Positions 1 through 64,000 of a DNA stretch of 64,000 bases are shown here, in pieces (within the stretch, counting starts at the first letter, position 1; each line of letters begins with the position of its first letter). The translations under genes and the position numbers were made by a program. The notes beneath the pieces are model-generated. The model searched no databases, was not told the DNA's origin, and worked only from the letters and a program-made list of their open reading frames with translations. The DNA comes from Chitinophagaceae bacterium (GTDB lineage Bacteria > Bacteroidota > Bacteroidia > Chitinophagales > Chitinophagaceae), in NCBI GenBank assembly GCA_004322425.1, contig SCVJ01000019.1, positions 1 to 64,000 on the forward strand, written 5' to 3'.

Positions 1-551
1 CAGGAAAATCAATTGCCAAAATTTCATTACACAATAAATTTTTCGGTGAAGGAATTACTATTCTACATGATACTATTTATCAACTGACTTGGCAAAATAA
101 AATTGTATTAATCTATTCAGTAAAAGGCTTTAAGAAAATAAAAGAATTTCCATTGACTACTGACGGTTGGGGAATTACACACGATGGAACTGAATTGATT
201 GTAAGCACAGGAAGTGGTAATTTATATTTTTATGAACCCTGCACTTTTCGACTATTACGAACAATGGGAATTACAGAAAACGGCAACCCAGTTTTTAATT
301 TAAACGAATTGGAATTCATCGATGGTTTTGTTTATGCCAATCAATGGCAGTATCCATATATATTAAAAATTGATCCAATTATGGGTATTGTTGTTGCAAA
401 ATATGATCTAACAGATTTATGGAAAAGAATACAGGCAAAGGATCCGCATGCCGACGTACCTAATGGAATTGCGTATGATGAAAAAACTAAGAAAATTTAC
501 ATTACCGGAAAACGATGGCCCGAACTTTTTGAAATTCAGCTGGGGCAATAA
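1..551 (+). CDS. Glutaminyl-peptide cyclotransferase, 3' part (5' end outside window)
   Basis: The reading frame is open from base 3, so this is the C-terminal ~182 residues of a longer protein. It matches the plant/bacterial-type glutaminyl cyclase (Glu_cyclase_2, a beta-propeller), which turns N-terminal glutamine into pyroglutamate, usually in the periplasm. Recognisable family stretches are FGEGIT, QLTWQ, GWGITHDG, NELEFIDG with YANQW, and PNGIAYDE near the end. An internal TTG at 153 is not the true start because the homologous sequence continues upstream. It converges with the methyltransferase gene with one base between the stop codons. Confidence 0.85.
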   Translation, partial: GKSIAKISLHNKFFGEGITILHDTIYQLTWQNKIVLIYSVKGFKKIKEFPLTTDGWGITHDGTELIVSTGSGNLYFYEPCTFRLLRTMGITENGNPVFNLNELEFIDGFVYANQWQYPYILKIDPIMGIVVAKYDLTDLWKRIQAKDPHADVPNGIAYDEKTKKIYITGKRWPELFEIQLGQ

Positions 552-552
552 T

Positions 553-1449
553 TTATTTTGAAAAAATAAACACTAACGAACTGCATCGTTTTGGATGAAT
601 CAACGCCAATACATTTGACCATAATCCAACCATCAATGCCAGCATCCATCTTGTATTTTTGTATTTGTATTTACTGCTTAATAGACTGATATAAAAACTA
701 TCGAACCACATTGGTTTTATCTTTTCTAATCGCATGCCTTCATTTTCAATCAATAAGTTTAAACTTTCAAAATTAAAATGATACAGGTGACGAGGCACAT
801 CGTAAGCTGCCCAATATTGCTTAAAAAATTTAGCATCAAAACAATCATGGTTGGGAACAGCAATCACTAATTTCCCATCTTGTTTTAAAAGTTCTTTTAA
901 TTTTTGTACATAAGGTTTTAAAGAATGTACATGTTCCAAAACATGCCAAAGAGTTATCACATCAAATTGATTGGGTAAAAGTTGAAAAAAAATATTAGCA
1001 TCAATTAGCTCCACATTATTTAATTCCAAAGCCAATTTTCTGGTATTTTCATCGGGTTCAATGCCTACCACATTCCATCCTGCTTTTTTCATAGTGCCTG
1101 CAAAGAATCCAGTACCACTTCCCACATCCAACAAATTTCCATTTCCCTTATTCGTTATTTTCTCAATGAGTTTTTGTTTTTTACAAATCGTGTTTTTTCT
1201 AATTATTTGATATAATTTATTTATTAACCCTGCACTACTATTAGTGTGAGAAATATAATTTTTCGAATTGTAATAATTCGATATCAACAATTCATCGGGT
1301 GCATTTTGTGTAAACCAAAAGGAGCATTGCTTACATTCAGAAATGTTGAACTCTTCCCCACTAACAGTAAAATCTTTTGCAGCCAATGCAAATTGTGTAT
1401 TGGATGAATTGCATATTGGACAAATTGCTGATTGAACCTTATTTCTCAT
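553..1449 (-). CDS. Class I SAM-dependent methyltransferase with N-terminal zinc-finger-like motif
   Basis: 298 residues. An N-terminal Cys pair (CPIC, about residue 10) and a second pair (CKQC, about residue 39) look like a zinc-binding knuckle. A Rossmann methyltransferase domain follows, with motif I LLDVGSGTGFFAG near residue 101, the acidic SAM-ribose residue in VGIEPDE, and DVITLWHVLEHV near residue 165. The Cys-knuckle plus methyltransferase layout is common among enzymes acting on sugars or small molecules near envelope glycan genes. The substrate cannot be told from sequence. The C-terminus has a hydrophobic stretch (MLALMVGLWSNVLALI) that may touch the membrane. Confidence 0.8.
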   Translation of the reverse strand: MRNKVQSAICPICNSSNTQFALAAKDFTVSGEEFNISECKQCSFWFTQNAPDELLISNYYNSKNYISHTNSSAGLINKLYQIIRKNTICKKQKLIEKITNKGNGNLLDVGSGTGFFAGTMKKAGWNVVGIEPDENTRKLALELNNVELIDANIFFQLLPNQFDVITLWHVLEHVHSLKPYVQKLKELLKQDGKLVIAVPNHDCFDAKFFKQYWAAYDVPRHLYHFNFESLNLLIENEGMRLEKIKPMWFDSFYISLLSSKYKYKNTRWMLALMVGLWSNVLALIHPKRCSSLVFIFSK

Positions 1450-1503
1450 AAAATTGATGAAAAGAAAAGCAAAGTAAATAGAATTGTGGCAACAATAAAA
1501 AGA

Positions 1504-2118
1504 TTACTTCACTTGCATAACTACTTGGTTGCCTAATGAAGAAAGTGTTATTTTTTTACTTGAAAATTGCCAGCCGATTAAGCCGGCGCTTAAAATTGTG
1601 ATAAGAATAGCAGCACGCCAAGCATAATTTATATGCAAAGGCTTAATAGATAAAAGTTCTTCCATTTCCAAAGAAGATTTCTCAGATTCGCCTACAAGAA
1701 TAGAGTGCTCTTGCTTTTGGCGAATAATTTTATGAGCAGCCACAGAATCTCTATTTTGTAAATTACTACGATCAGTATCCAAAACTATTGCCCCTTTTTC
1801 ATCTCTGTGCAATACGCCAATTTTTTCCCAACACACGTCTCCGCTTTGTGTTATTGAGTTTTTTAAGTTGGCAGAAAACTCATTAACTTTTTTTATAGCG
1901 TCCCAATTTTCAATTTTTAATGTATGCGATAACCAATCGAATAATTTATCGGCTGGCTTGTCAATCGAATGATCTAAAATAAAATGTTGGTATGGAGCAA
2001 GAAATTTTTTATTGGCAATATCCAATTGCGCAGAGTTTTGTACTAACCGAATTGTTCCAATACCGGGCAATCCCAATTGGCGATTCAAAAGAATATATTG
2101 ATACAAAATGTTGTACAC
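1504..2118 (-). CDS. HU-like N-terminal domain protein with C-terminal membrane anchor
   Basis: 204 residues, beginning at GTG (2118-2116), whose G is the last base of the upstream gene's TAG stop, so the two genes are translationally coupled. The N-terminus (YILLNRQLGLPGIGTIRLV) resembles the HU-CCDC81-type domain that Bacteroidota place before SPOR or membrane segments. A polar linker follows, then one transmembrane segment at about residues 168-185 (AAILITILSAGLIGW) and a short tail. I see no SPOR domain. In Bacteroidota such proteins may bind peptidoglycan or DNA at the envelope; the function here is unknown. It is the last gene of a three-gene envelope unit. Confidence 0.65.
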   Translation of the reverse strand: MYNILYQYILLNRQLGLPGIGTIRLVQNSAQLDIANKKFLAPYQHFILDHSIDKPADKLFDWLSHTLKIENWDAIKKVNEFSANLKNSITQSGDVCWEKIGVLHRDEKGAIVLDTDRSNLQNRDSVAAHKIIRQKQEHSILVGESEKSSLEMEELLSIKPLHINYAWRAAILITILSAGLIGWQFSSKKITLSSLGNQVVMQVK

Positions 2119-3779
2119 TATTTTTTGTTTTTGTCAAATGCAAAAATAACGCCTGCAACAAAATTAAAACCATAATATGATGGAAATAAATTCCATCGCT
2201 GCAAATCTTGATTTAAAATATTGTTGCACTGCACCCAAATATTTATTTTTTGGGCCATACGATATTCAACGCCAGCCTTAACATCCAGAGCCCCTTTAAG
2301 TTGCATATACTCTGTTGGGCTACTCCTAAAATCAGCGCCCTTCCATCCAATTAAATCAGAACTTAACCAAACATCTTTTCCAACTTTTAAGCGAAAAGCT
2401 GCTTTCAACTCAAACGGAATTAACCCAAGTGGTTTTTTATTGATAGCAAGTTGTGCATATTGATAATGATTCACTGTCGCCAATATGGATAATTTTTCCT
2501 GAACAGTATATCCAAATTCAGCGTTTATTTGAAACATGCTGGCTGTTGGTTCAAATAGTATATTATATATTTTCGGTGGCATCGTCCAAATTCTTTGCGG
2601 ATCAAACAAAGGCAGCTGATGAAATTTATTAAATTTAAGCTTGGTACTGTAGTTAATGTGCTTGCCAACAGATCCTCTAAATCCTGCATAGCGTTCTTCT
2701 TTCCAAGTATTGCGTAATTGGTATGGTGCTTGCACCCATTGATTTTTAGATGTTAGGTTTTGGTATGAATTTACCTGTGCAGTTCCAATCCATCCTGCTT
2801 GAAATACAAATCGACTATCATCCGTACTCACTTCGGCACTTATATCAGGAAAAAATTTAAACGTTTGATTATCCCATGTAGGACGAATACCTACTCGCAA
2901 GTTTAATTTTGGTGTTTTCAAATGAACCGAAGGGTTGACACTAAAAACTGTATTGGTACTTGTAGCGATTGCCTCATTCTCATAGTTGATAAAATCTATA
3001 TTGCCTGATAAGTTTACAGCAAAAGATTTACCAACTTGTTTTTCAAATGGTAAGACTATCTTAATATGTTGTTCTTTACTTTTTGCTATAGCATAATCAT
3101 TAAAAATGAATGCAGAAATTTCGGGATGATAAATAACTCCGTATCGTGTGGGGTTCTTATTTCGGTATCCAAAATTCGTGTTCCAGCTCAGAAATCGCTG
3201 CTGGACATTACTGCTTAAAGTATTTGATGTTAAATGATCATAATTATTTCGGCTTATTTCAAACTTTAAATGCAATTCGTGGTTGGCTTGCAAAGTATAG
3301 AAACCACTTGCCCCAATTTTTGTTTCGTTATAATTTTGAAAACCATTTTTACTTGTTGAAGAAATGTGATTTGAAAAAATTTGCAAACCTTTCTTTATTC
3401 CATCTCCAAAAGAAAAGCCAGCTTGTAGCAATGGAGATTTCAAATTTCCAAACCCTGCTTTAATAGAATTGCTCAATTGCCACACTCCGCCCAGATCTAT
3501 TTCTAGCGCCAATGGTTTTATTGAAGCTGGGGAATAAGGAAATAGTAGATTTTGGTTTGGAATATTGTAATTCAATTTTGGCTTGCTGGTATCGACGGAA
3601 GCCGGAGTTGCCGTTAAATTTATTTTTGCAGCTTCTTTTAATACAGGTTTAAAAATAGAAGTAATTAAAACTGTTCTTTTTTTCATTGAATCCTGCTGGG
3701 AGTAAACAGAATTTGTAGAAAAAACAGCAATGATGAGCCAAAAAAATATTTTATTAATATTAAATATGTAAATTTTCAT
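2118..3779 (-). CDS. Outer-membrane beta-barrel protein (TonB-receptor-like, without plug)
   Basis: 553 residues with a signal peptide (hydrophobic run FFWLIIAVFSTNSVYSQ, cleavage probably after YSQ). A conserved-looking strip follows (SIFKPVLKEAAKINL, then NYNIPNQNLLFPY), and the rest is alternating aromatic/polar beta-strand sequence typical of a barrel, ending near GVIFAF. I see no plug domain or TonB box, so it is probably a barrel related to TonB-dependent receptors rather than a complete importer. It lies 27 bases downstream of the TPR gene and overlaps the HU-like gene by one base, so the three are probably made together. Confidence 0.65.
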   Translation of the reverse strand: MKIYIFNINKIFFWLIIAVFSTNSVYSQQDSMKKRTVLITSIFKPVLKEAAKINLTATPASVDTSKPKLNYNIPNQNLLFPYSPASIKPLALEIDLGGVWQLSNSIKAGFGNLKSPLLQAGFSFGDGIKKGLQIFSNHISSTSKNGFQNYNETKIGASGFYTLQANHELHLKFEISRNNYDHLTSNTLSSNVQQRFLSWNTNFGYRNKNPTRYGVIYHPEISAFIFNDYAIAKSKEQHIKIVLPFEKQVGKSFAVNLSGNIDFINYENEAIATSTNTVFSVNPSVHLKTPKLNLRVGIRPTWDNQTFKFFPDISAEVSTDDSRFVFQAGWIGTAQVNSYQNLTSKNQWVQAPYQLRNTWKEERYAGFRGSVGKHINYSTKLKFNKFHQLPLFDPQRIWTMPPKIYNILFEPTASMFQINAEFGYTVQEKLSILATVNHYQYAQLAINKKPLGLIPFELKAAFRLKVGKDVWLSSDLIGWKGADFRSSPTEYMQLKGALDVKAGVEYRMAQKINIWVQCNNILNQDLQRWNLFPSYYGFNFVAGVIFAFDKNKK

Positions 3780-3806
3780 AATCTCTCTTCTTGAATTTTA
3801 AATAGA

Positions 3807-6800
3807 CTACTCTACTATTTTACTAATTTTCTTCTCCTCCAACAAAACCAGATCTAGCTTATCTTTCGCTTCCTTTTTTAAATCTAACAAAGCAGAATTT
3901 TCTACCACACTTTGATACGTGGCTTTGGCATTGAAATAATCTTTTTGTTTATAATAAACATCTCCTAACAAAATATAGGTTTTGGTTACCCAAAATTCGT
4001 AAGAGCCCGATTTATTAATGACTTCAAAGGCAGCTTTTTCTGCTTCAGGATATTTATTTAAAACAAACCAACTCAAAGCAATTTCGTATCGCGCTTCGGC
4101 AGCTAACGATGCTTTATTGAGGGCTATAACTGTTTTATAATTTATAATTGCTGAATCAACTTGGTTCTTTTGTTGAAATGCTTTTGCAATAACCATTTTA
4201 GAAAGCGCTCGATCGTCTGTACTACTTCCGTTCAATGCAATTAATTCTTGAGCATTATTGAAAGCCTCTGTCCATTTTTTTTGCTGATATTGGCTCCGCA
4301 ACATTCCACGCATTGCCTCCAATTTAATTTCTTGAGAATTTGAAACCAGTTTTAATTCATCGTAATAAACTTCTGATGCTTCATAATCTTTCAATTCAAA
4401 AAAATAAATTCTCGCAGCTTGCAGTATGGCTTTTTCCGCATAATTATTAGGTGCCATTTCCGCTACTTCTTCATAGCCTTTCAATGCATTTTCCCAATCC
4501 TTTCGTTCATAATAAATTTCTCCCATAAAAAAATGTGCTGCAATTGCATATTGCCCTTTTGAAAATCGGAGTAAATAATTGTTTAGTGCAGACAATACAT
4601 TGGGGCTTTCATTATCGTATAAAATTTGAACTGCAATCCATGTCAAAGAATCCTCTGTTGACTCGCCCAATGGCTTACCAATTTGACGCATATAGGTTGC
4701 ATAGGCTTCTGTTTCTCCCTTTTCAATATAAATTGCTTTAATATTTTCCAACGCATCTTCCGCTTCAAATGAATGAGGGAAATTTTGAAGTAACTCTTTA
4801 TATTGAAAAAGCGACTCTTGGCTTTTATTGAGATTATAATAAACAATTCCCAATTTTAATAATGCGAGAGGTTTTAAATTATTTTTCGAATCTACTTTTA
4901 ATACTTCATTCAAATAAGGAATGGCATCTCTAAATTTTTCGTCAGCTAAAAAAGTATTAGCAATTTCCAAGTTCGCCTCCGCCACTAAGTTAGAATTAGG
5001 AAATTTTAGAATTAACGTATTCAGTAAATCAATTTTAACTGTTGGATTTTTAATACCCGCAATCAAGGCATTTTGATACCGAGCATAGTCTTCAGACGAC
5101 CTTGAAAAACTAATCAACTTCTCATAAATTGCCTTAGCTTTTGCATAGTCCCTATTCATAAAATAGCAATCAGCAATTCTCAAAGAAATATCGTAATCCA
5201 TATTGGAGGCGGCTGTCACAAGACTTTTTCCGATGGATTCAAAATATTGTAACGCAACTGCATAATTTTCTTTTCTTAAATAGCAATATCCCAAATTATA
5301 TCGTGCCGCTACAACATTTGCTTCCCCGTTATTGGGAGAATTTGCCGTTAAATAGTTTGTTAAAAACTGAATAGCCTCGTCCCACTGATTATTACGATAA
5401 GCAATCTCACCTTTCCAAAAATTGATAAATGCCAATAATGGTTGACTCGGGAAATTTTTAAGCGCTTTGTCCAACAACAAATTGGCTTCCATTAATTCGT
5501 TGTCATTAATTAATTCAGTAGCCCGACCATATAAGATTTTGGGATATATTTTTTTTAACTGAGCTGAAACAGTCGTCATGTTTTCAATCAACTGCAGCGC
5601 TTCACTATAATTATTTGTATTGGCCAATACCGCTACTAAATATTCTTTTGCTTCTGCAGCGTAATTTGACGTTGGATATTTTAAAAGAAAATCATTCAAA
5701 CTATTAAGTGCTTCATCTTCGAAACCTAATTCAAAAGATAATTTTGCATAATTAAAAGTTGAAATTTCTTTTTGCGTTGGATTACTACTATTGGACGCAC
5801 AAAACAGAAATGCATTCCGTCCCTTTGCTTTTTCACCCACTTTTAAATAAGCATCACCTAGCAGATACATAGCATGCTGACTTAACGAATCTATTTTTCC
5901 TCCTAATTGTTTAAACCCCTCAATAGCTTTTTGTAATTGCTCGGTTTGATAATATGTATAGGAAAGTTCATATAAATTTTCTCTAGTTACAATTGTCGAT
6001 CTATTGTAAACTTCTTCCAAATAAGGAACTGCTTGTGAATATTGAAACAACTCAAAATGTCCTTGACCAATTAATTGTTTCAATTCCAAATCATAATATT
6101 GCAAAGGCATTTTTCTAATGATGTTTTCTGCATATCGAATAGCTTCCTGTTTACGATTTTGAGTATAATAAATTTGTGCAATATAATAAGGTACAATTGT
6201 GTCATACTCCCTTTCACTTTCAACAATTTTAAAACTTTCTAATGCTTCGGTCCAATTTCCATTTTTAAAAGATAGGAAACCATAATAATAATTGGCAGCT
6301 GTATAATATTTTCCAACACCTAACTGTCGAATACTATTAAACAACTGAATGGCTTCGGAGAATCTTTGCAAAATAAAATACGAATACCCCTGATGAAATT
6401 TTAAATCGCCAATTTCCTCATTGCTGAGATGAGCAATATTACAAGCAGCATACCCTTGGGCAGCTTCTGAAAAATTTTGTTCTCTGTAATTATATTCAGC
6501 CAAATGAAAAGAAACTTGATGGACACGAGGATTATTTTTTTCAAGATTAATAAAATCCAGTGCATCAGATTTGGCTTTCTGCTCATTTTTTTTAAGCCCG
6601 CAAACAATATTGTAATACTTAATGTCTTGAATCAAAAGGCTGCCAGTTTCACTCGAAATTTCTTGTTGAAGCTCTTGAAACAATGGATAGGCTAGGCTTA
6701 ATTGATCTTTTTGAAAATACGTTTTTGCTTGTAAATATTTATCTTGAAATTCTCTTTCCCCCAAAGGTTGCTGAGCAGAAAGAGGAAGGACTAAACACCA

Positions 6801-6830
6801 ATATAATAAAACTATAAAAAATCTGCTCAT
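3807..6830 (-). CDS. Large tetratricopeptide-repeat protein, exported
   Basis: 1007 residues. The start carries a clear signal peptide (FFIVLLYWCLVLPLSAQQ). The rest is an almost continuous array of helical 34-residue TPR units; typical pieces are YYIAQIYYTQNRKQEAI, LGYCYLRKENYAVALQYF and MGEIYYERKDWENALKGYEEV. It probably acts as a periplasmic scaffold or partner of the barrel protein encoded next. No enzymatic motif is visible. It is the first gene of the unit 6830-1504. The upstream region, shared with the divergent DoxX gene, holds a perfect palindrome at 6924-6940. Confidence 0.8.
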   Translation of the reverse strand: MSRFFIVLLYWCLVLPLSAQQPLGEREFQDKYLQAKTYFQKDQLSLAYPLFQELQQEISSETGSLLIQDIKYYNIVCGLKKNEQKAKSDALDFINLEKNNPRVHQVSFHLAEYNYREQNFSEAAQGYAACNIAHLSNEEIGDLKFHQGYSYFILQRFSEAIQLFNSIRQLGVGKYYTAANYYYGFLSFKNGNWTEALESFKIVESEREYDTIVPYYIAQIYYTQNRKQEAIRYAENIIRKMPLQYYDLELKQLIGQGHFELFQYSQAVPYLEEVYNRSTIVTRENLYELSYTYYQTEQLQKAIEGFKQLGGKIDSLSQHAMYLLGDAYLKVGEKAKGRNAFLFCASNSSNPTQKEISTFNYAKLSFELGFEDEALNSLNDFLLKYPTSNYAAEAKEYLVAVLANTNNYSEALQLIENMTTVSAQLKKIYPKILYGRATELINDNELMEANLLLDKALKNFPSQPLLAFINFWKGEIAYRNNQWDEAIQFLTNYLTANSPNNGEANVVAARYNLGYCYLRKENYAVALQYFESIGKSLVTAASNMDYDISLRIADCYFMNRDYAKAKAIYEKLISFSRSSEDYARYQNALIAGIKNPTVKIDLLNTLILKFPNSNLVAEANLEIANTFLADEKFRDAIPYLNEVLKVDSKNNLKPLALLKLGIVYYNLNKSQESLFQYKELLQNFPHSFEAEDALENIKAIYIEKGETEAYATYMRQIGKPLGESTEDSLTWIAVQILYDNESPNVLSALNNYLLRFSKGQYAIAAHFFMGEIYYERKDWENALKGYEEVAEMAPNNYAEKAILQAARIYFFELKDYEASEVYYDELKLVSNSQEIKLEAMRGMLRSQYQQKKWTEAFNNAQELIALNGSSTDDRALSKMVIAKAFQQKNQVDSAIINYKTVIALNKASLAAEARYEIALSWFVLNKYPEAEKAAFEVINKSGSYEFWVTKTYILLGDVYYKQKDYFNAKATYQSVVENSALLDLKKEAKDKLDLVLLEEKKISKIVE

Positions 6831-6923
6831 GTCAATAAATCATTAATAGGATAGAAAATGTTGTAAATATTCAACTTATTTTTTCGTACACCAAACCAGA
6901 TTTCAAACAACTGTGGATAACTG

Positions 6924-6940
6924 AATCATTTGAAATGATT
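6924..6940. promoter_or_regulatory. 17-bp perfect palindrome between divergent genes
   Basis: AATCATTT-G-AAATGATT has 8-base arms around a single central G. It lies between the TPR operon start (6830, minus) and the DoxX gene (7012, plus). Such a symmetric site is a plausible operator for a dimeric regulator, but no regulator gene is adjacent. Confidence 0.4.
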
Positions 6941-6980
6941 TAACATTTTTTTTTGAAAAAATTACATCAAACGCTTTTCG

Positions 6981-6988
6981 TAATATTG
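6981..6988 (+). promoter_or_regulatory. Possible -7 box for the DoxX-thioesterase pair
   Basis: TAATATTG differs from the Bacteroidota box TAnnTTTG by one base. It lies 23 bases before the ATG at 7012. No clean -33 TTTG is found at the usual distance, so this is a weak call. Confidence 0.35.
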
Positions 6989-7011
6989 TGCCCTATTAAA
7001 AAAATTTAGTT

Positions 7012-7422
7012 ATGAGAAAATTATTCAGCACACGATATTCCGATACCGGAATTTCCGTTAGTTTGTTTTTTCTTCGAATTGCTTTTGGATTTTTACTTTT
7101 TTTTAATCATGGTTTACCTAAGTTGATGAAATTTGAAACCATGAAAGATTCATTTCCAGATCCGTTAAATATTGGCAACACTACAAGTCTTCTGCTAGTA
7201 ATCTTTGCCGAAGTATTTTGTGCCTTATTATTAGTGATGGGATTACTCAGCCGTGCCTCTGCATTTGTATTAGTTATATTATTTGGCGTTGCTATTTTTA
7301 TCATTCATAAAAACGATCCTATTGCTCAAAAGGAATCGGCTTATCTCTACCTTACAGTTTCAACTGCTTTATTGCTTTGCGGACCAGGAAAATGGAGTAT
7401 TGATAATTTAATTAGTAAATAG
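7012..7422 (+). CDS. DoxX family integral membrane protein
   Basis: 136 residues with four hydrophobic segments. The first (SLFFLRIAFGFLLFFNHGLPKL) is the family-typical start of DoxX/DoxD-like proteins and has the characteristic NHGLPKL motif. Later segments are LLLVIFAEVFCALLLVMGLL, AFVLVILFGVAIFII and LYLTVSTALLLCGPG. DoxX proteins are small quinone-related or redox-associated membrane proteins whose biochemical role is mostly unclear. Three bases separate its stop from the thioesterase ATG, so the two are cotranscribed. Confidence 0.85.
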   Translation: MRKLFSTRYSDTGISVSLFFLRIAFGFLLFFNHGLPKLMKFETMKDSFPDPLNIGNTTSLLLVIFAEVFCALLLVMGLLSRASAFVLVILFGVAIFIIHKNDPIAQKESAYLYLTVSTALLLCGPGKWSIDNLISK

Positions 7423-7425
7423 AAA

Positions 7426-7836
7426 ATGTTTACTTCCGAAACACAATTAAGGGTTCGTTATGCCGATACGGACCAGATGGGTGTTGTATACCACAGTAAC
7501 TATTTTGATTATTTTGAAGTAGGTCGAGCTGAAGCAATTCGCCAACTTGGATATACGTATGCAAAAATGGAAGAAGCAGGAATTTGTATGCCAATTGTAG
7601 ATGCACATGCAAGATTTCTTCGTCCTGCTTTATACGATAACTTACTTACAATAAAAACAACTTTAAAAGAATTACCTGTTCATCATAAAATAGAATTCGT
7701 TCATGAAATCTATAATGAACAGAATCAACTTCTTTGTTCTGGAAAAGTCATTTTATATTTTGTTGAAAAAACTTCAATGAAAAGAGCAGTAATGCCTGAA
7801 ATATTAAAGAAAATTTTAGAACCCTACTTTACATAA
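7426..7836 (+). CDS. Acyl-CoA thioesterase, YbgC/FadM-type hot-dog fold
   Basis: 136 residues, the normal size for a single 4HBT hot-dog domain. The diagnostic active-site strip RVRYADTDQMGVVYHSNYFDYFEVGRAE is near the N-terminus (residues 9-36) and contains the catalytic Asp of the YbgC/FadM group (YADTDQMG). The enzyme would hydrolyse acyl-CoA thioesters in the cytoplasm. It follows the DoxX gene by three bases; the link between the two functions is not evident. An acyl-CoA hydrolase is certain at family level; the chain-length preference is unknown. Confidence 0.9.
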   Translation: MFTSETQLRVRYADTDQMGVVYHSNYFDYFEVGRAEAIRQLGYTYAKMEEAGICMPIVDAHARFLRPALYDNLLTIKTTLKELPVHHKIEFVHEIYNEQNQLLCSGKVILYFVEKTSMKRAVMPEILKKILEPYFT

Positions 7837-7872
7837 ACCACTTAAACAAACCTTACAATTATTGGTTCACTA

Positions 7873-9297
7873 TTATTTCAATGAATCCAATACTCGAAAC
7901 ATTTTATTAACTAGGCTAGTTGCAGATCCGTTATAGTTGTTCACTAAAAAAGAAAAAATATACTCTTTCCCGTTCTTTGCTTTGTGATACCCGCAAAAAC
8001 CTTTGGCTCCACGAATGGTACCACTCTTCATCTTCATATTATTGTATTCGGGTAATGAAGTAAAGAAAGAAGTGAACCAATCTTTTGATTTTGCATATTT
8101 CAATAGTTCAACTTGAGCATGTGTAGTAATGCGGTTCATTGGCGACAGTCCTGAACCATCCACCATTCCCAACTCATCTTCATCAACTCCAAATTGATTC
8201 CAATATTTTTTAATGATTTTTATTCCAGAATCCGTTGAACCAAAACCATTTTGTTGATACGCAATTGTCTTCATCAATGATTCTCCGTAAAGGTTTACAC
8301 TTTTTTTATTAAACCAATAAATGATTGAATCCAGTGGTGGAGAAATTTCAATATGGAGTAATTGTTGCTGTGGCAAAGTATTATTCACACTCCCTTTAGT
8401 TGATTCATCTAAAATAGAAACATTACTATTTTTTCCGAATCCCTTTCTGCCCATTGAATCAGCTAGCGTATTTGCAAATTGCAGAGAAGCGTTTTGCATG
8501 GATCCTGAAATAACAAAATCATTCTCCATAATGGGAATAGTCCCTCGTATTTCTTTTGGTTGAATGTACACATAGGCATTATCTCCACTACCTTTTTTTG
8601 CAGATGTTACATACGACTGATAACCCTCAGTGTAAAGATTTGGAGTATATCCGATAACAGACACAGGATCTCCAATATTTTTTCCCGATTGCAAATGAAT
8701 ATCAAATTGATTTTCGCGCCACAAGAGTGAATTTAAACCGGCTCCGTAGTAGTTTCCGACATCTTGCCAAATCCAACCATCCATTTGCTGATTGCCTTTC
8801 CAGTTCGAAATATCAACGATTATGTTTCCATCAATTTTTCTGATTCCTTTCTCTTGAATAGATTTTAAAATTCGATTGATGACAGAATCCTCTTTTGTTT
8901 TTGCCCAACGCCAACTGCCTAAGGTTGGATCGCCACTGCCAGTAACAACTATATTCCCTATTAAAATTCCATTTACAATTTTTCCATCGTAACTAATATC
9001 GGTGCGATAACTAAAATCTTTTCCCAAAATTTCATACGCTGAAATACTGGTAACAATTTTTTGTGTAGAAGCAGGTGCCAATCCCACAGAAGAGTTTTTA
9101 TCAAAAACAACAACTCCACTTTGGGCATCCACCACATAAAGCGAACTGATGGCGTACTTAAGTTGAGGATCTTTTTCAAAATTTAAAAAAGAATTCTTTA
9201 AATTATGAGTTACAGACTGAGCAATACCGTTCGCTTGTAACAATAAAAGATAAAATATTGTTATGCCTGCTTTTTTGAGAAAAAAGGAATGACTCAT
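7873..9297 (-). CDS. dacB: D-alanyl-D-alanine carboxypeptidase/endopeptidase (PBP4 type)
   Basis: 474 residues with an N-terminal signal sequence (GITIFYLLLLQANGIAQS). The three penicillin-binding motifs of the S13/PBP4 family are visible: SxxK as STQK (in LAPASTQKIVTS, about residue 80), SxN as SPMN in DGSGLSPMNRIT, and KTG-like KSGT near the C-terminus. The long insert between the first two motifs is normal for PBP4. It would trim or cut peptidoglycan cross-links in the periplasm. It is divergent from cinA, with overlapping promoter regions. Confidence 0.92.
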   Translation of the reverse strand: MSHSFFLKKAGITIFYLLLLQANGIAQSVTHNLKNSFLNFEKDPQLKYAISSLYVVDAQSGVVVFDKNSSVGLAPASTQKIVTSISAYEILGKDFSYRTDISYDGKIVNGILIGNIVVTGSGDPTLGSWRWAKTKEDSVINRILKSIQEKGIRKIDGNIIVDISNWKGNQQMDGWIWQDVGNYYGAGLNSLLWRENQFDIHLQSGKNIGDPVSVIGYTPNLYTEGYQSYVTSAKKGSGDNAYVYIQPKEIRGTIPIMENDFVISGSMQNASLQFANTLADSMGRKGFGKNSNVSILDESTKGSVNNTLPQQQLLHIEISPPLDSIIYWFNKKSVNLYGESLMKTIAYQQNGFGSTDSGIKIIKKYWNQFGVDEDELGMVDGSGLSPMNRITTHAQVELLKYAKSKDWFTSFFTSLPEYNNMKMKSGTIRGAKGFCGYHKAKNGKEYIFSFLVNNYNGSATSLVNKMFRVLDSLK

Positions 9298-9320
9298 GGA
9301 AAATTTATTAGTTGTTCAAA

Positions 9321-9328
9321 CAAAATTA
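9321..9328 (-). promoter_or_regulatory. Promoter -7 box of dacB
   Basis: On the minus strand bases 9328-9321 read TAATTTTG, an exact match to TAnnTTTG, 23 bases before the dacB ATG (9297). The box lies inside the region that would contact RNA polymerase at the oppositely directed cinA promoter. Confidence 0.55.
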
Positions 9329-9337
9329 ACCAACTCC

Positions 9338-9345
9338 TACCTTTG
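9338..9345 (+). promoter_or_regulatory. Promoter -7 box of cinA, decides its start
   Basis: TACCTTTG matches TAnnTTTG exactly and ends six bases before the ATG at 9352. Transcription would begin at or next to that ATG, giving a leaderless or nearly leaderless mRNA. This argues against the in-frame upstream ATG at 9289, which would also overlap dacB. Confidence 0.65.
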
Positions 9346-9351
9346 TTGCGA

Positions 9352-10602
9352 ATGAAAAAAGTAAACACAAGTATTATTACAATTGGCGATGAATTGCTAA
9401 TGGGGCAAACAATAAATACCAATAGTGCGTGGATGTCGCAAGAATTAAATAGAATTGGAATTTGGGTTCATCGACAAATTACTATTGGAGATAATTGGAA
9501 TGATATTTGGAATGTTTTGCAAGACGAAACAAGTTTGTCTGATATTATTATTCTTACTGGAGGGCTTGGACCAACTGCAGACGATATTACCAAGCCGTTA
9601 CTTTGCAAATATTTTGGAGGGCAATTGATAATGAATGAAGAAGCTTTGCAAAATATTAAAAATATTTTTACAAGATTGAATCGTCCATTGATTGAAAGAA
9701 ATATGAAACAAGCAGAAGTTCCAGATTCATGTTCGGTTCTGCAAAATAGAAGAGGAACCGCACCTGGAATGCTTTTCAGCCGAGATGGTAAAATAATAAT
9801 TTCACTACCTGGAGTACCATACGAAATGAAAGGATTGATGGAAGCATCGGTAATTCCCTATTTAAAAAACGAATTTGTCCTTCCTACAATTTGTTATAAA
9901 ACAATGGTTACCGCAGGGAAAGGAGAAAGTTTTATTGCCGAGCAATTAGTGGATTTTGAAAAATCACTTCCTCATTATATTTCTTTAGCCTACTTGCCGG
10001 CGTATGTAATTGTAAAACTTCGATTGAAAGCCATTGGAGAAAATAAAAAGAAACTCGAAAAAGAACTACATTCTTATTTTGAAATTTTAAAAAAACTAGT
10101 AGCAGAAATTCTTGTTTCCGATGAAGATAAGAGAGCTGAAGAGTTGATTGGTGAGCAACTGATAAAAAGCGGAAAAACTGTAGCTACAGCCGAAAGCTGT
10201 ACTGGTGGTTACATTGCTCATCTCATAAGTTCCGTACCTGGAGCATCCAATTATTTCAAGGGTAGTATGGTTAGTTATTCGAATGAAATAAAAGAAAATG
10301 TATTGAATGTATCACCACAAACATTAGAAAAATTTGGCGCTGTAAGTGAAGAAGTGGTGAGTGAAATGTTTTATTCTATTATTGAAAAAATGAAGGTAGA
10401 ATATGCAATTGCAGTTTCTGGAATAATGGGCCCCTTGGGTGATAGCAACGAGAAACAGGTAGGAACGGTTTGGATTGCGGTTGGCTCAAAAGAAAGAATG
10501 ATAACAAAAAAACTTGTACTCCCTTTCGATAGAACAAAAAATATTGAAAGCACCAGCCAATTGGCCATCATCCTTTTATTAAAAATTATTCCCAAAAACT
10601 AA
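9352..10602 (+). CDS. cinA: CinA-like protein: MoaB/MogA-like domain plus PncC-type amidase
   Basis: 416 residues from the ATG at 9352. The N-terminal half is the molybdopterin-binding-like (MoaB/MogA) domain, starting at TIGDELLMGQTINTNS and containing TGGLGPTADDITK. The C-terminal half is the CinA/PncC domain, with AESCTGGYIAHLIS, a GSMVSYSNEIK strip and AVSGIMGP. Full-length CinA proteins hydrolyse ADP-ribose and deamidate nicotinamide mononucleotide, recycling pyridine nucleotides; the older name is competence/damage-inducible protein A. An in-frame ATG at 9289 adds 21 unlike residues and lies upstream of the promoter box, so I rejected it. Confidence 0.92.
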   Translation: MKKVNTSIITIGDELLMGQTINTNSAWMSQELNRIGIWVHRQITIGDNWNDIWNVLQDETSLSDIIILTGGLGPTADDITKPLLCKYFGGQLIMNEEALQNIKNIFTRLNRPLIERNMKQAEVPDSCSVLQNRRGTAPGMLFSRDGKIIISLPGVPYEMKGLMEASVIPYLKNEFVLPTICYKTMVTAGKGESFIAEQLVDFEKSLPHYISLAYLPAYVIVKLRLKAIGENKKKLEKELHSYFEILKKLVAEILVSDEDKRAEELIGEQLIKSGKTVATAESCTGGYIAHLISSVPGASNYFKGSMVSYSNEIKENVLNVSPQTLEKFGAVSEEVVSEMFYSIIEKMKVEYAIAVSGIMGPLGDSNEKQVGTVWIAVGSKERMITKKLVLPFDRTKNIESTSQLAIILLLKIIPKN

Positions 10603-10626
10603 GCAATCTGTTTACTGAGAAACTTC

Positions 10627-10634
10627 TACCTTTG
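10627..10634 (+). promoter_or_regulatory. Promoter -7 box of the E2 gene
   Basis: TACCTTTG matches TAnnTTTG exactly and lies 29 bases before the ATG at 10664. It shows that the E2 gene is probably transcribed on its own after cinA. Confidence 0.6.
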
Positions 10635-10663
10635 AACGATAGGTTGAACTTTAAAAAACTACT

Positions 10664-11956
10664 ATGGCTTTAATTGATTTAATAATGCCAAAACTTGGCG
10701 AGAGTATTACCGAAGCAACCATTTTAAAATGGCTGAAACAACCTGGCGATACGATAAAATTAGATGAAACTTTGTTGGAGATTGCCACCGATAAAGTTGA
10801 CAGCGAAGTCCCGTCAACAGCGGAAGGAATTATTCATGAAATTTTATTCTCTGTAAACGATGTAGTACCAGTAGGTAAAGTAATTGCTCGAATTAAAACC
10901 ACAGCCGACGACACCATCAAAACTTTTTCTCCTGTTGTTTCTCAAAAAAAGTTGCACGTACCTAGCCAACAAAATAAAGAATCAATTATTGAAATAGCAC
11001 CCCCTAAAAGCACTGTTGCTATTGGACGTTTTTATTCTCCCTTAGTTTTGAATATTGCTGCGAGTGAAGCAATAAGTATGAGCGAACTTGAAAATATTCC
11101 TGGTACAGGAAATGAAGGAAGAGTTACTAAAAAAGATATTCTACAGTATGTAAATAATAGAGAGCAGGTAACTGCGCAAGAGCTAACAATTATAAAGGAA
11201 GTAGAAACACCTGTTATTTCGTCTTCTCAAATAACAACTTACTCCGGCAATGTAGAAATTATTGAAATGGACAGGATGCGAAAACTGATTGCCGATCACA
11301 TGGTTCGCAGCAAACATACCAGTCCCCATGTAACCAGTTTTACCGAAGCCGATGTTTCAAATATGGTTCTTTGGAGAGAAAAAGTAAAAAAAGAATTTGA
11401 AAAAAGAGAAGGGACAAAAATTACATTCACACCACTTTTTATTGAAGCAGTTGTAAAATGTATCAAAAAGTTCCCGTTGATGAATTGTTCCTTAGATGGC
11501 AATAAAATCATTATTAAAAAAGATATTAATATTGGAATGGCAACGGCATTACAATCTGGCAATTTGATTGTCCCTGTAATTAAAAATGCTGATCAGCTCA
11601 ATCTTGTTGGATTAGCCAAACAAGTAAATACTTTAGCCGACAATGCAAGAAACGGCAAACTGAAACCAGACGATACCAACAACGGAACATTTACAATAAC
11701 GAATGTGGGAAGTTTTGGAAGTCTGATGGGAACACCAATTATCAATCAACCGCAAGTTGCTATTTTGGCTGTTGGCGTTATCAAGAAACGACCAGTAGTA
11801 GTGGAAACCCCACACGGCGACAGCATTGCCATCCGCCACATGATGTATTTGAGTATGAGTTACGACCACCGAATTGTGGACGGAAGTTTAGGTGCAACAT
11901 TTCTAACTGCTGTTGCAAAAGAGTTGGAAAATTTTAATGGCGAAAGAGATTATTAA
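10664..11956 (+). CDS. 2-oxoacid dehydrogenase dihydrolipoyl acyltransferase (E2)
   Basis: 430 residues. One N-terminal lipoyl domain carries the lipoylated lysine in EIATDKVDSEVPS (Lys44). A peripheral-subunit-binding domain follows (RFYSPLVLNIAASE ... GRVTKKDILQYV, residues about 124-166). The C-terminal catalytic domain has the active-site His and Asp in SYDHRIVDG. E2 transfers the acyl group to CoA in a pyruvate, 2-oxoglutarate or branched-chain complex. A single lipoyl domain with the IATDKVDSEVPS strip suggests the branched-chain/generic E2 group rather than a multi-lipoyl pyruvate E2. No E1 or E3 gene is adjacent, so the substrate stays open. Confidence 0.9.
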   Translation: MALIDLIMPKLGESITEATILKWLKQPGDTIKLDETLLEIATDKVDSEVPSTAEGIIHEILFSVNDVVPVGKVIARIKTTADDTIKTFSPVVSQKKLHVPSQQNKESIIEIAPPKSTVAIGRFYSPLVLNIAASEAISMSELENIPGTGNEGRVTKKDILQYVNNREQVTAQELTIIKEVETPVISSSQITTYSGNVEIIEMDRMRKLIADHMVRSKHTSPHVTSFTEADVSNMVLWREKVKKEFEKREGTKITFTPLFIEAVVKCIKKFPLMNCSLDGNKIIIKKDINIGMATALQSGNLIVPVIKNADQLNLVGLAKQVNTLADNARNGKLKPDDTNNGTFTITNVGSFGSLMGTPIINQPQVAILAVGVIKKRPVVVETPHGDSIAIRHMMYLSMSYDHRIVDGSLGATFLTAVAKELENFNGERDY

Positions 11957-11962
11957 TCAATT

Positions 11963-14752
11963 TCAATCCACTAATTCCAATCCCCAATCTTTCCCTTTTT
12001 TAACAGCAGGCACTCCATTGATTAACCACTGCGCAGGTTTTTCATTTTTCAATAACCAATCAAAAAATTGTTGCTCGCGGATTGAAATGTCTTTTCTGTT
12101 TTTTCTTTCCACCAAATTATGTGCTTCGCCATTATAATTCAGCATCCATACTTTTTTATCTAGCCTCCGCATCGCGGTAAAAAGTTCAATTCCCTGATAC
12201 CAAGGCACAGCACCATCCGCATCATTAGCCATAATTACCAACGGAGTTTTAATTTTTGGTACATGAAATAGTGGTGAGTTTTCAATATAAAGATTCGGTT
12301 TTTCCCACAATGTTGCTCCTATTCGAGTTTGTGATTTTTCATATTGAAACTGACGATTCAAGCCACTTTCCCAACGAATTCCTCCATAAGCACTCGTCAT
12401 ATTTGCAACGGGAGCACCCGCCCATGCGGCTTTATATAAATTAGTCATGGTAATAACTTGCGCCACTTGAATGCCACCCCAACTTTGTCCTTGTAAACCC
12501 AATCGAGTGCTATCAATAAATCCTTTTTTTACCAAAGCCCTTGTTCCACTTACTATATGATTATAAGCATCACGAGCCGGATGCCCAGTACCATAATGAA
12601 TATCGGGTGCAAACACAATATATCCACGACTTACAAAGAAAGAAATATTCAATCGGCTGGGAGTTGGCGCTGGCGCTGAATATTGATGAAGTCCATCACT
12701 TAATGTTTCGTAAAAGTAGCAGATCATCGGATACTTTTTCTTCGGATCAAAATCTTCCGGCTTGTAAACAACACCTTCCACCTCTTTTCCCGTGTACGCT
12801 TTCCATTTGAAGAGTTCCGAAGTTCCCCAATTATATTCTCGTTGTTGAGGATTGATGTTAGTCATTTTTGTTTCTTGAAAAGCAGAAACTTCTTTATTAG
12901 ATGATCCAAAATTTAAAAAATAAAGATTTGACGATTGCGTATAATTTTCTTTTGTTATCAGCAAGCCATTAAATAATTTTTTATTCGGTGCAATAATCTG
13001 CCCTACCGAAAATTTATTTTCCTTGTTTAAATTTATAGTTTGCAAATTGCTATCGGCAACACTTAATGCAAGTGTTGCTAAATTAGTTGTCTTGTCATTT
13101 TTATTGAAAGCACGCAGCAATAAAACATCATTATTAGTGAAGTACTTTTTTTCATTATCCAATGAATGGTTTTTATAAATAATTTTCCCTTTTCTACCCA
13201 AACCGTTTGTTTTGTTGGTCGTTTTTAATGGACCAAAAAGATCAATTTTCCATATATCGTATTGATCATAAACGTACACAGCACTGTCTCCATTATGCCA
13301 CCCCATAACTCCGTGAGGATTGGGATAATCGGGCATGTCAAAGGATTCGTCCCAGATTGGAGTTTTTATTCCTTTGCTTATATTTCGAATGGAATCGGAT
13401 TGCCATAAAAAATAATTCCTTACAATTCGGTCATACCAGAGAATATTATTTCCTGTTGAAGAAGGAAATACCTGTCCTGTTAAATTCTTTTTAACCAGTT
13501 TGTTTGCACCTGTGTGAACTTCAATAGCATAAATATTTTTTTTGGTGTTGCCGGTCCATTGCCCTTCCACTCGATTTCCAACATCGGATATTCCAATAAA
13601 TAAATCTCCATCGCCTTCATTTGTTTGAATGACTTGCGGAATCTCAGATGAACCTAATTGGTGAATAGTACTTTTTTCAAAATCGAAAACAGCAAGATAA
13701 CTTCGCTTCAATTCATTGTTTAATTGATTCAATTGCTGAGGTTGCAGATAGTCATCTTTATAATGCCAAACATCTAATTTTACTAAATCCATTTCTATAA
13801 GCATGGTATCTTTTGGTGCTTGAATGGAAGCCGTTCCAAAAAACAAACGCTTTCCCGATTTACTAAAATTCAATATTGCATTTTCACTAATCGACATTCC
13901 CAGTTTCATTCCAATTGTATTTCTTTCACACAAAACCACTGCTGAATCCATCCCCTCTTTATAATACCAAAGTTTATAAAATTTTTGTAGCGCTTTTGCA
14001 GCGGCATCCCTTTCTGCAACAAATGCAAGCTGCTCGCCATCTTCGTCAAAAACAAAATTCTTAAAGTCATTGCCATTGCGGCTTATTGTATCCGTAATGT
14101 TAGAATATAAATCGTGCAATAAAACGAAAGATTGACTTAATGAATCTTTTGTATTTCTTGATATTTCCAACAACAACTTATTTCCCCCTTTATCAAAATA
14201 ATATTCAGAAACTAGGTGGAATGTTTTTTCTTCATCATTCACTAAATTTTTCAAAACCAAATTAGATCCATCGCTAGCAACTTTTGTGTCAGTTGATTTT
14301 TCATTCGAATAAGCCAACCAACCCGATGCTTTCAAAGGCATTTTATAGGATTTTACTTTTGCAACTTTTTTAATATCGTCGGTGCCTAATTGCAAAATTC
14401 CCAATGAGTCTTTTGGAAAATCTTCCGATTTTGTGTTTTTAATTTTGGCTGCTCTTATGTCGTTATAAGAATGTTTTATTTTAAATACGACATATTTATC
14501 ATCATCGGAAAAAGTAGCATTAAATCCTCTTTTTACCTCCAACTTAAAACTGTTATCTGTTTTTTGAACTACAAGCGTTGTGTCTCCTTCTTGTGGACAA
14601 ACAGTATAAACCATCCAAATTCCATTTTTACTAACTATACGTTCTCCAATAGTCTGCCAACTATCGTACACTGTGTGATCTAATACTTTCTTTTGAGAAT
14701 AAACAGATGCAACAATTAGCATCAATACAAAACTGAATACTATTTTTTTCAT
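11963..14752 (-). CDS. Secreted S9-family (prolyl oligopeptidase-type) serine peptidase
   Basis: 929 residues from the internal ATG at 14752, where a clean signal peptide begins (KKIVFSFVLMLIVASVYSQ). An in-frame upstream start at 14806 would add 18 residues and bury the signal. The N-terminal two thirds is a beta-propeller-like region. The C-terminal alpha/beta hydrolase domain has the nucleophile in GQSWGG, a plausible acid in MANDADGAVP and the His in GEAHNL. It would cleave peptides in the periplasm or outside the cell. It converges with the E2 gene (six bases between the stops). Confidence 0.88.
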   Translation of the reverse strand: MKKIVFSFVLMLIVASVYSQKKVLDHTVYDSWQTIGERIVSKNGIWMVYTVCPQEGDTTLVVQKTDNSFKLEVKRGFNATFSDDDKYVVFKIKHSYNDIRAAKIKNTKSEDFPKDSLGILQLGTDDIKKVAKVKSYKMPLKASGWLAYSNEKSTDTKVASDGSNLVLKNLVNDEEKTFHLVSEYYFDKGGNKLLLEISRNTKDSLSQSFVLLHDLYSNITDTISRNGNDFKNFVFDEDGEQLAFVAERDAAAKALQKFYKLWYYKEGMDSAVVLCERNTIGMKLGMSISENAILNFSKSGKRLFFGTASIQAPKDTMLIEMDLVKLDVWHYKDDYLQPQQLNQLNNELKRSYLAVFDFEKSTIHQLGSSEIPQVIQTNEGDGDLFIGISDVGNRVEGQWTGNTKKNIYAIEVHTGANKLVKKNLTGQVFPSSTGNNILWYDRIVRNYFLWQSDSIRNISKGIKTPIWDESFDMPDYPNPHGVMGWHNGDSAVYVYDQYDIWKIDLFGPLKTTNKTNGLGRKGKIIYKNHSLDNEKKYFTNNDVLLLRAFNKNDKTTNLATLALSVADSNLQTINLNKENKFSVGQIIAPNKKLFNGLLITKENYTQSSNLYFLNFGSSNKEVSAFQETKMTNINPQQREYNWGTSELFKWKAYTGKEVEGVVYKPEDFDPKKKYPMICYFYETLSDGLHQYSAPAPTPSRLNISFFVSRGYIVFAPDIHYGTGHPARDAYNHIVSGTRALVKKGFIDSTRLGLQGQSWGGIQVAQVITMTNLYKAAWAGAPVANMTSAYGGIRWESGLNRQFQYEKSQTRIGATLWEKPNLYIENSPLFHVPKIKTPLVIMANDADGAVPWYQGIELFTAMRRLDKKVWMLNYNGEAHNLVERKNRKDISIREQQFFDWLLKNEKPAQWLINGVPAVKKGKDWGLELVD

Positions 14753-14808
14753 AAAAATATTTTTAACGATTTTAAAGATAGTAGGAAAAAAGAAAAAAGG
14801 CTTCACTT

Positions 14809-15720
14809 TTACATCAACGGTATAGCATCAACTTTCCCTTTCAGCTTTTCTCTTTTTTGTTGGTTCAAAATTATCCAAACATGGATTACTAAAGAAGCCA
14901 TTATTAGGGATAACCCTACAAAAAAAGAGGAACCTAAAATTTTATTTTCACTATATACAATAAATGCAAGAAGAATACCATAAACGGGCTCGAGATTGTA
15001 CGTAAGATTAACCGTAAAGGCAGATAATTTTTTTAAAGCACTTGTTGAAAGTTGAAATGCCCAAACAGAACAAAACCAAGAAAGTACAAATAGCCACATC
15101 CAATCAGTACTACTTGGCAAAATATTTTGTACTGGAAAATATTGTAAATAAAAAGGCAGTAAAATAGTTAGTGAAAGAAATCCTCCACTCATTTGATACG
15201 TTAGCACCGTTTCAATATTAATTTTTTGTAACACAATGCGGATCAAAATGACCATTACTGCCAGCAATAATGCTGATAGCAAACCCAATATTATTCCTAC
15301 TTTATATTCAGGATCGAAGTGAAAAATGATATAAATACCAACCATCACCAAGATGCCCAATAAAACTTCACTCCACTTTATTCGAACGCGAAGCAATAAG
15401 GGTTCCATCAAAGCCGTAAAAAAACCAACAGCCGAAAAACAAACTAATGCAACGGAGATATTAGCATATTTTATAGCTCCATAAAATGTAACCCAGTGCA
15501 TGGCAGCAATAAAACCAATTCCAATTATTTGCAAAGCATCGGTAATAAGTATCCGTTTTATTTTTTTACTTATTGAAAAAATAATCCACATGGTAACTGC
15601 ACTGATAAGTAAACGATACCAAACTAATAACCCTTCATTTAATGTGATTAGTTTTCCAAGCACACCTGTAAAACCTGCTAAAAAAACAGCAAGATGCAAT
15701 TGAAAAAATGCTTTTTTCAT
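14809..15720 (-). CDS. EamA/DMT-family transporter
   Basis: 303 residues, almost entirely hydrophobic, with about ten predicted membrane segments arranged as two EamA halves (first half LHLAVFLAGFTGVLGKLI to about residue 135, second half from VGIILGLLSALLLAVMVILI). The conserved EamA strip NLTYNLEPVYGILLAF sits in segment nine. Members of this drug/metabolite superfamily export amino acids, nucleotides or other small metabolites; the substrate is not predictable here. It lies just upstream of the S9 peptidase on the same strand, 56 bases before that gene's chosen start. Confidence 0.88.
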   Translation of the reverse strand: MKKAFFQLHLAVFLAGFTGVLGKLITLNEGLLVWYRLLISAVTMWIIFSISKKIKRILITDALQIIGIGFIAAMHWVTFYGAIKYANISVALVCFSAVGFFTALMEPLLLRVRIKWSEVLLGILVMVGIYIIFHFDPEYKVGIILGLLSALLLAVMVILIRIVLQKINIETVLTYQMSGGFLSLTILLPFYLQYFPVQNILPSSTDWMWLFVLSWFCSVWAFQLSTSALKKLSAFTVNLTYNLEPVYGILLAFIVYSENKILGSSFFVGLSLIMASLVIHVWIILNQQKREKLKGKVDAIPLM

Positions 15721-15767
15721 TTATTGAAAATAAGTAAATTATTAAGGAAATAGTGATGAAAATTGCC

Positions 15768-16514
15768 TTACAGCTTTTGTAATTGCTTATTCAATTTATT
15801 CATCAACCAATTGTGCCATGTTAGTTTCAAAACACCAAAGACTCCTTCTTTGATGATACTCTTATTCATTTTAGAACTTCCGTACACTCGATCTTGAAAA
15901 ACTATGGGAACTTCTTTGATTATAAACCCAAGTTTCCATGCTTTATATTTCATTTCTATTTGGAATGCATATCCCACAAATTCAATATTCTTTAAATTGA
16001 TCATTTGCAGCACTTCTTTTTTGTAACAAACAAAACCAGCGGTTGCATCTTTTACCGGAATTCCTGTAATAAATTTTGTATAAAAAGAAGCACCCCTTGA
16101 TAATAATAGTCGATCCCATGGCCAATTGACAACGGAGCCGCCAGCGACATATCGAGATCCAACTGCAATATCTGCACCTTGATCACAACATGTTTGATAG
16201 AGATGAATTAAATCTTTGGGATTATGAGAAAAATCGGCATCCATTTCAAAAATATAATTATAATTCCTCGCCAAGGCCCAATGAAACCCGTGAATATAGG
16301 CAGTTCCCAAACCTGCTTTTCCTCTTCGTTCTTCCAAAAAAAGTAAACCTCTATATTTTTCTTGTAAATTTCTTACTATCAAAGCGGTTCCATCTTTCGA
16401 TGCATCATCCACTACCAACACATGAAACGCTTGTTGCAAATCAAATACAGCATCAATAATTTTTGCAATATTTTCTTTCTCGTTAAAAGTGGGTATGATG
16501 ACGAGTTTCTCCAA
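15768..16514 (-). CDS. Polyprenol-phosphate mannosyltransferase-like glycosyltransferase (GT2)
   Basis: 248 residues, single GT-A domain of the DPM1 group. Visible motifs are VIIPTFNEKENI at the N-terminus, DDASKDGT for nucleotide binding, the metal-binding EMDADFSHNP, and DATAGFVCYKKEVL in the acceptor region. It should transfer a sugar from a nucleotide donor to polyprenyl phosphate at the inner face of the membrane. I see no C-terminal membrane segments, as in DPM1-only proteins. It lies downstream of the exonuclease gene on the same strand, separated by a hairpin at 16529-16560. Confidence 0.88.
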   Translation of the reverse strand: MEKLVIIPTFNEKENIAKIIDAVFDLQQAFHVLVVDDASKDGTALIVRNLQEKYRGLLFLEERRGKAGLGTAYIHGFHWALARNYNYIFEMDADFSHNPKDLIHLYQTCCDQGADIAVGSRYVAGGSVVNWPWDRLLLSRGASFYTKFITGIPVKDATAGFVCYKKEVLQMINLKNIEFVGYAFQIEMKYKAWKLGFIIKEVPIVFQDRVYGSSKMNKSIIKEGVFGVLKLTWHNWLMNKLNKQLQKL

Positions 16515-16528
16515 AACTTAATCTATTG

Positions 16529-16560
16529 ATTTTTGATGATCGCCATTGGCGACTAAAAAT
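16529..16560. other. Stem-loop between exonuclease and glycosyltransferase genes
   Basis: TCGCC-ATT-GGCGA forms a 5-bp stem, and ATTTTT/AAAAAT flank it as an outer 6-bp stem with a small internal loop. The shape could act as a bidirectional terminator or RNA-processing site, but no clean uridine tract follows directly, so I do not call it a terminator. Confidence 0.35.
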
Positions 16561-16576
16561 TATTACAACAACTAAA

Positions 16577-17344
16577 TTAACTTTTTTTGAGTTTAGCTAA
16601 TGTATAAATTTCTCGTAATTTATTTTTCGTATGCAAAGGAAAATCTCCGCGCATCATCCAATCGTAGTATTGTGGTTCTGAATTTAGCACTTCGGCAACT
16701 GGTCTTCCTTTAAACTTACCGAAATTAAAAACCTCAACTCCATTTTCCATTACGAATCTACGAGCAAAATCAACAACTACTTCTTCTCCCAAAAATTTTA
16801 ATATTGAATCGACAGAATTTCCTAGCTCAGGATATCGTTGTAGTTGTGCATCGAGTATTTCTGCAGTTGCAGTTGCATCTATTTCTGCACTATGAGCTCC
16901 TTCTAAAACCTTACTGCAATAAAATTTATATGCAGCACCCAAAGTTCGCTGCTCCATTTTAAAGAAAATATTTTGAACATCCAACATTCTTCTTCCTTTC
17001 ATATCAAAGTCAACTTCGGCTCGTAAAAATTCTTCCACCAAAAGTGGAATATCAAAACGATTACTGTTGTAGCCACCAAAATCGCAACCATCTAAAATTT
17101 GTTTTAATTCTTGTGCAATCTGGCGAAAGGTTGGCGCATCTTTTACCATTTCATAGGTTATTCCGTGAATATCGCTTGCGGCCTTTGGAATAGGAGTTTC
17201 AGGATTTACTAATTTTCGTTTAATACTCTTATTTCCGTCGGGTAAAATTTTTACAATGGCTATTTCTACAATTCTATCAGTGCCTAAATTAATACCAGTT
17301 GTTTCTAAATCAATAATCGCTAATGGTTTTGTAAGTTGAAGCAT
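16577..17344 (-). CDS. DEDDh 3'-5' exonuclease (DNA polymerase III epsilon-like)
   Basis: 255 residues from the ATG at 17344; an in-frame TTG two codons earlier is less likely. Exo I is LAIIDLETTGIN (Asp and Glu metal ligands), Exo II includes YNSNRFDIPLL, and Exo III is GAHSAEIDATATAEIL with the His-Asp pair typical of DEDDh enzymes. The family degrades single-stranded DNA or RNA ends and includes proofreading subunits and RNase T. The ~90-residue C-terminal extension with FGKFKGRPVAEV is shared by many Bacteroidota members. Whether it proofreads replication here is not shown. Confidence 0.88.
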   Translation of the reverse strand: MLQLTKPLAIIDLETTGINLGTDRIVEIAIVKILPDGNKSIKRKLVNPETPIPKAASDIHGITYEMVKDAPTFRQIAQELKQILDGCDFGGYNSNRFDIPLLVEEFLRAEVDFDMKGRRMLDVQNIFFKMEQRTLGAAYKFYCSKVLEGAHSAEIDATATAEILDAQLQRYPELGNSVDSILKFLGEEVVVDFARRFVMENGVEVFNFGKFKGRPVAEVLNSEPQYYDWMMRGDFPLHTKNKLREIYTLAKLKKS

Positions 17345-17365
17345 TTTCAATATAAATTAATGCGG

Positions 17366-17373
17366 TAAAGGTA
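17366..17373 (-). promoter_or_regulatory. Possible promoter of the exonuclease gene
   Basis: On the minus strand 17373-17366 reads TACCTTTA, one mismatch from TAnnTTTG, 21 bases before the ATG at 17344. Confidence 0.35.
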
Positions 17374-17417
17374 AGCGGGTTTCGATGAAGATGTGAAGCA
17401 AACTCAATAATAATATC

Positions 17418-17425
17418 TACCTTCG
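17418..17425 (+). promoter_or_regulatory. Promoter -7 box of the small lipoprotein gene
   Basis: TACCTTCG is one base from TAnnTTTG and 40 bases before the ATG at 17466. The same TTCG variant is seen before secA and the histidine kinase gene, which supports it as a working variant in this genome. Confidence 0.5.
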
Positions 17426-17465
17426 GTCGTCTTTTATGTAAGGTTTCATTTTAAAAAAATAAATA

Positions 17466-17633
17466 ATGAAAAACAAATCAACCTTTTATTGCATCCTTGT
17501 TATTTTGATTGTTGGTTTTAGTTCGTGCATGGTATCTCAAAAAAACGGATGTCCGAGTGTAACAAAGGTTCAAAAAAATTTAAAGTTTAAAAATGTTGCA
17601 ATAGAGAGTGCCGAAGTTGTTTCAACTATATAA
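17466..17633 (+). CDS. Small putative lipoprotein, 55 residues
   Basis: An ATG at 17466 opens a 55-codon frame ending in TAA at 17631-17633. The product has a short basic N-terminus, a hydrophobic run (FYCILVILIVGF) and a lipobox-like FSSC at residues 18-21, so it would be lipidated at Cys21. The mature part is about 35 residues (SVTKVQKNLKF follows a second Cys). I do not recognise a family. A promoter-like box precedes it. Its stop codon falls in the predicted tmRNA terminator on the opposite strand, so the two transcripts run into each other. Confidence 0.6.
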   Translation: MKNKSTFYCILVILIVGFSSCMVSQKNGCPSVTKVQKNLKFKNVAIESAEVVSTI

Positions 17634-17664
17634 AAAATAGCCACACTTTTCTGCGCAGCTATTT
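17631..17664 (-). terminator. Intrinsic terminator of ssrA
   Basis: On the minus strand AAATAGC (17664-17658) pairs with GCTATTT (17641-17635), followed at once by a run of T. It lies directly after the tmRNA 3' end. Confidence 0.65.
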
Positions 17665-17665
17665 G

Positions 17666-18034
17666 TGGAGGCGACCGGAATCGAACCGGTGTCCAAACAT
17701 ATTCTTCAAAAGTTTTCTACATGTTTATTCTATTTTAATTTGTCGAGAATTAACTGGAAACAGACAACCTATTAATTCCGTAGCTGAATAGTACTTAGGC
17801 AACAAGCACAGCCTATTGCTGCCGCAACCTGTTTTTGTTTTGAGTCGGCGGCGGGGCGCGGTAACAAGCTAACCTGCCCGGCGGCCCTAATGACTACCTA
17901 ATCAATGATTAAGCAGCCATGGCATACTGAGTATTGCCATTTGTAGTTTGCGTATTCAGATTAATCTGCTAATTACGCAACGCAGAACATGCTTCTACTT
18001 TCAAAGATCTACGCTGTCAAAACCAAACGCCCCC
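17666..18034 (-). ncRNA. ssrA: tmRNA
   Basis: The 3' part is tRNA-like: a T arm with GGTTCGATTCC and an acceptor strand CGCCTCC, which pairs with GGGGGCG at the 5' end (one G-U pair). The discriminator is A and the CCA end is not fully encoded. The 5' end GGGGGCGTTTGGTTTTGAC is typical. The tag reading frame ends ...GNTQYAMAA followed by TAA, matching the pattern of Bacteroidota tags such as GEESYAMAA; the resume codon is probably GGC (inference). tmRNA with SmpB rescues stalled ribosomes and tags the products for proteolysis. The length of about 369 nt is normal. Confidence 0.96.
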
Positions 18035-18088
18035 AAAAAATTATCCAATGCAAAGTTAAGAAATCGAAATGGTGGTTATCGAAACCAA

Positions 18089-19438
18089 TCATTTAAACAA
18101 ACGCCAAATATCCAAACCCAATGCGTAGGCCATCAAGCCCAATAACAATACCATTCCCACAGTTTGAGCATATTCCATAAACTTATCGCTAGGTTTCTTT
18201 CCTGTAATCATTTCAGACAATGTGAACAAAGCATGACCTCCATCCAAAGCCGGAATAGGCAATACATTCATAAATGCGAGAATGATTGAAAAGACAGCGG
18301 TTAAAGTCCAAAATCCCTGCCAATCCCAAACCCCTGGAAAAATTCCGCCAATACTTATCACACTTCCTAATGAATCGCGAACACGAACTTCGTTGGATGT
18401 AAATAATTGTTTTAGATTACGAACATACTTTGCCAAAGTTTGCCAACATCTTTCAAAGCCAGCAGGAATAGCTTGTAAAAATGAATAGGTAGTATGTTGG
18501 GTTCCTAAAACATCACCAATAGATTGATACAAAATTTTACTATCTCCTTTTTTGTCAAAATAAATTTCGGCAGTAATTGTATCGCTGCTATTTCTCAAAA
18601 AATTTAAACCAATCGTTTTTTCTTTGAGGTCTGTTCCATCATTTAGCAAGTCAGTACTAAATTCAATGGGCTTACCATTGAAAGAAATTAATTGATCGCC
18701 TTTTTGAATAGTCCCTTTTACAATTTTGGCATTATTCAAAACCGAATCTACAATCATTGGAGTTCGAACATACGTGAAACCGCCTAAGCGATTTTCATTT
18801 AGTTGTTTGATGAATCCAACAGGAAGATCCAATTCTATTTTTTCATTATTCCTTTCAATGGTAATTGAAGTTGCTTCGTTCATAATTATTTCCGAGCCAA
18901 CAGTTCCCACTTTTTCAACTTCAACTCCGGCCACTGCAATTATTTTATCGCCATCCTGCACACCGATTTTTCTTCCAAGACTATCAGCATAAACTCCATA
19001 TTTTAAATTACTAACGGGAACATATTTATCTCCCCAAACCCAAGTAATGAAAATAAAAATAACAATCGCCAGAATTACATTGACAAAAACTCCACCCAGC
19101 ATAATTATTAATCGTTGCCAAGCCGGCTTACTTCTAAATTCCCAAGGCTGAGGAGGTAATTTCATTTGTTCTTTATCCATACTTTCATCCACCATTCCCG
19201 AAATTTTCACATAGCCTCCCAGCGGTATCCAGCCAAGCCCGTATTCGGTTTCGCCTTTTTGCTTTTTAGCTAAAGAAAACCACGGATTAAAAAATAAGTA
19301 AAATTTTTCTACGCGACATTTGAACCATTTTGCTGGTAAAAAATGTCCAAGTTCATGCAAGACAATTAAAATAGAAAATGACAAAATGAATTGCCCAGCT
19401 TTAATGCCGACAATACTCCAATCAATAGCTAATAACAT
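18089..19438 (-). CDS. rseP: RIP zinc metalloprotease RseP (site-2 protease)
   Basis: 449 residues. The zinc-binding HExxH is in the first membrane segment (VLHELGHFLPAKWF). The third metal ligand is in MNVLPIPALDGGHALF (the NxxPxPxLDGG motif) near the C-terminus. PDZ-like sequence lies between (GVYADSLGRKIGVQDGDKI and IVKGTIQKGDQLISFNGKPI), so there are two tandem PDZ domains. At least four hydrophobic segments are visible. The enzyme cuts anti-sigma factors or signal peptides within the inner membrane. It follows dxr on the same strand, but a strong hairpin terminator separates them. Confidence 0.93.
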   Translation of the reverse strand: MLLAIDWSIVGIKAGQFILSFSILIVLHELGHFLPAKWFKCRVEKFYLFFNPWFSLAKKQKGETEYGLGWIPLGGYVKISGMVDESMDKEQMKLPPQPWEFRSKPAWQRLIIMLGGVFVNVILAIVIFIFITWVWGDKYVPVSNLKYGVYADSLGRKIGVQDGDKIIAVAGVEVEKVGTVGSEIIMNEATSITIERNNEKIELDLPVGFIKQLNENRLGGFTYVRTPMIVDSVLNNAKIVKGTIQKGDQLISFNGKPIEFSTDLLNDGTDLKEKTIGLNFLRNSSDTITAEIYFDKKGDSKILYQSIGDVLGTQHTTYSFLQAIPAGFERCWQTLAKYVRNLKQLFTSNEVRVRDSLGSVISIGGIFPGVWDWQGFWTLTAVFSIILAFMNVLPIPALDGGHALFTLSEMITGKKPSDKFMEYAQTVGMVLLLGLMAYALGLDIWRLFK

Positions 19439-19455
19439 TTATTAAGTTTTAGTGA

Positions 19456-19493
19456 AACAAAAAATCGAAATGCAAATAAAAGCACTTCGATTT
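19456..19493 (-). terminator. Terminator after dxr
   Basis: The arms AAATCGAA (19462-19469) and TTCGATTT (19486-19493) pair, with an inner TGC/GCA pair around an 8-base loop. On the minus strand the stem is followed by TTTTTT. It separates dxr from rseP. Confidence 0.65.
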
Positions 19494-19509
19494 TATTTAT
19501 TGTGCGAAA

Positions 19510-20679
19510 TTACAATTTAATAAGATTGGCAACAAAATTTCTAGCTTCTCCATCGCTGGCATAACAATCGTCCAATGTTGGTTTTTCAATAAACGAAATT
19601 GTTTCCATGGCTTTTTCAATTACGTCTGTCATATCCAAAAATCCAATTCTGTTTTTCAAAAAAGCATATACTGCAATTTCATTAGCCGCATTCATAACAC
19701 AAGGTAAATTGCCACCTTTTTCCAATGCTATTGATGCAAGAATAAGATTTCGAAACGTTCGCAAATCGGGCTCAACAAAAGTCAGAGTGTCTACTTTTCT
19801 AAAATCGTATCGTGGAAAATTATTTTCAATTCTATTTGGATAAGAAAGCGCATATTGAATAGGAAGTTTCATATCGGGCAATCCCATTTGAGCTTTGATG
19901 CTTCCATCAGCAAACTGTACCATACTGTGAATTATGCTTTGCGGATGAATAATAACCTGAATTTGTTGCGGTGTGATTGCAAATAAATGTTTAGCTTCAA
20001 TCATTTCCAACCCCTTATTCATCAACGTTGCAGAGTCGATTGTAATTTTTGCACCCATATTCCAATTCGGATGCTGAAGTGCATGTTCCTTTTTTACATT
20101 CACCAAATAATTGGCTTTGCGTCCTAAAAAAGGTCCGCCCGATGCTGTGAGAATTAATTTTTCAATTCTATTTTTGGATTCGCCCACAAGACATTGAAAA
20201 ATGGCAGAATGTTCAGAATCGACAGGTAAAATAACCGATCCACTTTCTCTTGCTTTTTGCATTACAATTTCGCCGGCTACCACTAAAGTTTCTTTATTAG
20301 CAAGTCCTATCGTTTTTCCATTTGCAATAGCACATAAAGTAGGTTTCAATCCGGCAAAACCAACAATTGCTGCCATCATTAAATCATAACAATCCATTGC
20401 TGCGGTTTCTTCCAAAGCCTTTTCTCCTGCAAAAACTTTGATATCAGTTTCCTTGAGAGCCTCTTTTACTTTTAGATATTTACTTTCATTTCCAATTACC
20501 ACCACATTTGGCTGAAACCGAAGTGCCTGTTGTATTAATAAATCTTCATTATTTTGGGCGGTAAGAATTTCGGCCGAAAATTTATCGGAGTTGGCAGCTA
20601 TTACATCCAATGTTTGGGTACCAATGGAACCTGTGGATCCAAAAATTGCGATGCGTTTAATATTAGATGGGGAGCTCAT
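19510..20679 (-). CDS. dxr: 1-deoxy-D-xylulose 5-phosphate reductoisomerase
   Basis: 389 residues from the ATG at 20679. It catalyses the committed step of the methylerythritol phosphate route to isoprenoids, making 2-C-methylerythritol 4-phosphate with NADPH. The NADPH site is IFGSTGSIGTQTLDVI. Metal- and substrate-binding strips are PVDSEHSAIFQCL, TASGGPF and the long NWNMGAKITIDSATLMNKG. An in-frame start at 20736 would overlap the upstream GH3 gene and add 19 residues that do not match the family, so I rejected it. It lies 22 bases after the GH3 stop and is probably cotranscribed with it. Confidence 0.96.
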   Translation of the reverse strand: MSSPSNIKRIAIFGSTGSIGTQTLDVIAANSDKFSAEILTAQNNEDLLIQQALRFQPNVVVIGNESKYLKVKEALKETDIKVFAGEKALEETAAMDCYDLMMAAIVGFAGLKPTLCAIANGKTIGLANKETLVVAGEIVMQKARESGSVILPVDSEHSAIFQCLVGESKNRIEKLILTASGGPFLGRKANYLVNVKKEHALQHPNWNMGAKITIDSATLMNKGLEMIEAKHLFAITPQQIQVIIHPQSIIHSMVQFADGSIKAQMGLPDMKLPIQYALSYPNRIENNFPRYDFRKVDTLTFVEPDLRTFRNLILASIALEKGGNLPCVMNAANEIAVYAFLKNRIGFLDMTDVIEKAMETISFIEKPTLDDCYASDGEARNFVANLIKL

Positions 20680-20701
20680 TGTAAATTTAAAATTACAGAT
20701 T

Positions 20702-22198
20702 TCACTTTTCAATCCATGGAATAAGTTCGTTAGCAATTTTTCGGTCGTTACTCAAACGAGGGACTTTATTTTGTCCTCCTAACTTTCCGATTGATTTCAT
20801 GTAATTAATAAATCCATTTTTCACTATTACTCTAATTTGCAGAGGCATTAAAATATTTCCACTGATTAGATCATTATAATAAATATTTTTCCCTCTGAGT
20901 TTTTGATCTACTTTATTTTGAAACGAATTCAAATCTTCAGGCAGGTTTTCAAATTCTACAAACCATTCGTGATAACTACTACCTTGATCTTGCCGAATCA
21001 TTGGCGCAACGGTAAATTCTGTTATTCGTACATTTTCTTCTTCGGCTGTTTTCATTAAACTGTGCTCCACTTCTTCTCCAATTACATGTTCGCCAAAAGC
21101 AGAAATAAAATGTTTGATGCGCCCTGTTACTACAATTCTATATGGATTGATAGAAACAAATTTTACTGTATCGCCCAAATTATAACCCCACAAGCCTGCA
21201 TTGTTATTAATGATGAGTGCATAATTTTCACTAATCTTTACCTCGTGTAGCGATAATCGAGAGGGGTTCTCATTAAATATTTCGCTAGTAGGAATAAATT
21301 CAAAAAAGATACCACTGTTTGTATTCAATAAAAGTCCTTCTTCGTGCTGAGAATCTTGAAATGCAAAAAATCCTTCTGATGCCGGAAAGGTTTCTAACGA
21401 ATCTATTTCTTTTCCAATAGTTGCAAAAAGTTTTGCTTTATAGGGTTCAAAATTGACACCGCCGTGTACCATTAATGAAAAATCCGGAAATAAGTCTTTG
21501 GGTTTTTTGTTTGTAACAGCAATTAATCGATCAAAATACATTTGCATCCACGGAGGAATTCCACCAATTACTGTTAAATCTTTTTTTTGCGTTTCAAAAA
21601 CAATTTTATCCAATTTAGTTTCCCAATCCTCAATACAATTTGTAGTATAACTTGGAAGATGATTGGTGCGTAAATATCTAGGAATGTGGTGATTTACAAT
21701 TCCACTTAATCTACCAGTAGGTACATTCCCAATTCTTTCCAATTCGGGAGAGCCAGAAAGAAAAATCATTTTACCATTTGTAAACTTCGTATTTCCAGTT
21801 TGCGCTATATAACACAAAAGCGCATTTCGAGCTGTATCAATATGATTTGGAATGGAACTTTTTGTAATAGGAATATATTTTATTCCGCTTGTGGTACCCG
21901 AAGTTTTGGCAAAATAAATAGGACGCCCTTTCCATAAAACGTTCTGCTTCCCTTCTTTAATTTTCTCGATATAGGGTTTAAAAGCTTCATAATCACGAAT
22001 GGGAACTGCTTTGATAAAATCGGAATGTGTTGAAATTGCTTCAAATCCATGTTCCCTTCCAAAATCAGTTTTAACTGCCTGCTTAATAAGAGTCTTAAAA
22101 ATGCTGTCTTGGTCTTGTAAAGCTGTTCCCATGCCCTTTCTAATGCCGGCATAGATATAAGCTGCAAAAGGCTTTGCTAAGAAAGAGTTTATTTTCAT
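20702..22198 (-). CDS. GH3-like acyl-adenylate/amide synthetase family protein
   Basis: 498 residues. The ATP-binding strip YFAKTSGTTSG (about residue 97) and PASEGFFAFQ, with later GLWGYNLGDTVKF and VTGRIKHFISAFGEHV, match the GH3 superfamily of the ANL adenylating fold. Plant GH3 enzymes conjugate hormones with amino acids; the bacterial members, which are common in Bacteroidota, have no settled substrate. The name 'auxin-responsive' should not be taken as function. An exact promoter box TATATTTG lies upstream, and dxr follows by 22 bases. Confidence 0.85.
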   Translation of the reverse strand: MKINSFLAKPFAAYIYAGIRKGMGTALQDQDSIFKTLIKQAVKTDFGREHGFEAISTHSDFIKAVPIRDYEAFKPYIEKIKEGKQNVLWKGRPIYFAKTSGTTSGIKYIPITKSSIPNHIDTARNALLCYIAQTGNTKFTNGKMIFLSGSPELERIGNVPTGRLSGIVNHHIPRYLRTNHLPSYTTNCIEDWETKLDKIVFETQKKDLTVIGGIPPWMQMYFDRLIAVTNKKPKDLFPDFSLMVHGGVNFEPYKAKLFATIGKEIDSLETFPASEGFFAFQDSQHEEGLLLNTNSGIFFEFIPTSEIFNENPSRLSLHEVKISENYALIINNNAGLWGYNLGDTVKFVSINPYRIVVTGRIKHFISAFGEHVIGEEVEHSLMKTAEEENVRITEFTVAPMIRQDQGSSYHEWFVEFENLPEDLNSFQNKVDQKLRGKNIYYNDLISGNILMPLQIRVIVKNGFINYMKSIGKLGGQNKVPRLSNDRKIANELIPWIEK

Positions 22199-22221
22199 GA
22201 ATTATTACTCATAAAGGCGCA

Positions 22222-22229
22222 CAAATATA
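22222..22229 (-). promoter_or_regulatory. Promoter -7 box of the GH3-dxr unit
   Basis: The minus strand 22229-22222 reads TATATTTG, an exact TAnnTTTG match, 23 bases before the ATG at 22198. Confidence 0.5.
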
Positions 22230-22284
22230 GGGCAAGGTCTTAAAGCATTAGTCAATTTTGTTTATAAAATTCAGCAACTCCTTG

Positions 22285-22315
22285 TTTGATTGAATGAATT
22301 TTACCCTTACCTTTG
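22285..22315 (+). promoter_or_regulatory. Complete Bacteroidota promoter of rplU-rpmA
   Basis: TTTG (22285-22288), a 19-base spacer and TACCTTTG (22308-22315) match the -33/-7 consensus in both boxes. The rplU ATG follows at 22335. Confidence 0.75.
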
Positions 22316-22334
22316 CGGTCCTAATTTTTAGTTT

Positions 22335-22634
22335 ATGATAGCAGTAGTAAGAATTGCCGGTCAGCAATATAAAGTAGAAAAAGATCAAACTTTATACATT
22401 CCTCATATTGAAGGAAATGCCGGAGACAAAATTGACCTTGAAGTTTTATTGGCAGACGCCGATGGAAAACTATCAGTGGGCACAGAAGTAAAAACAAAAG
22501 TACAAGCAGAAATTGTAGACCACTTAAAAGGTGATAAAGTAATTGCTTACAAACAAAAAAGAAGAAAAGGTTTTCGCAAAAAACTTGGACATCGTACTTT
22601 GTATACACAAATTGTAATTAAAGACATTAAGTAA
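22335..22634 (+). CDS. rplU: Ribosomal protein bL21
   Basis: 99 residues, the usual length. The start MIAVVRIAGQQYKVEKDQ and the C-terminal KRRKGFRKKLGHRTLYTQI are typical of bL21, which binds 23S rRNA in the large subunit. It pairs with rpmA 20 bases downstream, the standard L21-L27 order, behind a full promoter. Confidence 0.97.
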   Translation: MIAVVRIAGQQYKVEKDQTLYIPHIEGNAGDKIDLEVLLADADGKLSVGTEVKTKVQAEIVDHLKGDKVIAYKQKRRKGFRKKLGHRTLYTQIVIKDIK

Positions 22635-22654
22635 AAAATTAAAATCTTATTCTC

Positions 22655-22921
22655 ATGGCACATAAAAAAGGAGAAGGCAGTGTTAAGAACGGTCGCGATT
22701 CGCAAAGCAAACGCTTGGGTGTAAAAATTTATGGCGGACAACCTGTTATTACCGGAAATATTATTATTCGTCAACGCGGCACTGTTTACCATCCCGGTAA
22801 AAATGTTGGTGTTGGAAGAGATTTTACATTGTTTGCATTAGCCAACGGAGTAGTAGAATTTAAAAAAGGAAAAAGCAACAGAACTTTTGTTTCTGTTTCT
22901 CCGATTGAAATTTCTGCATAA
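22655..22921 (+). CDS. rpmA: Ribosomal protein bL27
   Basis: 88 residues. [19 protein letters not shown] with [10 protein letters not shown] and [14 protein letters not shown] is the bL27 signature. The N-terminus starts directly as MAHKKG, without the cleavable leader known from Firmicutes bL27. It reaches the peptidyl-transferase centre. It is the second gene of the rplU operon. Confidence 0.97.
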
Positions 22922-22960
22922 AATTTACTGACCTCACATTTTTGTTTTTGAAAAATAATT

Positions 22961-22991
22961 TTTGATAGTTAGATTATTCTTTCTAATTTTA
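22961..22991 (+). promoter_or_regulatory. Possible promoter of the Lys/Ala peptide gene
   Basis: TTTG (22961-22964), a 19-base spacer and TAATTTTA (22984-22991), one mismatch in the -7 box. It lies 38 bases before the ATG at 23030. Confidence 0.45.
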
Positions 22992-23029
22992 CTATCGTTA
23001 ATTTATTTCTAACCCTAAATTCAACAAAA

Positions 23030-23104
23030 ATGGCTACAAAGAAAAAAGCTGCTGCTAAAAAAGCAGCTCCAAAGAAAAAAGCTGCTGCTAAGAAAAAGAA
23101 GTAA
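23030..23104 (+). CDS. Tiny Lys/Ala-rich histone-H1-like peptide, 24 residues
   Basis: ATG at 23030 to TAA at 23102-23104. The product consists of Met, Thr, Lys, Ala and one Pro, with an internal repeat KKKAAAKK(A)AP that resembles histone H1 C-terminal tails. It has 13 lysines in 24 residues. A promoter-like pair precedes it and a strong terminator follows, so it looks like a separate small transcription unit. It could bind DNA or RNA by charge; function is inferred only from composition. Low-complexity sequence of this kind can arise by chance, but the bracketing signals support a real gene. Confidence 0.6.
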   Translation: MATKKKAAAKKAAPKKKAAAKKKK

Positions 23105-23129
23105 GCTTTATAAGTTTTCAAGTTATTGT

Positions 23130-23156
23130 AAGTCCTCCTTTGGAGGACTTTTTTAT
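23130..23156 (+). terminator. Terminator after the Lys/Ala peptide gene
   Basis: AGTCCTCC (23131-23138), a 3-base loop and GGAGGACT (23142-23149), then a run of T. A strong intrinsic terminator. Confidence 0.85.
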
Positions 23157-23189
23157 TGCACACTGTACTTCATTATTTAACTTGCATTT

Positions 23190-24875
23190 GTGGAAAATTA
23201 TACAATTGCCGAAAATTTCTCTCTCTTATCAAAGCTGATGGAGGTGCATGGCGAAAATTCTTTTAAGAGCAAAACCTTTGCCATAGCAGCTTTTACCATT
23301 GATAAACTTCCTTTACAATTGAAAGACATGCCACAGCATGAAATTGTTTTACAAAGAGGAATTGGAGAAAGTGTTGCAAAAAAAATCAATCAACTACTCG
23401 AAACAAGTCAATTAGATGATTTAATTGCCTTACTTGAAAAAACTCCGCCGACAATTTTGGAGATGTTGAAGTTGAAAGGTTTGGGGCCCAAAAAAATAAA
23501 TCTCATTTGGAAAGAGATGGGAATAGAATCATTGGGCGAATTGCTGTACGCCTGTCACGAAAATCGATTATTGCTTTTCAAGGGATTTGGAGAAAAGACT
23601 CAAAAAAATATTCAGGAGGCTATCGAACTTTATCAATCAAACAAAGGAAGATTTTTGTTTGCAGAAGTTGATGCAGTGTTTTTACAAATCAATTCATATT
23701 TAGAAAAAATATTTGGTGCTGAAAAAGTTTCAGTAACAGGTGCATTCAAAAGTCAAGATCCAATTATTGATGAACTTCAATTTGTAATACTGGCGACAAA
23801 CGATGAAATAAAACCAAAATTTCAAACGGCACAACCACCCGAATTATTGGAAGAAACAAAAGATAGTCTTTTATATAAATTAAAAACAGGATTACAACTT
23901 CGCCTCTTTACAGGCAATATTAATATGGGAAGAAGATTGTTTTTAACAAGCAGTTCACCTTCATTTATTGAAACCTTCAAACAAAAATTTCCTACTGTCG
24001 ATTTAAGTAGATGTATGTATAAAAATGAGGAGCAAATTTTTGAAAAAGCAGGAATCTCTTTTATCCCCTCCTATTTGAGAGCATCGAATACAATTATTGA
24101 AAAAGTCATTCACAATCCTATAATCACATCAATTGTTTCATCCGACATTAAAGGAATTATTCACAGCCACAGTAATTGGAGTGACGGTGTGAATAAAATT
24201 GAAGAAATGGCAGCGGCGCTCAAAAAATCAGGATTTGAATATTTAGTTATCTCTGATCATTCTAAAGCAGCTTTTTATGCAAATGGACTTTCCGAAGAAC
24301 GGATAGTAGAGCAACATCAATATATCGATGAACTGAATAAAAAATTAAACCCCTTTAAAATTTTTAAAAGTATTGAATGTGATATACTCAATGATGGATC
24401 TTTGGATTATTCAAACTCAATTCTTTCAACTTTCGATCTTGTTATTGCATCCATCCATAGTAATCTTAAAATGAATGAAGAAAAAGCTATGGCTCGATTG
24501 CAAGGTGCACTTTCCAATCCTTATGTAACTATTTTGGGACACATGACTGGTCGATTATTGCTAAGCAGAAACGGTTATCCTGTTGATCATAAGAAAATAA
24601 TAGATCTGTGTTCCCAAAATAAAGTAGTAATTGAACTAAACGCCAATCCTCGACGATTAGATATCGATTGGCAATACATTGAATATGCTCTTGAAAAAAA
24701 TGTGATGATATCCATTAATCCCGATGCGCACAGCATTGAAGGTTGTCAAGATATTAAATACGGTGTACTTGTGGCACAAAAAGCAGGATTAACAAAAGAA
24801 CAAAATCTAAGTAGTTATTCGTTGCAACAATTTGAAAGTTTTTTATCAGAAAGAAGAAAGCAATTTAATTTATAG
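23190..24875 (+). CDS. polX: PolX-type helix-hairpin-helix/PHP protein with degraded polymerase site
   Basis: 561 residues starting at GTG. The N-terminal third has PolX helix-hairpin-helix motifs (HEIVLQRGIGESVAKKI, LKLKGLGPKKINLIW). The polymerase palm should read GSxRRxxExxxDxDxL but here is GAFKSQDPIIDELQF, so the Arg pair, the Glu and one of the two catalytic Asp are gone. The C-terminal PHP phosphoesterase domain is intact: IHSHSNWSDG, ISDHSK, ECDI, ASIHSN, LGHMTGR and NPDAHS. It is likely a 3'-5' exonuclease or phosphoesterase acting in DNA repair, without polymerase activity (inference). It converges with mazG, overlapping by six bases. Confidence 0.88.
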   Translation: MENYTIAENFSLLSKLMEVHGENSFKSKTFAIAAFTIDKLPLQLKDMPQHEIVLQRGIGESVAKKINQLLETSQLDDLIALLEKTPPTILEMLKLKGLGPKKINLIWKEMGIESLGELLYACHENRLLLFKGFGEKTQKNIQEAIELYQSNKGRFLFAEVDAVFLQINSYLEKIFGAEKVSVTGAFKSQDPIIDELQFVILATNDEIKPKFQTAQPPELLEETKDSLLYKLKTGLQLRLFTGNINMGRRLFLTSSSPSFIETFKQKFPTVDLSRCMYKNEEQIFEKAGISFIPSYLRASNTIIEKVIHNPIITSIVSSDIKGIIHSHSNWSDGVNKIEEMAAALKKSGFEYLVISDHSKAAFYANGLSEERIVEQHQYIDELNKKLNPFKIFKSIECDILNDGSLDYSNSILSTFDLVIASIHSNLKMNEEKAMARLQGALSNPYVTILGHMTGRLLLSRNGYPVDHKKIIDLCSQNKVVIELNANPRRLDIDWQYIEYALEKNVMISINPDAHSIEGCQDIKYGVLVAQKAGLTKEQNLSSYSLQQFESFLSERRKQFNL

Positions 24876-25652
24876 ATTCTCGTTGCTTTTTATCTTAATT
24901 CTATTCCAAACCTCATCCATTTCTTCCAAACTCATTTGAGTTAATTCTTTTCCATGCTGTTTTGCTTCTTCTTCCATCTTTGTAAATCTGTCAATAAATT
25001 TTTTATTTGTCAACTCCAGCGCATTTTCAGCATCCAATTGTAAAAATCTAGAATAATTAACCAAGGAAAAAAAAACGTCGCCAAGTTCTTGTTCTGTTTT
25101 TTTCTTATCCCCTTCCAAAAGAGCTGTTTTTAATTCTAAAATTTCTTCCTCTACTTTCTCCCAAACTTGTTCTTTGTTTTCCCATTCAAAACCAACTTGC
25201 TTTGCTTTTTCTTGTAGTCGCATAGCTTTTACAATGGCTGGAAGCGATGTTGGCACACCACTGAGCACCGATTTCTTTCCCTCTTTTAATTTTAATTTTT
25301 CCCAATTTCTTTTTACATCTTGTTCATTTTCCACTTTTACTGAACCGTAAATATGCGGATGACGATGAATGAGTTTTTTACTGATTCCCTCAATAACATC
25401 ATTCAATGTAAATTTATTTAGCTCCGTACCAATTTTTGAATAAAAAAGTAGATGAAGCAATAAATCCCCCAACTCCTCTTTTATCTCATCCCAATTTTCC
25501 TCAGTAATGGCATCCGCCAATTCATACGTTTCTTCTATAGTTAAGTGGCGCAGCGATTGAATGGTTTGTTTTTTATCCCATGGGCATTTTTCTCTTAACT
25601 CATTCATGATTTCCACTAGTGCCAAAAAATTATCTGCAGTTTTGTTATTCAT
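24870..25652 (-). CDS. mazG: Nucleoside triphosphate pyrophosphohydrolase MazG
   Basis: 260 residues with two MazG repeats: the first has CPWDKKQTIQSL and EELGDLLLHLLFYSKI, the second KVEEEILELKTALLEG and EQELGDVFFSLVNYSRFL. The acidic EExxE-type metal sites are intact. The enzyme hydrolyses non-canonical NTPs to NMP and pyrophosphate, cleaning the nucleotide pool. Its 3' end overlaps polX by six bases in the convergent direction. Its 5' end overlaps the promoter of the divergent ATL-like gene. Confidence 0.94.
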   Translation of the reverse strand: MNNKTADNFLALVEIMNELREKCPWDKKQTIQSLRHLTIEETYELADAITEENWDEIKEELGDLLLHLLFYSKIGTELNKFTLNDVIEGISKKLIHRHPHIYGSVKVENEQDVKRNWEKLKLKEGKKSVLSGVPTSLPAIVKAMRLQEKAKQVGFEWENKEQVWEKVEEEILELKTALLEGDKKKTEQELGDVFFSLVNYSRFLQLDAENALELTNKKFIDRFTKMEEEAKQHGKELTQMSLEEMDEVWNRIKIKSNENL

Positions 25653-25671
25653 AATTCAACTTATAATTTTG
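25641..25671 (+). promoter_or_regulatory. Complete promoter of the ATL-like gene
   Basis: TTTG (25641-25644), a 19-base spacer and TAATTTTG (25664-25671) match both consensus boxes. The -33 box is inside the first codons of mazG. The ATG is at 25700. Confidence 0.65.
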
Positions 25672-25699
25672 TATTCATTCTTTTTATTAAAAATAATCA

Positions 25700-26170
25700 A
25701 TGGCAACTTCAAAAAAAACTTGGAAAGAGAAATTATTGGACAGTAAAGATTTACCAAAAGTGGTAAAAATACCAGCAAGAATGGAAAAAAAATTCTCAAA
25801 AGGCACTATTGCTGTTCCGGCTCCAATTGAAGTGGATGCTATAATGAAAAAAGTAAAGAAAGGAAAACTAATTACTATCAACAAAATAAGAGAGAAAATT
25901 GCCAAAAAGCATAGCGCCACAATTGGATGCCCAATTACTGCCGGCATTTTTGCATGGATAGCATCACATGCTGCACAAGAGGATAAAGTTGCAGGAATAA
26001 AAAAATATACTCCCTATTGGCGTACTTTAAAACAAGGTGGAGTTATAAATGAAAAATACCCCGGCGGTATTGAAGAGCAAGCCATATTACTAGAAGCAGA
26101 AGGCCATCACATAATTCAAAAAGGGAAAAACTGGGTAGTGGAAGACTGGGAAAAATCTATCGAAAAATAA
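25700..26170 (+). CDS. MGMT/ATL-like DNA-binding domain protein (tentative)
   Basis: 156 residues, basic N-terminus. Residues 50-140 resemble the DNA-binding domain of O6-alkylguanine transferases and alkyltransferase-like proteins: GKLITINKIREKIAKKH, IGCPITAGIFAW, PYWRTLKQGGVINEKY and Q-A-LL-EAEGH. In true transferases the active site is PCHRV; here the equivalent place reads PYWRT, with no Cys, so repair by alkyl transfer is unlikely. ATL proteins flag bulky alkyl lesions for other repair enzymes, which would fit here. The assignment rests on motif order and needs a structure or profile search. Confidence 0.5.
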   Translation: MATSKKTWKEKLLDSKDLPKVVKIPARMEKKFSKGTIAVPAPIEVDAIMKKVKKGKLITINKIREKIAKKHSATIGCPITAGIFAWIASHAAQEDKVAGIKKYTPYWRTLKQGGVINEKYPGGIEEQAILLEAEGHHIIQKGKNWVVEDWEKSIEK

Positions 26171-26187
26171 ATAACTATTTGCAAAAG

Positions 26188-26273
26188 TGCCCCGGAACGG
26201 AGTTGAACCGTTACGACCGTTGCGGGTCACAGGATTTTAAGTCCTGCGTGTCTACCAATTCCACCACCGGGGC
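26188..26273 (-). tRNA. tRNA-Leu (anticodon UAA)
   Basis: 86 nt. The acceptor GCCCCGG pairs with CCGGGGC, the anticodon arm CAGGA-CTTAAAA-TCCTG carries TAA, and a long variable arm and a GTTCAACTC T loop are present. CCA is not encoded. It lies 48 bases downstream of tRNA-Gly and is probably cotranscribed. Confidence 0.95.
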
Positions 26274-26321
26274 AAAGGATATGAAGCAAAAATCCACCAA
26301 CAAAAGCTGATGGACTTGTTG

Positions 26322-26394
<73 letters not shown>

Positions 26395-26447
26395 AAACGA
26401 TACAATTAGCTTTTACGCTAAGGGTGATATAAAGAACTAAAGGGTTG

Positions 26448-26455
26448 CAAAAATA
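26448..26455 (-). promoter_or_regulatory. Promoter -7 box of the tRNA-Gly/tRNA-Leu pair
   Basis: The minus strand 26455-26448 reads TATTTTTG, an exact match to TAnnTTTG, 53 bases before the tRNA-Gly 5' end. Confidence 0.55.
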
Positions 26456-26491
26456 AGAACAACCAAGGCTTGAAAAAAATTTTGACGCTGT

Positions 26492-26710
26492 TTATTTATA
26501 CTTGGGAGTATAAAGTGTGCTCTCTTGAACGTTTACTTCAGGTTTTGAAAAACGCTTGGTGTAAAGCATATAAGATGCTCCAACAAGAAAGGCAACAACA
26601 CAGGCAACTTGTACATAAAACAAAAAAGCCGAAGAAGAAACCCAACTGTGCGTAAAATCTTTTTGCTGACTTTTTTGAAGATCTTGCTGATATTCTTGCT
26701 GCTGATTCAT
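26492..26710 (-). CDS. Small single-pass membrane protein, 72 residues
   Basis: An ATG at 26710 gives a Gln-rich cytoplasmic head (NQQQEYQQDLQKSQQ), one transmembrane segment (AFLFYVQVACVVAFLVGASYML) and a short basic tail. An exact promoter box lies 17 bases upstream, which supports this start over the earlier in-frame codon at 26740. No family is recognised. It is upstream of the tRNA-Gly/Leu pair on the same strand. A 61-residue frame on the opposite strand is only its shadow. Confidence 0.6.
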   Translation of the reverse strand: MNQQQEYQQDLQKSQQKDFTHSWVSSSAFLFYVQVACVVAFLVGASYMLYTKRFSKPEVNVQESTLYTPKYK

Positions 26711-26727
26711 AGAAAATAGTTGAACTG

Positions 26728-26735
26728 CAAAAATA
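26728..26735 (-). promoter_or_regulatory. Promoter -7 box of the 72-residue membrane protein
   Basis: The minus strand 26735-26728 reads TATTTTTG, an exact match, 17 bases before the ATG at 26710. Confidence 0.5.
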
Positions 26736-26762
26736 AGCAATCGTCAATAAACCAAGCTGTAA

Positions 26763-27782
26763 TTAAAAAAGTTGATGAAAATATTTTTTCCCTTTTACAA
26801 AATGTTGCCAAACGAGGTTCCCGTTATAAAAGCAAGCAGGTTTTTCAACTCTTTTTTTAGGAAATATACTTCTGTTTTGAAAAAGTAAAATCCAACCCAC
26901 AAAAGCTAGATGCGCTCTAATAATGGCAAAAGAATAACCCATATCTCCCATCATTACTCCTTTCAAAGCCGACAATAAATCTAGACAAATTCGTAATGGA
27001 ATCTTCCAGCATTTATCTACTCCTCCCAAATTTTTGTATAACATTATTTGGTTATTCCGAAAATTTAGAAAGGTTTTTAAAGAATTACCACGTGGCAAAG
27101 TACCACCGCCCACATGATACACAACTGCGGCTGGACAAGAATATATTTTATTTCCGGTTAATTGCATCCTCCAGCACAAATCAATTTCTTCTTGATGAGC
27201 AAAAAAGAATTCGTCAAACCCTTGCATTTCAAAAAATACAGATGATCGTACAAACATTGCAGCTCCCGATGCCCAAAATATTTCTTCTGATTGATTGTAT
27301 TGCCCTAGCTCTTTTTCGCAAACATCAAATATTCTTCCTTTTGCAAAAGGATAACCAAAGCTATCAAGCCAACCACCGGCTGCGCCTGCGTATTCAAAAT
27401 ATTCTTTATTGTTAAATGAAAGCAATTTTGGTTGACAAACAGCAATATGATTATTAGATTCAAGCAGATCAACCATAGGCTGTATCCAATCCGGAGTTAC
27501 TTCAACATCTGAATTTAGCAAAACAAAATAATCGCTTTCAATTTGTTTTAAACCTACATTGTAACCCTTGGCAAATCCCCAATTTTTCGAATGTACAATC
27601 TGCCGAATTTTCGGATAATTTTCAGCAAGAAATAAACAAGTTGTATCACTCGATCCATTATCAATTACTACAATCTCGCAGTTTTGGTAAGCAGTTGCAA
27701 CAACCGAAGGCAAAAATTTTTCAAGATATTTTTGTCCGTTCCAGCTAAGAATGACGATCGTTACTTTGGGTTGGTTGTTCAA
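26763..27782 (-). CDS. Family 2 glycosyltransferase (rhamnosyltransferase-like)
   Basis: 339 residues. The GT-A fold starts with VTIVILSWNGQKYLEKFLP and IVVIDNGSSDTT, the metal-binding motif is LLNSDVEVTPDW, and HQEEIDLCWR supplies the catalytic base region. This pattern is typical of glycosyltransferases that add rhamnose or similar sugars to surface polysaccharides. The C-terminal part has amphipathic or membrane-near helices (LRICLDLLSALKGVMM). It stands alone between a small membrane protein and a divergent kinase gene, so the polymer it serves is unknown. Confidence 0.88.
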   Translation of the reverse strand: MNNQPKVTIVILSWNGQKYLEKFLPSVVATAYQNCEIVVIDNGSSDTTCLFLAENYPKIRQIVHSKNWGFAKGYNVGLKQIESDYFVLLNSDVEVTPDWIQPMVDLLESNNHIAVCQPKLLSFNNKEYFEYAGAAGGWLDSFGYPFAKGRIFDVCEKELGQYNQSEEIFWASGAAMFVRSSVFFEMQGFDEFFFAHQEEIDLCWRMQLTGNKIYSCPAAVVYHVGGGTLPRGNSLKTFLNFRNNQIMLYKNLGGVDKCWKIPLRICLDLLSALKGVMMGDMGYSFAIIRAHLAFVGWILLFQNRSIFPKKRVEKPACFYNGNLVWQHFVKGKKYFHQLF

Positions 27783-27831
27783 TTAATTACTTAATATTTC
27801 ATCAAAAATAAGGGAAGCCATTATTCCTTGT

Positions 27832-27839
27832 TAAATTCG
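27832..27839 (+). promoter_or_regulatory. -7 box variant directly before the kinase start
   Basis: TAAATTCG is one base from TAnnTTTG (TTCG variant) and ends four bases before the ATG at 27844, so a transcript starting here would be leaderless. Confidence 0.4.
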
Positions 27840-27843
27840 GTCT

Positions 27844-29007
27844 ATGTTTCAACAAATTTTTAACTGGAGAACTGCAATTTCGGTAATTGCCATTGGCATT
27901 GTTTCCAGTACTATTTTTTACTCCATTTATGTTTCCAATAAAATTGCGAAGGAAGAAAGAGCCCGTGTGACTGCTTTTGGAGAGGCATTGAAGATTAAAT
28001 CGGGAAGTAATGATCCCCATGTTCTTGCTTTTACCAACCAAATTGCATTAGAAAATGATGATATTCCCATTATTGAAACCAATGAAAAAAATATTCCTAC
28101 AGGTGTTTTTATCAATTTAGATACAGTACTAATTCAATCCGATGCAAGCTATTTGCAAAAAATGGTTCAAAAATTTAGCTCCCTTCATGATCCTGTTCAA
28201 GTAGAAATTGTAAGCCATCCGCTAACAGTCAATAAATATTTTTATGGCGAATCGAAATTGCAGAATGAGGTTCGATTTTATCCAATTATTCAATTAATCA
28301 TTGTTGCCTTTTTTATTTTTATAACATTTTTTGCGCTGCGCAGTAATTATCGTTCTTTACAAAATCAAGTATGGGCGGGCATGGCAAAAGAAACCGCTCA
28401 TCAGCTAGGCACTCCTGTTACTTCACTGGAAGGTTGGATTGAAATTTTGAGCCAAAATGATGACAATGAAAAAATAGTTGAGGAGTTAAAAAAAGATGTA
28501 AACCGGTTGAGATTAGTTTCCGATAGATTTGGGAAAATTGGCAGTTCACCTAAATTAGAAATTAAAAATCTTATCCCGCAAATTAGTGCTGTAGTGGATT
28601 ACATGAAAAGAAGAGCTCCAGAAAAAATTCAGTTTACTTGCGAATGGTTTGGAGAAAATAAAATAAATGCTAATATTTCTGCAACACTGTTCGATTGGGT
28701 AATAGAAAATCTTTTAAAAAATTCGCTTGATGCTATTGAAGCAAAAGGAAATATTACATTGGCTATGCAAAAAACAACTCACTCCATTTTCATTGATGTA
28801 ACCGATACTGGCAAGGGGATTGAACGTTATCAATTTGACAAAGTATTTAAACCTGGATTTACAACCAAAAAAAGAGGTTGGGGTTTGGGTCTTAGTTTAT
28901 CAAGAAGAATTATCGAACAAAGTCACAATGGAAAAATATTTATTAAACATTCCGAACTAGGAAAGGGTACTACATTTCGAATTGTTTTGAAAAACGAGAA
29001 CAATTAA
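27844..29007 (+). CDS. Membrane sensor histidine kinase
   Basis: 387 residues. Membrane segments are at about 10-31 (TAISVIAIGIVSSTIFYSIYV) and about 142-160 (IIQLIIVAFFIFITFFA), enclosing a periplasmic sensor of ~110 residues. The phosphoacceptor is in the H-box MAKETAHQLGTPVTSL (a HQLGTP variant frequent in Bacteroidota). The N-box is NLLKNSLDAIE, with G boxes DTGKGI and GWGLGLSLSRRI. It should autophosphorylate and pass phosphate to a response regulator, but no regulator gene is adjacent, so it is an orphan kinase. The stimulus is unknown. Confidence 0.9.
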   Translation: MFQQIFNWRTAISVIAIGIVSSTIFYSIYVSNKIAKEERARVTAFGEALKIKSGSNDPHVLAFTNQIALENDDIPIIETNEKNIPTGVFINLDTVLIQSDASYLQKMVQKFSSLHDPVQVEIVSHPLTVNKYFYGESKLQNEVRFYPIIQLIIVAFFIFITFFALRSNYRSLQNQVWAGMAKETAHQLGTPVTSLEGWIEILSQNDDNEKIVEELKKDVNRLRLVSDRFGKIGSSPKLEIKNLIPQISAVVDYMKRRAPEKIQFTCEWFGENKINANISATLFDWVIENLLKNSLDAIEAKGNITLAMQKTTHSIFIDVTDTGKGIERYQFDKVFKPGFTTKKRGWGLGLSLSRRIIEQSHNGKIFIKHSELGKGTTFRIVLKNENN

Positions 29008-29040
29008 ATTAAATTCAGTTCAGCCAATTTTTTTTTCATT

Positions 29041-29048
29041 TACTTTTG
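29041..29048 (+). promoter_or_regulatory. Promoter -7 box of tRNA-Leu(GAG)
   Basis: TACTTTTG is an exact match to TAnnTTTG and ends six bases before the tRNA 5' end at 29055. Confidence 0.6.
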
Positions 29049-29054
29049 CGCCTT

Positions 29055-29138
29055 GCCCGGGTGGCGAAATTGGTAGACGCACTACCTTGAGGTGGTAGCA
29101 CTGGAAACGGTGTGCTGGTTCGAATCCAGTCTCGGGCA
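29055..29138 (+). tRNA. tRNA-Leu (anticodon GAG)
   Basis: 84 nt. The acceptor GCCCGGG pairs with CTCGGGC (one G-U), the anticodon arm CTACC-TTGAGGT-GGTAG carries GAG, the long variable arm is typical of Leu, and the T arm is GGTTCGAATCC. CCA is not encoded. The hydroxylase gene begins 34 bases later and may share its promoter. Confidence 0.95.
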
Positions 29139-29172
29139 CACGATTTTGATTGCTTGTAAATAAACATCATTT

Positions 29173-29913
29173 ATGGATTTACTGCCATGGATTAATGCAA
29201 TGCAGAAAATTTCTGGCAGATATTTTATACTTGCCAGTGTTACCTTTTTAATTTTCTATATCTTGTTTCCAAGGTATTTTCATAAAATAAAAATTCAGAA
29301 ACTTTTTCCCAAAGCCATTAATTATTATCGGGATGTTTTTTTCTCCGTTATTTCCATTTTGATTTTTTCAACTATGGCTTATGTCAGTTTTGCTTTATTG
29401 AAACCATACAACAATTTAAATTATGGTAGCGTCAACAATTATTTTTTCTTCGCCTTGAGTTTTGTCTGGATGTTTTTTTTACACGACACTTATTTTTATT
29501 GGGCCCATCGATTAATGCATCACCCTACATTATTCAAATCTGTTCACTTGGTTCATCATAAGTCAACGAACCCTTCTCCGTGGACAGCCTATGCTTTTCA
29601 CCCTTTAGAAGCTATTGTTGAAGCAGGTATTATTCCCTTAGTTGCATTTACATTACCCGTACATAAATCAGCTTTTATTCTCTTTATGTTATTCCAAATT
29701 CTTTATAATATATATGGACATTTGGGTTATGAACTTTATCCAAAAGGATTCAGCAAAACTTTTATTGGCAGATGGATCAGTACCGGCACATCGCACAACC
29801 AGCATCATAAATTATTTAAAGGAAACTACGGTTTATACACTTTAATTTGGGACCGTTGGATGGGAACAGTAAGAGATGATTACGATAAAACTTATGAACA
29901 AGTTCGAGAATAA
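29173..29913 (+). CDS. Fatty acid hydroxylase/sterol desaturase-family membrane di-iron enzyme
   Basis: 246 residues. Histidine clusters of the family are present: HDTYFYWAHRLMHH (about residues 103-116), HLVHHKS, and HNQHH near the C-terminus. Four hydrophobic segments surround them. The family uses a membrane di-iron centre and O2 to hydroxylate or desaturate lipids; in Bacteroidota, candidates include sphingolipid, fatty acid or carotenoid modification. The substrate is unknown. No other lipid genes are adjacent. Confidence 0.88.
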   Translation: MDLLPWINAMQKISGRYFILASVTFLIFYILFPRYFHKIKIQKLFPKAINYYRDVFFSVISILIFSTMAYVSFALLKPYNNLNYGSVNNYFFFALSFVWMFFLHDTYFYWAHRLMHHPTLFKSVHLVHHKSTNPSPWTAYAFHPLEAIVEAGIIPLVAFTLPVHKSAFILFMLFQILYNIYGHLGYELYPKGFSKTFIGRWISTGTSHNQHHKLFKGNYGLYTLIWDRWMGTVRDDYDKTYEQVRE

Positions 29914-30040
29914 TAGTAACTGCCTCACATTTCTTAGTTTTTCTGTCAATCCCGAATGGTCTTTGTTATTGGCATTATTTTTAGTAAAATCTGAATTTTA
30001 AAAAAGCAAAGAGCTAAAATCGTAACACTTCCCCTACATC

Positions 30041-30056
30041 TAGTTTTGTATCTTCG
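30041..30056 (+). promoter_or_regulatory. Overlapping -7 boxes before secA
   Basis: TAGTTTTG (30041-30048) is an exact TAnnTTTG match and TATCTTCG (30049-30056) is a TTCG variant directly after it. Either would start a leader of about 90 bases before the secA ATG. Confidence 0.5.
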
Positions 30057-30060
30057 CCAC

Positions 30061-30127
30061 TTGTCAAATTGGCGTGCAAATATTTGTAGCATATTTTTTG
30101 ACAACTACTAAAACCGTCTCTTGACGG
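30061..30127 (+). promoter_or_regulatory. Structured 5' leader of secA
   Basis: TTGTCAAA (30061-30068) pairs with TTTGACAA (30097-30104), enclosing a second palindrome CAAATATTTG (30077-30086). A second hairpin CCGTC-TCTT-GACGG follows at 30114-30127. A 16-codon frame from GTG at 30074 to TGA at 30122-30124 runs through the structure. This may be a regulatory leader that senses secretion load, as SecM does in E. coli by other means; function is inferred from structure only. Confidence 0.4.
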
Positions 30128-30147
30128 ATAATAAACAGCGTTTAATT

Positions 30148-33100
30148 ATGAGTTTCATTTCCAAACTATTTGGCGGTAACAAATCGGAAAAAGATGTGAA
30201 GAAATTGCAACCGATGGTTGCAGCGGTAAACAATCATTTTCTTGCCTTTCAATCGCTAACCAATGATGCTTTACGTAACAAAACACAGGAATTTCGCAGC
30301 CGCATTAAGGAACATTTAACGCAAATTGATGCAGAAATTCTATCCACCAATAAAAATGCAGAAGAACTTCCGTTCAACGATTTGTTGGGTAAAGACGGCA
30401 TTTACCAACAAGTGGATTTGTTGAAAAAAGAAAGAGATAAAAAAATTGAAGAAGTATTGCAGCAGATATTACCAGAGGCATTTGCGGTAGTTAAAGAAAC
30501 GGCAAGACGTTTTAAAGAAAATGATGAAATAGTTTCTACTGCTACGCAACTGGATAGAGATCAAAGTGTAAAAAAAGAGTATATACAAATTGATGGCGAA
30601 AATGCCATTTATAAAAATGAATGGACCGCAGCAGGTGGTTCCATTAAGTGGAATATGGTCCACTACGATGTTCAATTAATTGGTGGTGCCGTTTTGCATT
30701 CCGGAAAAATTGCAGAGATGACAACTGGAGAAGGAAAAACGTTGGTTTCCACCCTTCCCGCATATCTCAATGCTTTAGCTGGCGAAGGAGTTCATATTGT
30801 AACTGTGAACGATTATTTGGCTCGACGCGACCAAGAATGGAACGGAACTATTTTTGAATGGTTGGGACTTACGGTAGATTGTATCGACAAACATCAACCC
30901 AATACCGAAGCAAGAAGAAAAGCATATTTGGCTGATATTACTTATGGAACCAATAATGAATTTGGATTTGATTACTTAAGAGATAATATGGTTCACTCGC
31001 CAGAAGAAATGGTGCAACGAAAACATCATTTTGCAATGGTAGATGAAACCGATAGTGTATTAATTGACGATGCTAGAACTCCGTTAATAATTTCAGGCCC
31101 TGTGCCAAAAGGAGATGATCAACAATATCATATTTTAAAACCCCGAATTCATCAATTAGTTGAAGCGCAAGAACGCATTGTGAGAACAAGTTTAAATGAA
31201 GCCAAAAAACTTTTGGCAGAAAATGATGATGATCCCAAAAGTGGTGGATTACAATTATATCGGGCACATCGAGGTTTACCAAAGTACGGACCAACCATTA
31301 AGTTTCTGAGTGAACAAGGCGTTCGTGTAAAAATGCAGAAATCGGAGAACTATTATATTGCCGATCAGCAAAAAGAAATGTCCAAGGTTGATGCTGAACT
31401 TCTTTTTTATATTGATGAAAAAACCAACGCGGTTGATTTAACGGATAAAGGAATTGCCCTACTGACAAAAGCGGGTGAGGATGAAAGTTTTTTCATACTT
31501 CCCGATATTGGAATTCGTTTAGCTGATATCGAAAAAATGGAAGGCACTACGGAAGAAAAGTTACACAAAAAAGAAGAGGCTTTAAATGATTTTAGAACCA
31601 AAGCCGATCGCATTCATACCGTACAACAATTATTGAAGGCTTATACCATGTTTGCAAAAGATGTGGAATATGTGGTTTTGGATGGCGCCGTAAAAATTGT
31701 GGATGAACAGACGGGTAGAATTTTAGAAGGAAGAAGATATTCTGATGGATTGCACCAAGCTATTGAAGCAAAAGAGAATGTAAAAATTGAAGCGGCTACT
31801 CAAACTTATGCCACTGTTACATTGCAAAATTATTTTAGGATGTATCACAAACTCTGTGGTATGACCGGTACCGCAGAAACGGAAGCGGCAGAATTTTGGA
31901 GCATTTATAAATTAGATGTGGTTACCGTTCCTACAAACGCAAAAATGATTCGTAAAGATCATCAGGATCTTATTTACAAAACTAAACGAGAAAAATACAA
32001 AGCTTTAATTGAAGAAATTGAAACACTTCGTACAGCAGGTCGTTCGGTTTTAGTGGGTACAACATCTGTAGAGGTAAGTGAATTGTTGAGCAAAATGTTG
32101 CAAGTAAAAAAAATACCGCACAATGTATTGAACGCAAAACAACATGCTCGCGAAGCTCAAGTAATTGTAGAAGCCGGTTTATCTGGCGCTATAACTATTG
32201 CGACCAATATGGCGGGAAGAGGAACTGATATTAAGCTTGGAGCAGGAGTAAAAAATGCTGGCGGTTTGGCAATTATTGGAACAGAAAGGCATGATAGCCG
32301 ACGCGTTGACCGTCAGTTACGAGGTCGTTCTGGTCGTCAAGGTGATCCTGGAACTTCTCAGTTTTATGTGGCATTAGAAGATGATTTGATGCGTATGTTC
32401 GGTAGCGATCGTATTGCAAAAATTATGGACCAATTGGGTTACAAAGAAGGCGAAGTAATTCAGCACAGCATGATTACAAATTCTATTGAAAGAGCGCAGA
32501 AAAAAGTGGAAGAAAATAATTTCGGCATCCGTAAACGATTACTCGAATATGATGACGTTATGAATAAACAACGATCCGTTGTGTATAGCAAAAGACAACA
32601 CGCTTTGTTTGGAGACCGTTTGGCTCTTGATATCGACAATGCTTTTTCAGTGGTGGCCGAAGGTATTGTAAGCAACTACCGAGAGCTCGAAGATTTTGAA
32701 GGATTTAAGTTGGACTGCATTGTAAACTTTGGAATGGATACAAAAATTACTAAAGAAGAATTTTTAAAAAATAATGAAGGCCTTTTGATAGATTCATTAT
32801 ACGCCGAAGCCACTACCAATTATCAGTTAAAAAAAGAAGAGCTTAAGAAATCATCCATTCCTGTATTTAAAAATATTCGATTGATGCAAGGCAACCATAT
32901 TGAAAATGTTGTGGTTCCTTTTGGAGATGGAAGAAAAGAAATGAATGTGTTGGCAAATATGAATCGTACCATTAATTCAAATGGCGATGAATTATGCAAT
33001 GCATTAGAACGCAATATCACTCTGGCAATAATTGATGACGCTTGGAAGGAACATTTGCGTGCTATGGACGATTTAAAACAAAGTGTGCAAACTGCTTACC

Positions 33101-33456
33101 TCGAACAAAAAGATCCATTGGTGATTTATAAAATGGAAGCGTTTAATTTATTTAAACGTATGGATAGCGAAGTAAATAAAGATATCGTTTCATTTTTATG
33201 CCACGCGGCTATTCCACAACAGAAAAATAATGCGCCACTTCGTGAAGGCAAAGTAGAAAAAACCGACTTGAGTAATTTAAAAATAACTAAACAAGATGCG
33301 GCTGATGTAAATTCTACGGCTAAAAATCAATATCAAGAATCTGAACAAGTTGCTGTCAAACACGAACCTGTAAAAGTAGCACCCAAAATAGGACGCAACG
33401 ATGTTTGCCCCTGTGGTAGTGGAAAAAAATTCAAGCACTGTCACGGAAGAGAATAA
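30148..33456 (+). CDS. secA: Preprotein translocase ATPase SecA
   Basis: 1102 residues from the ATG at 30148 (MSFISKLFGG); an in-frame TTG at 30121 is upstream but falls in the leader hairpin. Walker A is TTGEGKTLVSTLPAYL, the DEAD-type box is VDETDSVLIDDARTPLIISG, and the second helicase half has TNMAGRGTDIKLG and the QLRGRSGRQGDPG motif. The C-terminal zinc site is CPCGSGKKFKHCHG. SecA drives secretory proteins through SecYEG. It is longer than E. coli SecA, partly by an insert around 350-450, as in other Bacteroidota. It ends in a terminator shared with the convergent amidohydrolases. Confidence 0.97.
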   Translation: MSFISKLFGGNKSEKDVKKLQPMVAAVNNHFLAFQSLTNDALRNKTQEFRSRIKEHLTQIDAEILSTNKNAEELPFNDLLGKDGIYQQVDLLKKERDKKIEEVLQQILPEAFAVVKETARRFKENDEIVSTATQLDRDQSVKKEYIQIDGENAIYKNEWTAAGGSIKWNMVHYDVQLIGGAVLHSGKIAEMTTGEGKTLVSTLPAYLNALAGEGVHIVTVNDYLARRDQEWNGTIFEWLGLTVDCIDKHQPNTEARRKAYLADITYGTNNEFGFDYLRDNMVHSPEEMVQRKHHFAMVDETDSVLIDDARTPLIISGPVPKGDDQQYHILKPRIHQLVEAQERIVRTSLNEAKKLLAENDDDPKSGGLQLYRAHRGLPKYGPTIKFLSEQGVRVKMQKSENYYIADQQKEMSKVDAELLFYIDEKTNAVDLTDKGIALLTKAGEDESFFILPDIGIRLADIEKMEGTTEEKLHKKEEALNDFRTKADRIHTVQQLLKAYTMFAKDVEYVVLDGAVKIVDEQTGRILEGRRYSDGLHQAIEAKENVKIEAATQTYATVTLQNYFRMYHKLCGMTGTAETEAAEFWSIYKLDVVTVPTNAKMIRKDHQDLIYKTKREKYKALIEEIETLRTAGRSVLVGTTSVEVSELLSKMLQVKKIPHNVLNAKQHAREAQVIVEAGLSGAITIATNMAGRGTDIKLGAGVKNAGGLAIIGTERHDSRRVDRQLRGRSGRQGDPGTSQFYVALEDDLMRMFGSDRIAKIMDQLGYKEGEVIQHSMITNSIERAQKKVEENNFGIRKRLLEYDDVMNKQRSVVYSKRQHALFGDRLALDIDNAFSVVAEGIVSNYRELEDFEGFKLDCIVNFGMDTKITKEEFLKNNEGLLIDSLYAEATTNYQLKKEELKKSSIPVFKNIRLMQGNHIENVVVPFGDGRKEMNVLANMNRTINSNGDELCNALERNITLAIIDDAWKEHLRAMDDLKQSVQTAYLEQKDPLVIYKMEAFNLFKRMDSEVNKDIVSFLCHAAIPQQKNNAPLREGKVEKTDLSNLKITKQDAADVNSTAKNQYQESEQVAVKHEPVKVAPKIGRNDVCPCGSGKKFKHCHGRE

Positions 33457-33482
33457 GTTATTTCGATTTTAGATTAAATAAA

Positions 33483-33512
33483 AAAGAGTCCGAACTAAAA
33501 TTCGGACTCTTT
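33483..33512. terminator. Bidirectional terminator after secA
   Basis: AAAGAGTCCGAA (33483-33494), a 6-base loop and TTCGGACTCTTT (33501-33512) form a 12-bp stem with T or A runs on both sides. It can end secA and the convergent amidohydrolase operon. Confidence 0.85.
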
Positions 33513-33532
33513 ACTTTTAAGGAATTGATTTT

Positions 33533-34843
33533 TTACTTCAATCCATATTTATGTTTATATCTTTCGTTCAGTTGCTTGTGTTTATCGTCGAGGCTGATTA
33601 ATCTACCTTGAATAATTGCCGTTGTAACTTTGCTAGATCGCATATCTAAAATATCGCCTTCACTCAATATCAAATTTCCATCTTTACCAACTTCTATTGA
33701 ACCGGTTACATTATCAATTCCCAAAATTTTTGCTGCATTTAATGTTATAGCAGAAAGTGCTTCTTCTTTAGTTATGCCATAAGCCGCTGCAGTGCCAGCA
33801 TTGAAAGGAAGATTTCTTCCGCGATTTTGGGTGTCTTCATCATTGATAGCAAAAAGAACTCCTTTGCTTTGTAAAATAGTAGCCATTTTGTACGGTTGAT
33901 CAACGTCGTCATCGGGCAGTGTTGGCAAACTGTGTTGTTGCCCAAGTATTACTGCAATATTATTTTTCTGTAATAAATCGGCAATCTGCCAACTATCGCT
34001 TCCGCCAATAATTACAACGCTAAAACCAAACTCTTTTACAAAATCAATGGCAATGAGCATTTGTTTTACAGTATTGCAATTAATAAATAATTTTTGCGAT
34101 TTAGTAAACAATCCCTTTACCGCTTCAAATTTTAAATTAGATGCTTCGTGTTTTGTTTCAGCTTGATATGCTTTTGCTTCACGGAAAAAAACTTTTACTT
34201 TTTCAATTGTTTCCAAAGCCTGCTTTGTTGGATCGTTTTGCTGCAACTGAATACCTAACATTGCTGCAAACTGATTAGGGCGATTGAATAATTCCGGCAT
34301 ATTAAAATTAACACCAGCATCCATTTTATAAGCAGCGTCTTCCCAATTCCAAGCATCGAGTTGTACAACTGTTGAAAGTCCAGCTAATGTTCCTCCTTGT
34401 GGAATTACGTTGGCTAACAAGATTCCATTGCTGCGCAATGTGTTAATCACTTTTGAATCAGAATTATATGCAACGATGGAACGAACGTTTGAATTCATCT
34501 CTCCTATTTCGGATGCATCGTTCATAGGCCTTCCAGCACCGCTTCCCATTTCAACCAATCCTAATGTTGAAGAAGATAAAATCAAACCGGGATAAAGATG
34601 CTTGCCACTACCATCAATAATTGTTGCAGATTTTGAAGCAACAATTCCTACACCTACTGCAACTATTTTTCCTTTTGAAACGAGTACCGATCCTTTTTCA
34701 ACTACTTGTCCATTACCAATATGAATAGTAGCATTTTCAATTAGTATATCGTTAGCTGTTTTTACTGGATAAACATTATCCTGTGCCACTAAAAAAGTGG
34801 GCAGTGCCAACGTAAAAACAAATTTTAAAATTATTTTTTTCAT
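33533..34843 (-). CDS. Secreted amidohydrolase-like protein without the HxH metal motif
   Basis: 436 residues with a signal peptide (KIILKFVFTLALPTFLVAQ). The urease/imidazolonepropionase-like amidohydrolase fold is clear: IENATIHIGNGQVVEKGSVLV, IIDGSGKHLYPGLI and the C-terminal NAAKILGIDNVTGSIEVGKDGNLIL. At the place where the metal site reads DxHxH in active enzymes, this protein has PGLILSSSTLGL, so the HxH histidines are missing. It lies 17 bases after the second amidohydrolase and was probably derived from it. It may be a non-catalytic partner (inference). Confidence 0.8.
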   Translation of the reverse strand: MKKIILKFVFTLALPTFLVAQDNVYPVKTANDILIENATIHIGNGQVVEKGSVLVSKGKIVAVGVGIVASKSATIIDGSGKHLYPGLILSSSTLGLVEMGSGAGRPMNDASEIGEMNSNVRSIVAYNSDSKVINTLRSNGILLANVIPQGGTLAGLSTVVQLDAWNWEDAAYKMDAGVNFNMPELFNRPNQFAAMLGIQLQQNDPTKQALETIEKVKVFFREAKAYQAETKHEASNLKFEAVKGLFTKSQKLFINCNTVKQMLIAIDFVKEFGFSVVIIGGSDSWQIADLLQKNNIAVILGQQHSLPTLPDDDVDQPYKMATILQSKGVLFAINDEDTQNRGRNLPFNAGTAAAYGITKEEALSAITLNAAKILGIDNVTGSIEVGKDGNLILSEGDILDMRSSKVTTAIIQGRLISLDDKHKQLNERYKHKYGLK

Positions 34844-34860
34844 TTTATTAGTTTTAAAAA

Positions 34861-37800
34861 TTAATTACCATCCATTAAATCGATTGCCAATAAACCATGA
34901 CTGTGTCCATGATCGCCACAAACATTAATAAATTGAAAGCTAGGTTGTGCCGGCAAAACAGGCATTCCCGATTTTTTTTCGCTCAACATTTTTTGAATCA
35001 ATCGGTTTCTTTCTACTTGCACTTGCTCTCTCTTTTTCTTGTCTTGCTCTCTGTCAAAATAAATTGTTCCGTCAACAACTGTATAAAGTGATTTAGCATA
35101 AATACTCAACGGATGATAACTCCAAAGCACCAAGTCGGCGTCCTTACCTACTTTAATACTACCCGTTTTATCTTCTATGTGCATAGCTTTTGCAGGATTG
35201 ATTGTTATCATCTTTAGTGCTTCTTCTTCACCCATACCGCCATATTTAATACTTTTTGCAGCTTCCTGATTTAAACGACGAGCCATTTCCGCATCGTCAG
35301 AATTGATGACTACATTCATTCCTACTCTTTGCATAATTGTTGGATTATATGGGATAGCATCTTGTACTTCAAATTTATAAGCCCACCAATCGCTAAATGT
35401 TGCGGCAGTTGCTCCGTGTTCTTTCATCTTATCGGCAACTTTATATCCTTCTAAAATATGAGTGAACGTGTTTATTTTAAAACCCAACTTATCTGCAACT
35501 CGTAACGCTGCAGTAATTTCTGATTGTATGTAAGAATGACAAGTAATATATCGCTTGTTGTTTAAAATTTCTACTAAGGCATCTAATTCCAAATCTCTCC
35601 TTACATTTTTTGCATCAGGACCTTTAAGCGCCGCTGCATACTCTTTTGCACGAGTAAAAGCATCCGTCAAAACTTGCTCCACTCCCATTCTCGTATCGGG
35701 ATATCGCGTATTCCCTTGTGTTGAGGATGATCTTTTTACATTTTCACCCAATGCAAATTTTATATACCCCGGCCATCCTTTAAATTTCAATTGATCATCG
35801 TTTACACCCCAACGCATTTTAATCAATTGCGTTTGTCCACCAATGGTATTGGCTGAACCGTGTAAAATATGAGAGGCCGTAACACCTCCACTAAGTTGTC
35901 TGTAGATATTAATATCATCTGGATTAATATTATCGCCAATTCTAACTTCCGAAGTAACTGATTGTGCCCCTTCGTTTGTTGAGAAAGATGCAATATGGGA
36001 ATGCTCGTCAATGATACCTGCCGTTAAATGTTTATCCGTTGCGTCAATCAACCTTGCAGAAGCATCACTAATATTTTTTCCAACTTGAACAATTTTTCCA
36101 TTTTTTACAAGCACATCTGTATTCTCTAGTTTTCCAGCTTTTTCACTCGTCCAAACAGTTGCATTTTTAAAAAGTAAGTTTTCTTGTTTTGGAAGTTCTT
36201 CATTTCCAAATGCAAGAAAAGGATATGTGATTTTTCCTACGCTTGGTGCATCCTTCTTTTTCGGTGTAGTTGCTTTTACGTCTGAAGCTTTTACAAAACT
36301 AGCTGTCCATGTTAATTTTGCTCCTGTTGGATCTTCGCCAAAACCATTCCACTCATTTCCATTACTTACACCACTCAAACGAAATGATGGGCCAGCACTT
36401 GGTGCAGTAGCCATTGCACCCATCGGTCTTTGTGTTGCTCGTGCAGTATCACCACCTGTAGGAAGATTGGGTCTTCTTTTTGTTGCACTTGGATCAAACC
36501 CAATTTTTACCATTTTCCCATCGTGCGAAAATTTTGCAGTCAATGTATCTTTCCCAATTACAGATGCAGCATTAGTGCCCTTAACATCTAAAATATATTT
36601 AGTGCTTTCTCCACCTAAATTAATCGTCAAATCATAAGTTCCTTTTACGTCAACCCAATTATCTTCTTTTACAGATTTCTTTTCTCCATTTACCCAATTT
36701 TGATGAATGGAAGTTCTTTCGTCAAACAAAGGACCTGATGTAATTAAAAAATTAGCAACTTTTCCTGCTTCAATACTCCCTACTTTATCAAAAATACCCA
36801 ACCAAGTTGCTGGAGTTTTTGTTAATGATTCAAATGCTTTTGATTCACTAAGTCCATATTCCATTGCCTTGCGAAGATTGGGCCAAAATTGTTTTAGATC
36901 ACGTAAATCTGCAACAGTCAAACAAAAAGGAATGGCCGCTTTTTCAAAAACTGCTGGATTAGTTGGTGCTAATTCCCAATGCTTCATATCGTTTAAAGCA
37001 ATAAATCGTGCATCATTGGGGTCTTCAACATCCTGAGCTTGTGGAAAATTTAACGATAAAATATACGCTGCTTTTGTAGCGGCAATTTCTTGAATGCGTT
37101 GATATTCATTTGTTCCGCCTTTAATAATATATTGAACACCAAACTCATCTCCTATATTATCTGCTCGCACTGCACCCCACTTATCAGTTACTTCAAAAAA
37201 TTGAGGCAAACTCTGATTTTCGTTCCATGCTTGCAAACTTAAATTAATACCTTCTGTACTGGGTTTGTTTTTATACCATTGTGCATCTAAATACGTTTGA
37301 CGCAATAATGCTACAGATCCCATCATTGATGATGGATAGCTTTGCGATGAAGTTCCTTTTGCAAAAGAATAATGTGCCGATGCTTTTTCTTTCAAAAAAG
37401 TTAAATTCTCTTTTTCACCTGAAAGTAAAACAACGGATCCTGTTCCTCTGGCGATACCATCTTTTTGGTGCGTTAATACTGTTCCAAAACCAAGGTCACG
37501 TAAGGGCTTTGCTTTTGCATCATCGGAAACAAATAAACGAACGGCATCCGTTTCACTATGAATTGCTTGGTTCCAACCAAACGCCCCTTTTGTGTTTGAG
37601 CCAGCTTGTTGTTGTTGTGAAAAAAAAGCAGCCGCAGTTGTTGGCCCTCCTTGTTGTCTTTGTGGAGTAGCCACTCCATAATCTGAATAAATATCTATTA
37701 ACGAAGGATAAATATATTTTCCAGTACAATTAACCACAACAGCATCTACAGGAATTGTTACTCCTGTGCCAACAGAAATAATTTTACCACTTCTAATTAC

Positions 37801-37977
37801 AAGTGTAGCATTGCTCAAAGTTGATTGTCCATCTTGAACAATCGTTGCATTTGTAAATGCATAGCATCCTTCTCGAGGCTCTGCAACTCCGTTTACAGGA
37901 AATGTTTGTTGGGAAAATACGGTGTTGCCAAAAAATAATATTGGCAATAATCCGATTAGAATTTTTATTTTTTTCAT
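34861..37977 (-). CDS. Secreted tandem amidohydrolase, one degenerate and one intact domain
   Basis: 1038 residues from the ATG at 37977, where a signal peptide begins (KIKILIGLLPILFFGNTVFSQQ); an earlier start at 38031 is less likely. Domain 1 (about residues 25-440) has the amidohydrolase frame FTNATIVQDGQ and GSIEAGKVANFLI, but its metal motif reads LIDIYSDYG (about 93-101) instead of DxHxH. A linker domain with an Ig-like look follows (about 445-595). Domain 2 (about 600-1010) has the intact DEHSH (about 657-661), later INSDDAEMARR, and GSIKVGKDADLVLW. Only domain 2 should be active. The substrate is unknown. Confidence 0.85.
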   Translation of the reverse strand: MKKIKILIGLLPILFFGNTVFSQQTFPVNGVAEPREGCYAFTNATIVQDGQSTLSNATLVIRSGKIISVGTGVTIPVDAVVVNCTGKYIYPSLIDIYSDYGVATPQRQQGGPTTAAAFFSQQQQAGSNTKGAFGWNQAIHSETDAVRLFVSDDAKAKPLRDLGFGTVLTHQKDGIARGTGSVVLLSGEKENLTFLKEKASAHYSFAKGTSSQSYPSSMMGSVALLRQTYLDAQWYKNKPSTEGINLSLQAWNENQSLPQFFEVTDKWGAVRADNIGDEFGVQYIIKGGTNEYQRIQEIAATKAAYILSLNFPQAQDVEDPNDARFIALNDMKHWELAPTNPAVFEKAAIPFCLTVADLRDLKQFWPNLRKAMEYGLSESKAFESLTKTPATWLGIFDKVGSIEAGKVANFLITSGPLFDERTSIHQNWVNGEKKSVKEDNWVDVKGTYDLTINLGGESTKYILDVKGTNAASVIGKDTLTAKFSHDGKMVKIGFDPSATKRRPNLPTGGDTARATQRPMGAMATAPSAGPSFRLSGVSNGNEWNGFGEDPTGAKLTWTASFVKASDVKATTPKKKDAPSVGKITYPFLAFGNEELPKQENLLFKNATVWTSEKAGKLENTDVLVKNGKIVQVGKNISDASARLIDATDKHLTAGIIDEHSHIASFSTNEGAQSVTSEVRIGDNINPDDINIYRQLSGGVTASHILHGSANTIGGQTQLIKMRWGVNDDQLKFKGWPGYIKFALGENVKRSSSTQGNTRYPDTRMGVEQVLTDAFTRAKEYAAALKGPDAKNVRRDLELDALVEILNNKRYITCHSYIQSEITAALRVADKLGFKINTFTHILEGYKVADKMKEHGATAATFSDWWAYKFEVQDAIPYNPTIMQRVGMNVVINSDDAEMARRLNQEAAKSIKYGGMGEEEALKMITINPAKAMHIEDKTGSIKVGKDADLVLWSYHPLSIYAKSLYTVVDGTIYFDREQDKKKREQVQVERNRLIQKMLSEKKSGMPVLPAQPSFQFINVCGDHGHSHGLLAIDLMDGN

Positions 37978-38076
37978 TGTTATTTTTTTTGAACAGAAAT
38001 CGAATTTAAGGTAATGTATCAAATACCGCATTAAAAAATGATAAACGGTCGACGACCTGTTCCCACTAAACTTGGT

Positions 38077-38084
38077 TATCTTTG
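38077..38084 (+). promoter_or_regulatory. Promoter -7 box of the deoC operon
   Basis: TATCTTTG is an exact TAnnTTTG match, 17 bases before the ATG at 38102. Confidence 0.55.
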
Positions 38085-38101
38085 AACGTAATTGTTGTGA
38101 A

Positions 38102-39022
38102 ATGTTTTTTATGAATGATAAGGATAAATTCTTTGGTTTTTTAAAGTCCCCATCTGTAGATCAGGTAGGTCTAGAAGAACGAGCTTCTCGGTTTACCAAA
38201 AGAAGTATTAAAAAGGAAACTAAGCTCAATGGTCTATTTCTTACTTTAAATATGATTGACCTCACAACGTTGGAAGGAAAAGACTCCGAAGGAAAAGTAA
38301 AACAACTTTGTTATAAAGCACAGCATTTACACGATACTTACCCTGGATTGCCAACCGTTGCCGCTATTTGTGTTTATCCGGCCATGATTCGTATTGCTAA
38401 GAAAGCATTAGCAGGATCAGGAATTAAAATTGCATCTGTTGCAACCGGTTTCCCAAGTGGTCAAGTCCCCCAAAAAGTTAAAATCAAAGAAACACGATTT
38501 GCGGTAGCAGAAGGAGCCGACGAAGTGGATATGGTTATTTCGAGAGGGAAATTTTTGGCTGGTGAATACAATTATGTGTTTGACGAAATTGCTACTATTA
38601 AAGATGCTTGTGGCGCAGCACGGCTAAAGGTAATTTTGGAAACTGGCGAATTGGGAACGATGGATAAAATTAGACGAGCCAGCGATATTGCCATGCATGC
38701 CGGGGCCGATTTTATTAAAACATCAACGGGGAAAATTCAACCTGCCGCCACGATGCCTGTAACATTAGTTATGTTGGAAGCTATCAGAGACTTTTATTAT
38801 CAAACTGGAAAAATGATTGGTATGAAACCTGCCGGCGGAATTTCAAAATCTAAATTAGCATTGCATTATTTGGTGATGGTGAAAGAAACTTTGGGTGATG
38901 CGTGGATGAATAATGAATGGTTTCGCTTTGGCGCCAGCAGTTTAGCCAATGACGTATTAATGCAAATTGAAAAGGAAAGAACTGGAAATTATCAATCAGG
39001 AAATTATTTCAGTATCGATTAA
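38102..39022 (+). CDS. deoC: Deoxyribose-phosphate aldolase
   Basis: 306 residues from the ATG at 38102 (an ATG at 38111 is equally possible; a frame start at 38072 precedes the promoter). DeoC cleaves deoxyribose 5-phosphate into glyceraldehyde 3-phosphate and acetaldehyde. The Schiff-base lysine is in GADFIKTSTGK, a second lysine in MKPAGGIS, and VCVYPAMI is another family strip. It is longer than the common ~220-260 residue type, with an N-terminal extension. Two aldehyde dehydrogenase genes follow and could oxidise the acetaldehyde product. Confidence 0.94.
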   Translation: MFFMNDKDKFFGFLKSPSVDQVGLEERASRFTKRSIKKETKLNGLFLTLNMIDLTTLEGKDSEGKVKQLCYKAQHLHDTYPGLPTVAAICVYPAMIRIAKKALAGSGIKIASVATGFPSGQVPQKVKIKETRFAVAEGADEVDMVISRGKFLAGEYNYVFDEIATIKDACGAARLKVILETGELGTMDKIRRASDIAMHAGADFIKTSTGKIQPAATMPVTLVMLEAIRDFYYQTGKMIGMKPAGGISKSKLALHYLVMVKETLGDAWMNNEWFRFGASSLANDVLMQIEKERTGNYQSGNYFSID

Positions 39023-39062
39023 AATTAGATTGACTTTTTAAAAACGAATCATATATTATTTT

Positions 39063-40571
39063 ATGGATAAAAAAATGCAAACCGTTTTACCAAAAAAGAA
39101 GAAAAATACTCTCAAATTAAAATTTGAAACTACGCGCAGCTATGCGCCTGCACTTGAGAGTACGTCAGCCGCCAATATAAAACCACAATATGATCTTTTT
39201 ATTAATGGAAAATTTGAAGCCCCATTAAGTAAAAAATATTTTCCAACTATTAATCCTTCCAATGAAGAAAAATTAAGTGAAGTAGCAGAAGCCAACGCGG
39301 CAGATGTTGACAAAGCAGTAAAAGCAGCCACAAATGCCTACGAAAAAGTATGGAAAAAAATGGCCGCCAAAGAAAGAGGAAAATATATCTTCAGAATAGC
39401 GCGAATAATACAAGAAAAAGCCAGAGAGTTAGCCATCATCGAAACATTGGATGGCGGAAAACCAATTCGTGAAAGTCGTGATTTTGATATTCCCGCTGCG
39501 GCAAATCATTTTTTTTATTACGCTGGTTGGGCCGATAAACTTGATTATGCATTTCCTAATAAAAGAACAGAATCAATAGGTGTAGCAGGACAAATAATAC
39601 CTTGGAATTTTCCTTTATTAATGGCCGCTTGGAAAATTGCACCGGCATTAGCCACGGGAAATACCGTAGTTTTAAAACCTGCAGAAACTACACCATTAAC
39701 AGCGTTGAAACTTGCCGAAATAATTCAAGAAGCAGACCTTCCTCCCGGAGTTGTAAATATTATAACCGGCGGTGGAGCAACAGGTGTAGCACTTGTAAAT
39801 CATCCCGAAATTAAAAAAATTGCATTTACAGGTTCAACCGAAGTGGGAAAAATTATTTTGCAAACAACTGCTGGAACAAACAAAAAATTGACACTAGAAT
39901 TAGGAGGTAAGGCCGCCAACATTATTTTTGAAGATGCACCATTAGATGAAGCAGTGGAAGGTGTGATCAATGGAATATTTTTTAACCAAGGCCAGGTTTG
40001 CTGCGCCGGCTCTCGATTATATGTTCAAGAATCAGTAGCCCATACAGTAATTCAAAAATTAAAAGACAGGTTAGAATCGTTAATCGTAGGAAATCCACTT
40101 GATAAAAATACCGACATCGGCGCCATCAATTCTCGACAACAACTTCAAACAATTCAAAAATATTTGAAGATAGGAAAACAAGAAGGTGCAGAATTGTATG
40201 AGAGTCCATGTGCCTTACCCAAAAAAGGATTTTGGTGTCGCCCCACTTTGTTTACCAATGTGGCACAAAGTAATCGCATTGCGCAGGAAGAAATTTTTGG
40301 GCCTGTTTTGGCGATACTTACATTTAGAACTGATGATGAAGTAATTGAAAAAGCGAACAACTCACCTTATGGATTGAGCGCAGGAGTTTGGACAGATAAA
40401 GGTTCGAAAATTTTTAATATGAGTAAACGATTAAAAGCAGGTGTTATATGGGCGAACACGTTTAATAAATTCGATCCTACTTCTCCTTTTGGCGGTTTTA
40501 AAGAAAGTGGTTTTGGAAGAGAAGGAGGATTGCACGGTTTGTTGCCTTATGTAAATCTTATTAATTCTTAA
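39063..40571 (+). CDS. NAD(P)-dependent aldehyde dehydrogenase
   Basis: 502 residues, the full family size. The oxyanion Asn is in IPWNFPLL, the cofactor Lys in VLKPAETTPL, the Rossmann strip is FTGSTEVGK, the general base Glu is in LELGGKAANIIF, and the catalytic Cys is in NQGQVCCAGSR. It should oxidise an aldehyde to an acid with NAD(P)+, plausibly the acetaldehyde made by the upstream DeoC. It is separated from deoC by 40 bases and from the second ALDH gene by eight bases. Confidence 0.92.
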   Translation: MDKKMQTVLPKKKKNTLKLKFETTRSYAPALESTSAANIKPQYDLFINGKFEAPLSKKYFPTINPSNEEKLSEVAEANAADVDKAVKAATNAYEKVWKKMAAKERGKYIFRIARIIQEKARELAIIETLDGGKPIRESRDFDIPAAANHFFYYAGWADKLDYAFPNKRTESIGVAGQIIPWNFPLLMAAWKIAPALATGNTVVLKPAETTPLTALKLAEIIQEADLPPGVVNIITGGGATGVALVNHPEIKKIAFTGSTEVGKIILQTTAGTNKKLTLELGGKAANIIFEDAPLDEAVEGVINGIFFNQGQVCCAGSRLYVQESVAHTVIQKLKDRLESLIVGNPLDKNTDIGAINSRQQLQTIQKYLKIGKQEGAELYESPCALPKKGFWCRPTLFTNVAQSNRIAQEEIFGPVLAILTFRTDDEVIEKANNSPYGLSAGVWTDKGSKIFNMSKRLKAGVIWANTFNKFDPTSPFGGFKESGFGREGGLHGLLPYVNLINS

Positions 40572-40579
40572 TTTTTACA

Positions 40580-41497
40580 ATGAATAATTCAACCATATCA
40601 AAAAAAACAATTTCAAAAAGAATTGAAGTCTTGAAAACTTATAAAATTTATATCGGAGGACAATTTCCAAGATCCGAATCCGGAAGATTTTATGATCTCA
40701 TCGATGAAGGTGGAAAAAAAATTGCCAACATTTGTTTGAGCTCAAGAAAAGATTTTCGTGATGCAGTCATTGCTGCAAGAAATGCTTGCAGTGGATGGGG
40801 AAACCGTGCCGCATTTAATCGGTCGCAAATTCTTTACCGAATGGCCGAAATGCTAGAAGGAAGAAAGCAACAGTTTATTGATGAACTTGTACAGCAAGGA
40901 AATTCTAAATCACAAGGAGCGAAAGAAGTTGATCTTTCAATTGATCGATTAATTTATTACGCTGGCTGGTGCGATAAATATCAACAGCTTTTTAGTTCCG
41001 TAAATCCTGTTGCAAGTGCACATTACAATTTTTCTGTTCCGGAACCCACTGGTGTTGTTTCCATCATTGCTCCACAAAGCAGTTCTTTATTGGGATTAGT
41101 TTCTGTAATTGCACCCGTTATTGCCGGTGGCAATACTTGTGTTGTATTAGCATCGGAAAAAAATCCTTTGTGTGCGGTAACGTTTGCAGAAGTATTGAAC
41201 TCATCCGATTTACCAGCAGGAGTTGTAAATATTCTTACGGGTAAAATTTCCGAATTGTCTTCTTGGTTTGTACAACACATGGATGTGAATGCAACTATTT
41301 ATTGCGAAACAAATCATGCAATACAAAAAATGATACAAGAAAAATCAGCCGGAAACGTAAAGAGAATTCAACTCTATGACAAGATTGATTGGAATAAATC
41401 GGAAGGGCAATCTCCCTATTTTATTCAAAATATGCAAGAAATAAAAACAACCTGGCACCCTATTGAACCCATTGGTTCTGGTAGTGGCGGATATTAA
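40580..41497 (+). CDS. Half-length aldehyde dehydrogenase without catalytic domain
   Basis: 305 residues. The N-terminal cofactor-binding domain of an ALDH is recognisable: YIGGQFPRSESGRFYDL, AARNACSGWGNR, DRLIYYAGWCDKY, PEPTGVVSIIAPQSS, IAGGNTCVVLASEKNPLC and LPAGVVNILTGK. The oxyanion Asn of PWNFP is lost (APQSSS), and the protein stops after the strip matching FTGSTEVG, so the Glu and catalytic Cys domain is missing. The stop lies 29 bases before the SPOR gene, so the lost half is not nearby in another frame. It looks like a pseudoenzyme, perhaps a partner of the upstream ALDH (inference). Confidence 0.82.
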   Translation: MNNSTISKKTISKRIEVLKTYKIYIGGQFPRSESGRFYDLIDEGGKKIANICLSSRKDFRDAVIAARNACSGWGNRAAFNRSQILYRMAEMLEGRKQQFIDELVQQGNSKSQGAKEVDLSIDRLIYYAGWCDKYQQLFSSVNPVASAHYNFSVPEPTGVVSIIAPQSSSLLGLVSVIAPVIAGGNTCVVLASEKNPLCAVTFAEVLNSSDLPAGVVNILTGKISELSSWFVQHMDVNATIYCETNHAIQKMIQEKSAGNVKRIQLYDKIDWNKSEGQSPYFIQNMQEIKTTWHPIEPIGSGSGGY

Positions 41498-41525
41498 ATA
41501 GTAATACAATTTTTTGAACCTATTT

Positions 41526-41945
41526 ATGAAGTACTATTTATTTTTATCTTTTTTTTTATTCCCATTGGTTGCTTTTACACAAGACTCCATAATTGTTCAC
41601 AAAGATGTACGGTTGGATTTATTAATAAAGAAGCAACAACAGATTAATGAAAAAACCAGCCGAGAGATAAGAAAATTTAAAAAAGGATTTCGACTTTTAA
41701 TCATCACGACAAATAAACGGGAAGAAGCCATTGCGGCAAAATCAAAACTGAACTCACATTATCCTGATTTAAAAACGTATCTCATTTATCAATCGCCGTA
41801 TTTTAAATTGAAAGTGGGAAATTTTATTACGTATGAAGAAGCAGTTGAGTTTCAAAACAAACTACTCACTATTTTTCCAGCAGGTGTATTTATAATTGCG
41901 GAAGTGGTAGAATTAAAACAAGAAACTAACAATTCAGATTCATAA
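41526..41945 (+). CDS. Exported SPOR-domain protein
   Basis: 139 residues from the ATG at 41526 (a TTG at 41514 is less likely). The signal peptide is KYYLFLSFFLFPLVAFTQ. After a short linker, the C-terminal ~75 residues (FRLLIITTNKREEAIAAKSKL, YFKLKVGNFITYEEAVEF, AGVFIIAEVVEL) form a SPOR repeat, which binds peptidoglycan lacking stem peptides, often at division sites. The neighbours are metabolic, so its role in this unit is not clear. Confidence 0.75.
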   Translation: MKYYLFLSFFLFPLVAFTQDSIIVHKDVRLDLLIKKQQQINEKTSREIRKFKKGFRLLIITTNKREEAIAAKSKLNSHYPDLKTYLIYQSPYFKLKVGNFITYEEAVEFQNKLLTIFPAGVFIIAEVVELKQETNNSDS

Positions 41946-41978
41946 CCTCACGTTGATCCGAAGCAGTATTTTTACAAA

Positions 41979-43157
41979 ATGAAAGAAAAGATAAAACTGT
42001 TGGCAAAGAATTATGCTCCTGCATTTACTGCTATTCGCCAACATTTACATGCCAATCCGGAATTGAGTTATCAGGAATTTGAAACATCAAAATTTATTCA
42101 AACCAAATTAAAAGAATTTGGAATTGAATTTGAATTGAAAGCCACTACAGGTGTGGTGGGAATTATTAAAGGAAAGAATCCTTCAAAAAGAATTGTAGCA
42201 CTTCGTGCAGATATAGATGCATTGCCCATTCAGGAAGAAAATGATATCGCTTATAAATCAAAATTTCCTGGAAAAATGCATGCTTGCGGTCACGACGTTC
42301 ACACAACTTGTTTGTTGGGCGCTGCAAAAATTTTGAACGAATTAAAAAGTGAATGGGAAGGAACCGTAAAACTTATCTTTCAACCGGGTGAAGAAAAAAA
42401 TCCGGGTGGTGCCAGTTATATGATAAAAGAAGGAGTTTTAGAAAATCCAAAACCTTCGGCAATTTTTGCCATGCACGTTCATCCGGGATTGTCCATTGGT
42501 AAATTAAGTTTTCGCGGTGGGAAAGTAATGGCAAGTGCAGATGAAATTTATATTACAATAAAAGGGAAAGGCGGACATGCGGCCACTCCACATTTATGTA
42601 TTGATCCCATTTTAATTGCATCACATTTAATCATCAGTCTGCAACAAATTGTTAGCAGAAATTCTAGCCCGCTTAATCCTACGGTGTTATCGATAACAGC
42701 AATTGAAGGAGGAACGGCCACTAATATTATTCCAAATCAAGTAAAACTGATGGGAACTTTTAGAGCGCTGGATGAAGATTGGAGAAAAAAAGCGCACGAA
42801 TTAATTCGCAACAACGCCACAGCGTTGGTAAAAAGTATGGGAGGAGAAATAGATTTAAAAATTGATGTGGGCTATCCTGCTGTTTTTAACAATGAAAAAT
42901 TAAATGAATTTGCTAAAAATACTGCAGCTGATTTTTTTGGAAAAGAAAATATTGAAGAAACTGAAATAAGAATGGGTGCCGAAGATTTTGGTTATTATGC
43001 TCAATTAATTCCAGCTTGCTTTTACCGCGTTGGTGTTATGAATAAAGCAAAAGGAATCACTTCCGGAGTGCACACACCTACATTTAATATTGATGAAGAC
43101 GCCATTGAAATTGGAATGGGGATGATGGCTTACTTGGGAAGTTCGTTAACTCCTTAA
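41979..43157 (+). CDS. M20-family amidohydrolase (N-acyl amino acid/hippurate hydrolase type)
   Basis: 392 residues. Metal ligands are visible in MHACGHDVHTTCLLGAAK, the catalytic Glu pair in FQPGEEKNPGG, further ligands in FAMHVHPG and the C-terminal His in TSGVHTPTFNID. A dimerisation insert (ASADEIYITIKGKGGHAATPH) is present. The enzyme would remove acyl groups from amino acids or small peptides in the cytoplasm. The exact substrate cannot be chosen. It lies 33 bases after the SPOR gene. Confidence 0.9.
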   Translation: MKEKIKLLAKNYAPAFTAIRQHLHANPELSYQEFETSKFIQTKLKEFGIEFELKATTGVVGIIKGKNPSKRIVALRADIDALPIQEENDIAYKSKFPGKMHACGHDVHTTCLLGAAKILNELKSEWEGTVKLIFQPGEEKNPGGASYMIKEGVLENPKPSAIFAMHVHPGLSIGKLSFRGGKVMASADEIYITIKGKGGHAATPHLCIDPILIASHLIISLQQIVSRNSSPLNPTVLSITAIEGGTATNIIPNQVKLMGTFRALDEDWRKKAHELIRNNATALVKSMGGEIDLKIDVGYPAVFNNEKLNEFAKNTAADFFGKENIEETEIRMGAEDFGYYAQLIPACFYRVGVMNKAKGITSGVHTPTFNIDEDAIEIGMGMMAYLGSSLTP

Positions 43158-43165
43158 TTACAAAA

Positions 43166-44416
43166 TTATTTTTTATTCGATTGTTGAATTTCAGCTAAAT
43201 CATACTCATACACTTCTTTTGAAAATGCAGTTTCCATTTTCTTTCTATCAAATTCTTTTTCATTATTAGCTAAAAATATAGTGGCAACTCCATTACCAAT
43301 AAAATTTGTGAGGGCTCTTGCTTCACTCATAAATCTATCTACACCCAACAACAAAGCAAGTCCTTCCACTGGAATAACCTTTATGGCAGACAGTGTAGAA
43401 GCTAATACGATAAAACCGCTACCCGTAACGCCTGCAGCTCCTTTGGAAGTAATCATTAAAACACCGATAATCATAAATATCTGACCCCAACTCAATTCGA
43501 TATTAAATACTTGCGCCAAAAAAAGTACCGCCATCGATAAATAAATAGTTGTTCCATCTAAATTAAATGAATAACCCGCCGGCACCACTAATCCCACTAC
43601 GGATTTGGAACAACCCATCGTTTCTAATTTTTCCATCAAAGATGGTAATGCAGCTTCGGAAGAAGATGTTCCCAAAACTATGAGCAACTCTTCTTTTATA
43701 AAATTTAAATATTTCCAAAGACTGATTTTATAGTAACGCAAAATCAAACCTAACACCAAAAAAATAAATACAGTCATGGTAACATAAACGGTAATCATCA
43801 ATTTGCCCAACGGCAATAAAGTAACGATGCCGTATTTTCCAATAGTGAATGCCATTCCTCCAAAGGCACCAATAGGTGCCAACAACATTACAAAATGCAA
43901 CCCTTTAAAAACATATTTTGAAAAAATGGAAAGTGGTTGAATGATGACCTCTTTGTTTTTATACATTCCCAAGAAAATACCGAAGAAAATGGAAAATAAA
44001 ACAACTTGAATCGTAAGATTATTTTTGAAAAAATTCAACCAACTAAATGCGGCAGCACTATTTGTAAACGTTGTGATAGCTCCGTTTTTTACAGCAGAAA
44101 CATCAACTCCTCTTCCAGGTTGAATTAGCCAAGCAACTACAATTCCAATTACAAGTGCCAGCGTAGTTACAATTTCAAAATATAATAAAGCCTTACCTCC
44201 CACACTTCCTACTTTTTTCAAACTTCCCATTTGACAAATGCCCAACGAAATGGTTAAAAAAATTATGGGATTGATAAATATTTTTACAACTTCAATAAAA
44301 TACTTTCCCAAGGGTTGCATGCTGACTGCCGTTGCTGGGAAAAAATGCCCCAACAATGCCCCAACTGTTATTGCAGTTAATACCCAAAAGGTAAGATTCG
44401 TGAATAGTTTTTTCAT
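43166..44416 (-). CDS. Dicarboxylate/amino acid:cation symporter (DAACS)
   Basis: 416 residues with about eight membrane segments and re-entrant loops. The family's serine-rich hairpin is GTSSSEAALPSLMEKL, the Asp-containing strip is AGYSFNLDGTTIYL, and the C-terminal substrate site is VDRFMSEARALTNFIGNGVA. Members import glutamate, aspartate or C4-dicarboxylates with Na+ or H+. The choice between glutamate and dicarboxylates is not settled by sequence alone. It converges with the M20 gene (eight bases between the stops). Confidence 0.92.
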   Translation of the reverse strand: MKKLFTNLTFWVLTAITVGALLGHFFPATAVSMQPLGKYFIEVVKIFINPIIFLTISLGICQMGSLKKVGSVGGKALLYFEIVTTLALVIGIVVAWLIQPGRGVDVSAVKNGAITTFTNSAAAFSWLNFFKNNLTIQVVLFSIFFGIFLGMYKNKEVIIQPLSIFSKYVFKGLHFVMLLAPIGAFGGMAFTIGKYGIVTLLPLGKLMITVYVTMTVFIFLVLGLILRYYKISLWKYLNFIKEELLIVLGTSSSEAALPSLMEKLETMGCSKSVVGLVVPAGYSFNLDGTTIYLSMAVLFLAQVFNIELSWGQIFMIIGVLMITSKGAAGVTGSGFIVLASTLSAIKVIPVEGLALLLGVDRFMSEARALTNFIGNGVATIFLANNEKEFDRKKMETAFSKEVYEYDLAEIQQSNKK

Positions 44417-44433
44417 TACACTTATTTACTTAA

Positions 44434-44464
44434 ATAAAAAAACCAGCACAAAATACTGCACCGG
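44434..44464 (-). terminator. Possible terminator between sugar transferase and symporter genes
   Basis: On the minus strand CCGGTGCA pairs with TGTGCTGG (three G-U pairs), followed by TTTTTTTATTT. It lies 125 bases after the sugar transferase stop. Confidence 0.4.
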
Positions 44465-44589
44465 CTATAATTTTTACAACAAACTTTGCTCCCTTTATCT
44501 CATACATTGATTTGTCCCCTTATGATAGGACTGTAATCTAACGATGTTAAGATAGTAAATAATTTTGTATTCCGGCTGCCAACGAGGAC

Positions 44590-45288
44590 TTACTTTCCAG
44601 TAAGAATAACTCCCAAAGTGCCCAACACAACTTTTACATCAAAGAAAAGAGAATTGTTTTGTTGATAATAAAAATCATAACGACTTCGATCAATCATCTC
44701 TTCTACATTTTCTGCATATCCAAATTGCACCATTCCCCAACTGCTGAGCCCTGGTTTTACTTGTTGCAAATTTTTGTAGTGAGGATACTTAGCTATTATT
44801 TGCTGAATGAAAAATTCTCTTTCAGGCCGAGGTCCAATCAAACTCATATCGCCTTTTAGAATATTCCAAAGTTGAGGTAGTTCATCCAAGCGCCAACGAC
44901 GCATAATTTTTCCCCATGGCGTAATTCGATTATCTTCTTCGGAGGAAAGTTGTGGACCATTTTTTTCCGCATGCTCAACCATTGAACGAAATTTAATCAT
45001 TAAAAAAGGTTTTCCATTTTTACCAATTCGTTCCTGAAAATAAAAAATAGAACCTGAAAATTTTGTGCGAACAGCTACATACAATAATAAAGGCGATAAA
45101 AAAATCAACCCAAAAGAAGCACTTAGAATATCTAGTATTCTTTTAAAATCCTGCTGTTGTTTTGATAAAAGTGAAAAGCTTTCTCCTTCGGGCAAAAGAA
45201 CAAATTCATTTCCGTGTTTGATGTAGTGGGGAACAGCAATAACTTCTTGAACATCTTTAGTTGTATTTGGAATAATCGGAGGATTCAA
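44590..45288 (-). CDS. Undecaprenyl-phosphate sugar phosphotransferase (bacterial sugar transferase)
   Basis: 232 residues, starting at TTG (45288) with no in-frame ATG and a stop four codons upstream. One membrane segment (ILSASFGLIFLSPLLLYVAV) precedes the conserved catalytic block: FYFQERIGKNGKPF, MIKFRSM, RRWRLDELPQLWNIL and GDMSLIGPRPE. The family moves a sugar phosphate from a UDP-sugar to undecaprenyl phosphate, the first step of exopolysaccharide or O-antigen units. No polysaccharide cluster is adjacent. A -7 box TATTTTTG lies upstream. Confidence 0.9.
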   Translation of the reverse strand: MNPPIIPNTTKDVQEVIAVPHYIKHGNEFVLLPEGESFSLLSKQQQDFKRILDILSASFGLIFLSPLLLYVAVRTKFSGSIFYFQERIGKNGKPFLMIKFRSMVEHAEKNGPQLSSEEDNRITPWGKIMRRWRLDELPQLWNILKGDMSLIGPRPEREFFIQQIIAKYPHYKNLQQVKPGLSSWGMVQFGYAENVEEMIDRSRYDFYYQQNNSLFFDVKVVLGTLGVILTGK

Positions 45289-45612
45289 AATGAGTTATTT
45301 ATTAAGTTGCTGTGGGTGCAAAAATAGGATACAAGTATTACAATTTTTTACCTTTCATAAATTTAGAATCTCGTCTAAGCTCGCTTGATAAAAGTTTGCG
45401 ACTTTACTCAGAGAGCAAATTTTTTTGGCTGAGTACTGTTACTGAGCCCTGAGATTCCTGAGTGATGACGAAGACATCGTACCGTAGGATCGAAGTCAAT
45501 ATTCTCATAACTAATCAGCAGTATCGAAGATTCGGATTGTAATTTCATTATTTTGTAACTTGCACACTCCTATATTTTTCAGCAACCAACTGAATTCACA
45601 TAAATTAGAATT
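45289..45612. other. Intergenic region with a small palindromic repeat element
   Basis: No gene is seen in this 324-base gap between divergent genes. It holds an inverted pair GAATCTC (45367-45373) and GAGATTC (about 45451-45457). Between them is a hairpin with arms GGCTGAGTA (45427-45435) and TACTGAGCC (45440-45448) around CTGT, with one G/G mismatch in the stem. CTGAG occurs four times within 34 bases. The composition differs from the flanks and recalls extragenic palindromic elements. Possible -7 boxes lie at both ends. Confidence 0.45.
45319..45326 (-). promoter_or_regulatory. Promoter -7 box of the sugar transferase gene
   Basis: The minus strand 45326-45319 reads TATTTTTG, an exact match, 30 bases before the TTG start at 45288. 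Confidence 0.5.
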
Positions 45613-47955
45613 ATGCAGAATGACCTTCGCAAACAACAAGCACTTGAATACCACGCCAACGGAAGGCCCGGAAAAATTGAAGTAGTACCCACAAAAGAAG
45701 CTAAAACGCAAAGAGATCTGTCGCTGGCATATTCGCCTGGAGTAGCCTTTCCCTGTTTAGAAATTGCTGAAAATATTGAGAACGTTTATAAATATACCGC
45801 TAAAGGAAATTTAGTAGCCGTTATCAGCAATGGTTCGGCGGTGTTGGGATTGGGGAATATTGGTCCCGAAGCCAGCAAACCGGTTATGGAAGGAAAGGGT
45901 GTATTGTTTAAAATTTTTGCAGATATTGATGTTTTTGATATTGAAATTGATGAAAAAGATCCAGAAAAATTTGTACAAATTGTAAAAGCCTTGCAACCCA
46001 CTTTTGGGGGCATCAATTTGGAAGACATAAAAGCACCGGAATGTTTTTACATCGAAAAAAAATTAAAAGATGAATTGCAAATTCCGGTAATGCACGACGA
46101 TCAGCACGGTACCGCTATTATATCAGCGGCTGCTTTATTAAATGCATTGGAAATTCAAAAAAAGAAAATTGAAAAAGTAAAATTTGTTGTAAACGGAGCC
46201 GGTGCTGCTGCCATGGCTTGTAGTCATTTATATGAATCGTTAGGAGCCAAACACGAAAATTTTATTATGTTCGATAGAAAGGGAGTTCTTCATAAAGGAA
46301 GAACCGATCTTGAAGAATTTAAACTAAAGTTTGCCAATGCTAACACCGATATGTCGCTATCGCAAGCAATGAAGGATGCCGATGTATTTATTGGATTAAG
46401 CGTTGGAAATGCGATTACTGCTGAGATGGTTAAAAGCATGGCTAAAAATCCAATCGTTTTTGCAATGGCCAATCCCGATCCTGAAATTAGTTGGGAAGAA
46501 GCCACCAGTGCAAGAAAAGATATTATTATGGCTACAGGCCGTAGCGATTACCCCAATCAGGTTAATAATGTTTTAGGGTTCCCATATATATTTCGTGGTG
46601 CATTGGATGTTCGAGCAAAACAAATCAACGAAGCGATGAAATTGGCTGCCGTAAAAGCATTAGCCGAATTAGCCAAAACACCGGTACCCGATATTGTAAA
46701 TATGGCGTATGGCGAAAAGAACATCGTTTTTGGTAGAGATTATATTATTCCCAAACCACTCGATCCGCGATTATTGATTACGGTTGCTCCCGCTGTTGCT
46801 AAAGCTGCCATGGAAAGTAATGTGGCTCAATTTCCAATTCTTGATTGGAATAAATATACTACACAACTGAATAAAAGATTAGGATTAGATAATCAGGTGT
46901 TGCGTGTAATTGGAAATAAAGCCAAGCGAAATCCGAAACGAATTGTTTTTGCTGAAGCCGATAATATTAAAATATTAAAAGCAGCACAGATAATCATCGA
47001 CGAAGGAATTGGCTATCCGATTTTGTTGGGCAATGAAATAAAAATCAAACAAATTGCTTTAGAAAACGGAATTGACATTGAAGGGTTGCCCATTTTGGAT
47101 TCTAAAAGTGATGCTACCGAAGAGAAAAGAAATTTATATGGAGAAATTTTTCTTCGCAAACGCGGCCGAAAAGGTTTTAATGCGTATGAAGCAAAGAAAA
47201 TAATGCGCGATAGAAATTATTATGGTTGTATGATGGTTGAATGTGGTGATGCCGATTGTATGATTTCCGGTTTGGCAAAAAATTATCCCGATACCATTCG
47301 ACCAGCTATTCAAACTATTGGTACCGAAGAAGGCGTGAGTAAAATTGCCGGCATGTATTTAATGCTCACTAAAAAAGGACCAATATTTTTAGCTGATACC
47401 ACAGTTAACTTTAATCCAACGGCACAAGAAATAGCAGACATCACATTATTAGTAGCAAAAGAAATTCAGCAATTTAATATCACTCCTCGAATTGCCATGT
47501 TGAGTTATTCCAATTTTGGAAGTAGCAGTTCACCCGAAGCGCGGTTGATGAATGAAGCTAGAAATTTGGTGAAACAAAAAACACCATCACTTATTATTGA
47601 CGGCGAAATGCAGGCGAGTGTGGCTTTCAACAACGAAATGATGAAAGAGAATTATCCTTTTTGCGAGTTAATCGATATGCAAGTGAATACACTAATATTT
47701 CCCAATTTAGCATCTGGAAATATTGCGTATAATTTGTTGAAAGAATTAGATACGGCGGACGCCATCGGTCCTATTTTATTAGGATTAAAAAAACCAGTAC
47801 ACATTCTTCAATTGGGAAGTTCCGTTCGTAGTATTATCAATATGGCAATGATTGCTGTGGTGGATGCACAAATAAAAACGAAAGCACCTACCGAAGAAAT
47901 TGTTAAAAAATCTCGTTGGTGGAAACGCATCAACAAAGCAAAACAAGAAATGTAA
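45613..47955 (+). CDS. maeB: NADP-dependent malic enzyme fused to phosphotransacetylase-like domain
   Basis: 780 residues. The N-terminal ~430 residues are malic enzyme: [44 protein letters not shown] and the NADP site [13 protein letters not shown]. The C-terminal ~330 residues are a phosphate acetyltransferase-like domain ([56 protein letters not shown]). MaeB-type enzymes decarboxylate malate to pyruvate with NADP+, feeding NADPH and pyruvate to biosynthesis; the PTA-like domain is often regulatory. It stands alone. Confidence 0.95.
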
Positions 47956-48028
47956 TAGACAATTTGCGTTTCGTTCATTTTCCTAAAAAAACACAAAATT
48001 TATTTCGTACTTTTCAGTATAATTTTTT

Positions 48029-48766
48029 ATGAAATTATTCAGTGAAATTGGTGGTTACTGTTTGATGATAAAAGGAATGTTTTCGAAACCGGAAAACAAA
48101 AAAGTGTATTGGAACGAACTGATGCATCAATGCTCCGAAATTGGAATTGGCGCGTTGGGTATCGTTGCCATCATTTCTGTTTTTATGGGAGCTGTTTCTA
48201 CTATTCAAACAGCCTACCAACTTGTAAGTCCTTTTATTCCATTGTCAACAATTGCGCAAGTAGTGCGAGATACCGTCATTCTAGAATTTGCGCCCACCTT
48301 AGTTTGTATTGTATTAGCGGGTGTTATTGGCGGTAAAATAGCCAGCGAACTGGGCAATATGCGTGTGAGTGAACAAATTGATGCGCTAGAAATTATGGGT
48401 ATCAACTCTAAAACTTTTTTAATTTTTCCCAAAATTATTGCTGCCTTATTAGTCATTCCAATTTTAGTAATCATTGCAGCTGTATTAGGAATTATGGGAG
48501 GCCGCACCGCAGGAATTATGGTGGGTATTATTTCTGGTTACACTTTTGATCATGGATTGATGGAGGGTTTTCTGCCGTACAATGTTTTTTTTGCATTGAC
48601 TAAAGCCTACACATTTGCATTTATTATTGCTAGCATTTCCTGTTTTTATGGTTACAATGTAAAAGGAGGTTCTTTGGAAATTGGAAAAGCAAGTACGAAA
48701 GCCGTGGTAGTCATTTGCATTCTCATTTTACTTGCCGATTATTTACTAGCCTCTTTATTACTCTAA
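48029..48766 (+). CDS. MlaE-family ABC transporter permease
   Basis: 245 residues with five or six hydrophobic segments. The conserved MlaE strip FAPTLVCIVLAGVIGGKIASELGNMRVSEQIDALEIMG is clear. In the Mla system this permease moves phospholipids between the inner and outer membranes. The ATPase gene follows 17 bases later. No MCE-domain (MlaD) gene is adjacent here, so the third component is encoded elsewhere or absent. Confidence 0.9.
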   Translation: MKLFSEIGGYCLMIKGMFSKPENKKVYWNELMHQCSEIGIGALGIVAIISVFMGAVSTIQTAYQLVSPFIPLSTIAQVVRDTVILEFAPTLVCIVLAGVIGGKIASELGNMRVSEQIDALEIMGINSKTFLIFPKIIAALLVIPILVIIAAVLGIMGGRTAGIMVGIISGYTFDHGLMEGFLPYNVFFALTKAYTFAFIIASISCFYGYNVKGGSLEIGKASTKAVVVICILILLADYLLASLLL

Positions 48767-48783
48767 CTTATTTTACACAAATA

Positions 48784-49560
48784 ATGATTGAAGCTAAAAA
48801 TATAGTAAAAGGGTTTGATGAAAGAAATGTCATTAACAACGTAAGCACGATTCTAAAAACTGGACAATGCAATTTAATTATTGGTGCCAGTGGTAGTGGA
48901 AAAACTGTACTAATGAAATGTATGGTGGGACTGTACGAACCGGACCAAGGTGAAATTTTTTATGGCGGACAGAATTTTACTAATATGAGTTTCAAAGAAA
49001 GAACCGTTATTCGAAAAGAAATAGGGATGCTCTTTCAAGGATCCGCACTTTTTGATAGCATGACGGTAGAACAGAATATTCTTTTTCCGTTGAATATGTT
49101 TACAGATTTATCGTACAAGGAAAAACTAAAACGGGTAAACGAAGTTCTGGATCGCGTGAACTTAAATGCTACCAATAAAAAATATCCTTCGGCTTTGAGT
49201 GGTGGAATGAAAAAAAGAGTTGGTATTGCAAGAGCCATTGTTTTAAATCCAAAATATTTGTTTTGTGACGAACCTAATTCAGGATTAGATCCACAAACTT
49301 CGTTGGTTATTGATCAGCTCATCAAAGATTTAACGGAGGAATATAAAATCACTACGGTTGTAAATACGCACGATATGAATAGCGTGATGGAAATTGGAAA
49401 CTTCATTGTTTACATGCATCAAGGAAAAAAAGAATGGGAAGGTTCCAATAAAGAAATTATTTTTTCGAAAAATAAATTACTGAACGATTTCATATTTGCA
49501 TCGGAATTTTTGAAAGATGCGAAAGAAAAAAGAATGACGGAAGAAACCCAAAAGCAATAA
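48784..49560 (+). CDS. MlaF-type ABC transporter ATPase
   Basis: 258 residues from the ATG at 48784; an in-frame start at 48715 lies inside the permease gene and adds 23 unlike residues. Walker A is GASGSGKTVLMK, the signature LSGGMKKRVGIARAI, Walker B YLFCDEPNSGLDP and the switch His VVNTHDMNS. The strip CMVGLYEPDQGEI and MKKRVGIARA are typical of MlaF. It powers the permease encoded just upstream. The C-terminal ~40 residues are charged. Confidence 0.92.
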   Translation: MIEAKNIVKGFDERNVINNVSTILKTGQCNLIIGASGSGKTVLMKCMVGLYEPDQGEIFYGGQNFTNMSFKERTVIRKEIGMLFQGSALFDSMTVEQNILFPLNMFTDLSYKEKLKRVNEVLDRVNLNATNKKYPSALSGGMKKRVGIARAIVLNPKYLFCDEPNSGLDPQTSLVIDQLIKDLTEEYKITTVVNTHDMNSVMEIGNFIVYMHQGKKEWEGSNKEIIFSKNKLLNDFIFASEFLKDAKEKRMTEETQKQ

Positions 49561-49617
49561 AAAAATTACTTAAGGTTTGACCAGTACCTAATTAATAGGT
49601 CCCCCCTCCTCTTTAAT

Positions 49618-49658
49618 TTCATCCATAGTTATTAATCGCCGTTCATCCATTAATCGCC
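49618..49658 (+). repeat. Short imperfect direct repeat before the DUF5916 gene
   Basis: TTCATCCAT...TTAATCGCC occurs twice: 49618-49640, with six extra bases in the middle, and 49642-49658 without them. It lies directly upstream of the promoter box at 49681. Confidence 0.45.
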
Positions 49659-49680
49659 TTTCCATACTATAATAGTGGCG

Positions 49681-49688
49681 TACCTTTG
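49681..49688 (+). promoter_or_regulatory. Promoter -7 box of the DUF5916 gene
   Basis: TACCTTTG is an exact match, ten bases before the ATG at 49699. It supports that start over an in-frame one at 49675, which lies upstream of the box. Confidence 0.6.
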
Positions 49689-49698
49689 CGGCACTTTT

Positions 49699-51942
49699 AT
49701 GAAAATAATATTTACCACTTTATTCGTTTTATTTACCCATTTTTTATTGGCACAAACTAGTACGCCTCAGCGTAATGAGGACAACTATTTTATCCATATC
49801 AAAAAAGCAGTTGGTAAAATTGTTGTGGATGGAAAATTGGATGAAGAAGACTGGAGCCGCGCAGAAGTAGCTAACAACTTTAAACAAAATTTTCCCTACG
49901 ACTCTTCGACAGCAGCTATGCAAACAGTTGCCAAAATTACTTTCGACGATCAATTTCTATATATCAGTGGAGTCTGTTATCAACCAGAAAAGTATGTAGT
50001 ACAGAGTCTTCGTCGCGATTATCCCAATGGAAGTTCCGATGTATTTTTTGTTTTGATTGATCCATTTCGAGATAATTTGAATGGATTTTATTTCTCCGTT
50101 ACACCTTTTGGTGCGCAAAAAGAAGGATTGATTTTTGGCGGAGCCGATAACAATTTCGATTGGGATAATAAATGGTATTGCGAGTCGGTAAGAAACAAAG
50201 ATTATTATTCCGTTGAAATGGCAATTCCTTTTAAAACGCTTCGTTATAAATTAGATCCTTCAGGGAAAAATGAGTGGAATATTAATTTTGCACGAAACAA
50301 TCTTTTTATAAACGAGCGAAGTAGCTGGGCTCCCATTCCTCGTAATTTCAGAATGATTGACATTAATTTTAGTGGAAGAATGCTGTGGGATGAACCACCA
50401 CCTTTTCCAGGCAAAAACTTTTCTATCATTCCGTTTGGCTTAGCTGGAGGATCTAAAAATTTTATTAAACAAACTCCTGTAAAAAAAGAATTTGAGATGG
50501 GGATGGATGCAAAAATTGCAATTACACCAGCGCTAAATCTCGATCTTACAGTGAATCCCGATTTTGCACAAGTGGAAGTTGATCGACAAGTAACAAATCT
50601 TAGTCGCTTTGAATTATTTTTTCCGGAACGCAGACAATTTTTTTTAGAAAACAACGACCTCTTTGGAAATTTTGGTAGCCAAAGTATTAACCCATTTTTT
50701 TCGAGAAGAATTGGTTTGAGTAAAAATCCGGCAACAGGCGAAAACACGAAAGTTCCCATTCTTGCCGGTGCTCGCTTTAGTGGAAGAATTAATAAAGATT
50801 GGCGTGTTGGCGTTTTGAATATGCAAACAGGCAAATTTGGAAATATTAAAGCTGCCAACTTTACAACACTTGCGTTGGAACGTAGAGTAGGTGCAAGAAG
50901 TAATATTGGATTAATTGTTGTAAATAAAGATGAACTAAATAACAAGTCGAGTGCGCTTCGCTTCAATCGTGTTATTGGAATGGATTACAATTTAGCTAGT
51001 AAAGACAGTCGTATTACTGGAAAACTTTTTTTACATAAAAGTTTTGCTCCGCAAAATAGCGTTGGCCAAATTGCAATGGGACAAGAAATTCAGTTTACCG
51101 GCAAAAAAATAAACCTCAATAGTTCAATTAATAATGTAGGTAAAAATTTTGTTGCCGAAGTTGGTTACGTTCCTCGTAATGGATTTGCCAGCACTGCCAG
51201 TAATATTTCTTTTGTGTTTTATCCAAAAAACAAAATTAGTAAATGGATAAATAATTTTAGGATGGGACCTGATTGGGATATTATTTACGGAAAAAATGAG
51301 AAACGCGTTACAGATTGGGATGCCGGTATCTTTTATCGTTTCGCATTCCAAAGTGGTGCCGAATTGAATGGCGCATTTCTTCGTCATGATTACACGTATT
51401 TATTTAGTCCGTTTGATCCTACCAATCAAGGTGGTGCTTCACTACCCGCCGGAACAAGTTATACTTATAGAAGTAATCGGTTTAATTTCAGAAGTAATCA
51501 ACGAAAGAGTTTTTATTATTCCCTTAACGGAAGATTTGGTGAATACTTCAATGGAACATTAACTCAAATGCAAACTACTTGGAGTTATCGTGCCGGCATC
51601 TTCGCCATAATTAGTTTGGATGTAAACTATACTAAAATAAATCTTCCACAGCCCTATTCAGATGCGGCGTTTTGGTTGATTGGACCAAAGGCAGAATTTT
51701 CATTTAGCCGATCTGTATTTTTCAATGCCTTTTTACAATATAATAATCAGATTAATAATTTTAATCTCAATGCTAGATTTCAATGGCGTTTCAAACCCGT
51801 AAGTGACTTTTTTATTGTTTATACGGATAACTATTTTGCTTCTGACGATCCGCAAACCCTTGTCAACAATAGACAAGTAACAGCTTTTATGCCCAAGAAT
51901 AGAGCCATTGTAGCCAAGCTAACTTATTGGTTAAACTTGTAA
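49699..51942 (+). CDS. DUF5916 outer-membrane protein with N-terminal CBM9-like domain
   Basis: 747 residues from the ATG at 49699, with a signal peptide (KIIFTTLFVLFTHFLLAQ). The first ~220 residues are a carbohydrate-binding-9-like domain (GKIVVDGKLDEEDWSRAE, KITFDDQFLYISGVCYQ, YSVEMAIPFKTLRY). The rest is the DUF5916 part, rich in amphipathic strands (NLDLTVNPDFAQVEVDRQ, LFFPERRQFFLEN, a barrel-like C-terminus). Such proteins sit in the outer membrane of many Bacteroidota; their substrate is unknown. No SusCD pair is adjacent. Confidence 0.88.
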   Translation: MKIIFTTLFVLFTHFLLAQTSTPQRNEDNYFIHIKKAVGKIVVDGKLDEEDWSRAEVANNFKQNFPYDSSTAAMQTVAKITFDDQFLYISGVCYQPEKYVVQSLRRDYPNGSSDVFFVLIDPFRDNLNGFYFSVTPFGAQKEGLIFGGADNNFDWDNKWYCESVRNKDYYSVEMAIPFKTLRYKLDPSGKNEWNINFARNNLFINERSSWAPIPRNFRMIDINFSGRMLWDEPPPFPGKNFSIIPFGLAGGSKNFIKQTPVKKEFEMGMDAKIAITPALNLDLTVNPDFAQVEVDRQVTNLSRFELFFPERRQFFLENNDLFGNFGSQSINPFFSRRIGLSKNPATGENTKVPILAGARFSGRINKDWRVGVLNMQTGKFGNIKAANFTTLALERRVGARSNIGLIVVNKDELNNKSSALRFNRVIGMDYNLASKDSRITGKLFLHKSFAPQNSVGQIAMGQEIQFTGKKINLNSSINNVGKNFVAEVGYVPRNGFASTASNISFVFYPKNKISKWINNFRMGPDWDIIYGKNEKRVTDWDAGIFYRFAFQSGAELNGAFLRHDYTYLFSPFDPTNQGGASLPAGTSYTYRSNRFNFRSNQRKSFYYSLNGRFGEYFNGTLTQMQTTWSYRAGIFAIISLDVNYTKINLPQPYSDAAFWLIGPKAEFSFSRSVFFNAFLQYNNQINNFNLNARFQWRFKPVSDFFIVYTDNYFASDDPQTLVNNRQVTAFMPKNRAIVAKLTYWLNL

Positions 51943-51972
51943 TCTTTATATTATTTCCCTGCTTAAATCCAC

Positions 51973-51980
51973 TATTTTTG
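51973..51980 (+). promoter_or_regulatory. Promoter -7 box of sucD
   Basis: TATTTTTG is an exact match, 21 bases before the ATG at 52002. Confidence 0.55.
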
Positions 51981-52001
51981 CGCCATTAATTCAAGGTAAA
52001 T

Positions 52002-52877
52002 ATGAGTATTCTTGTTACTAAAAATTCCAAGGTTATTGTACAGGGTTTTACAGGTACGGAAGGAACTTTTCACTCTTCTCAAATGATCGAATATGGTACA
52101 CAAATTGTAGGTGGTGTAACTCCCGGAAAAGGTGGAAGCACACATCTTGATAAGCCTATATTTAATACAGTTGCAGACTGTGTCAAAAACACCGGTGCTA
52201 ATGTGAGTATAATTTTTGTGCCACCAAATTTTGCTGCTGATGCAATTATGGAAGCTGCTGATGCCGGAATTGAATTAGTAGTTTGTATAACAGAAGGAAT
52301 ACCGGTTCAAGATATGGTGCAGGTTAAACATTATTTAAACGGAGGAAATACAAAATTAATTGGACCAAATTGTCCGGGTATAATTACTGCCGACGAATGT
52401 AAAGTGGGAATTATGCCGGGATTTGTTTTTAAAAAAGGAAGAATAGGTATCGTTTCAAAATCGGGGACATTAACTTACGAAGCGGCTGATCAAATTGTGA
52501 AAGCAGGACTTGGTATTTCAACAGCAGTTGGAATTGGTGGCGATCCTATCATTGGCACAACTACAAAAGATGCGGTAGAATTATTTATGAACGATGAGAA
52601 TACGGATGCCATTGTAATGATTGGAGAAATTGGTGGTGGAATGGAAGCGGAAGCAGCTAATTGGATAAAATCAACCGGAAATAAAAAACCTGTAGTTGGA
52701 TTTATTGCGGGACAAACAGCTCCTCCCGGACGAAGAATGGGACATGCCGGTGCAATTGTTGGTGGTGCCGATGATACTGCCGCAGCTAAAATGAAAATAT
52801 TAAGTGAATGTGGTATTCACGTTGTAAATAGTCCTGCAGATATTGGAAAAAAAATGGCTGAAATTCTTAAAGCCTAA
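52002..52877 (+). CDS. sucD: Succinyl-CoA synthetase, alpha subunit
   Basis: 291 residues. CoA-binding strips are [15 protein letters not shown] and GPNCPGIIT, and the phosphohistidine is in [13 protein letters not shown]. The Glu that contacts it is in [12 protein letters not shown]. With SucC it converts succinyl-CoA to succinate with ATP or GTP formation in the citric acid cycle. The sucC gene is not adjacent, so the two subunits are encoded apart. A terminator follows at 52893. Confidence 0.96.
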
Positions 52878-52892
52878 TCAAAATAAATATTT

Positions 52893-52916
52893 AAACCGCC
52901 ATCGTGCGGTTTTTTT
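52893..52916 (+). terminator. Terminator after sucD
   Basis: AAACCGC (52893-52899), a 6-base loop and GCGGTTT (52906-52912), then more T. A strong intrinsic terminator. Confidence 0.8.
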
Positions 52917-52933
52917 AAGATTAATTTTACAAC

Positions 52934-53986
52934 ATGAAAGTTGATTTCATAATTGTTGGACAAGGTATTTGCGGCACATGGCTTTCTTATTATTTATCAA
53001 AAACACGAGCAAGTTTTGTAGTCATTGATAATAATAAAATCAATTCGTCTTCAAGAACAGCAGCAGGAATTATTAATCCAGTTACCGGAAGAAGAGTAGT
53101 GAAAACATGGATTATTGAATCTCTGCTATCACATTTAAAAATTGCAAGTGTTGAATTAGAAAGAGAGTTAGGCATTCCTGTACTTTCTCAAAAAAACACG
53201 ATTGATTTTTTTCCAACGCAGCAATCAAAATCGGCTTTTGAAGAACGATTAAAATCAGAACAACATTTTCTAAAGCATTGCAACGATCAGGATAAATTTC
53301 ATTCACTCTTCCAGTATGAATTTGGCTATGGTGAAATTAATCCTTGCTTTCTTTTTAATTTACAAGAAGTGCTTCCTGCTTGGAGAAATAAATTAGTTGC
53401 AAGCAATAGATTAGTTGAAGAAGATTTTGATATTCGTAATCTTTCCAGCAATACAAAAGGTGTTTCTTATAAAAATATTAGTGCAGGAAAAATTATTTTC
53501 TGCGATGGGATAGCTTCTATGCAAAATCCATATTTTAAACATCTCCCCTTTGCATTCAATAAAGGGGAAGCACTACTTATTGCATCTGCCGAAATTCCAA
53601 CTACAACTATTTATAAAAAGGGAATAGTGCTGGCACCACAAAAAGATAATTTATTTTGGGTTGGCAGCAATTACGAATGGAATTTCAAAGATGAAAATCC
53701 TACTAAAGAGTTTTTGGACAAAACAAAAAAACAACTGCAAGATTGGCTGAAAGTTCCATTTAAAATCGTAGACCATAAAGCATCTATTCGTCCTGCAAAC
53801 CTTGAACGAAGGCCTTTTGTTGGATTTCTACCTAATAAAAAAAACATTGGCATTTTAAATGGAATGGGAACTAAAGGATGCTCGCTAGCACCTTTTTTTG
53901 CAAAACAATTCGTTGACTTTTTGTTTCATAACTCTACCATTCACGCTGAAGCAGATGTTGCAAGATTTAAGAAAACACTTGAATAA
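52934..53986 (+). CDS. FAD-dependent oxidoreductase (DAO family)
   Basis: 350 residues. The FAD-binding dinucleotide motif is at the N-terminus (FIIVGQGICGTWLSYYLSK), followed by SSRTAAGIINPVTGRR. The C-terminal DAO part has ASIRPANLERRPFVGF and ILNGMGTKGCSLAPFFAKQ. The fold matches amine/amino-acid oxidases and the MnmC oxidase half; the substrate is unknown. It starts 17 bases after the sucD terminator, with a weak -7 box TAATTTTA at 52922-52929. It converges with map. Confidence 0.8.
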   Translation: MKVDFIIVGQGICGTWLSYYLSKTRASFVVIDNNKINSSSRTAAGIINPVTGRRVVKTWIIESLLSHLKIASVELERELGIPVLSQKNTIDFFPTQQSKSAFEERLKSEQHFLKHCNDQDKFHSLFQYEFGYGEINPCFLFNLQEVLPAWRNKLVASNRLVEEDFDIRNLSSNTKGVSYKNISAGKIIFCDGIASMQNPYFKHLPFAFNKGEALLIASAEIPTTTIYKKGIVLAPQKDNLFWVGSNYEWNFKDENPTKEFLDKTKKQLQDWLKVPFKIVDHKASIRPANLERRPFVGFLPNKKNIGILNGMGTKGCSLAPFFAKQFVDFLFHNSTIHAEADVARFKKTLE

Positions 53987-54002
53987 CATTTGCTGTTTTA
54001 CT

Positions 54003-54803
54003 TCAGTAATCGCTAAATAAATTGGAGTTTGCTTTTTCAGCCGCCTCAATAATGCTGTAGTCGGAAAGTATATCCGCTTTGTTTTTTCGAACACATACAT
54101 CGTGTTCAAAATGTACTGATGTTTTTTTATCTTTTGTTCTTACGATCCATCCGTCTTTCTCTGTAAACACAGATCTTGTCCCTAAGTTTATCATAGGTTC
54201 AATTGCCAATACCATTCCGTTTTTTAATTGTGATCCACAACCCCGTTTTCCATAATTTGGTACTTGTGGATCTTCGTGTAAATCTTTTCCTAATCCATGT
54301 CCTACCAATTCTCGAACCACACCATATCCAAATTTTGTTTCTGTGTGATTTTGGATGGCAAATGAAATATCACCAACTCTGTTTCCTACAATTGCCTGTT
54401 CAATGCCTTTGTATAACGACTCTTTTGTTACTTTGATTAATTGAATAATTTCTTTCCCTGGATTGCCAATGGCAAATGTATAGGCGTGATCACCATGCCA
54501 TTTATTCAATATCACACCAACATCAACAGAAATAACATCCCCCTCTTTTAGTTCATTTTTATCAGGGAAACCATGCACCACTACATCGTTTACTGAAATA
54601 CATGAATTAAAAGGATAGCCATGATAATTAAGAAAAGATGGAGTTGCTTTATGATCTCTAATAAATTCTGCAATTACTTTATCAAGATGAAGTGTATTTA
54701 TTCCGGGCTTGATGATACTTGCAACTTCCGTCAATGTTTTGCTAACCAACAAAGCACTTTGGCGCATCCATTCTACTTCTTCAAGTGATTTACAAATAAT
54801 CAT
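54003..54803 (-). CDS. map: Methionine aminopeptidase, type I
   Basis: 266 residues. Metal ligands are in VDVGVILNKWHGDHAYTF (two Asp), ELVGHGLGKDLHE (His), and MVLAIEPMINLG and EHDVCV (Glu). The conserved His is in SVNDVVVHGFPD. It removes the start methionine from new proteins. In many Bacteroidota map sits between secY and infA; here secY precedes it but a terminator lies between, and no infA follows. A weak -7 box GATATTTG lies four bases before its ATG. Confidence 0.95.
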   Translation of the reverse strand: MIICKSLEEVEWMRQSALLVSKTLTEVASIIKPGINTLHLDKVIAEFIRDHKATPSFLNYHGYPFNSCISVNDVVVHGFPDKNELKEGDVISVDVGVILNKWHGDHAYTFAIGNPGKEIIQLIKVTKESLYKGIEQAIVGNRVGDISFAIQNHTETKFGYGVVRELVGHGLGKDLHEDPQVPNYGKRGCGSQLKNGMVLAIEPMINLGTRSVFTEKDGWIVRTKDKKTSVHFEHDVCVRKNKADILSDYSIIEAAEKANSNLFSDY

Positions 54804-54820
54804 GTGGCAAATATCTTCTT

Positions 54821-54856
54821 AAAAAAGAAAACCCGGCAATAAATTATGCCAGGTTT
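54821..54856 (-). terminator. Terminator after secY
   Basis: On the minus strand AAACCTGGCA (54856-54847) pairs with TGCCGGGTTT (54838-54829) with one G-U, followed by TCTTTTTT. It separates secY from map and ends the ribosomal protein transcription unit. Confidence 0.75.
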
Positions 54857-54879
54857 CAATAATTTTTATTATAAAATTT

Positions 54880-56223
54880 TTACATAGAAGTCTGAGTTAA
54901 TCCTTGTCTTCCCTGAATTCGTCCACTCTTCATCAAGCCATCGTATTGACGCATCAATAACTGAGTTTCAATTTGCTGTAGCGTATCTAAAACTACACCC
55001 ACCATAATTAATAAAGATGTTCCTCCAAAGAAACTGGAAAACCCTTGTGAAACTCCCATTAATTGAGCAATACCAGGAAGAATACCCAAAAACGCCAATA
55101 ATATTGCACCGGGTAAAGTAACTCTATCCATTACAGCTCCAATATAATCTGCTGTGGGTTGCCCAGGTTTTACACCCGGAATGAAGCCATTATTTTGCTT
55201 CAGGTTTTCAGCAATTTGTTTGGGATTAAATATTAAGGCAGTGTAAAGAAAAGTAAATCCTATAACCACGGAACCATAAAAAACCATATACCAGATGTTG
55301 GTATGATCGTTAAAAATTCGTGCAATTCCTTTTCCTGATTCGAAATTACTATACGAAAATAAGGTAGGTAAAAACATAATGGCTTGCGCAAAAATGATGG
55401 GCATTACACCTGCACTATTTACTTTAATGGGAAGAAACTGTCTGGCTCCAGTGAACTGTCTATTACCACCTGCAATTTGTTTGGCATAATTCAACGTAAT
55501 TTTTCGAGTACCTTGAATTAATAAAATACTTCCTAAAATGATAAATATCAAGATTGCAATCTCAATGATAAAAATTAAAATTTGACCACTACGTGTTGAT
55601 TTAGCATCTAATTCTTGCATAAAAGATTGAGGAAGTCTTGCCAAAATTCCTACCATAATAATCAATGAAGTTCCATTACCCAAACCTTTGTCGGTAATTT
55701 TTTCACCCAACCACATTACAAATAATGTTCCTGCCGTAAGTACTACTACTGTTGAAAGCCAAAAATATTCTTTGTATCCTTCAATCATTCCACCTTGCTG
55801 TGTCATTTGTTTTAAGAAGGCAACATAAGCAGATGCTTGAACTATTGTAATGGCAACAGTAAGATAACGTGTCCACTGATTAATTTTTTTGCGTCCACTA
55901 TCTCCTTCTCTCTGAATTTTTTGCATTTGAGGAACCATCACAGACATCAACTGCATAAAAATAGAGGCAGAGATATAAGGCATAATACCCAATGCAAAAA
56001 TAGAAGCTTGTGAAAATGCGCCACCGGCAAACGTATCAATGAAACCTAGAACACCTTTTTTGGCGTTCACCATTTGATTGCCGATCTCGTTGGCGTCAAT
56101 ACCGGGTAAGACAATATGTGCACCAACTCTATAAATTAATATCAATAGAATTGTAAAAACTATCTTATTGCGTAGTTCTTCAATAGTCCAGATATTTTTC
56201 AGCGTTTGTATAAATTTCTTCAC
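54880..56223 (-). CDS. secY: Protein translocase subunit SecY
   Basis: 447 residues from the GTG at 56223 (MKKFIQTLKNIWTIEELRNK), the usual Bacteroidota SecY start; an in-frame TTG at 56253 falls in the T tract of the upstream hairpin. Ten membrane segments are visible, with FIDTFAGGAFSQASIFALGIMPYISASIFMQL near the plug and the C-terminal GGTSLLIMVGVVLDT. SecY is the protein channel through which SecA drives secretion. Predicted terminators lie on both sides of the gene. Confidence 0.95.
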   Translation of the reverse strand: MKKFIQTLKNIWTIEELRNKIVFTILLILIYRVGAHIVLPGIDANEIGNQMVNAKKGVLGFIDTFAGGAFSQASIFALGIMPYISASIFMQLMSVMVPQMQKIQREGDSGRKKINQWTRYLTVAITIVQASAYVAFLKQMTQQGGMIEGYKEYFWLSTVVVLTAGTLFVMWLGEKITDKGLGNGTSLIIMVGILARLPQSFMQELDAKSTRSGQILIFIIEIAILIFIILGSILLIQGTRKITLNYAKQIAGGNRQFTGARQFLPIKVNSAGVMPIIFAQAIMFLPTLFSYSNFESGKGIARIFNDHTNIWYMVFYGSVVIGFTFLYTALIFNPKQIAENLKQNNGFIPGVKPGQPTADYIGAVMDRVTLPGAILLAFLGILPGIAQLMGVSQGFSSFFGGTSLLIMVGVVLDTLQQIETQLLMRQYDGLMKSGRIQGRQGLTQTSM

Positions 56224-56251
56224 GGTATAGAATAATTTAAATGCCTTAAAC

Positions 56252-56277
56252 AAAAAAGACGCATTTCAAAACGCGTC
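56252..56277 (-). terminator. Possible terminator or attenuator between rplO and secY
   Basis: On the minus strand GACGCGTT (56277-56270) pairs with AATGCGTC (56265-56258) around a 4-base loop, followed by TTTTTT. It lies in the 72-base gap before the secY GTG. Confidence 0.6.
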
Positions 56278-56295
56278 GTTGCAAATTACGAAAAA

Positions 56296-56745
56296 TTATT
56301 TTACTAACTCCACAGATCCTCCAGCCGCTTCAACAGCAGCTTTGGCTTTTTCACTCACTGCATTTATTTTGAAACTCACTTTTGCTTTTATTTCGCCATT
56401 ACCCAACAGTTTTACACGGTCGTTTTGGCTCACTAATCCATTCACATACAAATTTTCCATTGAAAAATCTGTCAAGCCGTATTTTTCAACCAAGTGATCT
56501 ACTTGCCCTACATTGAATACTTTGTATTCAATACGATGAATATTTGTAAATCCACGTTTTGGAACACGACGTTGAATAGGCATTTGCCCTCCTTCGTGTG
56601 CCATTTTTCTTTTGTAACCGGCACGGCTCTGTCCACCTTTATTACCTTTTGTTGATGTGCCACCATGGCCTGATGCTTCACCACGGCCAATACGTTTCTC
56701 TTTTTTTGTTGCGCCTTTTGCAGGTCTTAATTCGTGTAGTTTCAT
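56296..56745 (-). CDS. rplO: Ribosomal protein uL15
   Basis: 149 residues. The N-terminal MKLHELRPAKGATKKEKRIG with RGEASGHGGTSTKGNKGGQSRAG is the uL15 signature. It joins late in large-subunit assembly. It follows rpmD and precedes the predicted attenuator and secY. Confidence 0.97.
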   Translation of the reverse strand: MKLHELRPAKGATKKEKRIGRGEASGHGGTSTKGNKGGQSRAGYKRKMAHEGGQMPIQRRVPKRGFTNIHRIEYKVFNVGQVDHLVEKYGLTDFSMENLYVNGLVSQNDRVKLLGNGEIKAKVSFKINAVSEKAKAAVEAAGGSVELVK

Positions 56746-56822
56746 TTTGCTTTTATTTTATACTTAACGCTCCGAAAGCTTATGTATCACTCAAAATACG
56801 GAGCTCGCTTAAAAAATTTTAT

Positions 56823-57002
56823 TTATACTTGTTCCACTTTTACCATGTGAATTACTTTGCGAACCATTCCCAATATTTGAGGAGTAGCTTCCACTTCACG
56901 TGAAGCATTTGCCTTGTTTAATCCAAGTGCTTTCAAAGTAAGTTTTTGACGCTCGGGTCTGTCAATGGGACTTTTTACTAATGTAATCTTTATCTTTTTC
57001 AT
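56823..57002 (-). CDS. rpmD: Ribosomal protein uL30
   Basis: 59 residues from the ATG at 57002 to TAA at 56823-56825; it is short but clear. KIKITLVKSPIDRPERQK, LKALGLNKANASREV and GMVRKVIHMVKVEQV match uL30. It lies between rpsE and rplO in the standard spc order, 26 bases after rpsE. Below it, a GCTCCG/CGGAGC pair (56769-56804) forms a weak hairpin in the gap to rplO. Confidence 0.95.
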   Translation of the reverse strand: MKKIKITLVKSPIDRPERQKLTLKALGLNKANASREVEATPQILGMVRKVIHMVKVEQV

Positions 57003-57028
57003 TTCGACTTCTTTAGTTGTTGTTCTTA

Positions 57029-57547
57029 TTAACCATTAAATACTTTCTTCAATCCAATTGATCTTGTTTTTGCAACATGAATTGGTTCGCGCAATAAAGC
57101 CAATGCTTTAAAAGTAGCTTTAACAACATTATGTGGATTTGCAGAACCCAATGATTTTGCAAGTACATCTGTAATACCAGCACTTTCCAAAACTGCACGC
57201 ATACTGCCTCCGGCTATAACTCCAGTACCATGAGCGGCTGGTTTTATAAATACTTTGGCGGCACCTTCTTTTGCTAATTGATCGTGCGGAATGGTACCTT
57301 TCATTATTGGAACTTTGATAAGATTTTTCTTAGCATCTTCAATTCCTTTAGTAATGGCTGCTTGTACTTCTTTTGCTTTTCCTAATCCATGTCCCACAAC
57401 ACCTTTACTATTACCTACCACAACTAAGGCAGAGAAACTGAATGTACGACCACCTTTTGTTGTTTTTACAACTCGATTAATTGAAACTACTTTTTCTTTC
57501 AATTCCAAGTCGCCTGGCTTTACTTTTTCTAAATTAACTTTTGACAT
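57029..57547 (-). CDS. rpsE: Ribosomal protein uS5
   Basis: 172 residues. [35 protein letters not shown] and the C-terminal [17 protein letters not shown] match uS5, which helps decoding accuracy in the small subunit. It follows rplR by 41 bases in the spc order. Confidence 0.97.
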
Positions 57548-57588
57548 GTACTTATTTCGGTTTTAAAAATGTTTTTTAACGAGAGAGA

Positions 57589-57948
57589 TTAAAATTTTAA
57601 TCCCGCTTCTCTTGCTGCTTCTGCCAATGCTTTTACACGACCGTGATACAAATAACCACCTCTATCAAATACTACTGCCTTCAATCCAAGTTCGGTAGCT
57701 TTATTCGCAATGGATGTTCCTACTAATTTACTTTTTTCAGACTTAGTTATTTTTTGTGCTGCAATGCTCTTATCTTTTGATGATGCAGATGCAAGGGTTT
57801 CTCCTTTTACATCATCAATCAATTGAGCATAAATTTCGGTATTGCTTCTGAAAACAGATAATCTTGGTGTTGCAGCAACTCCACTGATTTTTTTACGGAT
57901 ACCGAACCGTATGTTCTGCCTTCTTGCTGTTTTATCTTTAGGATTCAT
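57589..57948 (-). CDS. rplR: Ribosomal protein uL18
   Basis: 119 residues. [29 protein letters not shown] and [18 protein letters not shown] are typical of uL18, which binds 5S rRNA with uL5. It lies between rplF and rpsE. Confidence 0.97.
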
Positions 57949-57992
57949 TTTCTTTTATTTATTTCTGACTTAATCAGATGAATTTTTAAATT

Positions 57993-58547
57993 TTATTTAC
58001 CCGCTGCCTTACCTGCTTTTTTACGAACAAACTCACCAACGTAACGAACACCCTTTCCTTTGTATGGTTCAGGCTTGCGTAAGCCACGAATCTTTGCAGC
58101 TACTTGTCCCAATAATTGTAAATCGATTCCTTCAAGAACAATTTTTGGATTTTGTCCTTTTTCTTGAGAGGTTTCAATTTTCAATTCTTTTGGAATTTCA
58201 AAAATGATATTATGAGAAAAACCTAATGAAAGATCAAGTAGATTTCCTTGATTGCTGGCTTTAAAACCAACACCAATTAATTCAAGATTTTTTTTGTACC
58301 CCTCTGTAACACCTTTAACCATATTGGCAATCAGTGCACGATACAAACCATGCAAAGCACGATGACGGATTTGATCAGTTGGACGTGTAACATTTACTAC
58401 ACCATCTTTTATTTCCACTGTAATATCGCGGTCAACAGCTTGCATTAACTCTCCTTTTGGACCTTTTACTTTAACCACTAAATCCGTGCCCATTGTTATT
58501 GAAACTCCGGTTGGTATTGTAATGGGTTGTTTACCTATTCGAGACAT
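57993..58547 (-). CDS. rplF: Ribosomal protein uL6
   Basis: 184 residues. MSRIGKQPITIPTGV, ALIANMVKGVTEGYKK and the C-terminal RKPEPYKGKGVRY match uL6 of the large subunit. A short Lys/Ala tail ends the protein. It lies between rpsH and rplR. Confidence 0.97.
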   Translation of the reverse strand: MSRIGKQPITIPTGVSITMGTDLVVKVKGPKGELMQAVDRDITVEIKDGVVNVTRPTDQIRHRALHGLYRALIANMVKGVTEGYKKNLELIGVGFKASNQGNLLDLSLGFSHNIIFEIPKELKIETSQEKGQNPKIVLEGIDLQLLGQVAAKIRGLRKPEPYKGKGVRYVGEFVRKKAGKAAGK

Positions 58548-58571
58548 AAAATCAGTTTATTTTTTTCTTTC

Positions 58572-58970
58572 TTAATAAATATAACAAAGTACTTCGCCAC
58601 CTACATTTTGCACTTTAGCTTCTTTATCGGTCATCACTCCTTTTGAAGTGGACACGATAGCTACACCTAAACCATTTTTCACACGGCGAAATTCTTCAGG
58701 CTTCGCATATGAACGCAATCCCGGACGGCTTACTCTTTCCAAACTTTGAATTGCTGGTTGCTTAGTTTGTGTATCATACTTCAATGCAATTTTGATAACA
58801 CCTTGCTTATTGTCTTCTTCAAATTTGTACTTCAGTATGTAACCTTGGTTGTACAGAATTTCCGTCATTCGCTTTTTTAAATTAGAAGCAGGAATGTCCA
58901 CAATGCGATGGCCAGCCATCTGCGCATTACGAATTCGTGTTAGAAAATCTGCTATTGGATCTGTTACCAT
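58572..58970 (-). CDS. rpsH: Ribosomal protein uS8
   Basis: 132 residues. MVTDPIADFLTRIRNAQMA and the C-terminal GLGVAIVSTSKGVMTDKEA match uS8, which binds 16S rRNA helix 21 and in E. coli can regulate the spc operon by binding its mRNA. It follows rpsN by 71 bases. Confidence 0.97.
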   Translation of the reverse strand: MVTDPIADFLTRIRNAQMAGHRIVDIPASNLKKRMTEILYNQGYILKYKFEEDNKQGVIKIALKYDTQTKQPAIQSLERVSRPGLRSYAKPEEFRRVKNGLGVAIVSTSKGVMTDKEAKVQNVGGEVLCYIY

Positions 58971-59041
58971 TTTATTTAAAATTAATCAGTTCAAAAATTT
59001 ATTAATGAGTTGTATTGAAAGGGTTACTCAAATTCCCAATT

Positions 59042-59311
59042 TTACCAACTCGCTTTTTTAAGTCCCGGAATTTTTCCGTCGAGTGCCATGTCGCGCAAAG
59101 CAATCCTAGATAATCCAAAGTAACGGACATATCCTCTTGGACGACCGCTAACTTGGCAACGATTCTTCAAGCGAATCTTAGAAGAATTTTTTGGCAACTC
59201 ATCTAATGCTTTCCAATCGCCGGCGCTTTTCAGCTCTTTGCGTTTTTCGGCATAATGGGCAACCATTTTTTCTCTTTTTTTCTGCCTGGCCTTTATTGAG
59301 GTTTTAGCCAT
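59042..59311 (-). CDS. rpsN: Ribosomal protein uS14, zinc-free form
   Basis: 89 residues. [19 protein letters not shown] and [22 protein letters not shown] mark uS14. It is the long form without the CxxC zinc motifs (only one Cys). It lies between rplE and rpsH. Confidence 0.97.
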
Positions 59312-59327
59312 AAGTCAATTTTATTTT

Positions 59328-59903
59328 TTAGTTAGTTGTTTTTTTAGCGTCTCTGAATGGCATACCCAATTCTTTCAAAAGAGCATAGGCCTCATCATTA
59401 TTTGCAGCCGTAGTTACAAAAGTGATGTCCATTCCGGTTATCTTATTTACTTTGTCAATATCAATTTCAGGAAAAATAATTTGTTCTGTTACACCCATTG
59501 TGTAATTACCTCTTCCGTCAAAAGACTTTTCATTAATTCCTTTAAAGTCTCTCACACGTGGCAATACAACGGCTATTAAACGATCCAAAAATTCATACAT
59601 TTTAACACCACGCAATGTTACTCGAGCACCAATTGGAATATGCTTACGCAACTTAAAATTTGAAATGTCTTTTTTAGACATTGTGGCAACCGCTTTTTGA
59701 CCGGTAATATTTGAAAGTTCATCAACAGCTATGTCGATGAGTTTCTTATCTGTTACAGAACCATTAACACCACGGTTCAAACAAATTTTTTCTAATTTGG
59801 GGGCTTGCATTATGCTGGTATATCCAAATTGTTTAACCAATAAAGGAACTACCTCATTTTTGTATTTCACTGCCAAGCGTGGATTATATACTTTAGTACT
59901 CAT
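59328..59903 (-). CDS. rplE: Ribosomal protein uL5
   Basis: 191 residues, slightly longer than the usual ~180 because of a short N-terminal extension ([15 protein letters not shown]). [23 protein letters not shown] and [16 protein letters not shown] are typical. It binds 5S rRNA and the P-site tRNA. Two bases separate it from rplX, so they are translationally coupled. Confidence 0.97.
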
Positions 59904-59905
59904 AA

Positions 59906-60241
59906 TTATATTTTTTCTCCGGACTTTTTAGAAATGCGAACCGTTTTTCCATTTTCTCTAACTCGCTTTACTTTTGTTCCTGCTTTTGCTTTTGCATCCC
60001 ACAACATAACATTGCTGATTTGAATGGGTGCTTCTTTTTTCACAATACCGCCTTGTGTATTTTGTGCGGAAGGTTTGGTATGCTTCGTAATAATATTAAC
60101 GCCTTCTACAATTACTTTTTTCTCCTCCACCAAAACTTGTTTTACGATTCTGGGTTTGGTTACATCTTTATCATCACCGGAAATAACGACTACATTATCT
60201 CCTTTTCTGATATTGAATTTTGCTTTAAATCTGTCTTTCAT
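59906..60241 (-). CDS. rplX: Ribosomal protein uL24
   Basis: 111 residues. [18 protein letters not shown] is the KOW-type start, and [21 protein letters not shown] follows. uL24 starts large-subunit assembly. It ends two bases before rplE and follows rplN by 36 bases. Confidence 0.97.
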
Positions 60242-60277
60242 TTTTTTATCTTTAATAATTATACCCTTTTTATCAGC

Positions 60278-60646
60278 TTACAGTACTTCGGGTGCTAATG
60301 AAATAATTTTCATGTAGCCTTTGTCGCGAAGCTCACGAGCCACTGGCCCAAAAATTCGAGTTCCTCTGGGCTCATCCGAAGGATTTAATAACACAACAGC
60401 ATTATCATCGAAACGAATATACGATCCATCACTTCTCCTCATTTTGTTTGTTGTACGCACAATAACTGCTTTGGCAACGGTACCTTTTTTAATACCACCG
60501 GCAGGAAGAGCGTCTTTTACTGTAACAACAATTTTGTCGCCAATACCTGCATATCGTTGTCCACTGTTTCCTAAAACACGGATACAGAGTACCTCTTTGG
60601 CACCACTATTATCGGCAACTTTTAATCGACTTTCTTGTTGAATCAT
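60278..60646 (-). CDS. rplN: Ribosomal protein uL14
   Basis: 122 residues, the exact usual length. [19 protein letters not shown] and [19 protein letters not shown] match uL14 of the subunit interface. It lies between rpsQ and rplX. Confidence 0.98.
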
Positions 60647-60705
60647 ATATTTTGCTTTATGCTGAAACGACTCGATAGCTCACAGCAATGGTTTTCTTCG
60701 ATTTA

Positions 60706-60963
60706 TTATTTTACTTTTTCTACAATTTCTAAAAGTCTCCAACGCTTAGTTTTACTAAGTGGCCGACTTTCCATAATCTTTACGGTATCACCAATACTGC
60801 ATTCATTTTTTTCATCGTGTGCATGAAATTTCGAAGTGCTTTTTACGAATTTTCCGTAAATAGGATGTTTTACTTTTCGCTCAACGGCAACGGTGATGGT
60901 TTTCGTCATCTTGTTGCTGGTTACAACGCCTGTTTTTGTTTTTCTTAATTTTCTATCAACCAT
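60706..60963 (-). CDS. rpsQ: Ribosomal protein uS17
   Basis: 85 residues. [39 protein letters not shown] and the C-terminal [18 protein letters not shown] match uS17. It follows rpmC by 24 bases in the S10 order. Confidence 0.97.
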
Positions 60964-60987
60964 TTTTTCGGTTTTTAAAGCGGTTTA

Positions 60988-61194
60988 TTAACTAAGTGCT
61001 TTTTTTCTTAATTCGGTTTTCAAACGAGCTATTTCATGTCTAATCCCACGGATAGTCATCGGATTTTCCAAGGGTGAAACAGCGTGTGCGAATTGCAATT
61101 TTTTTAACCGCAATTCATCTTCTTGTATTCTTGTTTTCAAGTCGGCTTCATTTAAGCCTTGAATACTTTTTAAAAAATCTATTTTCTTTGACAT
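60988..61194 (-). CDS. rpmC: Ribosomal protein uL29
   Basis: 68 residues of mostly helical sequence (LNEADLKTRIQEDELRLKKL, SPLENPMTIRGIRHEIARLKT), the uL29 pattern. It lies at the polypeptide exit near the trigger factor site. It lies between rplP and rpsQ. Confidence 0.96.
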   Translation of the reverse strand: MSKKIDFLKSIQGLNEADLKTRIQEDELRLKKLQFAHAVSPLENPMTIRGIRHEIARLKTELRKKALS

Positions 61195-61218
61195 ATTTCT
61201 GTCTGTTTAAAATCTTTA

Positions 61219-61641
61219 TTATTTAGAAACTAAATCTCTACGAATTACAAATTTTGTTTTGATGGGTAGCTTACCGGCTGCTAATTCCAATGATTCTTTT
61301 GCTACTTGTTCTGTAACTCCATCAATTTCAAAAAGTATACGACCTGGTTTTACAACCGCTGCCCAAAACTCAAGGTTACCCTTACCCTTTCCCATCCTTA
61401 CTTCCGCAGGTTTTCTTGTAATGGGTTTATCAGGAAAAATACGAATCCACACATTTCCTTCACGTTTCATATGGCGGGTTAATGCTTGACGAGCCGCTTC
61501 AATTTGACGATCGGTTAGCCAATGTTGATCCAATGCTTTTAAACCATAGGAACCAAATGAAATAACGGCCCCTCTTTTGGCCTCTCCCTTCATACGGCCC
61601 TTTTGCATTTTTCTGTGTTTTGACCTTTTTGGTTGTAACAT
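61219..61641 (-). CDS. rplP: Ribosomal protein uL16
   Basis: 140 residues. [35 protein letters not shown] and [18 protein letters not shown] match uL16, which contacts the aminoacyl-tRNA. It follows rpsC by 41 bases. Confidence 0.98.
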
Positions 61642-61682
61642 TTTAATTCAGTTTGATAATCTTATAATTTGTTATCGTCAGC

Positions 61683-62480
61683 TTAGTTTTTTCTTGCTCT
61701 TCCGGCACCACCTCCACCTCTTCTTTCTCCACCACCACGTCTGTCATCTCTTCTATCTTCTCTTCTGTCATCGCGGCGACTGTCTCTTCTTTCTCCTCTG
61801 TCACCAGTTTCAGTTTTACCACCTACAAAATTTGGATTCAAATCTCTTTTTGCAAGAACTTCTCCTTTACAAATCCAAACTTTGATTCCAATTTTACCGT
61901 AAACGGTTAAAGCAAAAACATTGGCGTAATCAATATCCATCCTGAAAGTATGCAAAGGCACTCTTCCTTGTTTTATTTCTTCGCTACGTGCAATTTCTGC
62001 TCCACCCAAACGTCCACTAACTTTTACTTTTATTCCTTCAGCTCCCATTCTTAAAGTAGAAGCGATTGCTAATTTGATAGCTCTTTTGAAATTAATTCTG
62101 TTTTCAATTTGACGAGCAATGTTATCTGCTACAATCATTGCATCTAACTCTGGACGACGAATTTCAAGAATGTTAATTTGGAAATCCTCCTTATTCGTCA
62201 ATTTTTTCAACTCCTCTTTTACTCTATCTACTTCACCACCACCTTTACCAATAATGATTCCTGGTTTTGAGGTATGGATTGTAACAATAAGTTTACCCAG
62301 TGTTCTTTCAATTACAATTTTAGAGATGCCACCTTTATTAATTCTTGCATTCAAATAGGCTCTAATTTTTGTGTCTTCAATGAGCTTAGTTGCAAAAGTT
62401 TTTTTATGACTAAACCAGTTAGAATCCCACCCGCGGATGATTCCTACCCTATTACCAATCGGATTTGCTTTTTGACCCAT
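61683..62480 (-). CDS. rpsC: Ribosomal protein uS3 with Arg/Gly-rich C-terminal tail
   Basis: 265 residues, compared with about 210-235 in E. coli. [18 protein letters not shown] and the KH motif [16 protein letters not shown] are intact, as is [20 protein letters not shown]. From about residue 222 a tail runs rich in Arg, Asp and then Gly ([27 protein letters not shown]). Such tails occur in some Bacteroidota uS3; they may bind RNA or DNA. It lies between rplV and rplP. Confidence 0.97.
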
Positions 62481-62489
62481 AAATATTGG

Positions 62490-62936
62490 TTATGCTTTTT
62501 TAGTTTTTTTTGTTACTGTCTTTTTTGCTGCAACTGTTTTTGGCGCTTCTGCTATTGCAGGCTCTGCGCCTTCTATAATTACAGGAGCCACAACTTTAGT
62601 TCCTTTCACATCAACTATCAAGGTTACGTGGTTGCTTCTTTTACGAATTCTGTACCCGCGACCTTGAGGTGCAGGGCGCATTCTTCTTAAGGTTCTTGCG
62701 CCATCCACCATAATTGTTTTAATAATTAATTGGTCTTCATTGCCACCTTCATTTTTTTGTTTCCAGTTGCTGATAGCACTTAAAACCAATTTACGAAGTG
62801 GTGTGGCAGGATGCTTGGTGCTATGCTCCAAAATAGCCAAAACCTTTTCTACTTTTTCTCCTCGAATTAGGTCGGCCAGCAAACGCATCTTTCGAGGCGA
62901 TGTTGGATAATTGTTCAATTTTGCTACTGCTTCCAT
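62490..62936 (-). CDS. rplV: Ribosomal protein uL22 with Ala/Lys-rich tail
   Basis: 148 residues. [35 protein letters not shown] and AQ-type [16 protein letters not shown] match uL22, which lines the exit tunnel. The C-terminus is extended by [20 protein letters not shown], rich in Ala, Lys and Thr, beyond the ~110 residues of E. coli uL22. It ends nine bases before rpsC. Confidence 0.97.
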
Positions 62937-62985
62937 TATTATTTATTTCTTGTTTCGGATTGTTGTTTACTTATCAAACAACAAT

Positions 62986-63261
62986 TTATGCTACTACTTT
63001 TTTACTTGAATGACCTTTGAAATGACGGGTTGGAGAAAATTCTCCCAACTTATGACCCACCATAAATTCTGTTACATACACTGGAATAAATTTATTGCCA
63101 TTATGTACTGCAAATGTGTGGCCAACAAATTCCGGACTGATGGTAGATCTTCTGCTCCAGGTTTTGATGACTGACTTTTTGGTTTTTCCGTCATTGATAG
63201 CAACCACCTTTTTTTCGAGATGAGTTGCGATGTACGGACCTTTTTTAATTGAACGAGCCAT
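62986..63261 (-). CDS. rpsS: Ribosomal protein uS19
   Basis: 91 residues. [19 protein letters not shown], the middle strip [19 protein letters not shown] and [17 protein letters not shown] match uS19 of the small-subunit head. It lies 17 bases downstream of rplB in the S10 order. Confidence 0.98.
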
Positions 63262-63278
63262 TTATTCTGTTTAAATTT

Positions 63279-64000
63279 TTATTTTAATTTACTTCCGTTC
63301 TTTCTTTGAATAATCAATTTATCACTTCCCTTTCCACGTGTTCTAGTTTTTTGGCCTTTTGCATATTTACCAGTACGACTTCTTGGATGACCACCTGATG
63401 CTTTTCCTTCACCACCTCCCATCGGATGATCAACAGGGTTCATGGCAACACCACGTGTACGCGGACGAATACCTCTCCATCTATTTCTTCCGGCTTTACC
63501 CATTTTCTGTAACCCGTGATCGCTGTTTCCAACAACGCCAACAGTTGCATAACAATTAATCAATATTTTTCTCAATTCTCCGCTTGGCATTTTCAACACC
63601 GCGTATTTTTCTTCTTTGTTATTAAGCTGAGATGACGATCCTGCACTTCTTGCAATTTTTCCACCTTGTCCAGGTTGCATTTCAATATTGTGCACCATTG
63701 TACCCAATGGCATATTTTTAAGAGGCAAAGAGTTTCCAATTTCTGGAGCTACATTATCACCACTCATTACTTTCATTCCAACGATTAATCCTTGTGGAGC
63801 AAGGATGTAATTTTTTTCTCCATCAGCATATTGAATCAAAGCAATAAATGAGGTACGATTGGGATCATACTCAATGGTTAGAACAGTTGCTTCTAAATCT
63901 TTTTTACTTCTTTTGAAATCAATTATACGATATTTCTTTTTATGGCCTCCTCCTAAATAACGCATAGTCATGTGTCCCGAAGAGTTACGACCACCCGTGC
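63279..64000 (-). CDS. rplB: Ribosomal protein uL2, 5' end outside window
   Basis: The frame is open to the window edge; upstream of the internal Met at 63971 the translation continues as [20 protein letters not shown], the uL2 core, so the true start lies beyond 64000. [23 protein letters not shown] with [18 protein letters not shown] is the peptidyl-transferase-centre strip. The 3' end is complete. It heads the S10 segment seen here; rplW, rplD, rplC and rpsJ would follow outside the window. Confidence 0.97.

Follow-up and report, generated by a model that had tools for sequence, protein, structure and literature searches.

What do three adjacent cell-envelope genes do in a Chitinophagaceae bacterium? 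Elsewhere, drawing in the outer membrane at division is the job of Tol-Pal, acting through TolB and Pal. How the Bacteroidota constrict and tether this membrane without a recognisable tol-pal locus was posed as a question in print in 2025, in passages of PMC12204202 that describe Bacteroidetes without identifiable tol-pal loci, mention putative TolB-Pal fusions, and expect further systems stabilising the outer membrane. An HMM survey finds Tol-Pal nearly complete in the Bacteroidetes (PMC8871954), and a Pal homolog is reported from Cytophaga hutchinsonii (PMC5891637). We analysed a window of 64,000 nucleotides (contig SCVJ01000019.1) encoding a TPR protein, an outer-membrane barrel and a HU-like membrane protein. 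This unit is a widely conserved, concrete candidate for outer-membrane constriction or tethering, with a motor linked to it in many lineages. A search of titles and opening parts of abstracts in the open literature found no earlier description of the set.

A conserved three-gene unit

The three open reading frames (1007, 553 and 204 aa) lie on the minus strand where a previous sequence-only reading had placed them (Table 1). The TPR and barrel genes are spaced by 27 bp. The last nucleotide of the barrel stop TAG (2120-2118) is also the first of the HU start GTG (2118-2116), which bears out the TAGTG overlap claimed before. Of 76 relatives with both genes, 24 show an overlap of 1 or 4 nt between the barrel stop and a start codon.

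Close relatives were collected by a locus search seeded with a closer set of 10 barrels, as an alignment of 32 diverse barrels held no stretch conserved enough for this. In the best 80 of the 199 confirmed relatives, the barrel gene is adjoined by the TPR gene in 77 loci and by the HU gene in 76. The barrel is present in all of the 49 class-level genomes examined, and in 48 of them it is linked to the TPR gene on one strand at 1.2 kb or less. Nearly all relatives having the barrel encode one strong copy per genome. The genes thus keep together in relatives. This supports the single operon proposed by the sequence-only reading, as a unit whose conservation reaches well past the genus, although the HU gene is next to the barrel in only 14 of the 49 class-level genomes.

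Could these be three unrelated envelope genes that are co-transcribed and share no function? All 18 genomes of family f24 do have the HU gene away from the barrel, and the TPR gene lies apart in the genomes of family f41, but the remaining pair is still linked (TPR-barrel in f24, G108 excepted, and barrel-HU in the f41 loci retrieved), whereas PhzF-like and YbgC neighbours come and go among loci. We thus regard this explanation as very improbable.

The YbgC/FadM gene is found within 3 kb upstream of the TPR gene in 52 of the 67 close-relative loci with enough sequence, and a DoxX gene is upstream in 43 of the 67. Neither was upstream in any scanned locus outside family f1, that of the window, and we rejected both as members of the system. 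Because of this restriction we keep YbgC/FadM as a neighbour whose association with the unit is possible but weak.

Table 1. Features of the three-gene unit and its divergent neighbour (window coordinates).
Feature	Position	Strand	Description or basis
TPR gene	3807..6830	-	1007 aa, exported TPR superhelix protein
Putative TPR-protein signal peptide, residues ~1-19	6774..6830	-	read by eye from the translation; no lipobox seen
Barrel gene	2118..3779	-	553 aa, outer-membrane barrel of predicted TonB-dependent-receptor type without folded plug
Barrel N-terminal tail, residues 27-102	3474..3701	-	pLDDT <50 in model; sequence conserved
TonB-box-like segment, residues 36-41	3657..3674	-	alignment of 54 barrels; TonB-box consensus
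22-stranded barrel, residues 103-549	2133..3473	-	model; BtuB Z 22.1
TAGTG stop/start overlap of barrel and HU genes	2116..2120	-	sequence
HU gene	1504..2118	-	204 aa, tandem-HU membrane protein, HU-CCDC81 type, short form without SPOR
HU module 1, residues 1-50	1969..2118	-	model; no Pfam match in window; PF18174 over cut-off in two orthologs
HU module 2, residues 54-122	1753..1959	-	PF18175 27 bits; 4p3v Z 6.4; IHF/HU sequences best E 0.007
Juxtamembrane motif of the short form, KVIRxxAxHxVLVGExExTSxEM, residues 128-155	1654..1737	-	alignment of 51
Single membrane helix, residues 165-187	1558..1626	-	model; HU side predicted cytoplasmic
YbgC/FadM-family acyl-CoA thioesterase, divergent neighbour	7426..7836	+	TIGR00051 99.9 bits (cut-off 68.7); TIGR02799 (thio_ybgC) 87 bits (cut-off 141)

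The TPR protein

Pfam identifies TPR repeats in the 1007-aa protein, and the putative signal peptide supports the claim that it is exported. With this single sequence as query, CpoB (6g5s, E 2.5e-4) was the sole match among PDB sequences at E ≤ 0.001. The CpoB/YbgF model TIGR02795 scored 134 bits for a cut-off of 90, but this score is summed over seven repeat stretches in 1007 aa. We tried and rejected the T9SS component PorW/SprE as its identity (52.5 bits against a cut-off of 250, owed to the TPR repeats).

The family profile matches many TPR proteins, among them BamD and LapB. These two matches would fit a role in outer-membrane biogenesis, in which the TPR protein and the barrel assemble or transport components of that membrane (proteins, LPS or phospholipids) with the power of a motor, as would the extra transmembrane protein, BamG, of the Bacteroidota BAM complex (described in part of PMC12611786). 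Yet the TPR matches are those of generic repeats, with designed TPR proteins scoring highest, and such a role leaves the SPOR and HU domains discussed below unexplained. The BAM subunits BamD, BamG, BamH, BamM and BamP were set apart as other kinds of protein by descriptions only, passages of PMC12611786 presenting BamG as a transmembrane outer-membrane protein, BamH and BamM as surface lipoproteins, and BamP as partly periplasmic. We consider outer-membrane biogenesis decidedly improbable as the function of the unit.

The outer-membrane barrel

Pfam gave nothing over cut-off for the barrel and listed no plug-domain family at E ≤ 1. We counted 22 strands in its structural model, whose best match is BtuB (rmsd 3.4-3.6, 417 residues aligned). 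Among PDB sequences, a profile of diverse barrels matched PfeA (E 1.3e-4); it alone gave a convincing match, the profile of the window's clade giving none. The model has no folded plug, since only the poorly modelled residues 27-102 precede the barrel, and on this point the sequence-only reading holds. Its claim that there is no TonB box is doubtful, because a TonB-box-like segment is aligned in 54 of 54 barrels, with V/I/L/F at position 37 and I/V at position 39 in every one. By the consensus of TonB boxes, this segment may be one. A strict pattern occurs in 38 of the 54 tails, when 8.2 are expected after shuffling, although some of the 38 matches fall away from the aligned site and the pattern misses 16 tails, including that of the window. 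The barrel is thus predicted to be of the TonB-dependent-receptor type, plug-less and with a TonB-box-like tail.

The HU-like membrane protein

The Pfam family PF18175 (HU-CCDC81_bac_2) matches residues 59-115 of the 204-aa protein with 27 bits (E 4e-6), below its cut-off of 35 bits. At low scores this profile is unspecific: it matched 11 of 14 control genomes at E ≤ 10, and one over the cut-off. PF18174 (HU-CCDC81_bac_1) did not match the window's protein in Pfam. In orthologs, PF18175 reaches 70 bits (locus L106) and 83 bits (L112), and PF18174, whose cut-off is 26, scores over it in the same two loci (35 and 73) and under it in L083 (22) and L071 (17). The model of the window's protein has a pLDDT of 85, and its residues 54-122 match Escherichia coli HU over 69 residues. 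Foldseek gave no match for this protein at E ≤ 0.001. A second look at the model (VIA) gave 9io5_T (Z 7.0) and 8snb_1K (Z 6.9), which are level with HU (Z 6.4); the former is the gliding ATPase of M. mobile and the latter belongs to the sea-urchin doublet microtubule and is presumably a CCDC81 relative. The HU-family profile matches IHF-alpha (E 3e-5) and the SPOR domain of FtsN (E 3e-4).

The protein probably belongs with the HU-CCDC81 proteins, having tandem HU modules and one membrane span. The HU-like N-terminus proposed earlier stands as a fold (Z 6.4, IHF/HU profile matches), but consists of two modules over residues 1-122 and not of the first 60 residues only. The comparison with HU-CCDC81 models that had been suggested gives a mixed picture: PF18175 and the fold speak for the family, whereas the score is under the cut-off and PF18174 is missing. 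The fold match and the membrane helix support the presence of HU-like domains on a membrane protein, and domains of this type were already known, as the Pfam names HU-CCDC81_bac_1 and HU-CCDC81_bac_2 attest.

Lysines and arginines are on average more numerous in the 15 residues before the membrane helix than in the 15 after it, both in 87 short forms (2.33 vs 1.03) and in 40 long forms (3.45 vs 1.38); the window's protein has 2 vs 2. The juxtamembrane motif is modelled, with lower confidence, as a beta hairpin plus a helix. Residues 1-125 are not basic (median net charge of 0 in short forms and -3 in long forms), and DNA binding is therefore doubtful.

Divergent orthologs have a longer C-terminus with a SPOR domain, over the cut-off in L112, L119 and L218 and just under it in L106, L215 and L083. 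This domain is missing in the window's clade; the window's protein has no Pfam match to SPOR and ends about 17 residues past the membrane helix. Of nine divergent loci examined, eight have HU1 as a small gene of its own ahead of the HU2-TM-SPOR gene, with what we take for a HU-like arm. In L215 the membrane segment and SPOR are kept without a recognisable HU domain, and the unit is still in place.

A role in chromosome partition has reportedly been proposed for bacterial CCDC81-like HU proteins by Burroughs and colleagues in 2017. On such a view, DNA-binding HU modules might hold the nucleoid at the septum by way of the membrane segment and SPOR, and the TPR protein and the barrel would extend this anchor to the outer membrane. 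Such a tether would accord with the HU fold and IHF/HU profile matches, the TM-SPOR architecture, the predicted topology that places HU inside on average, and the separate HU1 gene of the divergent loci. It agrees poorly with HU modules that are not basic, with the lack of a long arm in the window's model, and with L215, which keeps the unit without recognisable HU domain. We find it quite unlikely.

Motor genes linked to the unit

Behind the HU/SPOR gene, 22 of 76 loci carry genes for TolQ/ExbB and TolR/ExbD; these 22 loci represent 13 families, and the TPR gene is also present in 19 of the loci. The motor genes are often followed, in part of the loci, by a gene for a TonB-type transducer. 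The TolQ/TolR-type genes directly after the unit in many lineages lead us to read it as a powered machine and not as a static scaffold. No motor was linked to the unit in the best 80 of the 199 close relatives; in one locus of family f1 (L095) a TolQ-like gene lies about 5 kb from the unit on the opposite strand.

The motor genes of L106 match PF01618 (79 bits) and PF02472 (82 bits) over the cut-offs. Its TolQ scores better as TolQ (65.6 bits) than as ExbB (40.6), below the TolQ equivalog cut-off of 221, and its TolR (33.4 bits, cut-off 127) is slightly better as ExbD (39.0). The product of the third gene in divergent loci combines a membrane segment with a low-complexity spacer and, at the C-terminus, a domain of TonB type. 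Its profile matches the C-terminal domain of E. coli TonB (E 1.8e-6), whereas the match to TolA is no better than E 0.4 and comes from the low-complexity stretch. Given these matches and the scores of the L106 genes below the Tol cut-offs, the motor may be Ton-like.

The unit could then be a dedicated Ton system, with a barrel importing or exporting one substrate, its own ExbB, ExbD and TonB, the TPR protein as periplasmic adaptor, and SPOR/HU as an accessory. The receptor-type barrel with its TonB-box-like tail, the TonB-type domain of the third gene, the ExbD-leaning TolR of L106 and the single strong barrel copy per genome are all compatible with this. Yet a pore of such width would have no folded plug as a gate, presence in 49 of 49 class-level genomes fits housekeeping better than single-substrate uptake, and SPOR and HU are left unexplained. 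On the whole we deem it unlikely.

In the window's genome, a TolQ-like gene unlinked to the unit scores 69.5 bits with TIGR02796 (cut-off 221) and 42.5 as ExbB. It is 39-46% identical to four of the TolQ encoded with the unit, 35% to a fifth, and 27% to the ExbB of its own genome. An ExbD/TolR-family gene, also unlinked, is 36% identical to one such TolR and 22-23% to two others. We found a TolQ relative (36-51% identity) in all of 12 chosen genomes without TolQ at the scanned locus. The window's genome has no match to TolB_N (PF04052) up to E 10, and two matches to Pal (TIGR02802; 84 and 83 bits, in long frames) under the cut-off of 125. TolB_N matches 5 of the 14 control genomes, including E. 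coli and Bacteroides ihuae, and in the latter the Pal model matches too.

A possible Tol-like machine

We give an even chance to the reading in which the TPR protein, the barrel and the HU protein would supply the periplasmic part, the outer-membrane part and the inner-membrane anchor of a Tol-like machine that spans the envelope, is ancestral to Bacteroidota and has a role in division. This predicted machine, driven by the proton motive force, would probably serve outer-membrane constriction. TolQ/TolR would harness that force to power the TonB-type transducer; the C-terminal domain of the transducer would take hold of the barrel's N-terminal tail, the TPR superhelix or both. SPOR, where present, would bring the assembly to septal peptidoglycan, and the cytoplasmic HU modules might serve as reporters of, or docking sites for, DNA or some other partner in the cytoplasm. 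The integral barrel, pulled again and again at the septum, would then carry the outer membrane inward as the cell divides. Members of the window's clade have their motor genes elsewhere and no SPOR domain, so that the TPR, barrel and HU genes remain as one operon. The absence of SPOR from the window's protein counts against the division role, as no other domain has a septal role.

A bolder proposal, which we hold possible and somewhat doubtful, is that an emptied TonB receptor replaced TolB and Pal in Bacteroidota. A TonB-like protein driven by TolQ/TolR would pull the TonB-box tail of the plug-less 22-strand barrel, held by the 1000-residue TPR superhelix, and draw in the outer membrane at division. 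The site would be set by the membrane protein, reading septal peptidoglycan outside (SPOR) and the nucleoid or a divisome partner inside (HU).

Comparison with known systems

The unit resembles Tol-Pal (TolQ-TolR-TolA-TolB-Pal-CpoB, YbgC) in the linkage of TolQ/TolR-type genes to genes for a periplasmic TPR protein and a component of the outer membrane, in the single-span transducer linked in part of its loci, and in the YbgC/FadM thioesterase frequent beside it in the window's family. Unlike Tol-Pal, it occurs in a genome without TolB_N and without Pal over the equivalog cut-off, has an integral TonB-receptor-type barrel in the outer-membrane place, a TPR protein about four times the length of the CpoB model, and a HU/TM/SPOR protein without Tol-Pal counterpart. 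With Ton systems and BtuB it shares the 22-strand fold, the TonB-box-like N-terminal segment and, in the linked third gene, the TonB-type C-terminal domain, but not the folded plug, and its linked SPOR/HU and giant TPR proteins set it apart. Like HU-CCDC81_bac_1/2 proteins, its orthologs combine tandem HU modules, a membrane segment and SPOR, whereas the window's copy is below the cut-off for the second domain, has no match to the first and lacks SPOR; we found no description of its operon partners in the open literature searched. PorE, proposed in passages of PMC12204202 as an outer-membrane tether of Bacteroidetes, is likewise offered as an answer to the absent tol-pal loci. It is a single lipoprotein, known as a T9SS protein, whose parts resemble CpoB, TolB and Pal, whereas the present unit is a multi-gene set linked to motor genes in divergent lineages.

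Conservation of the gene unit

A sequence-only reading had described an operon of TPR, barrel and HU genes. The three ORFs lie where it had placed them, all on the same strand, and the TAGTG stop/start overlap is as described, with the barrel and HU genes sharing one base; the TPR and barrel genes are spaced by 27 bp. Among the 76 relatives with both genes, a start codon and the barrel stop overlap by 1 or 4 nt in 24; in a further 34 a start lies within 30 bp without such overlap, and in 18 the gap is longer. The genome of the window amounts to 2.24 Mb in 318 contigs. The related loci, where named, are mostly from Chitinophagaceae, Chitinophagales and unclassified Bacteroidetes, including Terrimonas, Niastella and Segetibacter.

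Searching with one barrel sequence recovered this protein from 52 of 59 relatives. The expectation that the genes stay together held among the best 80 of 199 confirmed relatives, where the TPR gene was present in 77 loci (the three exceptions begin at contig ends) and the HU gene in 76 (loci L174 and L191 stop too soon; L183 and L193 lack it), but across the window's class the HU gene adjoined the barrel in only 14 of 49 genomes (counted by hand from coordinates). Barrel and TPR genes were present in all 49, on the same strand with a gap below 1.2 kb in 48; they are apart in the exception, G108. A TM/SPOR-type gene lies beside the barrel in five further class-level genomes, all of family f27 (G166 included, G201 left out). 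The HU gene is apart from the barrel in all 18 genomes of family f24, and in family f41 it is the TPR gene that is located elsewhere. Of 198 genomes drawn from the phylum, 182 were matched by the barrel profile and 185 by the HU/SPOR profile, both at E ≤ 0.001; the weakest of these matches are probably in part to different barrels and different SPOR proteins. The TPR profile matched 141 at E ≤ 1e-60.

The barrel and the TPR protein

The barrel matched no Pfam family over the cut-off. Its structural model consists of a signal helix, a 76-residue low-confidence tail and 22 strands (manual count), and the closest solved structure is BtuB (Z 22.1, rmsd 3.4–3.6, 417 residues). A profile of close barrels gave nothing convincing against the PDB; one built from 32 diverse barrels matched PfeA (E 1.3e-4). 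We take the barrel to be of the TonB-dependent-receptor type, with its folded plug lost. Of the earlier claim that the barrel has neither plug nor TonB box, the second half is doubtful: the model has no folded plug, but the tail bears a TonB-box-like segment. In an alignment of 54 barrels, tail position 37 is V/I/L/F and position 39 I or V in all 54, while at least 50 have T/E/S/D/Q/N at position 36 and 48 have P at position 45. This conserved segment resembles TonB boxes. A strict TonB-box-type pattern occurs in 38 of the 54 tails (8.2 expected after shuffling), some of these matches being off the aligned site, and is absent from the tail of the window's own barrel.

TPR repeats span the whole 1007-aa protein. 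CpoB was the only PDB sequence it reached at E ≤ 0.001 (E 2.5e-4). This match alone proves little, because designed TPRs are the strongest matches of the family profile, which scores BamD about as high as CpoB.

Domains and forms of the HU protein

The HU-like N-terminus proposed from sequence has an HU fold in the model, which comprises two modules, the second aligning with HU (Z 6.4, 69 residues); the window protein's PF18175 match (residues 59–115, 27 bits), however, is below the cut-off. That profile is unspecific at low scores, with matches in 11 of 14 control genomes at E ≤ 10 and 6 of 14 at 0.001; at either threshold, only one control was over the cut-off. A profile of 51 short forms matched IHF/HU (best E 0.007), and one of 23 diverse family members matched IHF-alpha (E 3e-5) as well as two SPOR domains, that of FtsN and that of a sporulation amidase. 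The HU modules are not basic. The L112 protein carries PF18174, PF18175 and SPOR, all over the cut-off. In the structural comparison (VIA), residues 1–124 of the model also matched, level with HU itself, a Mycoplasma mobile gliding ATPase dimer subunit (9io5_T, Z 7.0) and, at Z 6.9, a protein of the sea-urchin doublet microtubule (8snb_1K). Of the two additional HU-CCDC81-like ORFs in the window's genome, the smaller scored 35.2 bits with PF18175, at the cut-off of 35.

We scored 127 HU proteins for C-terminal length, keeping redundant genomes and dropping two short fragments. Short forms, ending less than 60 residues past the membrane helix (median 22), numbered 87, i.e., 74 scored from the best 80 of 199 relatives plus the window and the nearest genomes of its family f1; they share a juxtamembrane motif. 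The other 40 continue past the helix (median 144.5). Other f1 genomes keep the long form (e.g., L080–L083 and L104), and the loss of SPOR is therefore a feature of the window's clade rather than of all f1. The reverse is seen in L214 and L215 (f27), where a TM/SPOR-type protein occupies the HU position; in L215, Pfam places SPOR just under the cut-off and finds no HU domain.

In nine divergent loci the barrel gene is followed by a gap of 200–500 bp, and eight of them have a separate small gene, HU1, inside it. The HU1 matches, obtained with the --max setting on a very small sequence set, had E values of 4e-8 to 4e-5; L109, a tenth such locus, was left out. The ninth, L123, has no HU1 gene in this gap. 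This suggests that HU1 and HU2 were two subunits, later fused into the tandem HU protein.

A proposed Tol-like machine

In divergent lineages the HU/SPOR gene is followed by two genes of TolQ and TolR type, whose L106 products match PF01618 with 79 bits and PF02472 with 82 bits. We found this pair in 22 of 76 scanned loci, from 13 families, a biased rate since L105–L126 were mostly chosen by HU matches and L211–L225 by barrel or TPR matches (the scan covered the window, L067–L126 and L211–L225, a few sharing a genome). The TPR gene is also present in 19 of the 22. Part of the loci have a third gene. In its product a spacer rich in Pro, Glu and Lys links a TM helix to a C-terminal domain, and the profile of this domain (nine sequences) matches E. 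coli TonB (E 1.8e-6).

None of the loci of the best 80 of 199 relatives contained any of the three motor genes, and in the window's clade the motor is not linked to the unit. A TolQ relative was found in all 12 genomes selected for its absence from the scanned locus; in L236, L237 and L240 it lies within a TolQ-TolR-transducer-FolC run, which in L237 has two TolR genes in succession. The window's genome has two MotA/ExbB genes. The one on contig C67 (285 aa) is accompanied by two ExbD, and the one on C177 shares 39–46% identity with four cluster TolQs, 35% with a fifth and 27% with that of C67. C157 carries a TolR-like gene with 36% identity to one TolR of the clusters and 22–23% to two others. 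TolB_N was not found in this genome and two Pal-like matches were both under the cut-off; both models match in the control Bacteroides ihuae.

Taken together, a pair of proton-channel proteins, a transducer of TonB type, a plug-less receptor barrel with a TonB-box-like tail, a periplasmic TPR superhelix and a SPOR membrane protein are best explained as parts of a Tol-like machine. We infer a role in division for this machine, as well as its contacts and energetics. PMC9389320 describes Tol-Pal at the septum, and PMC8871954 gives a nearly complete Tol-Pal in Bacteroidetes by HMM, contrary to PMC12204202, according to which these bacteria have no identifiable tol-pal loci.

Neighbouring genes

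Among close-relative loci with sufficient upstream sequence, the thioesterase gene was near the TPR gene in 52 of 67 and DoxX in 43 of 67. A relative of the methyltransferase occurred in 64 of the 77 related loci having the TPR gene. A 1.1-kb gap between TPR and barrel, similar to that of L211, was seen in five other class-level genomes.

Features in and around the unit in the window and related loci (L)
Feature	Locus	Coordinates (strand)	Position
Class I methyltransferase gene	window	553-1449 (-)	downstream of the three-gene unit
DoxX and YbgC/FadM thioesterase genes	window	7012-7836 (+)	divergent from the TPR gene
Two HU-CCDC81-like ORFs, 281 and 132 aa	L032 (G000:C31)	321-1731	elsewhere in the window's genome
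PhzF-like gene (read by eye)	L211	6310-7173	separates TPR and barrel
YbgC/FadM-like thioesterase gene (by eye)	L237	10635-11084 (-)	about 1 kb past FolC
HU1 gene, 60-126 aa	L110, L111, L119, L120, L121, L124, L125, L126		between barrel and HU gene
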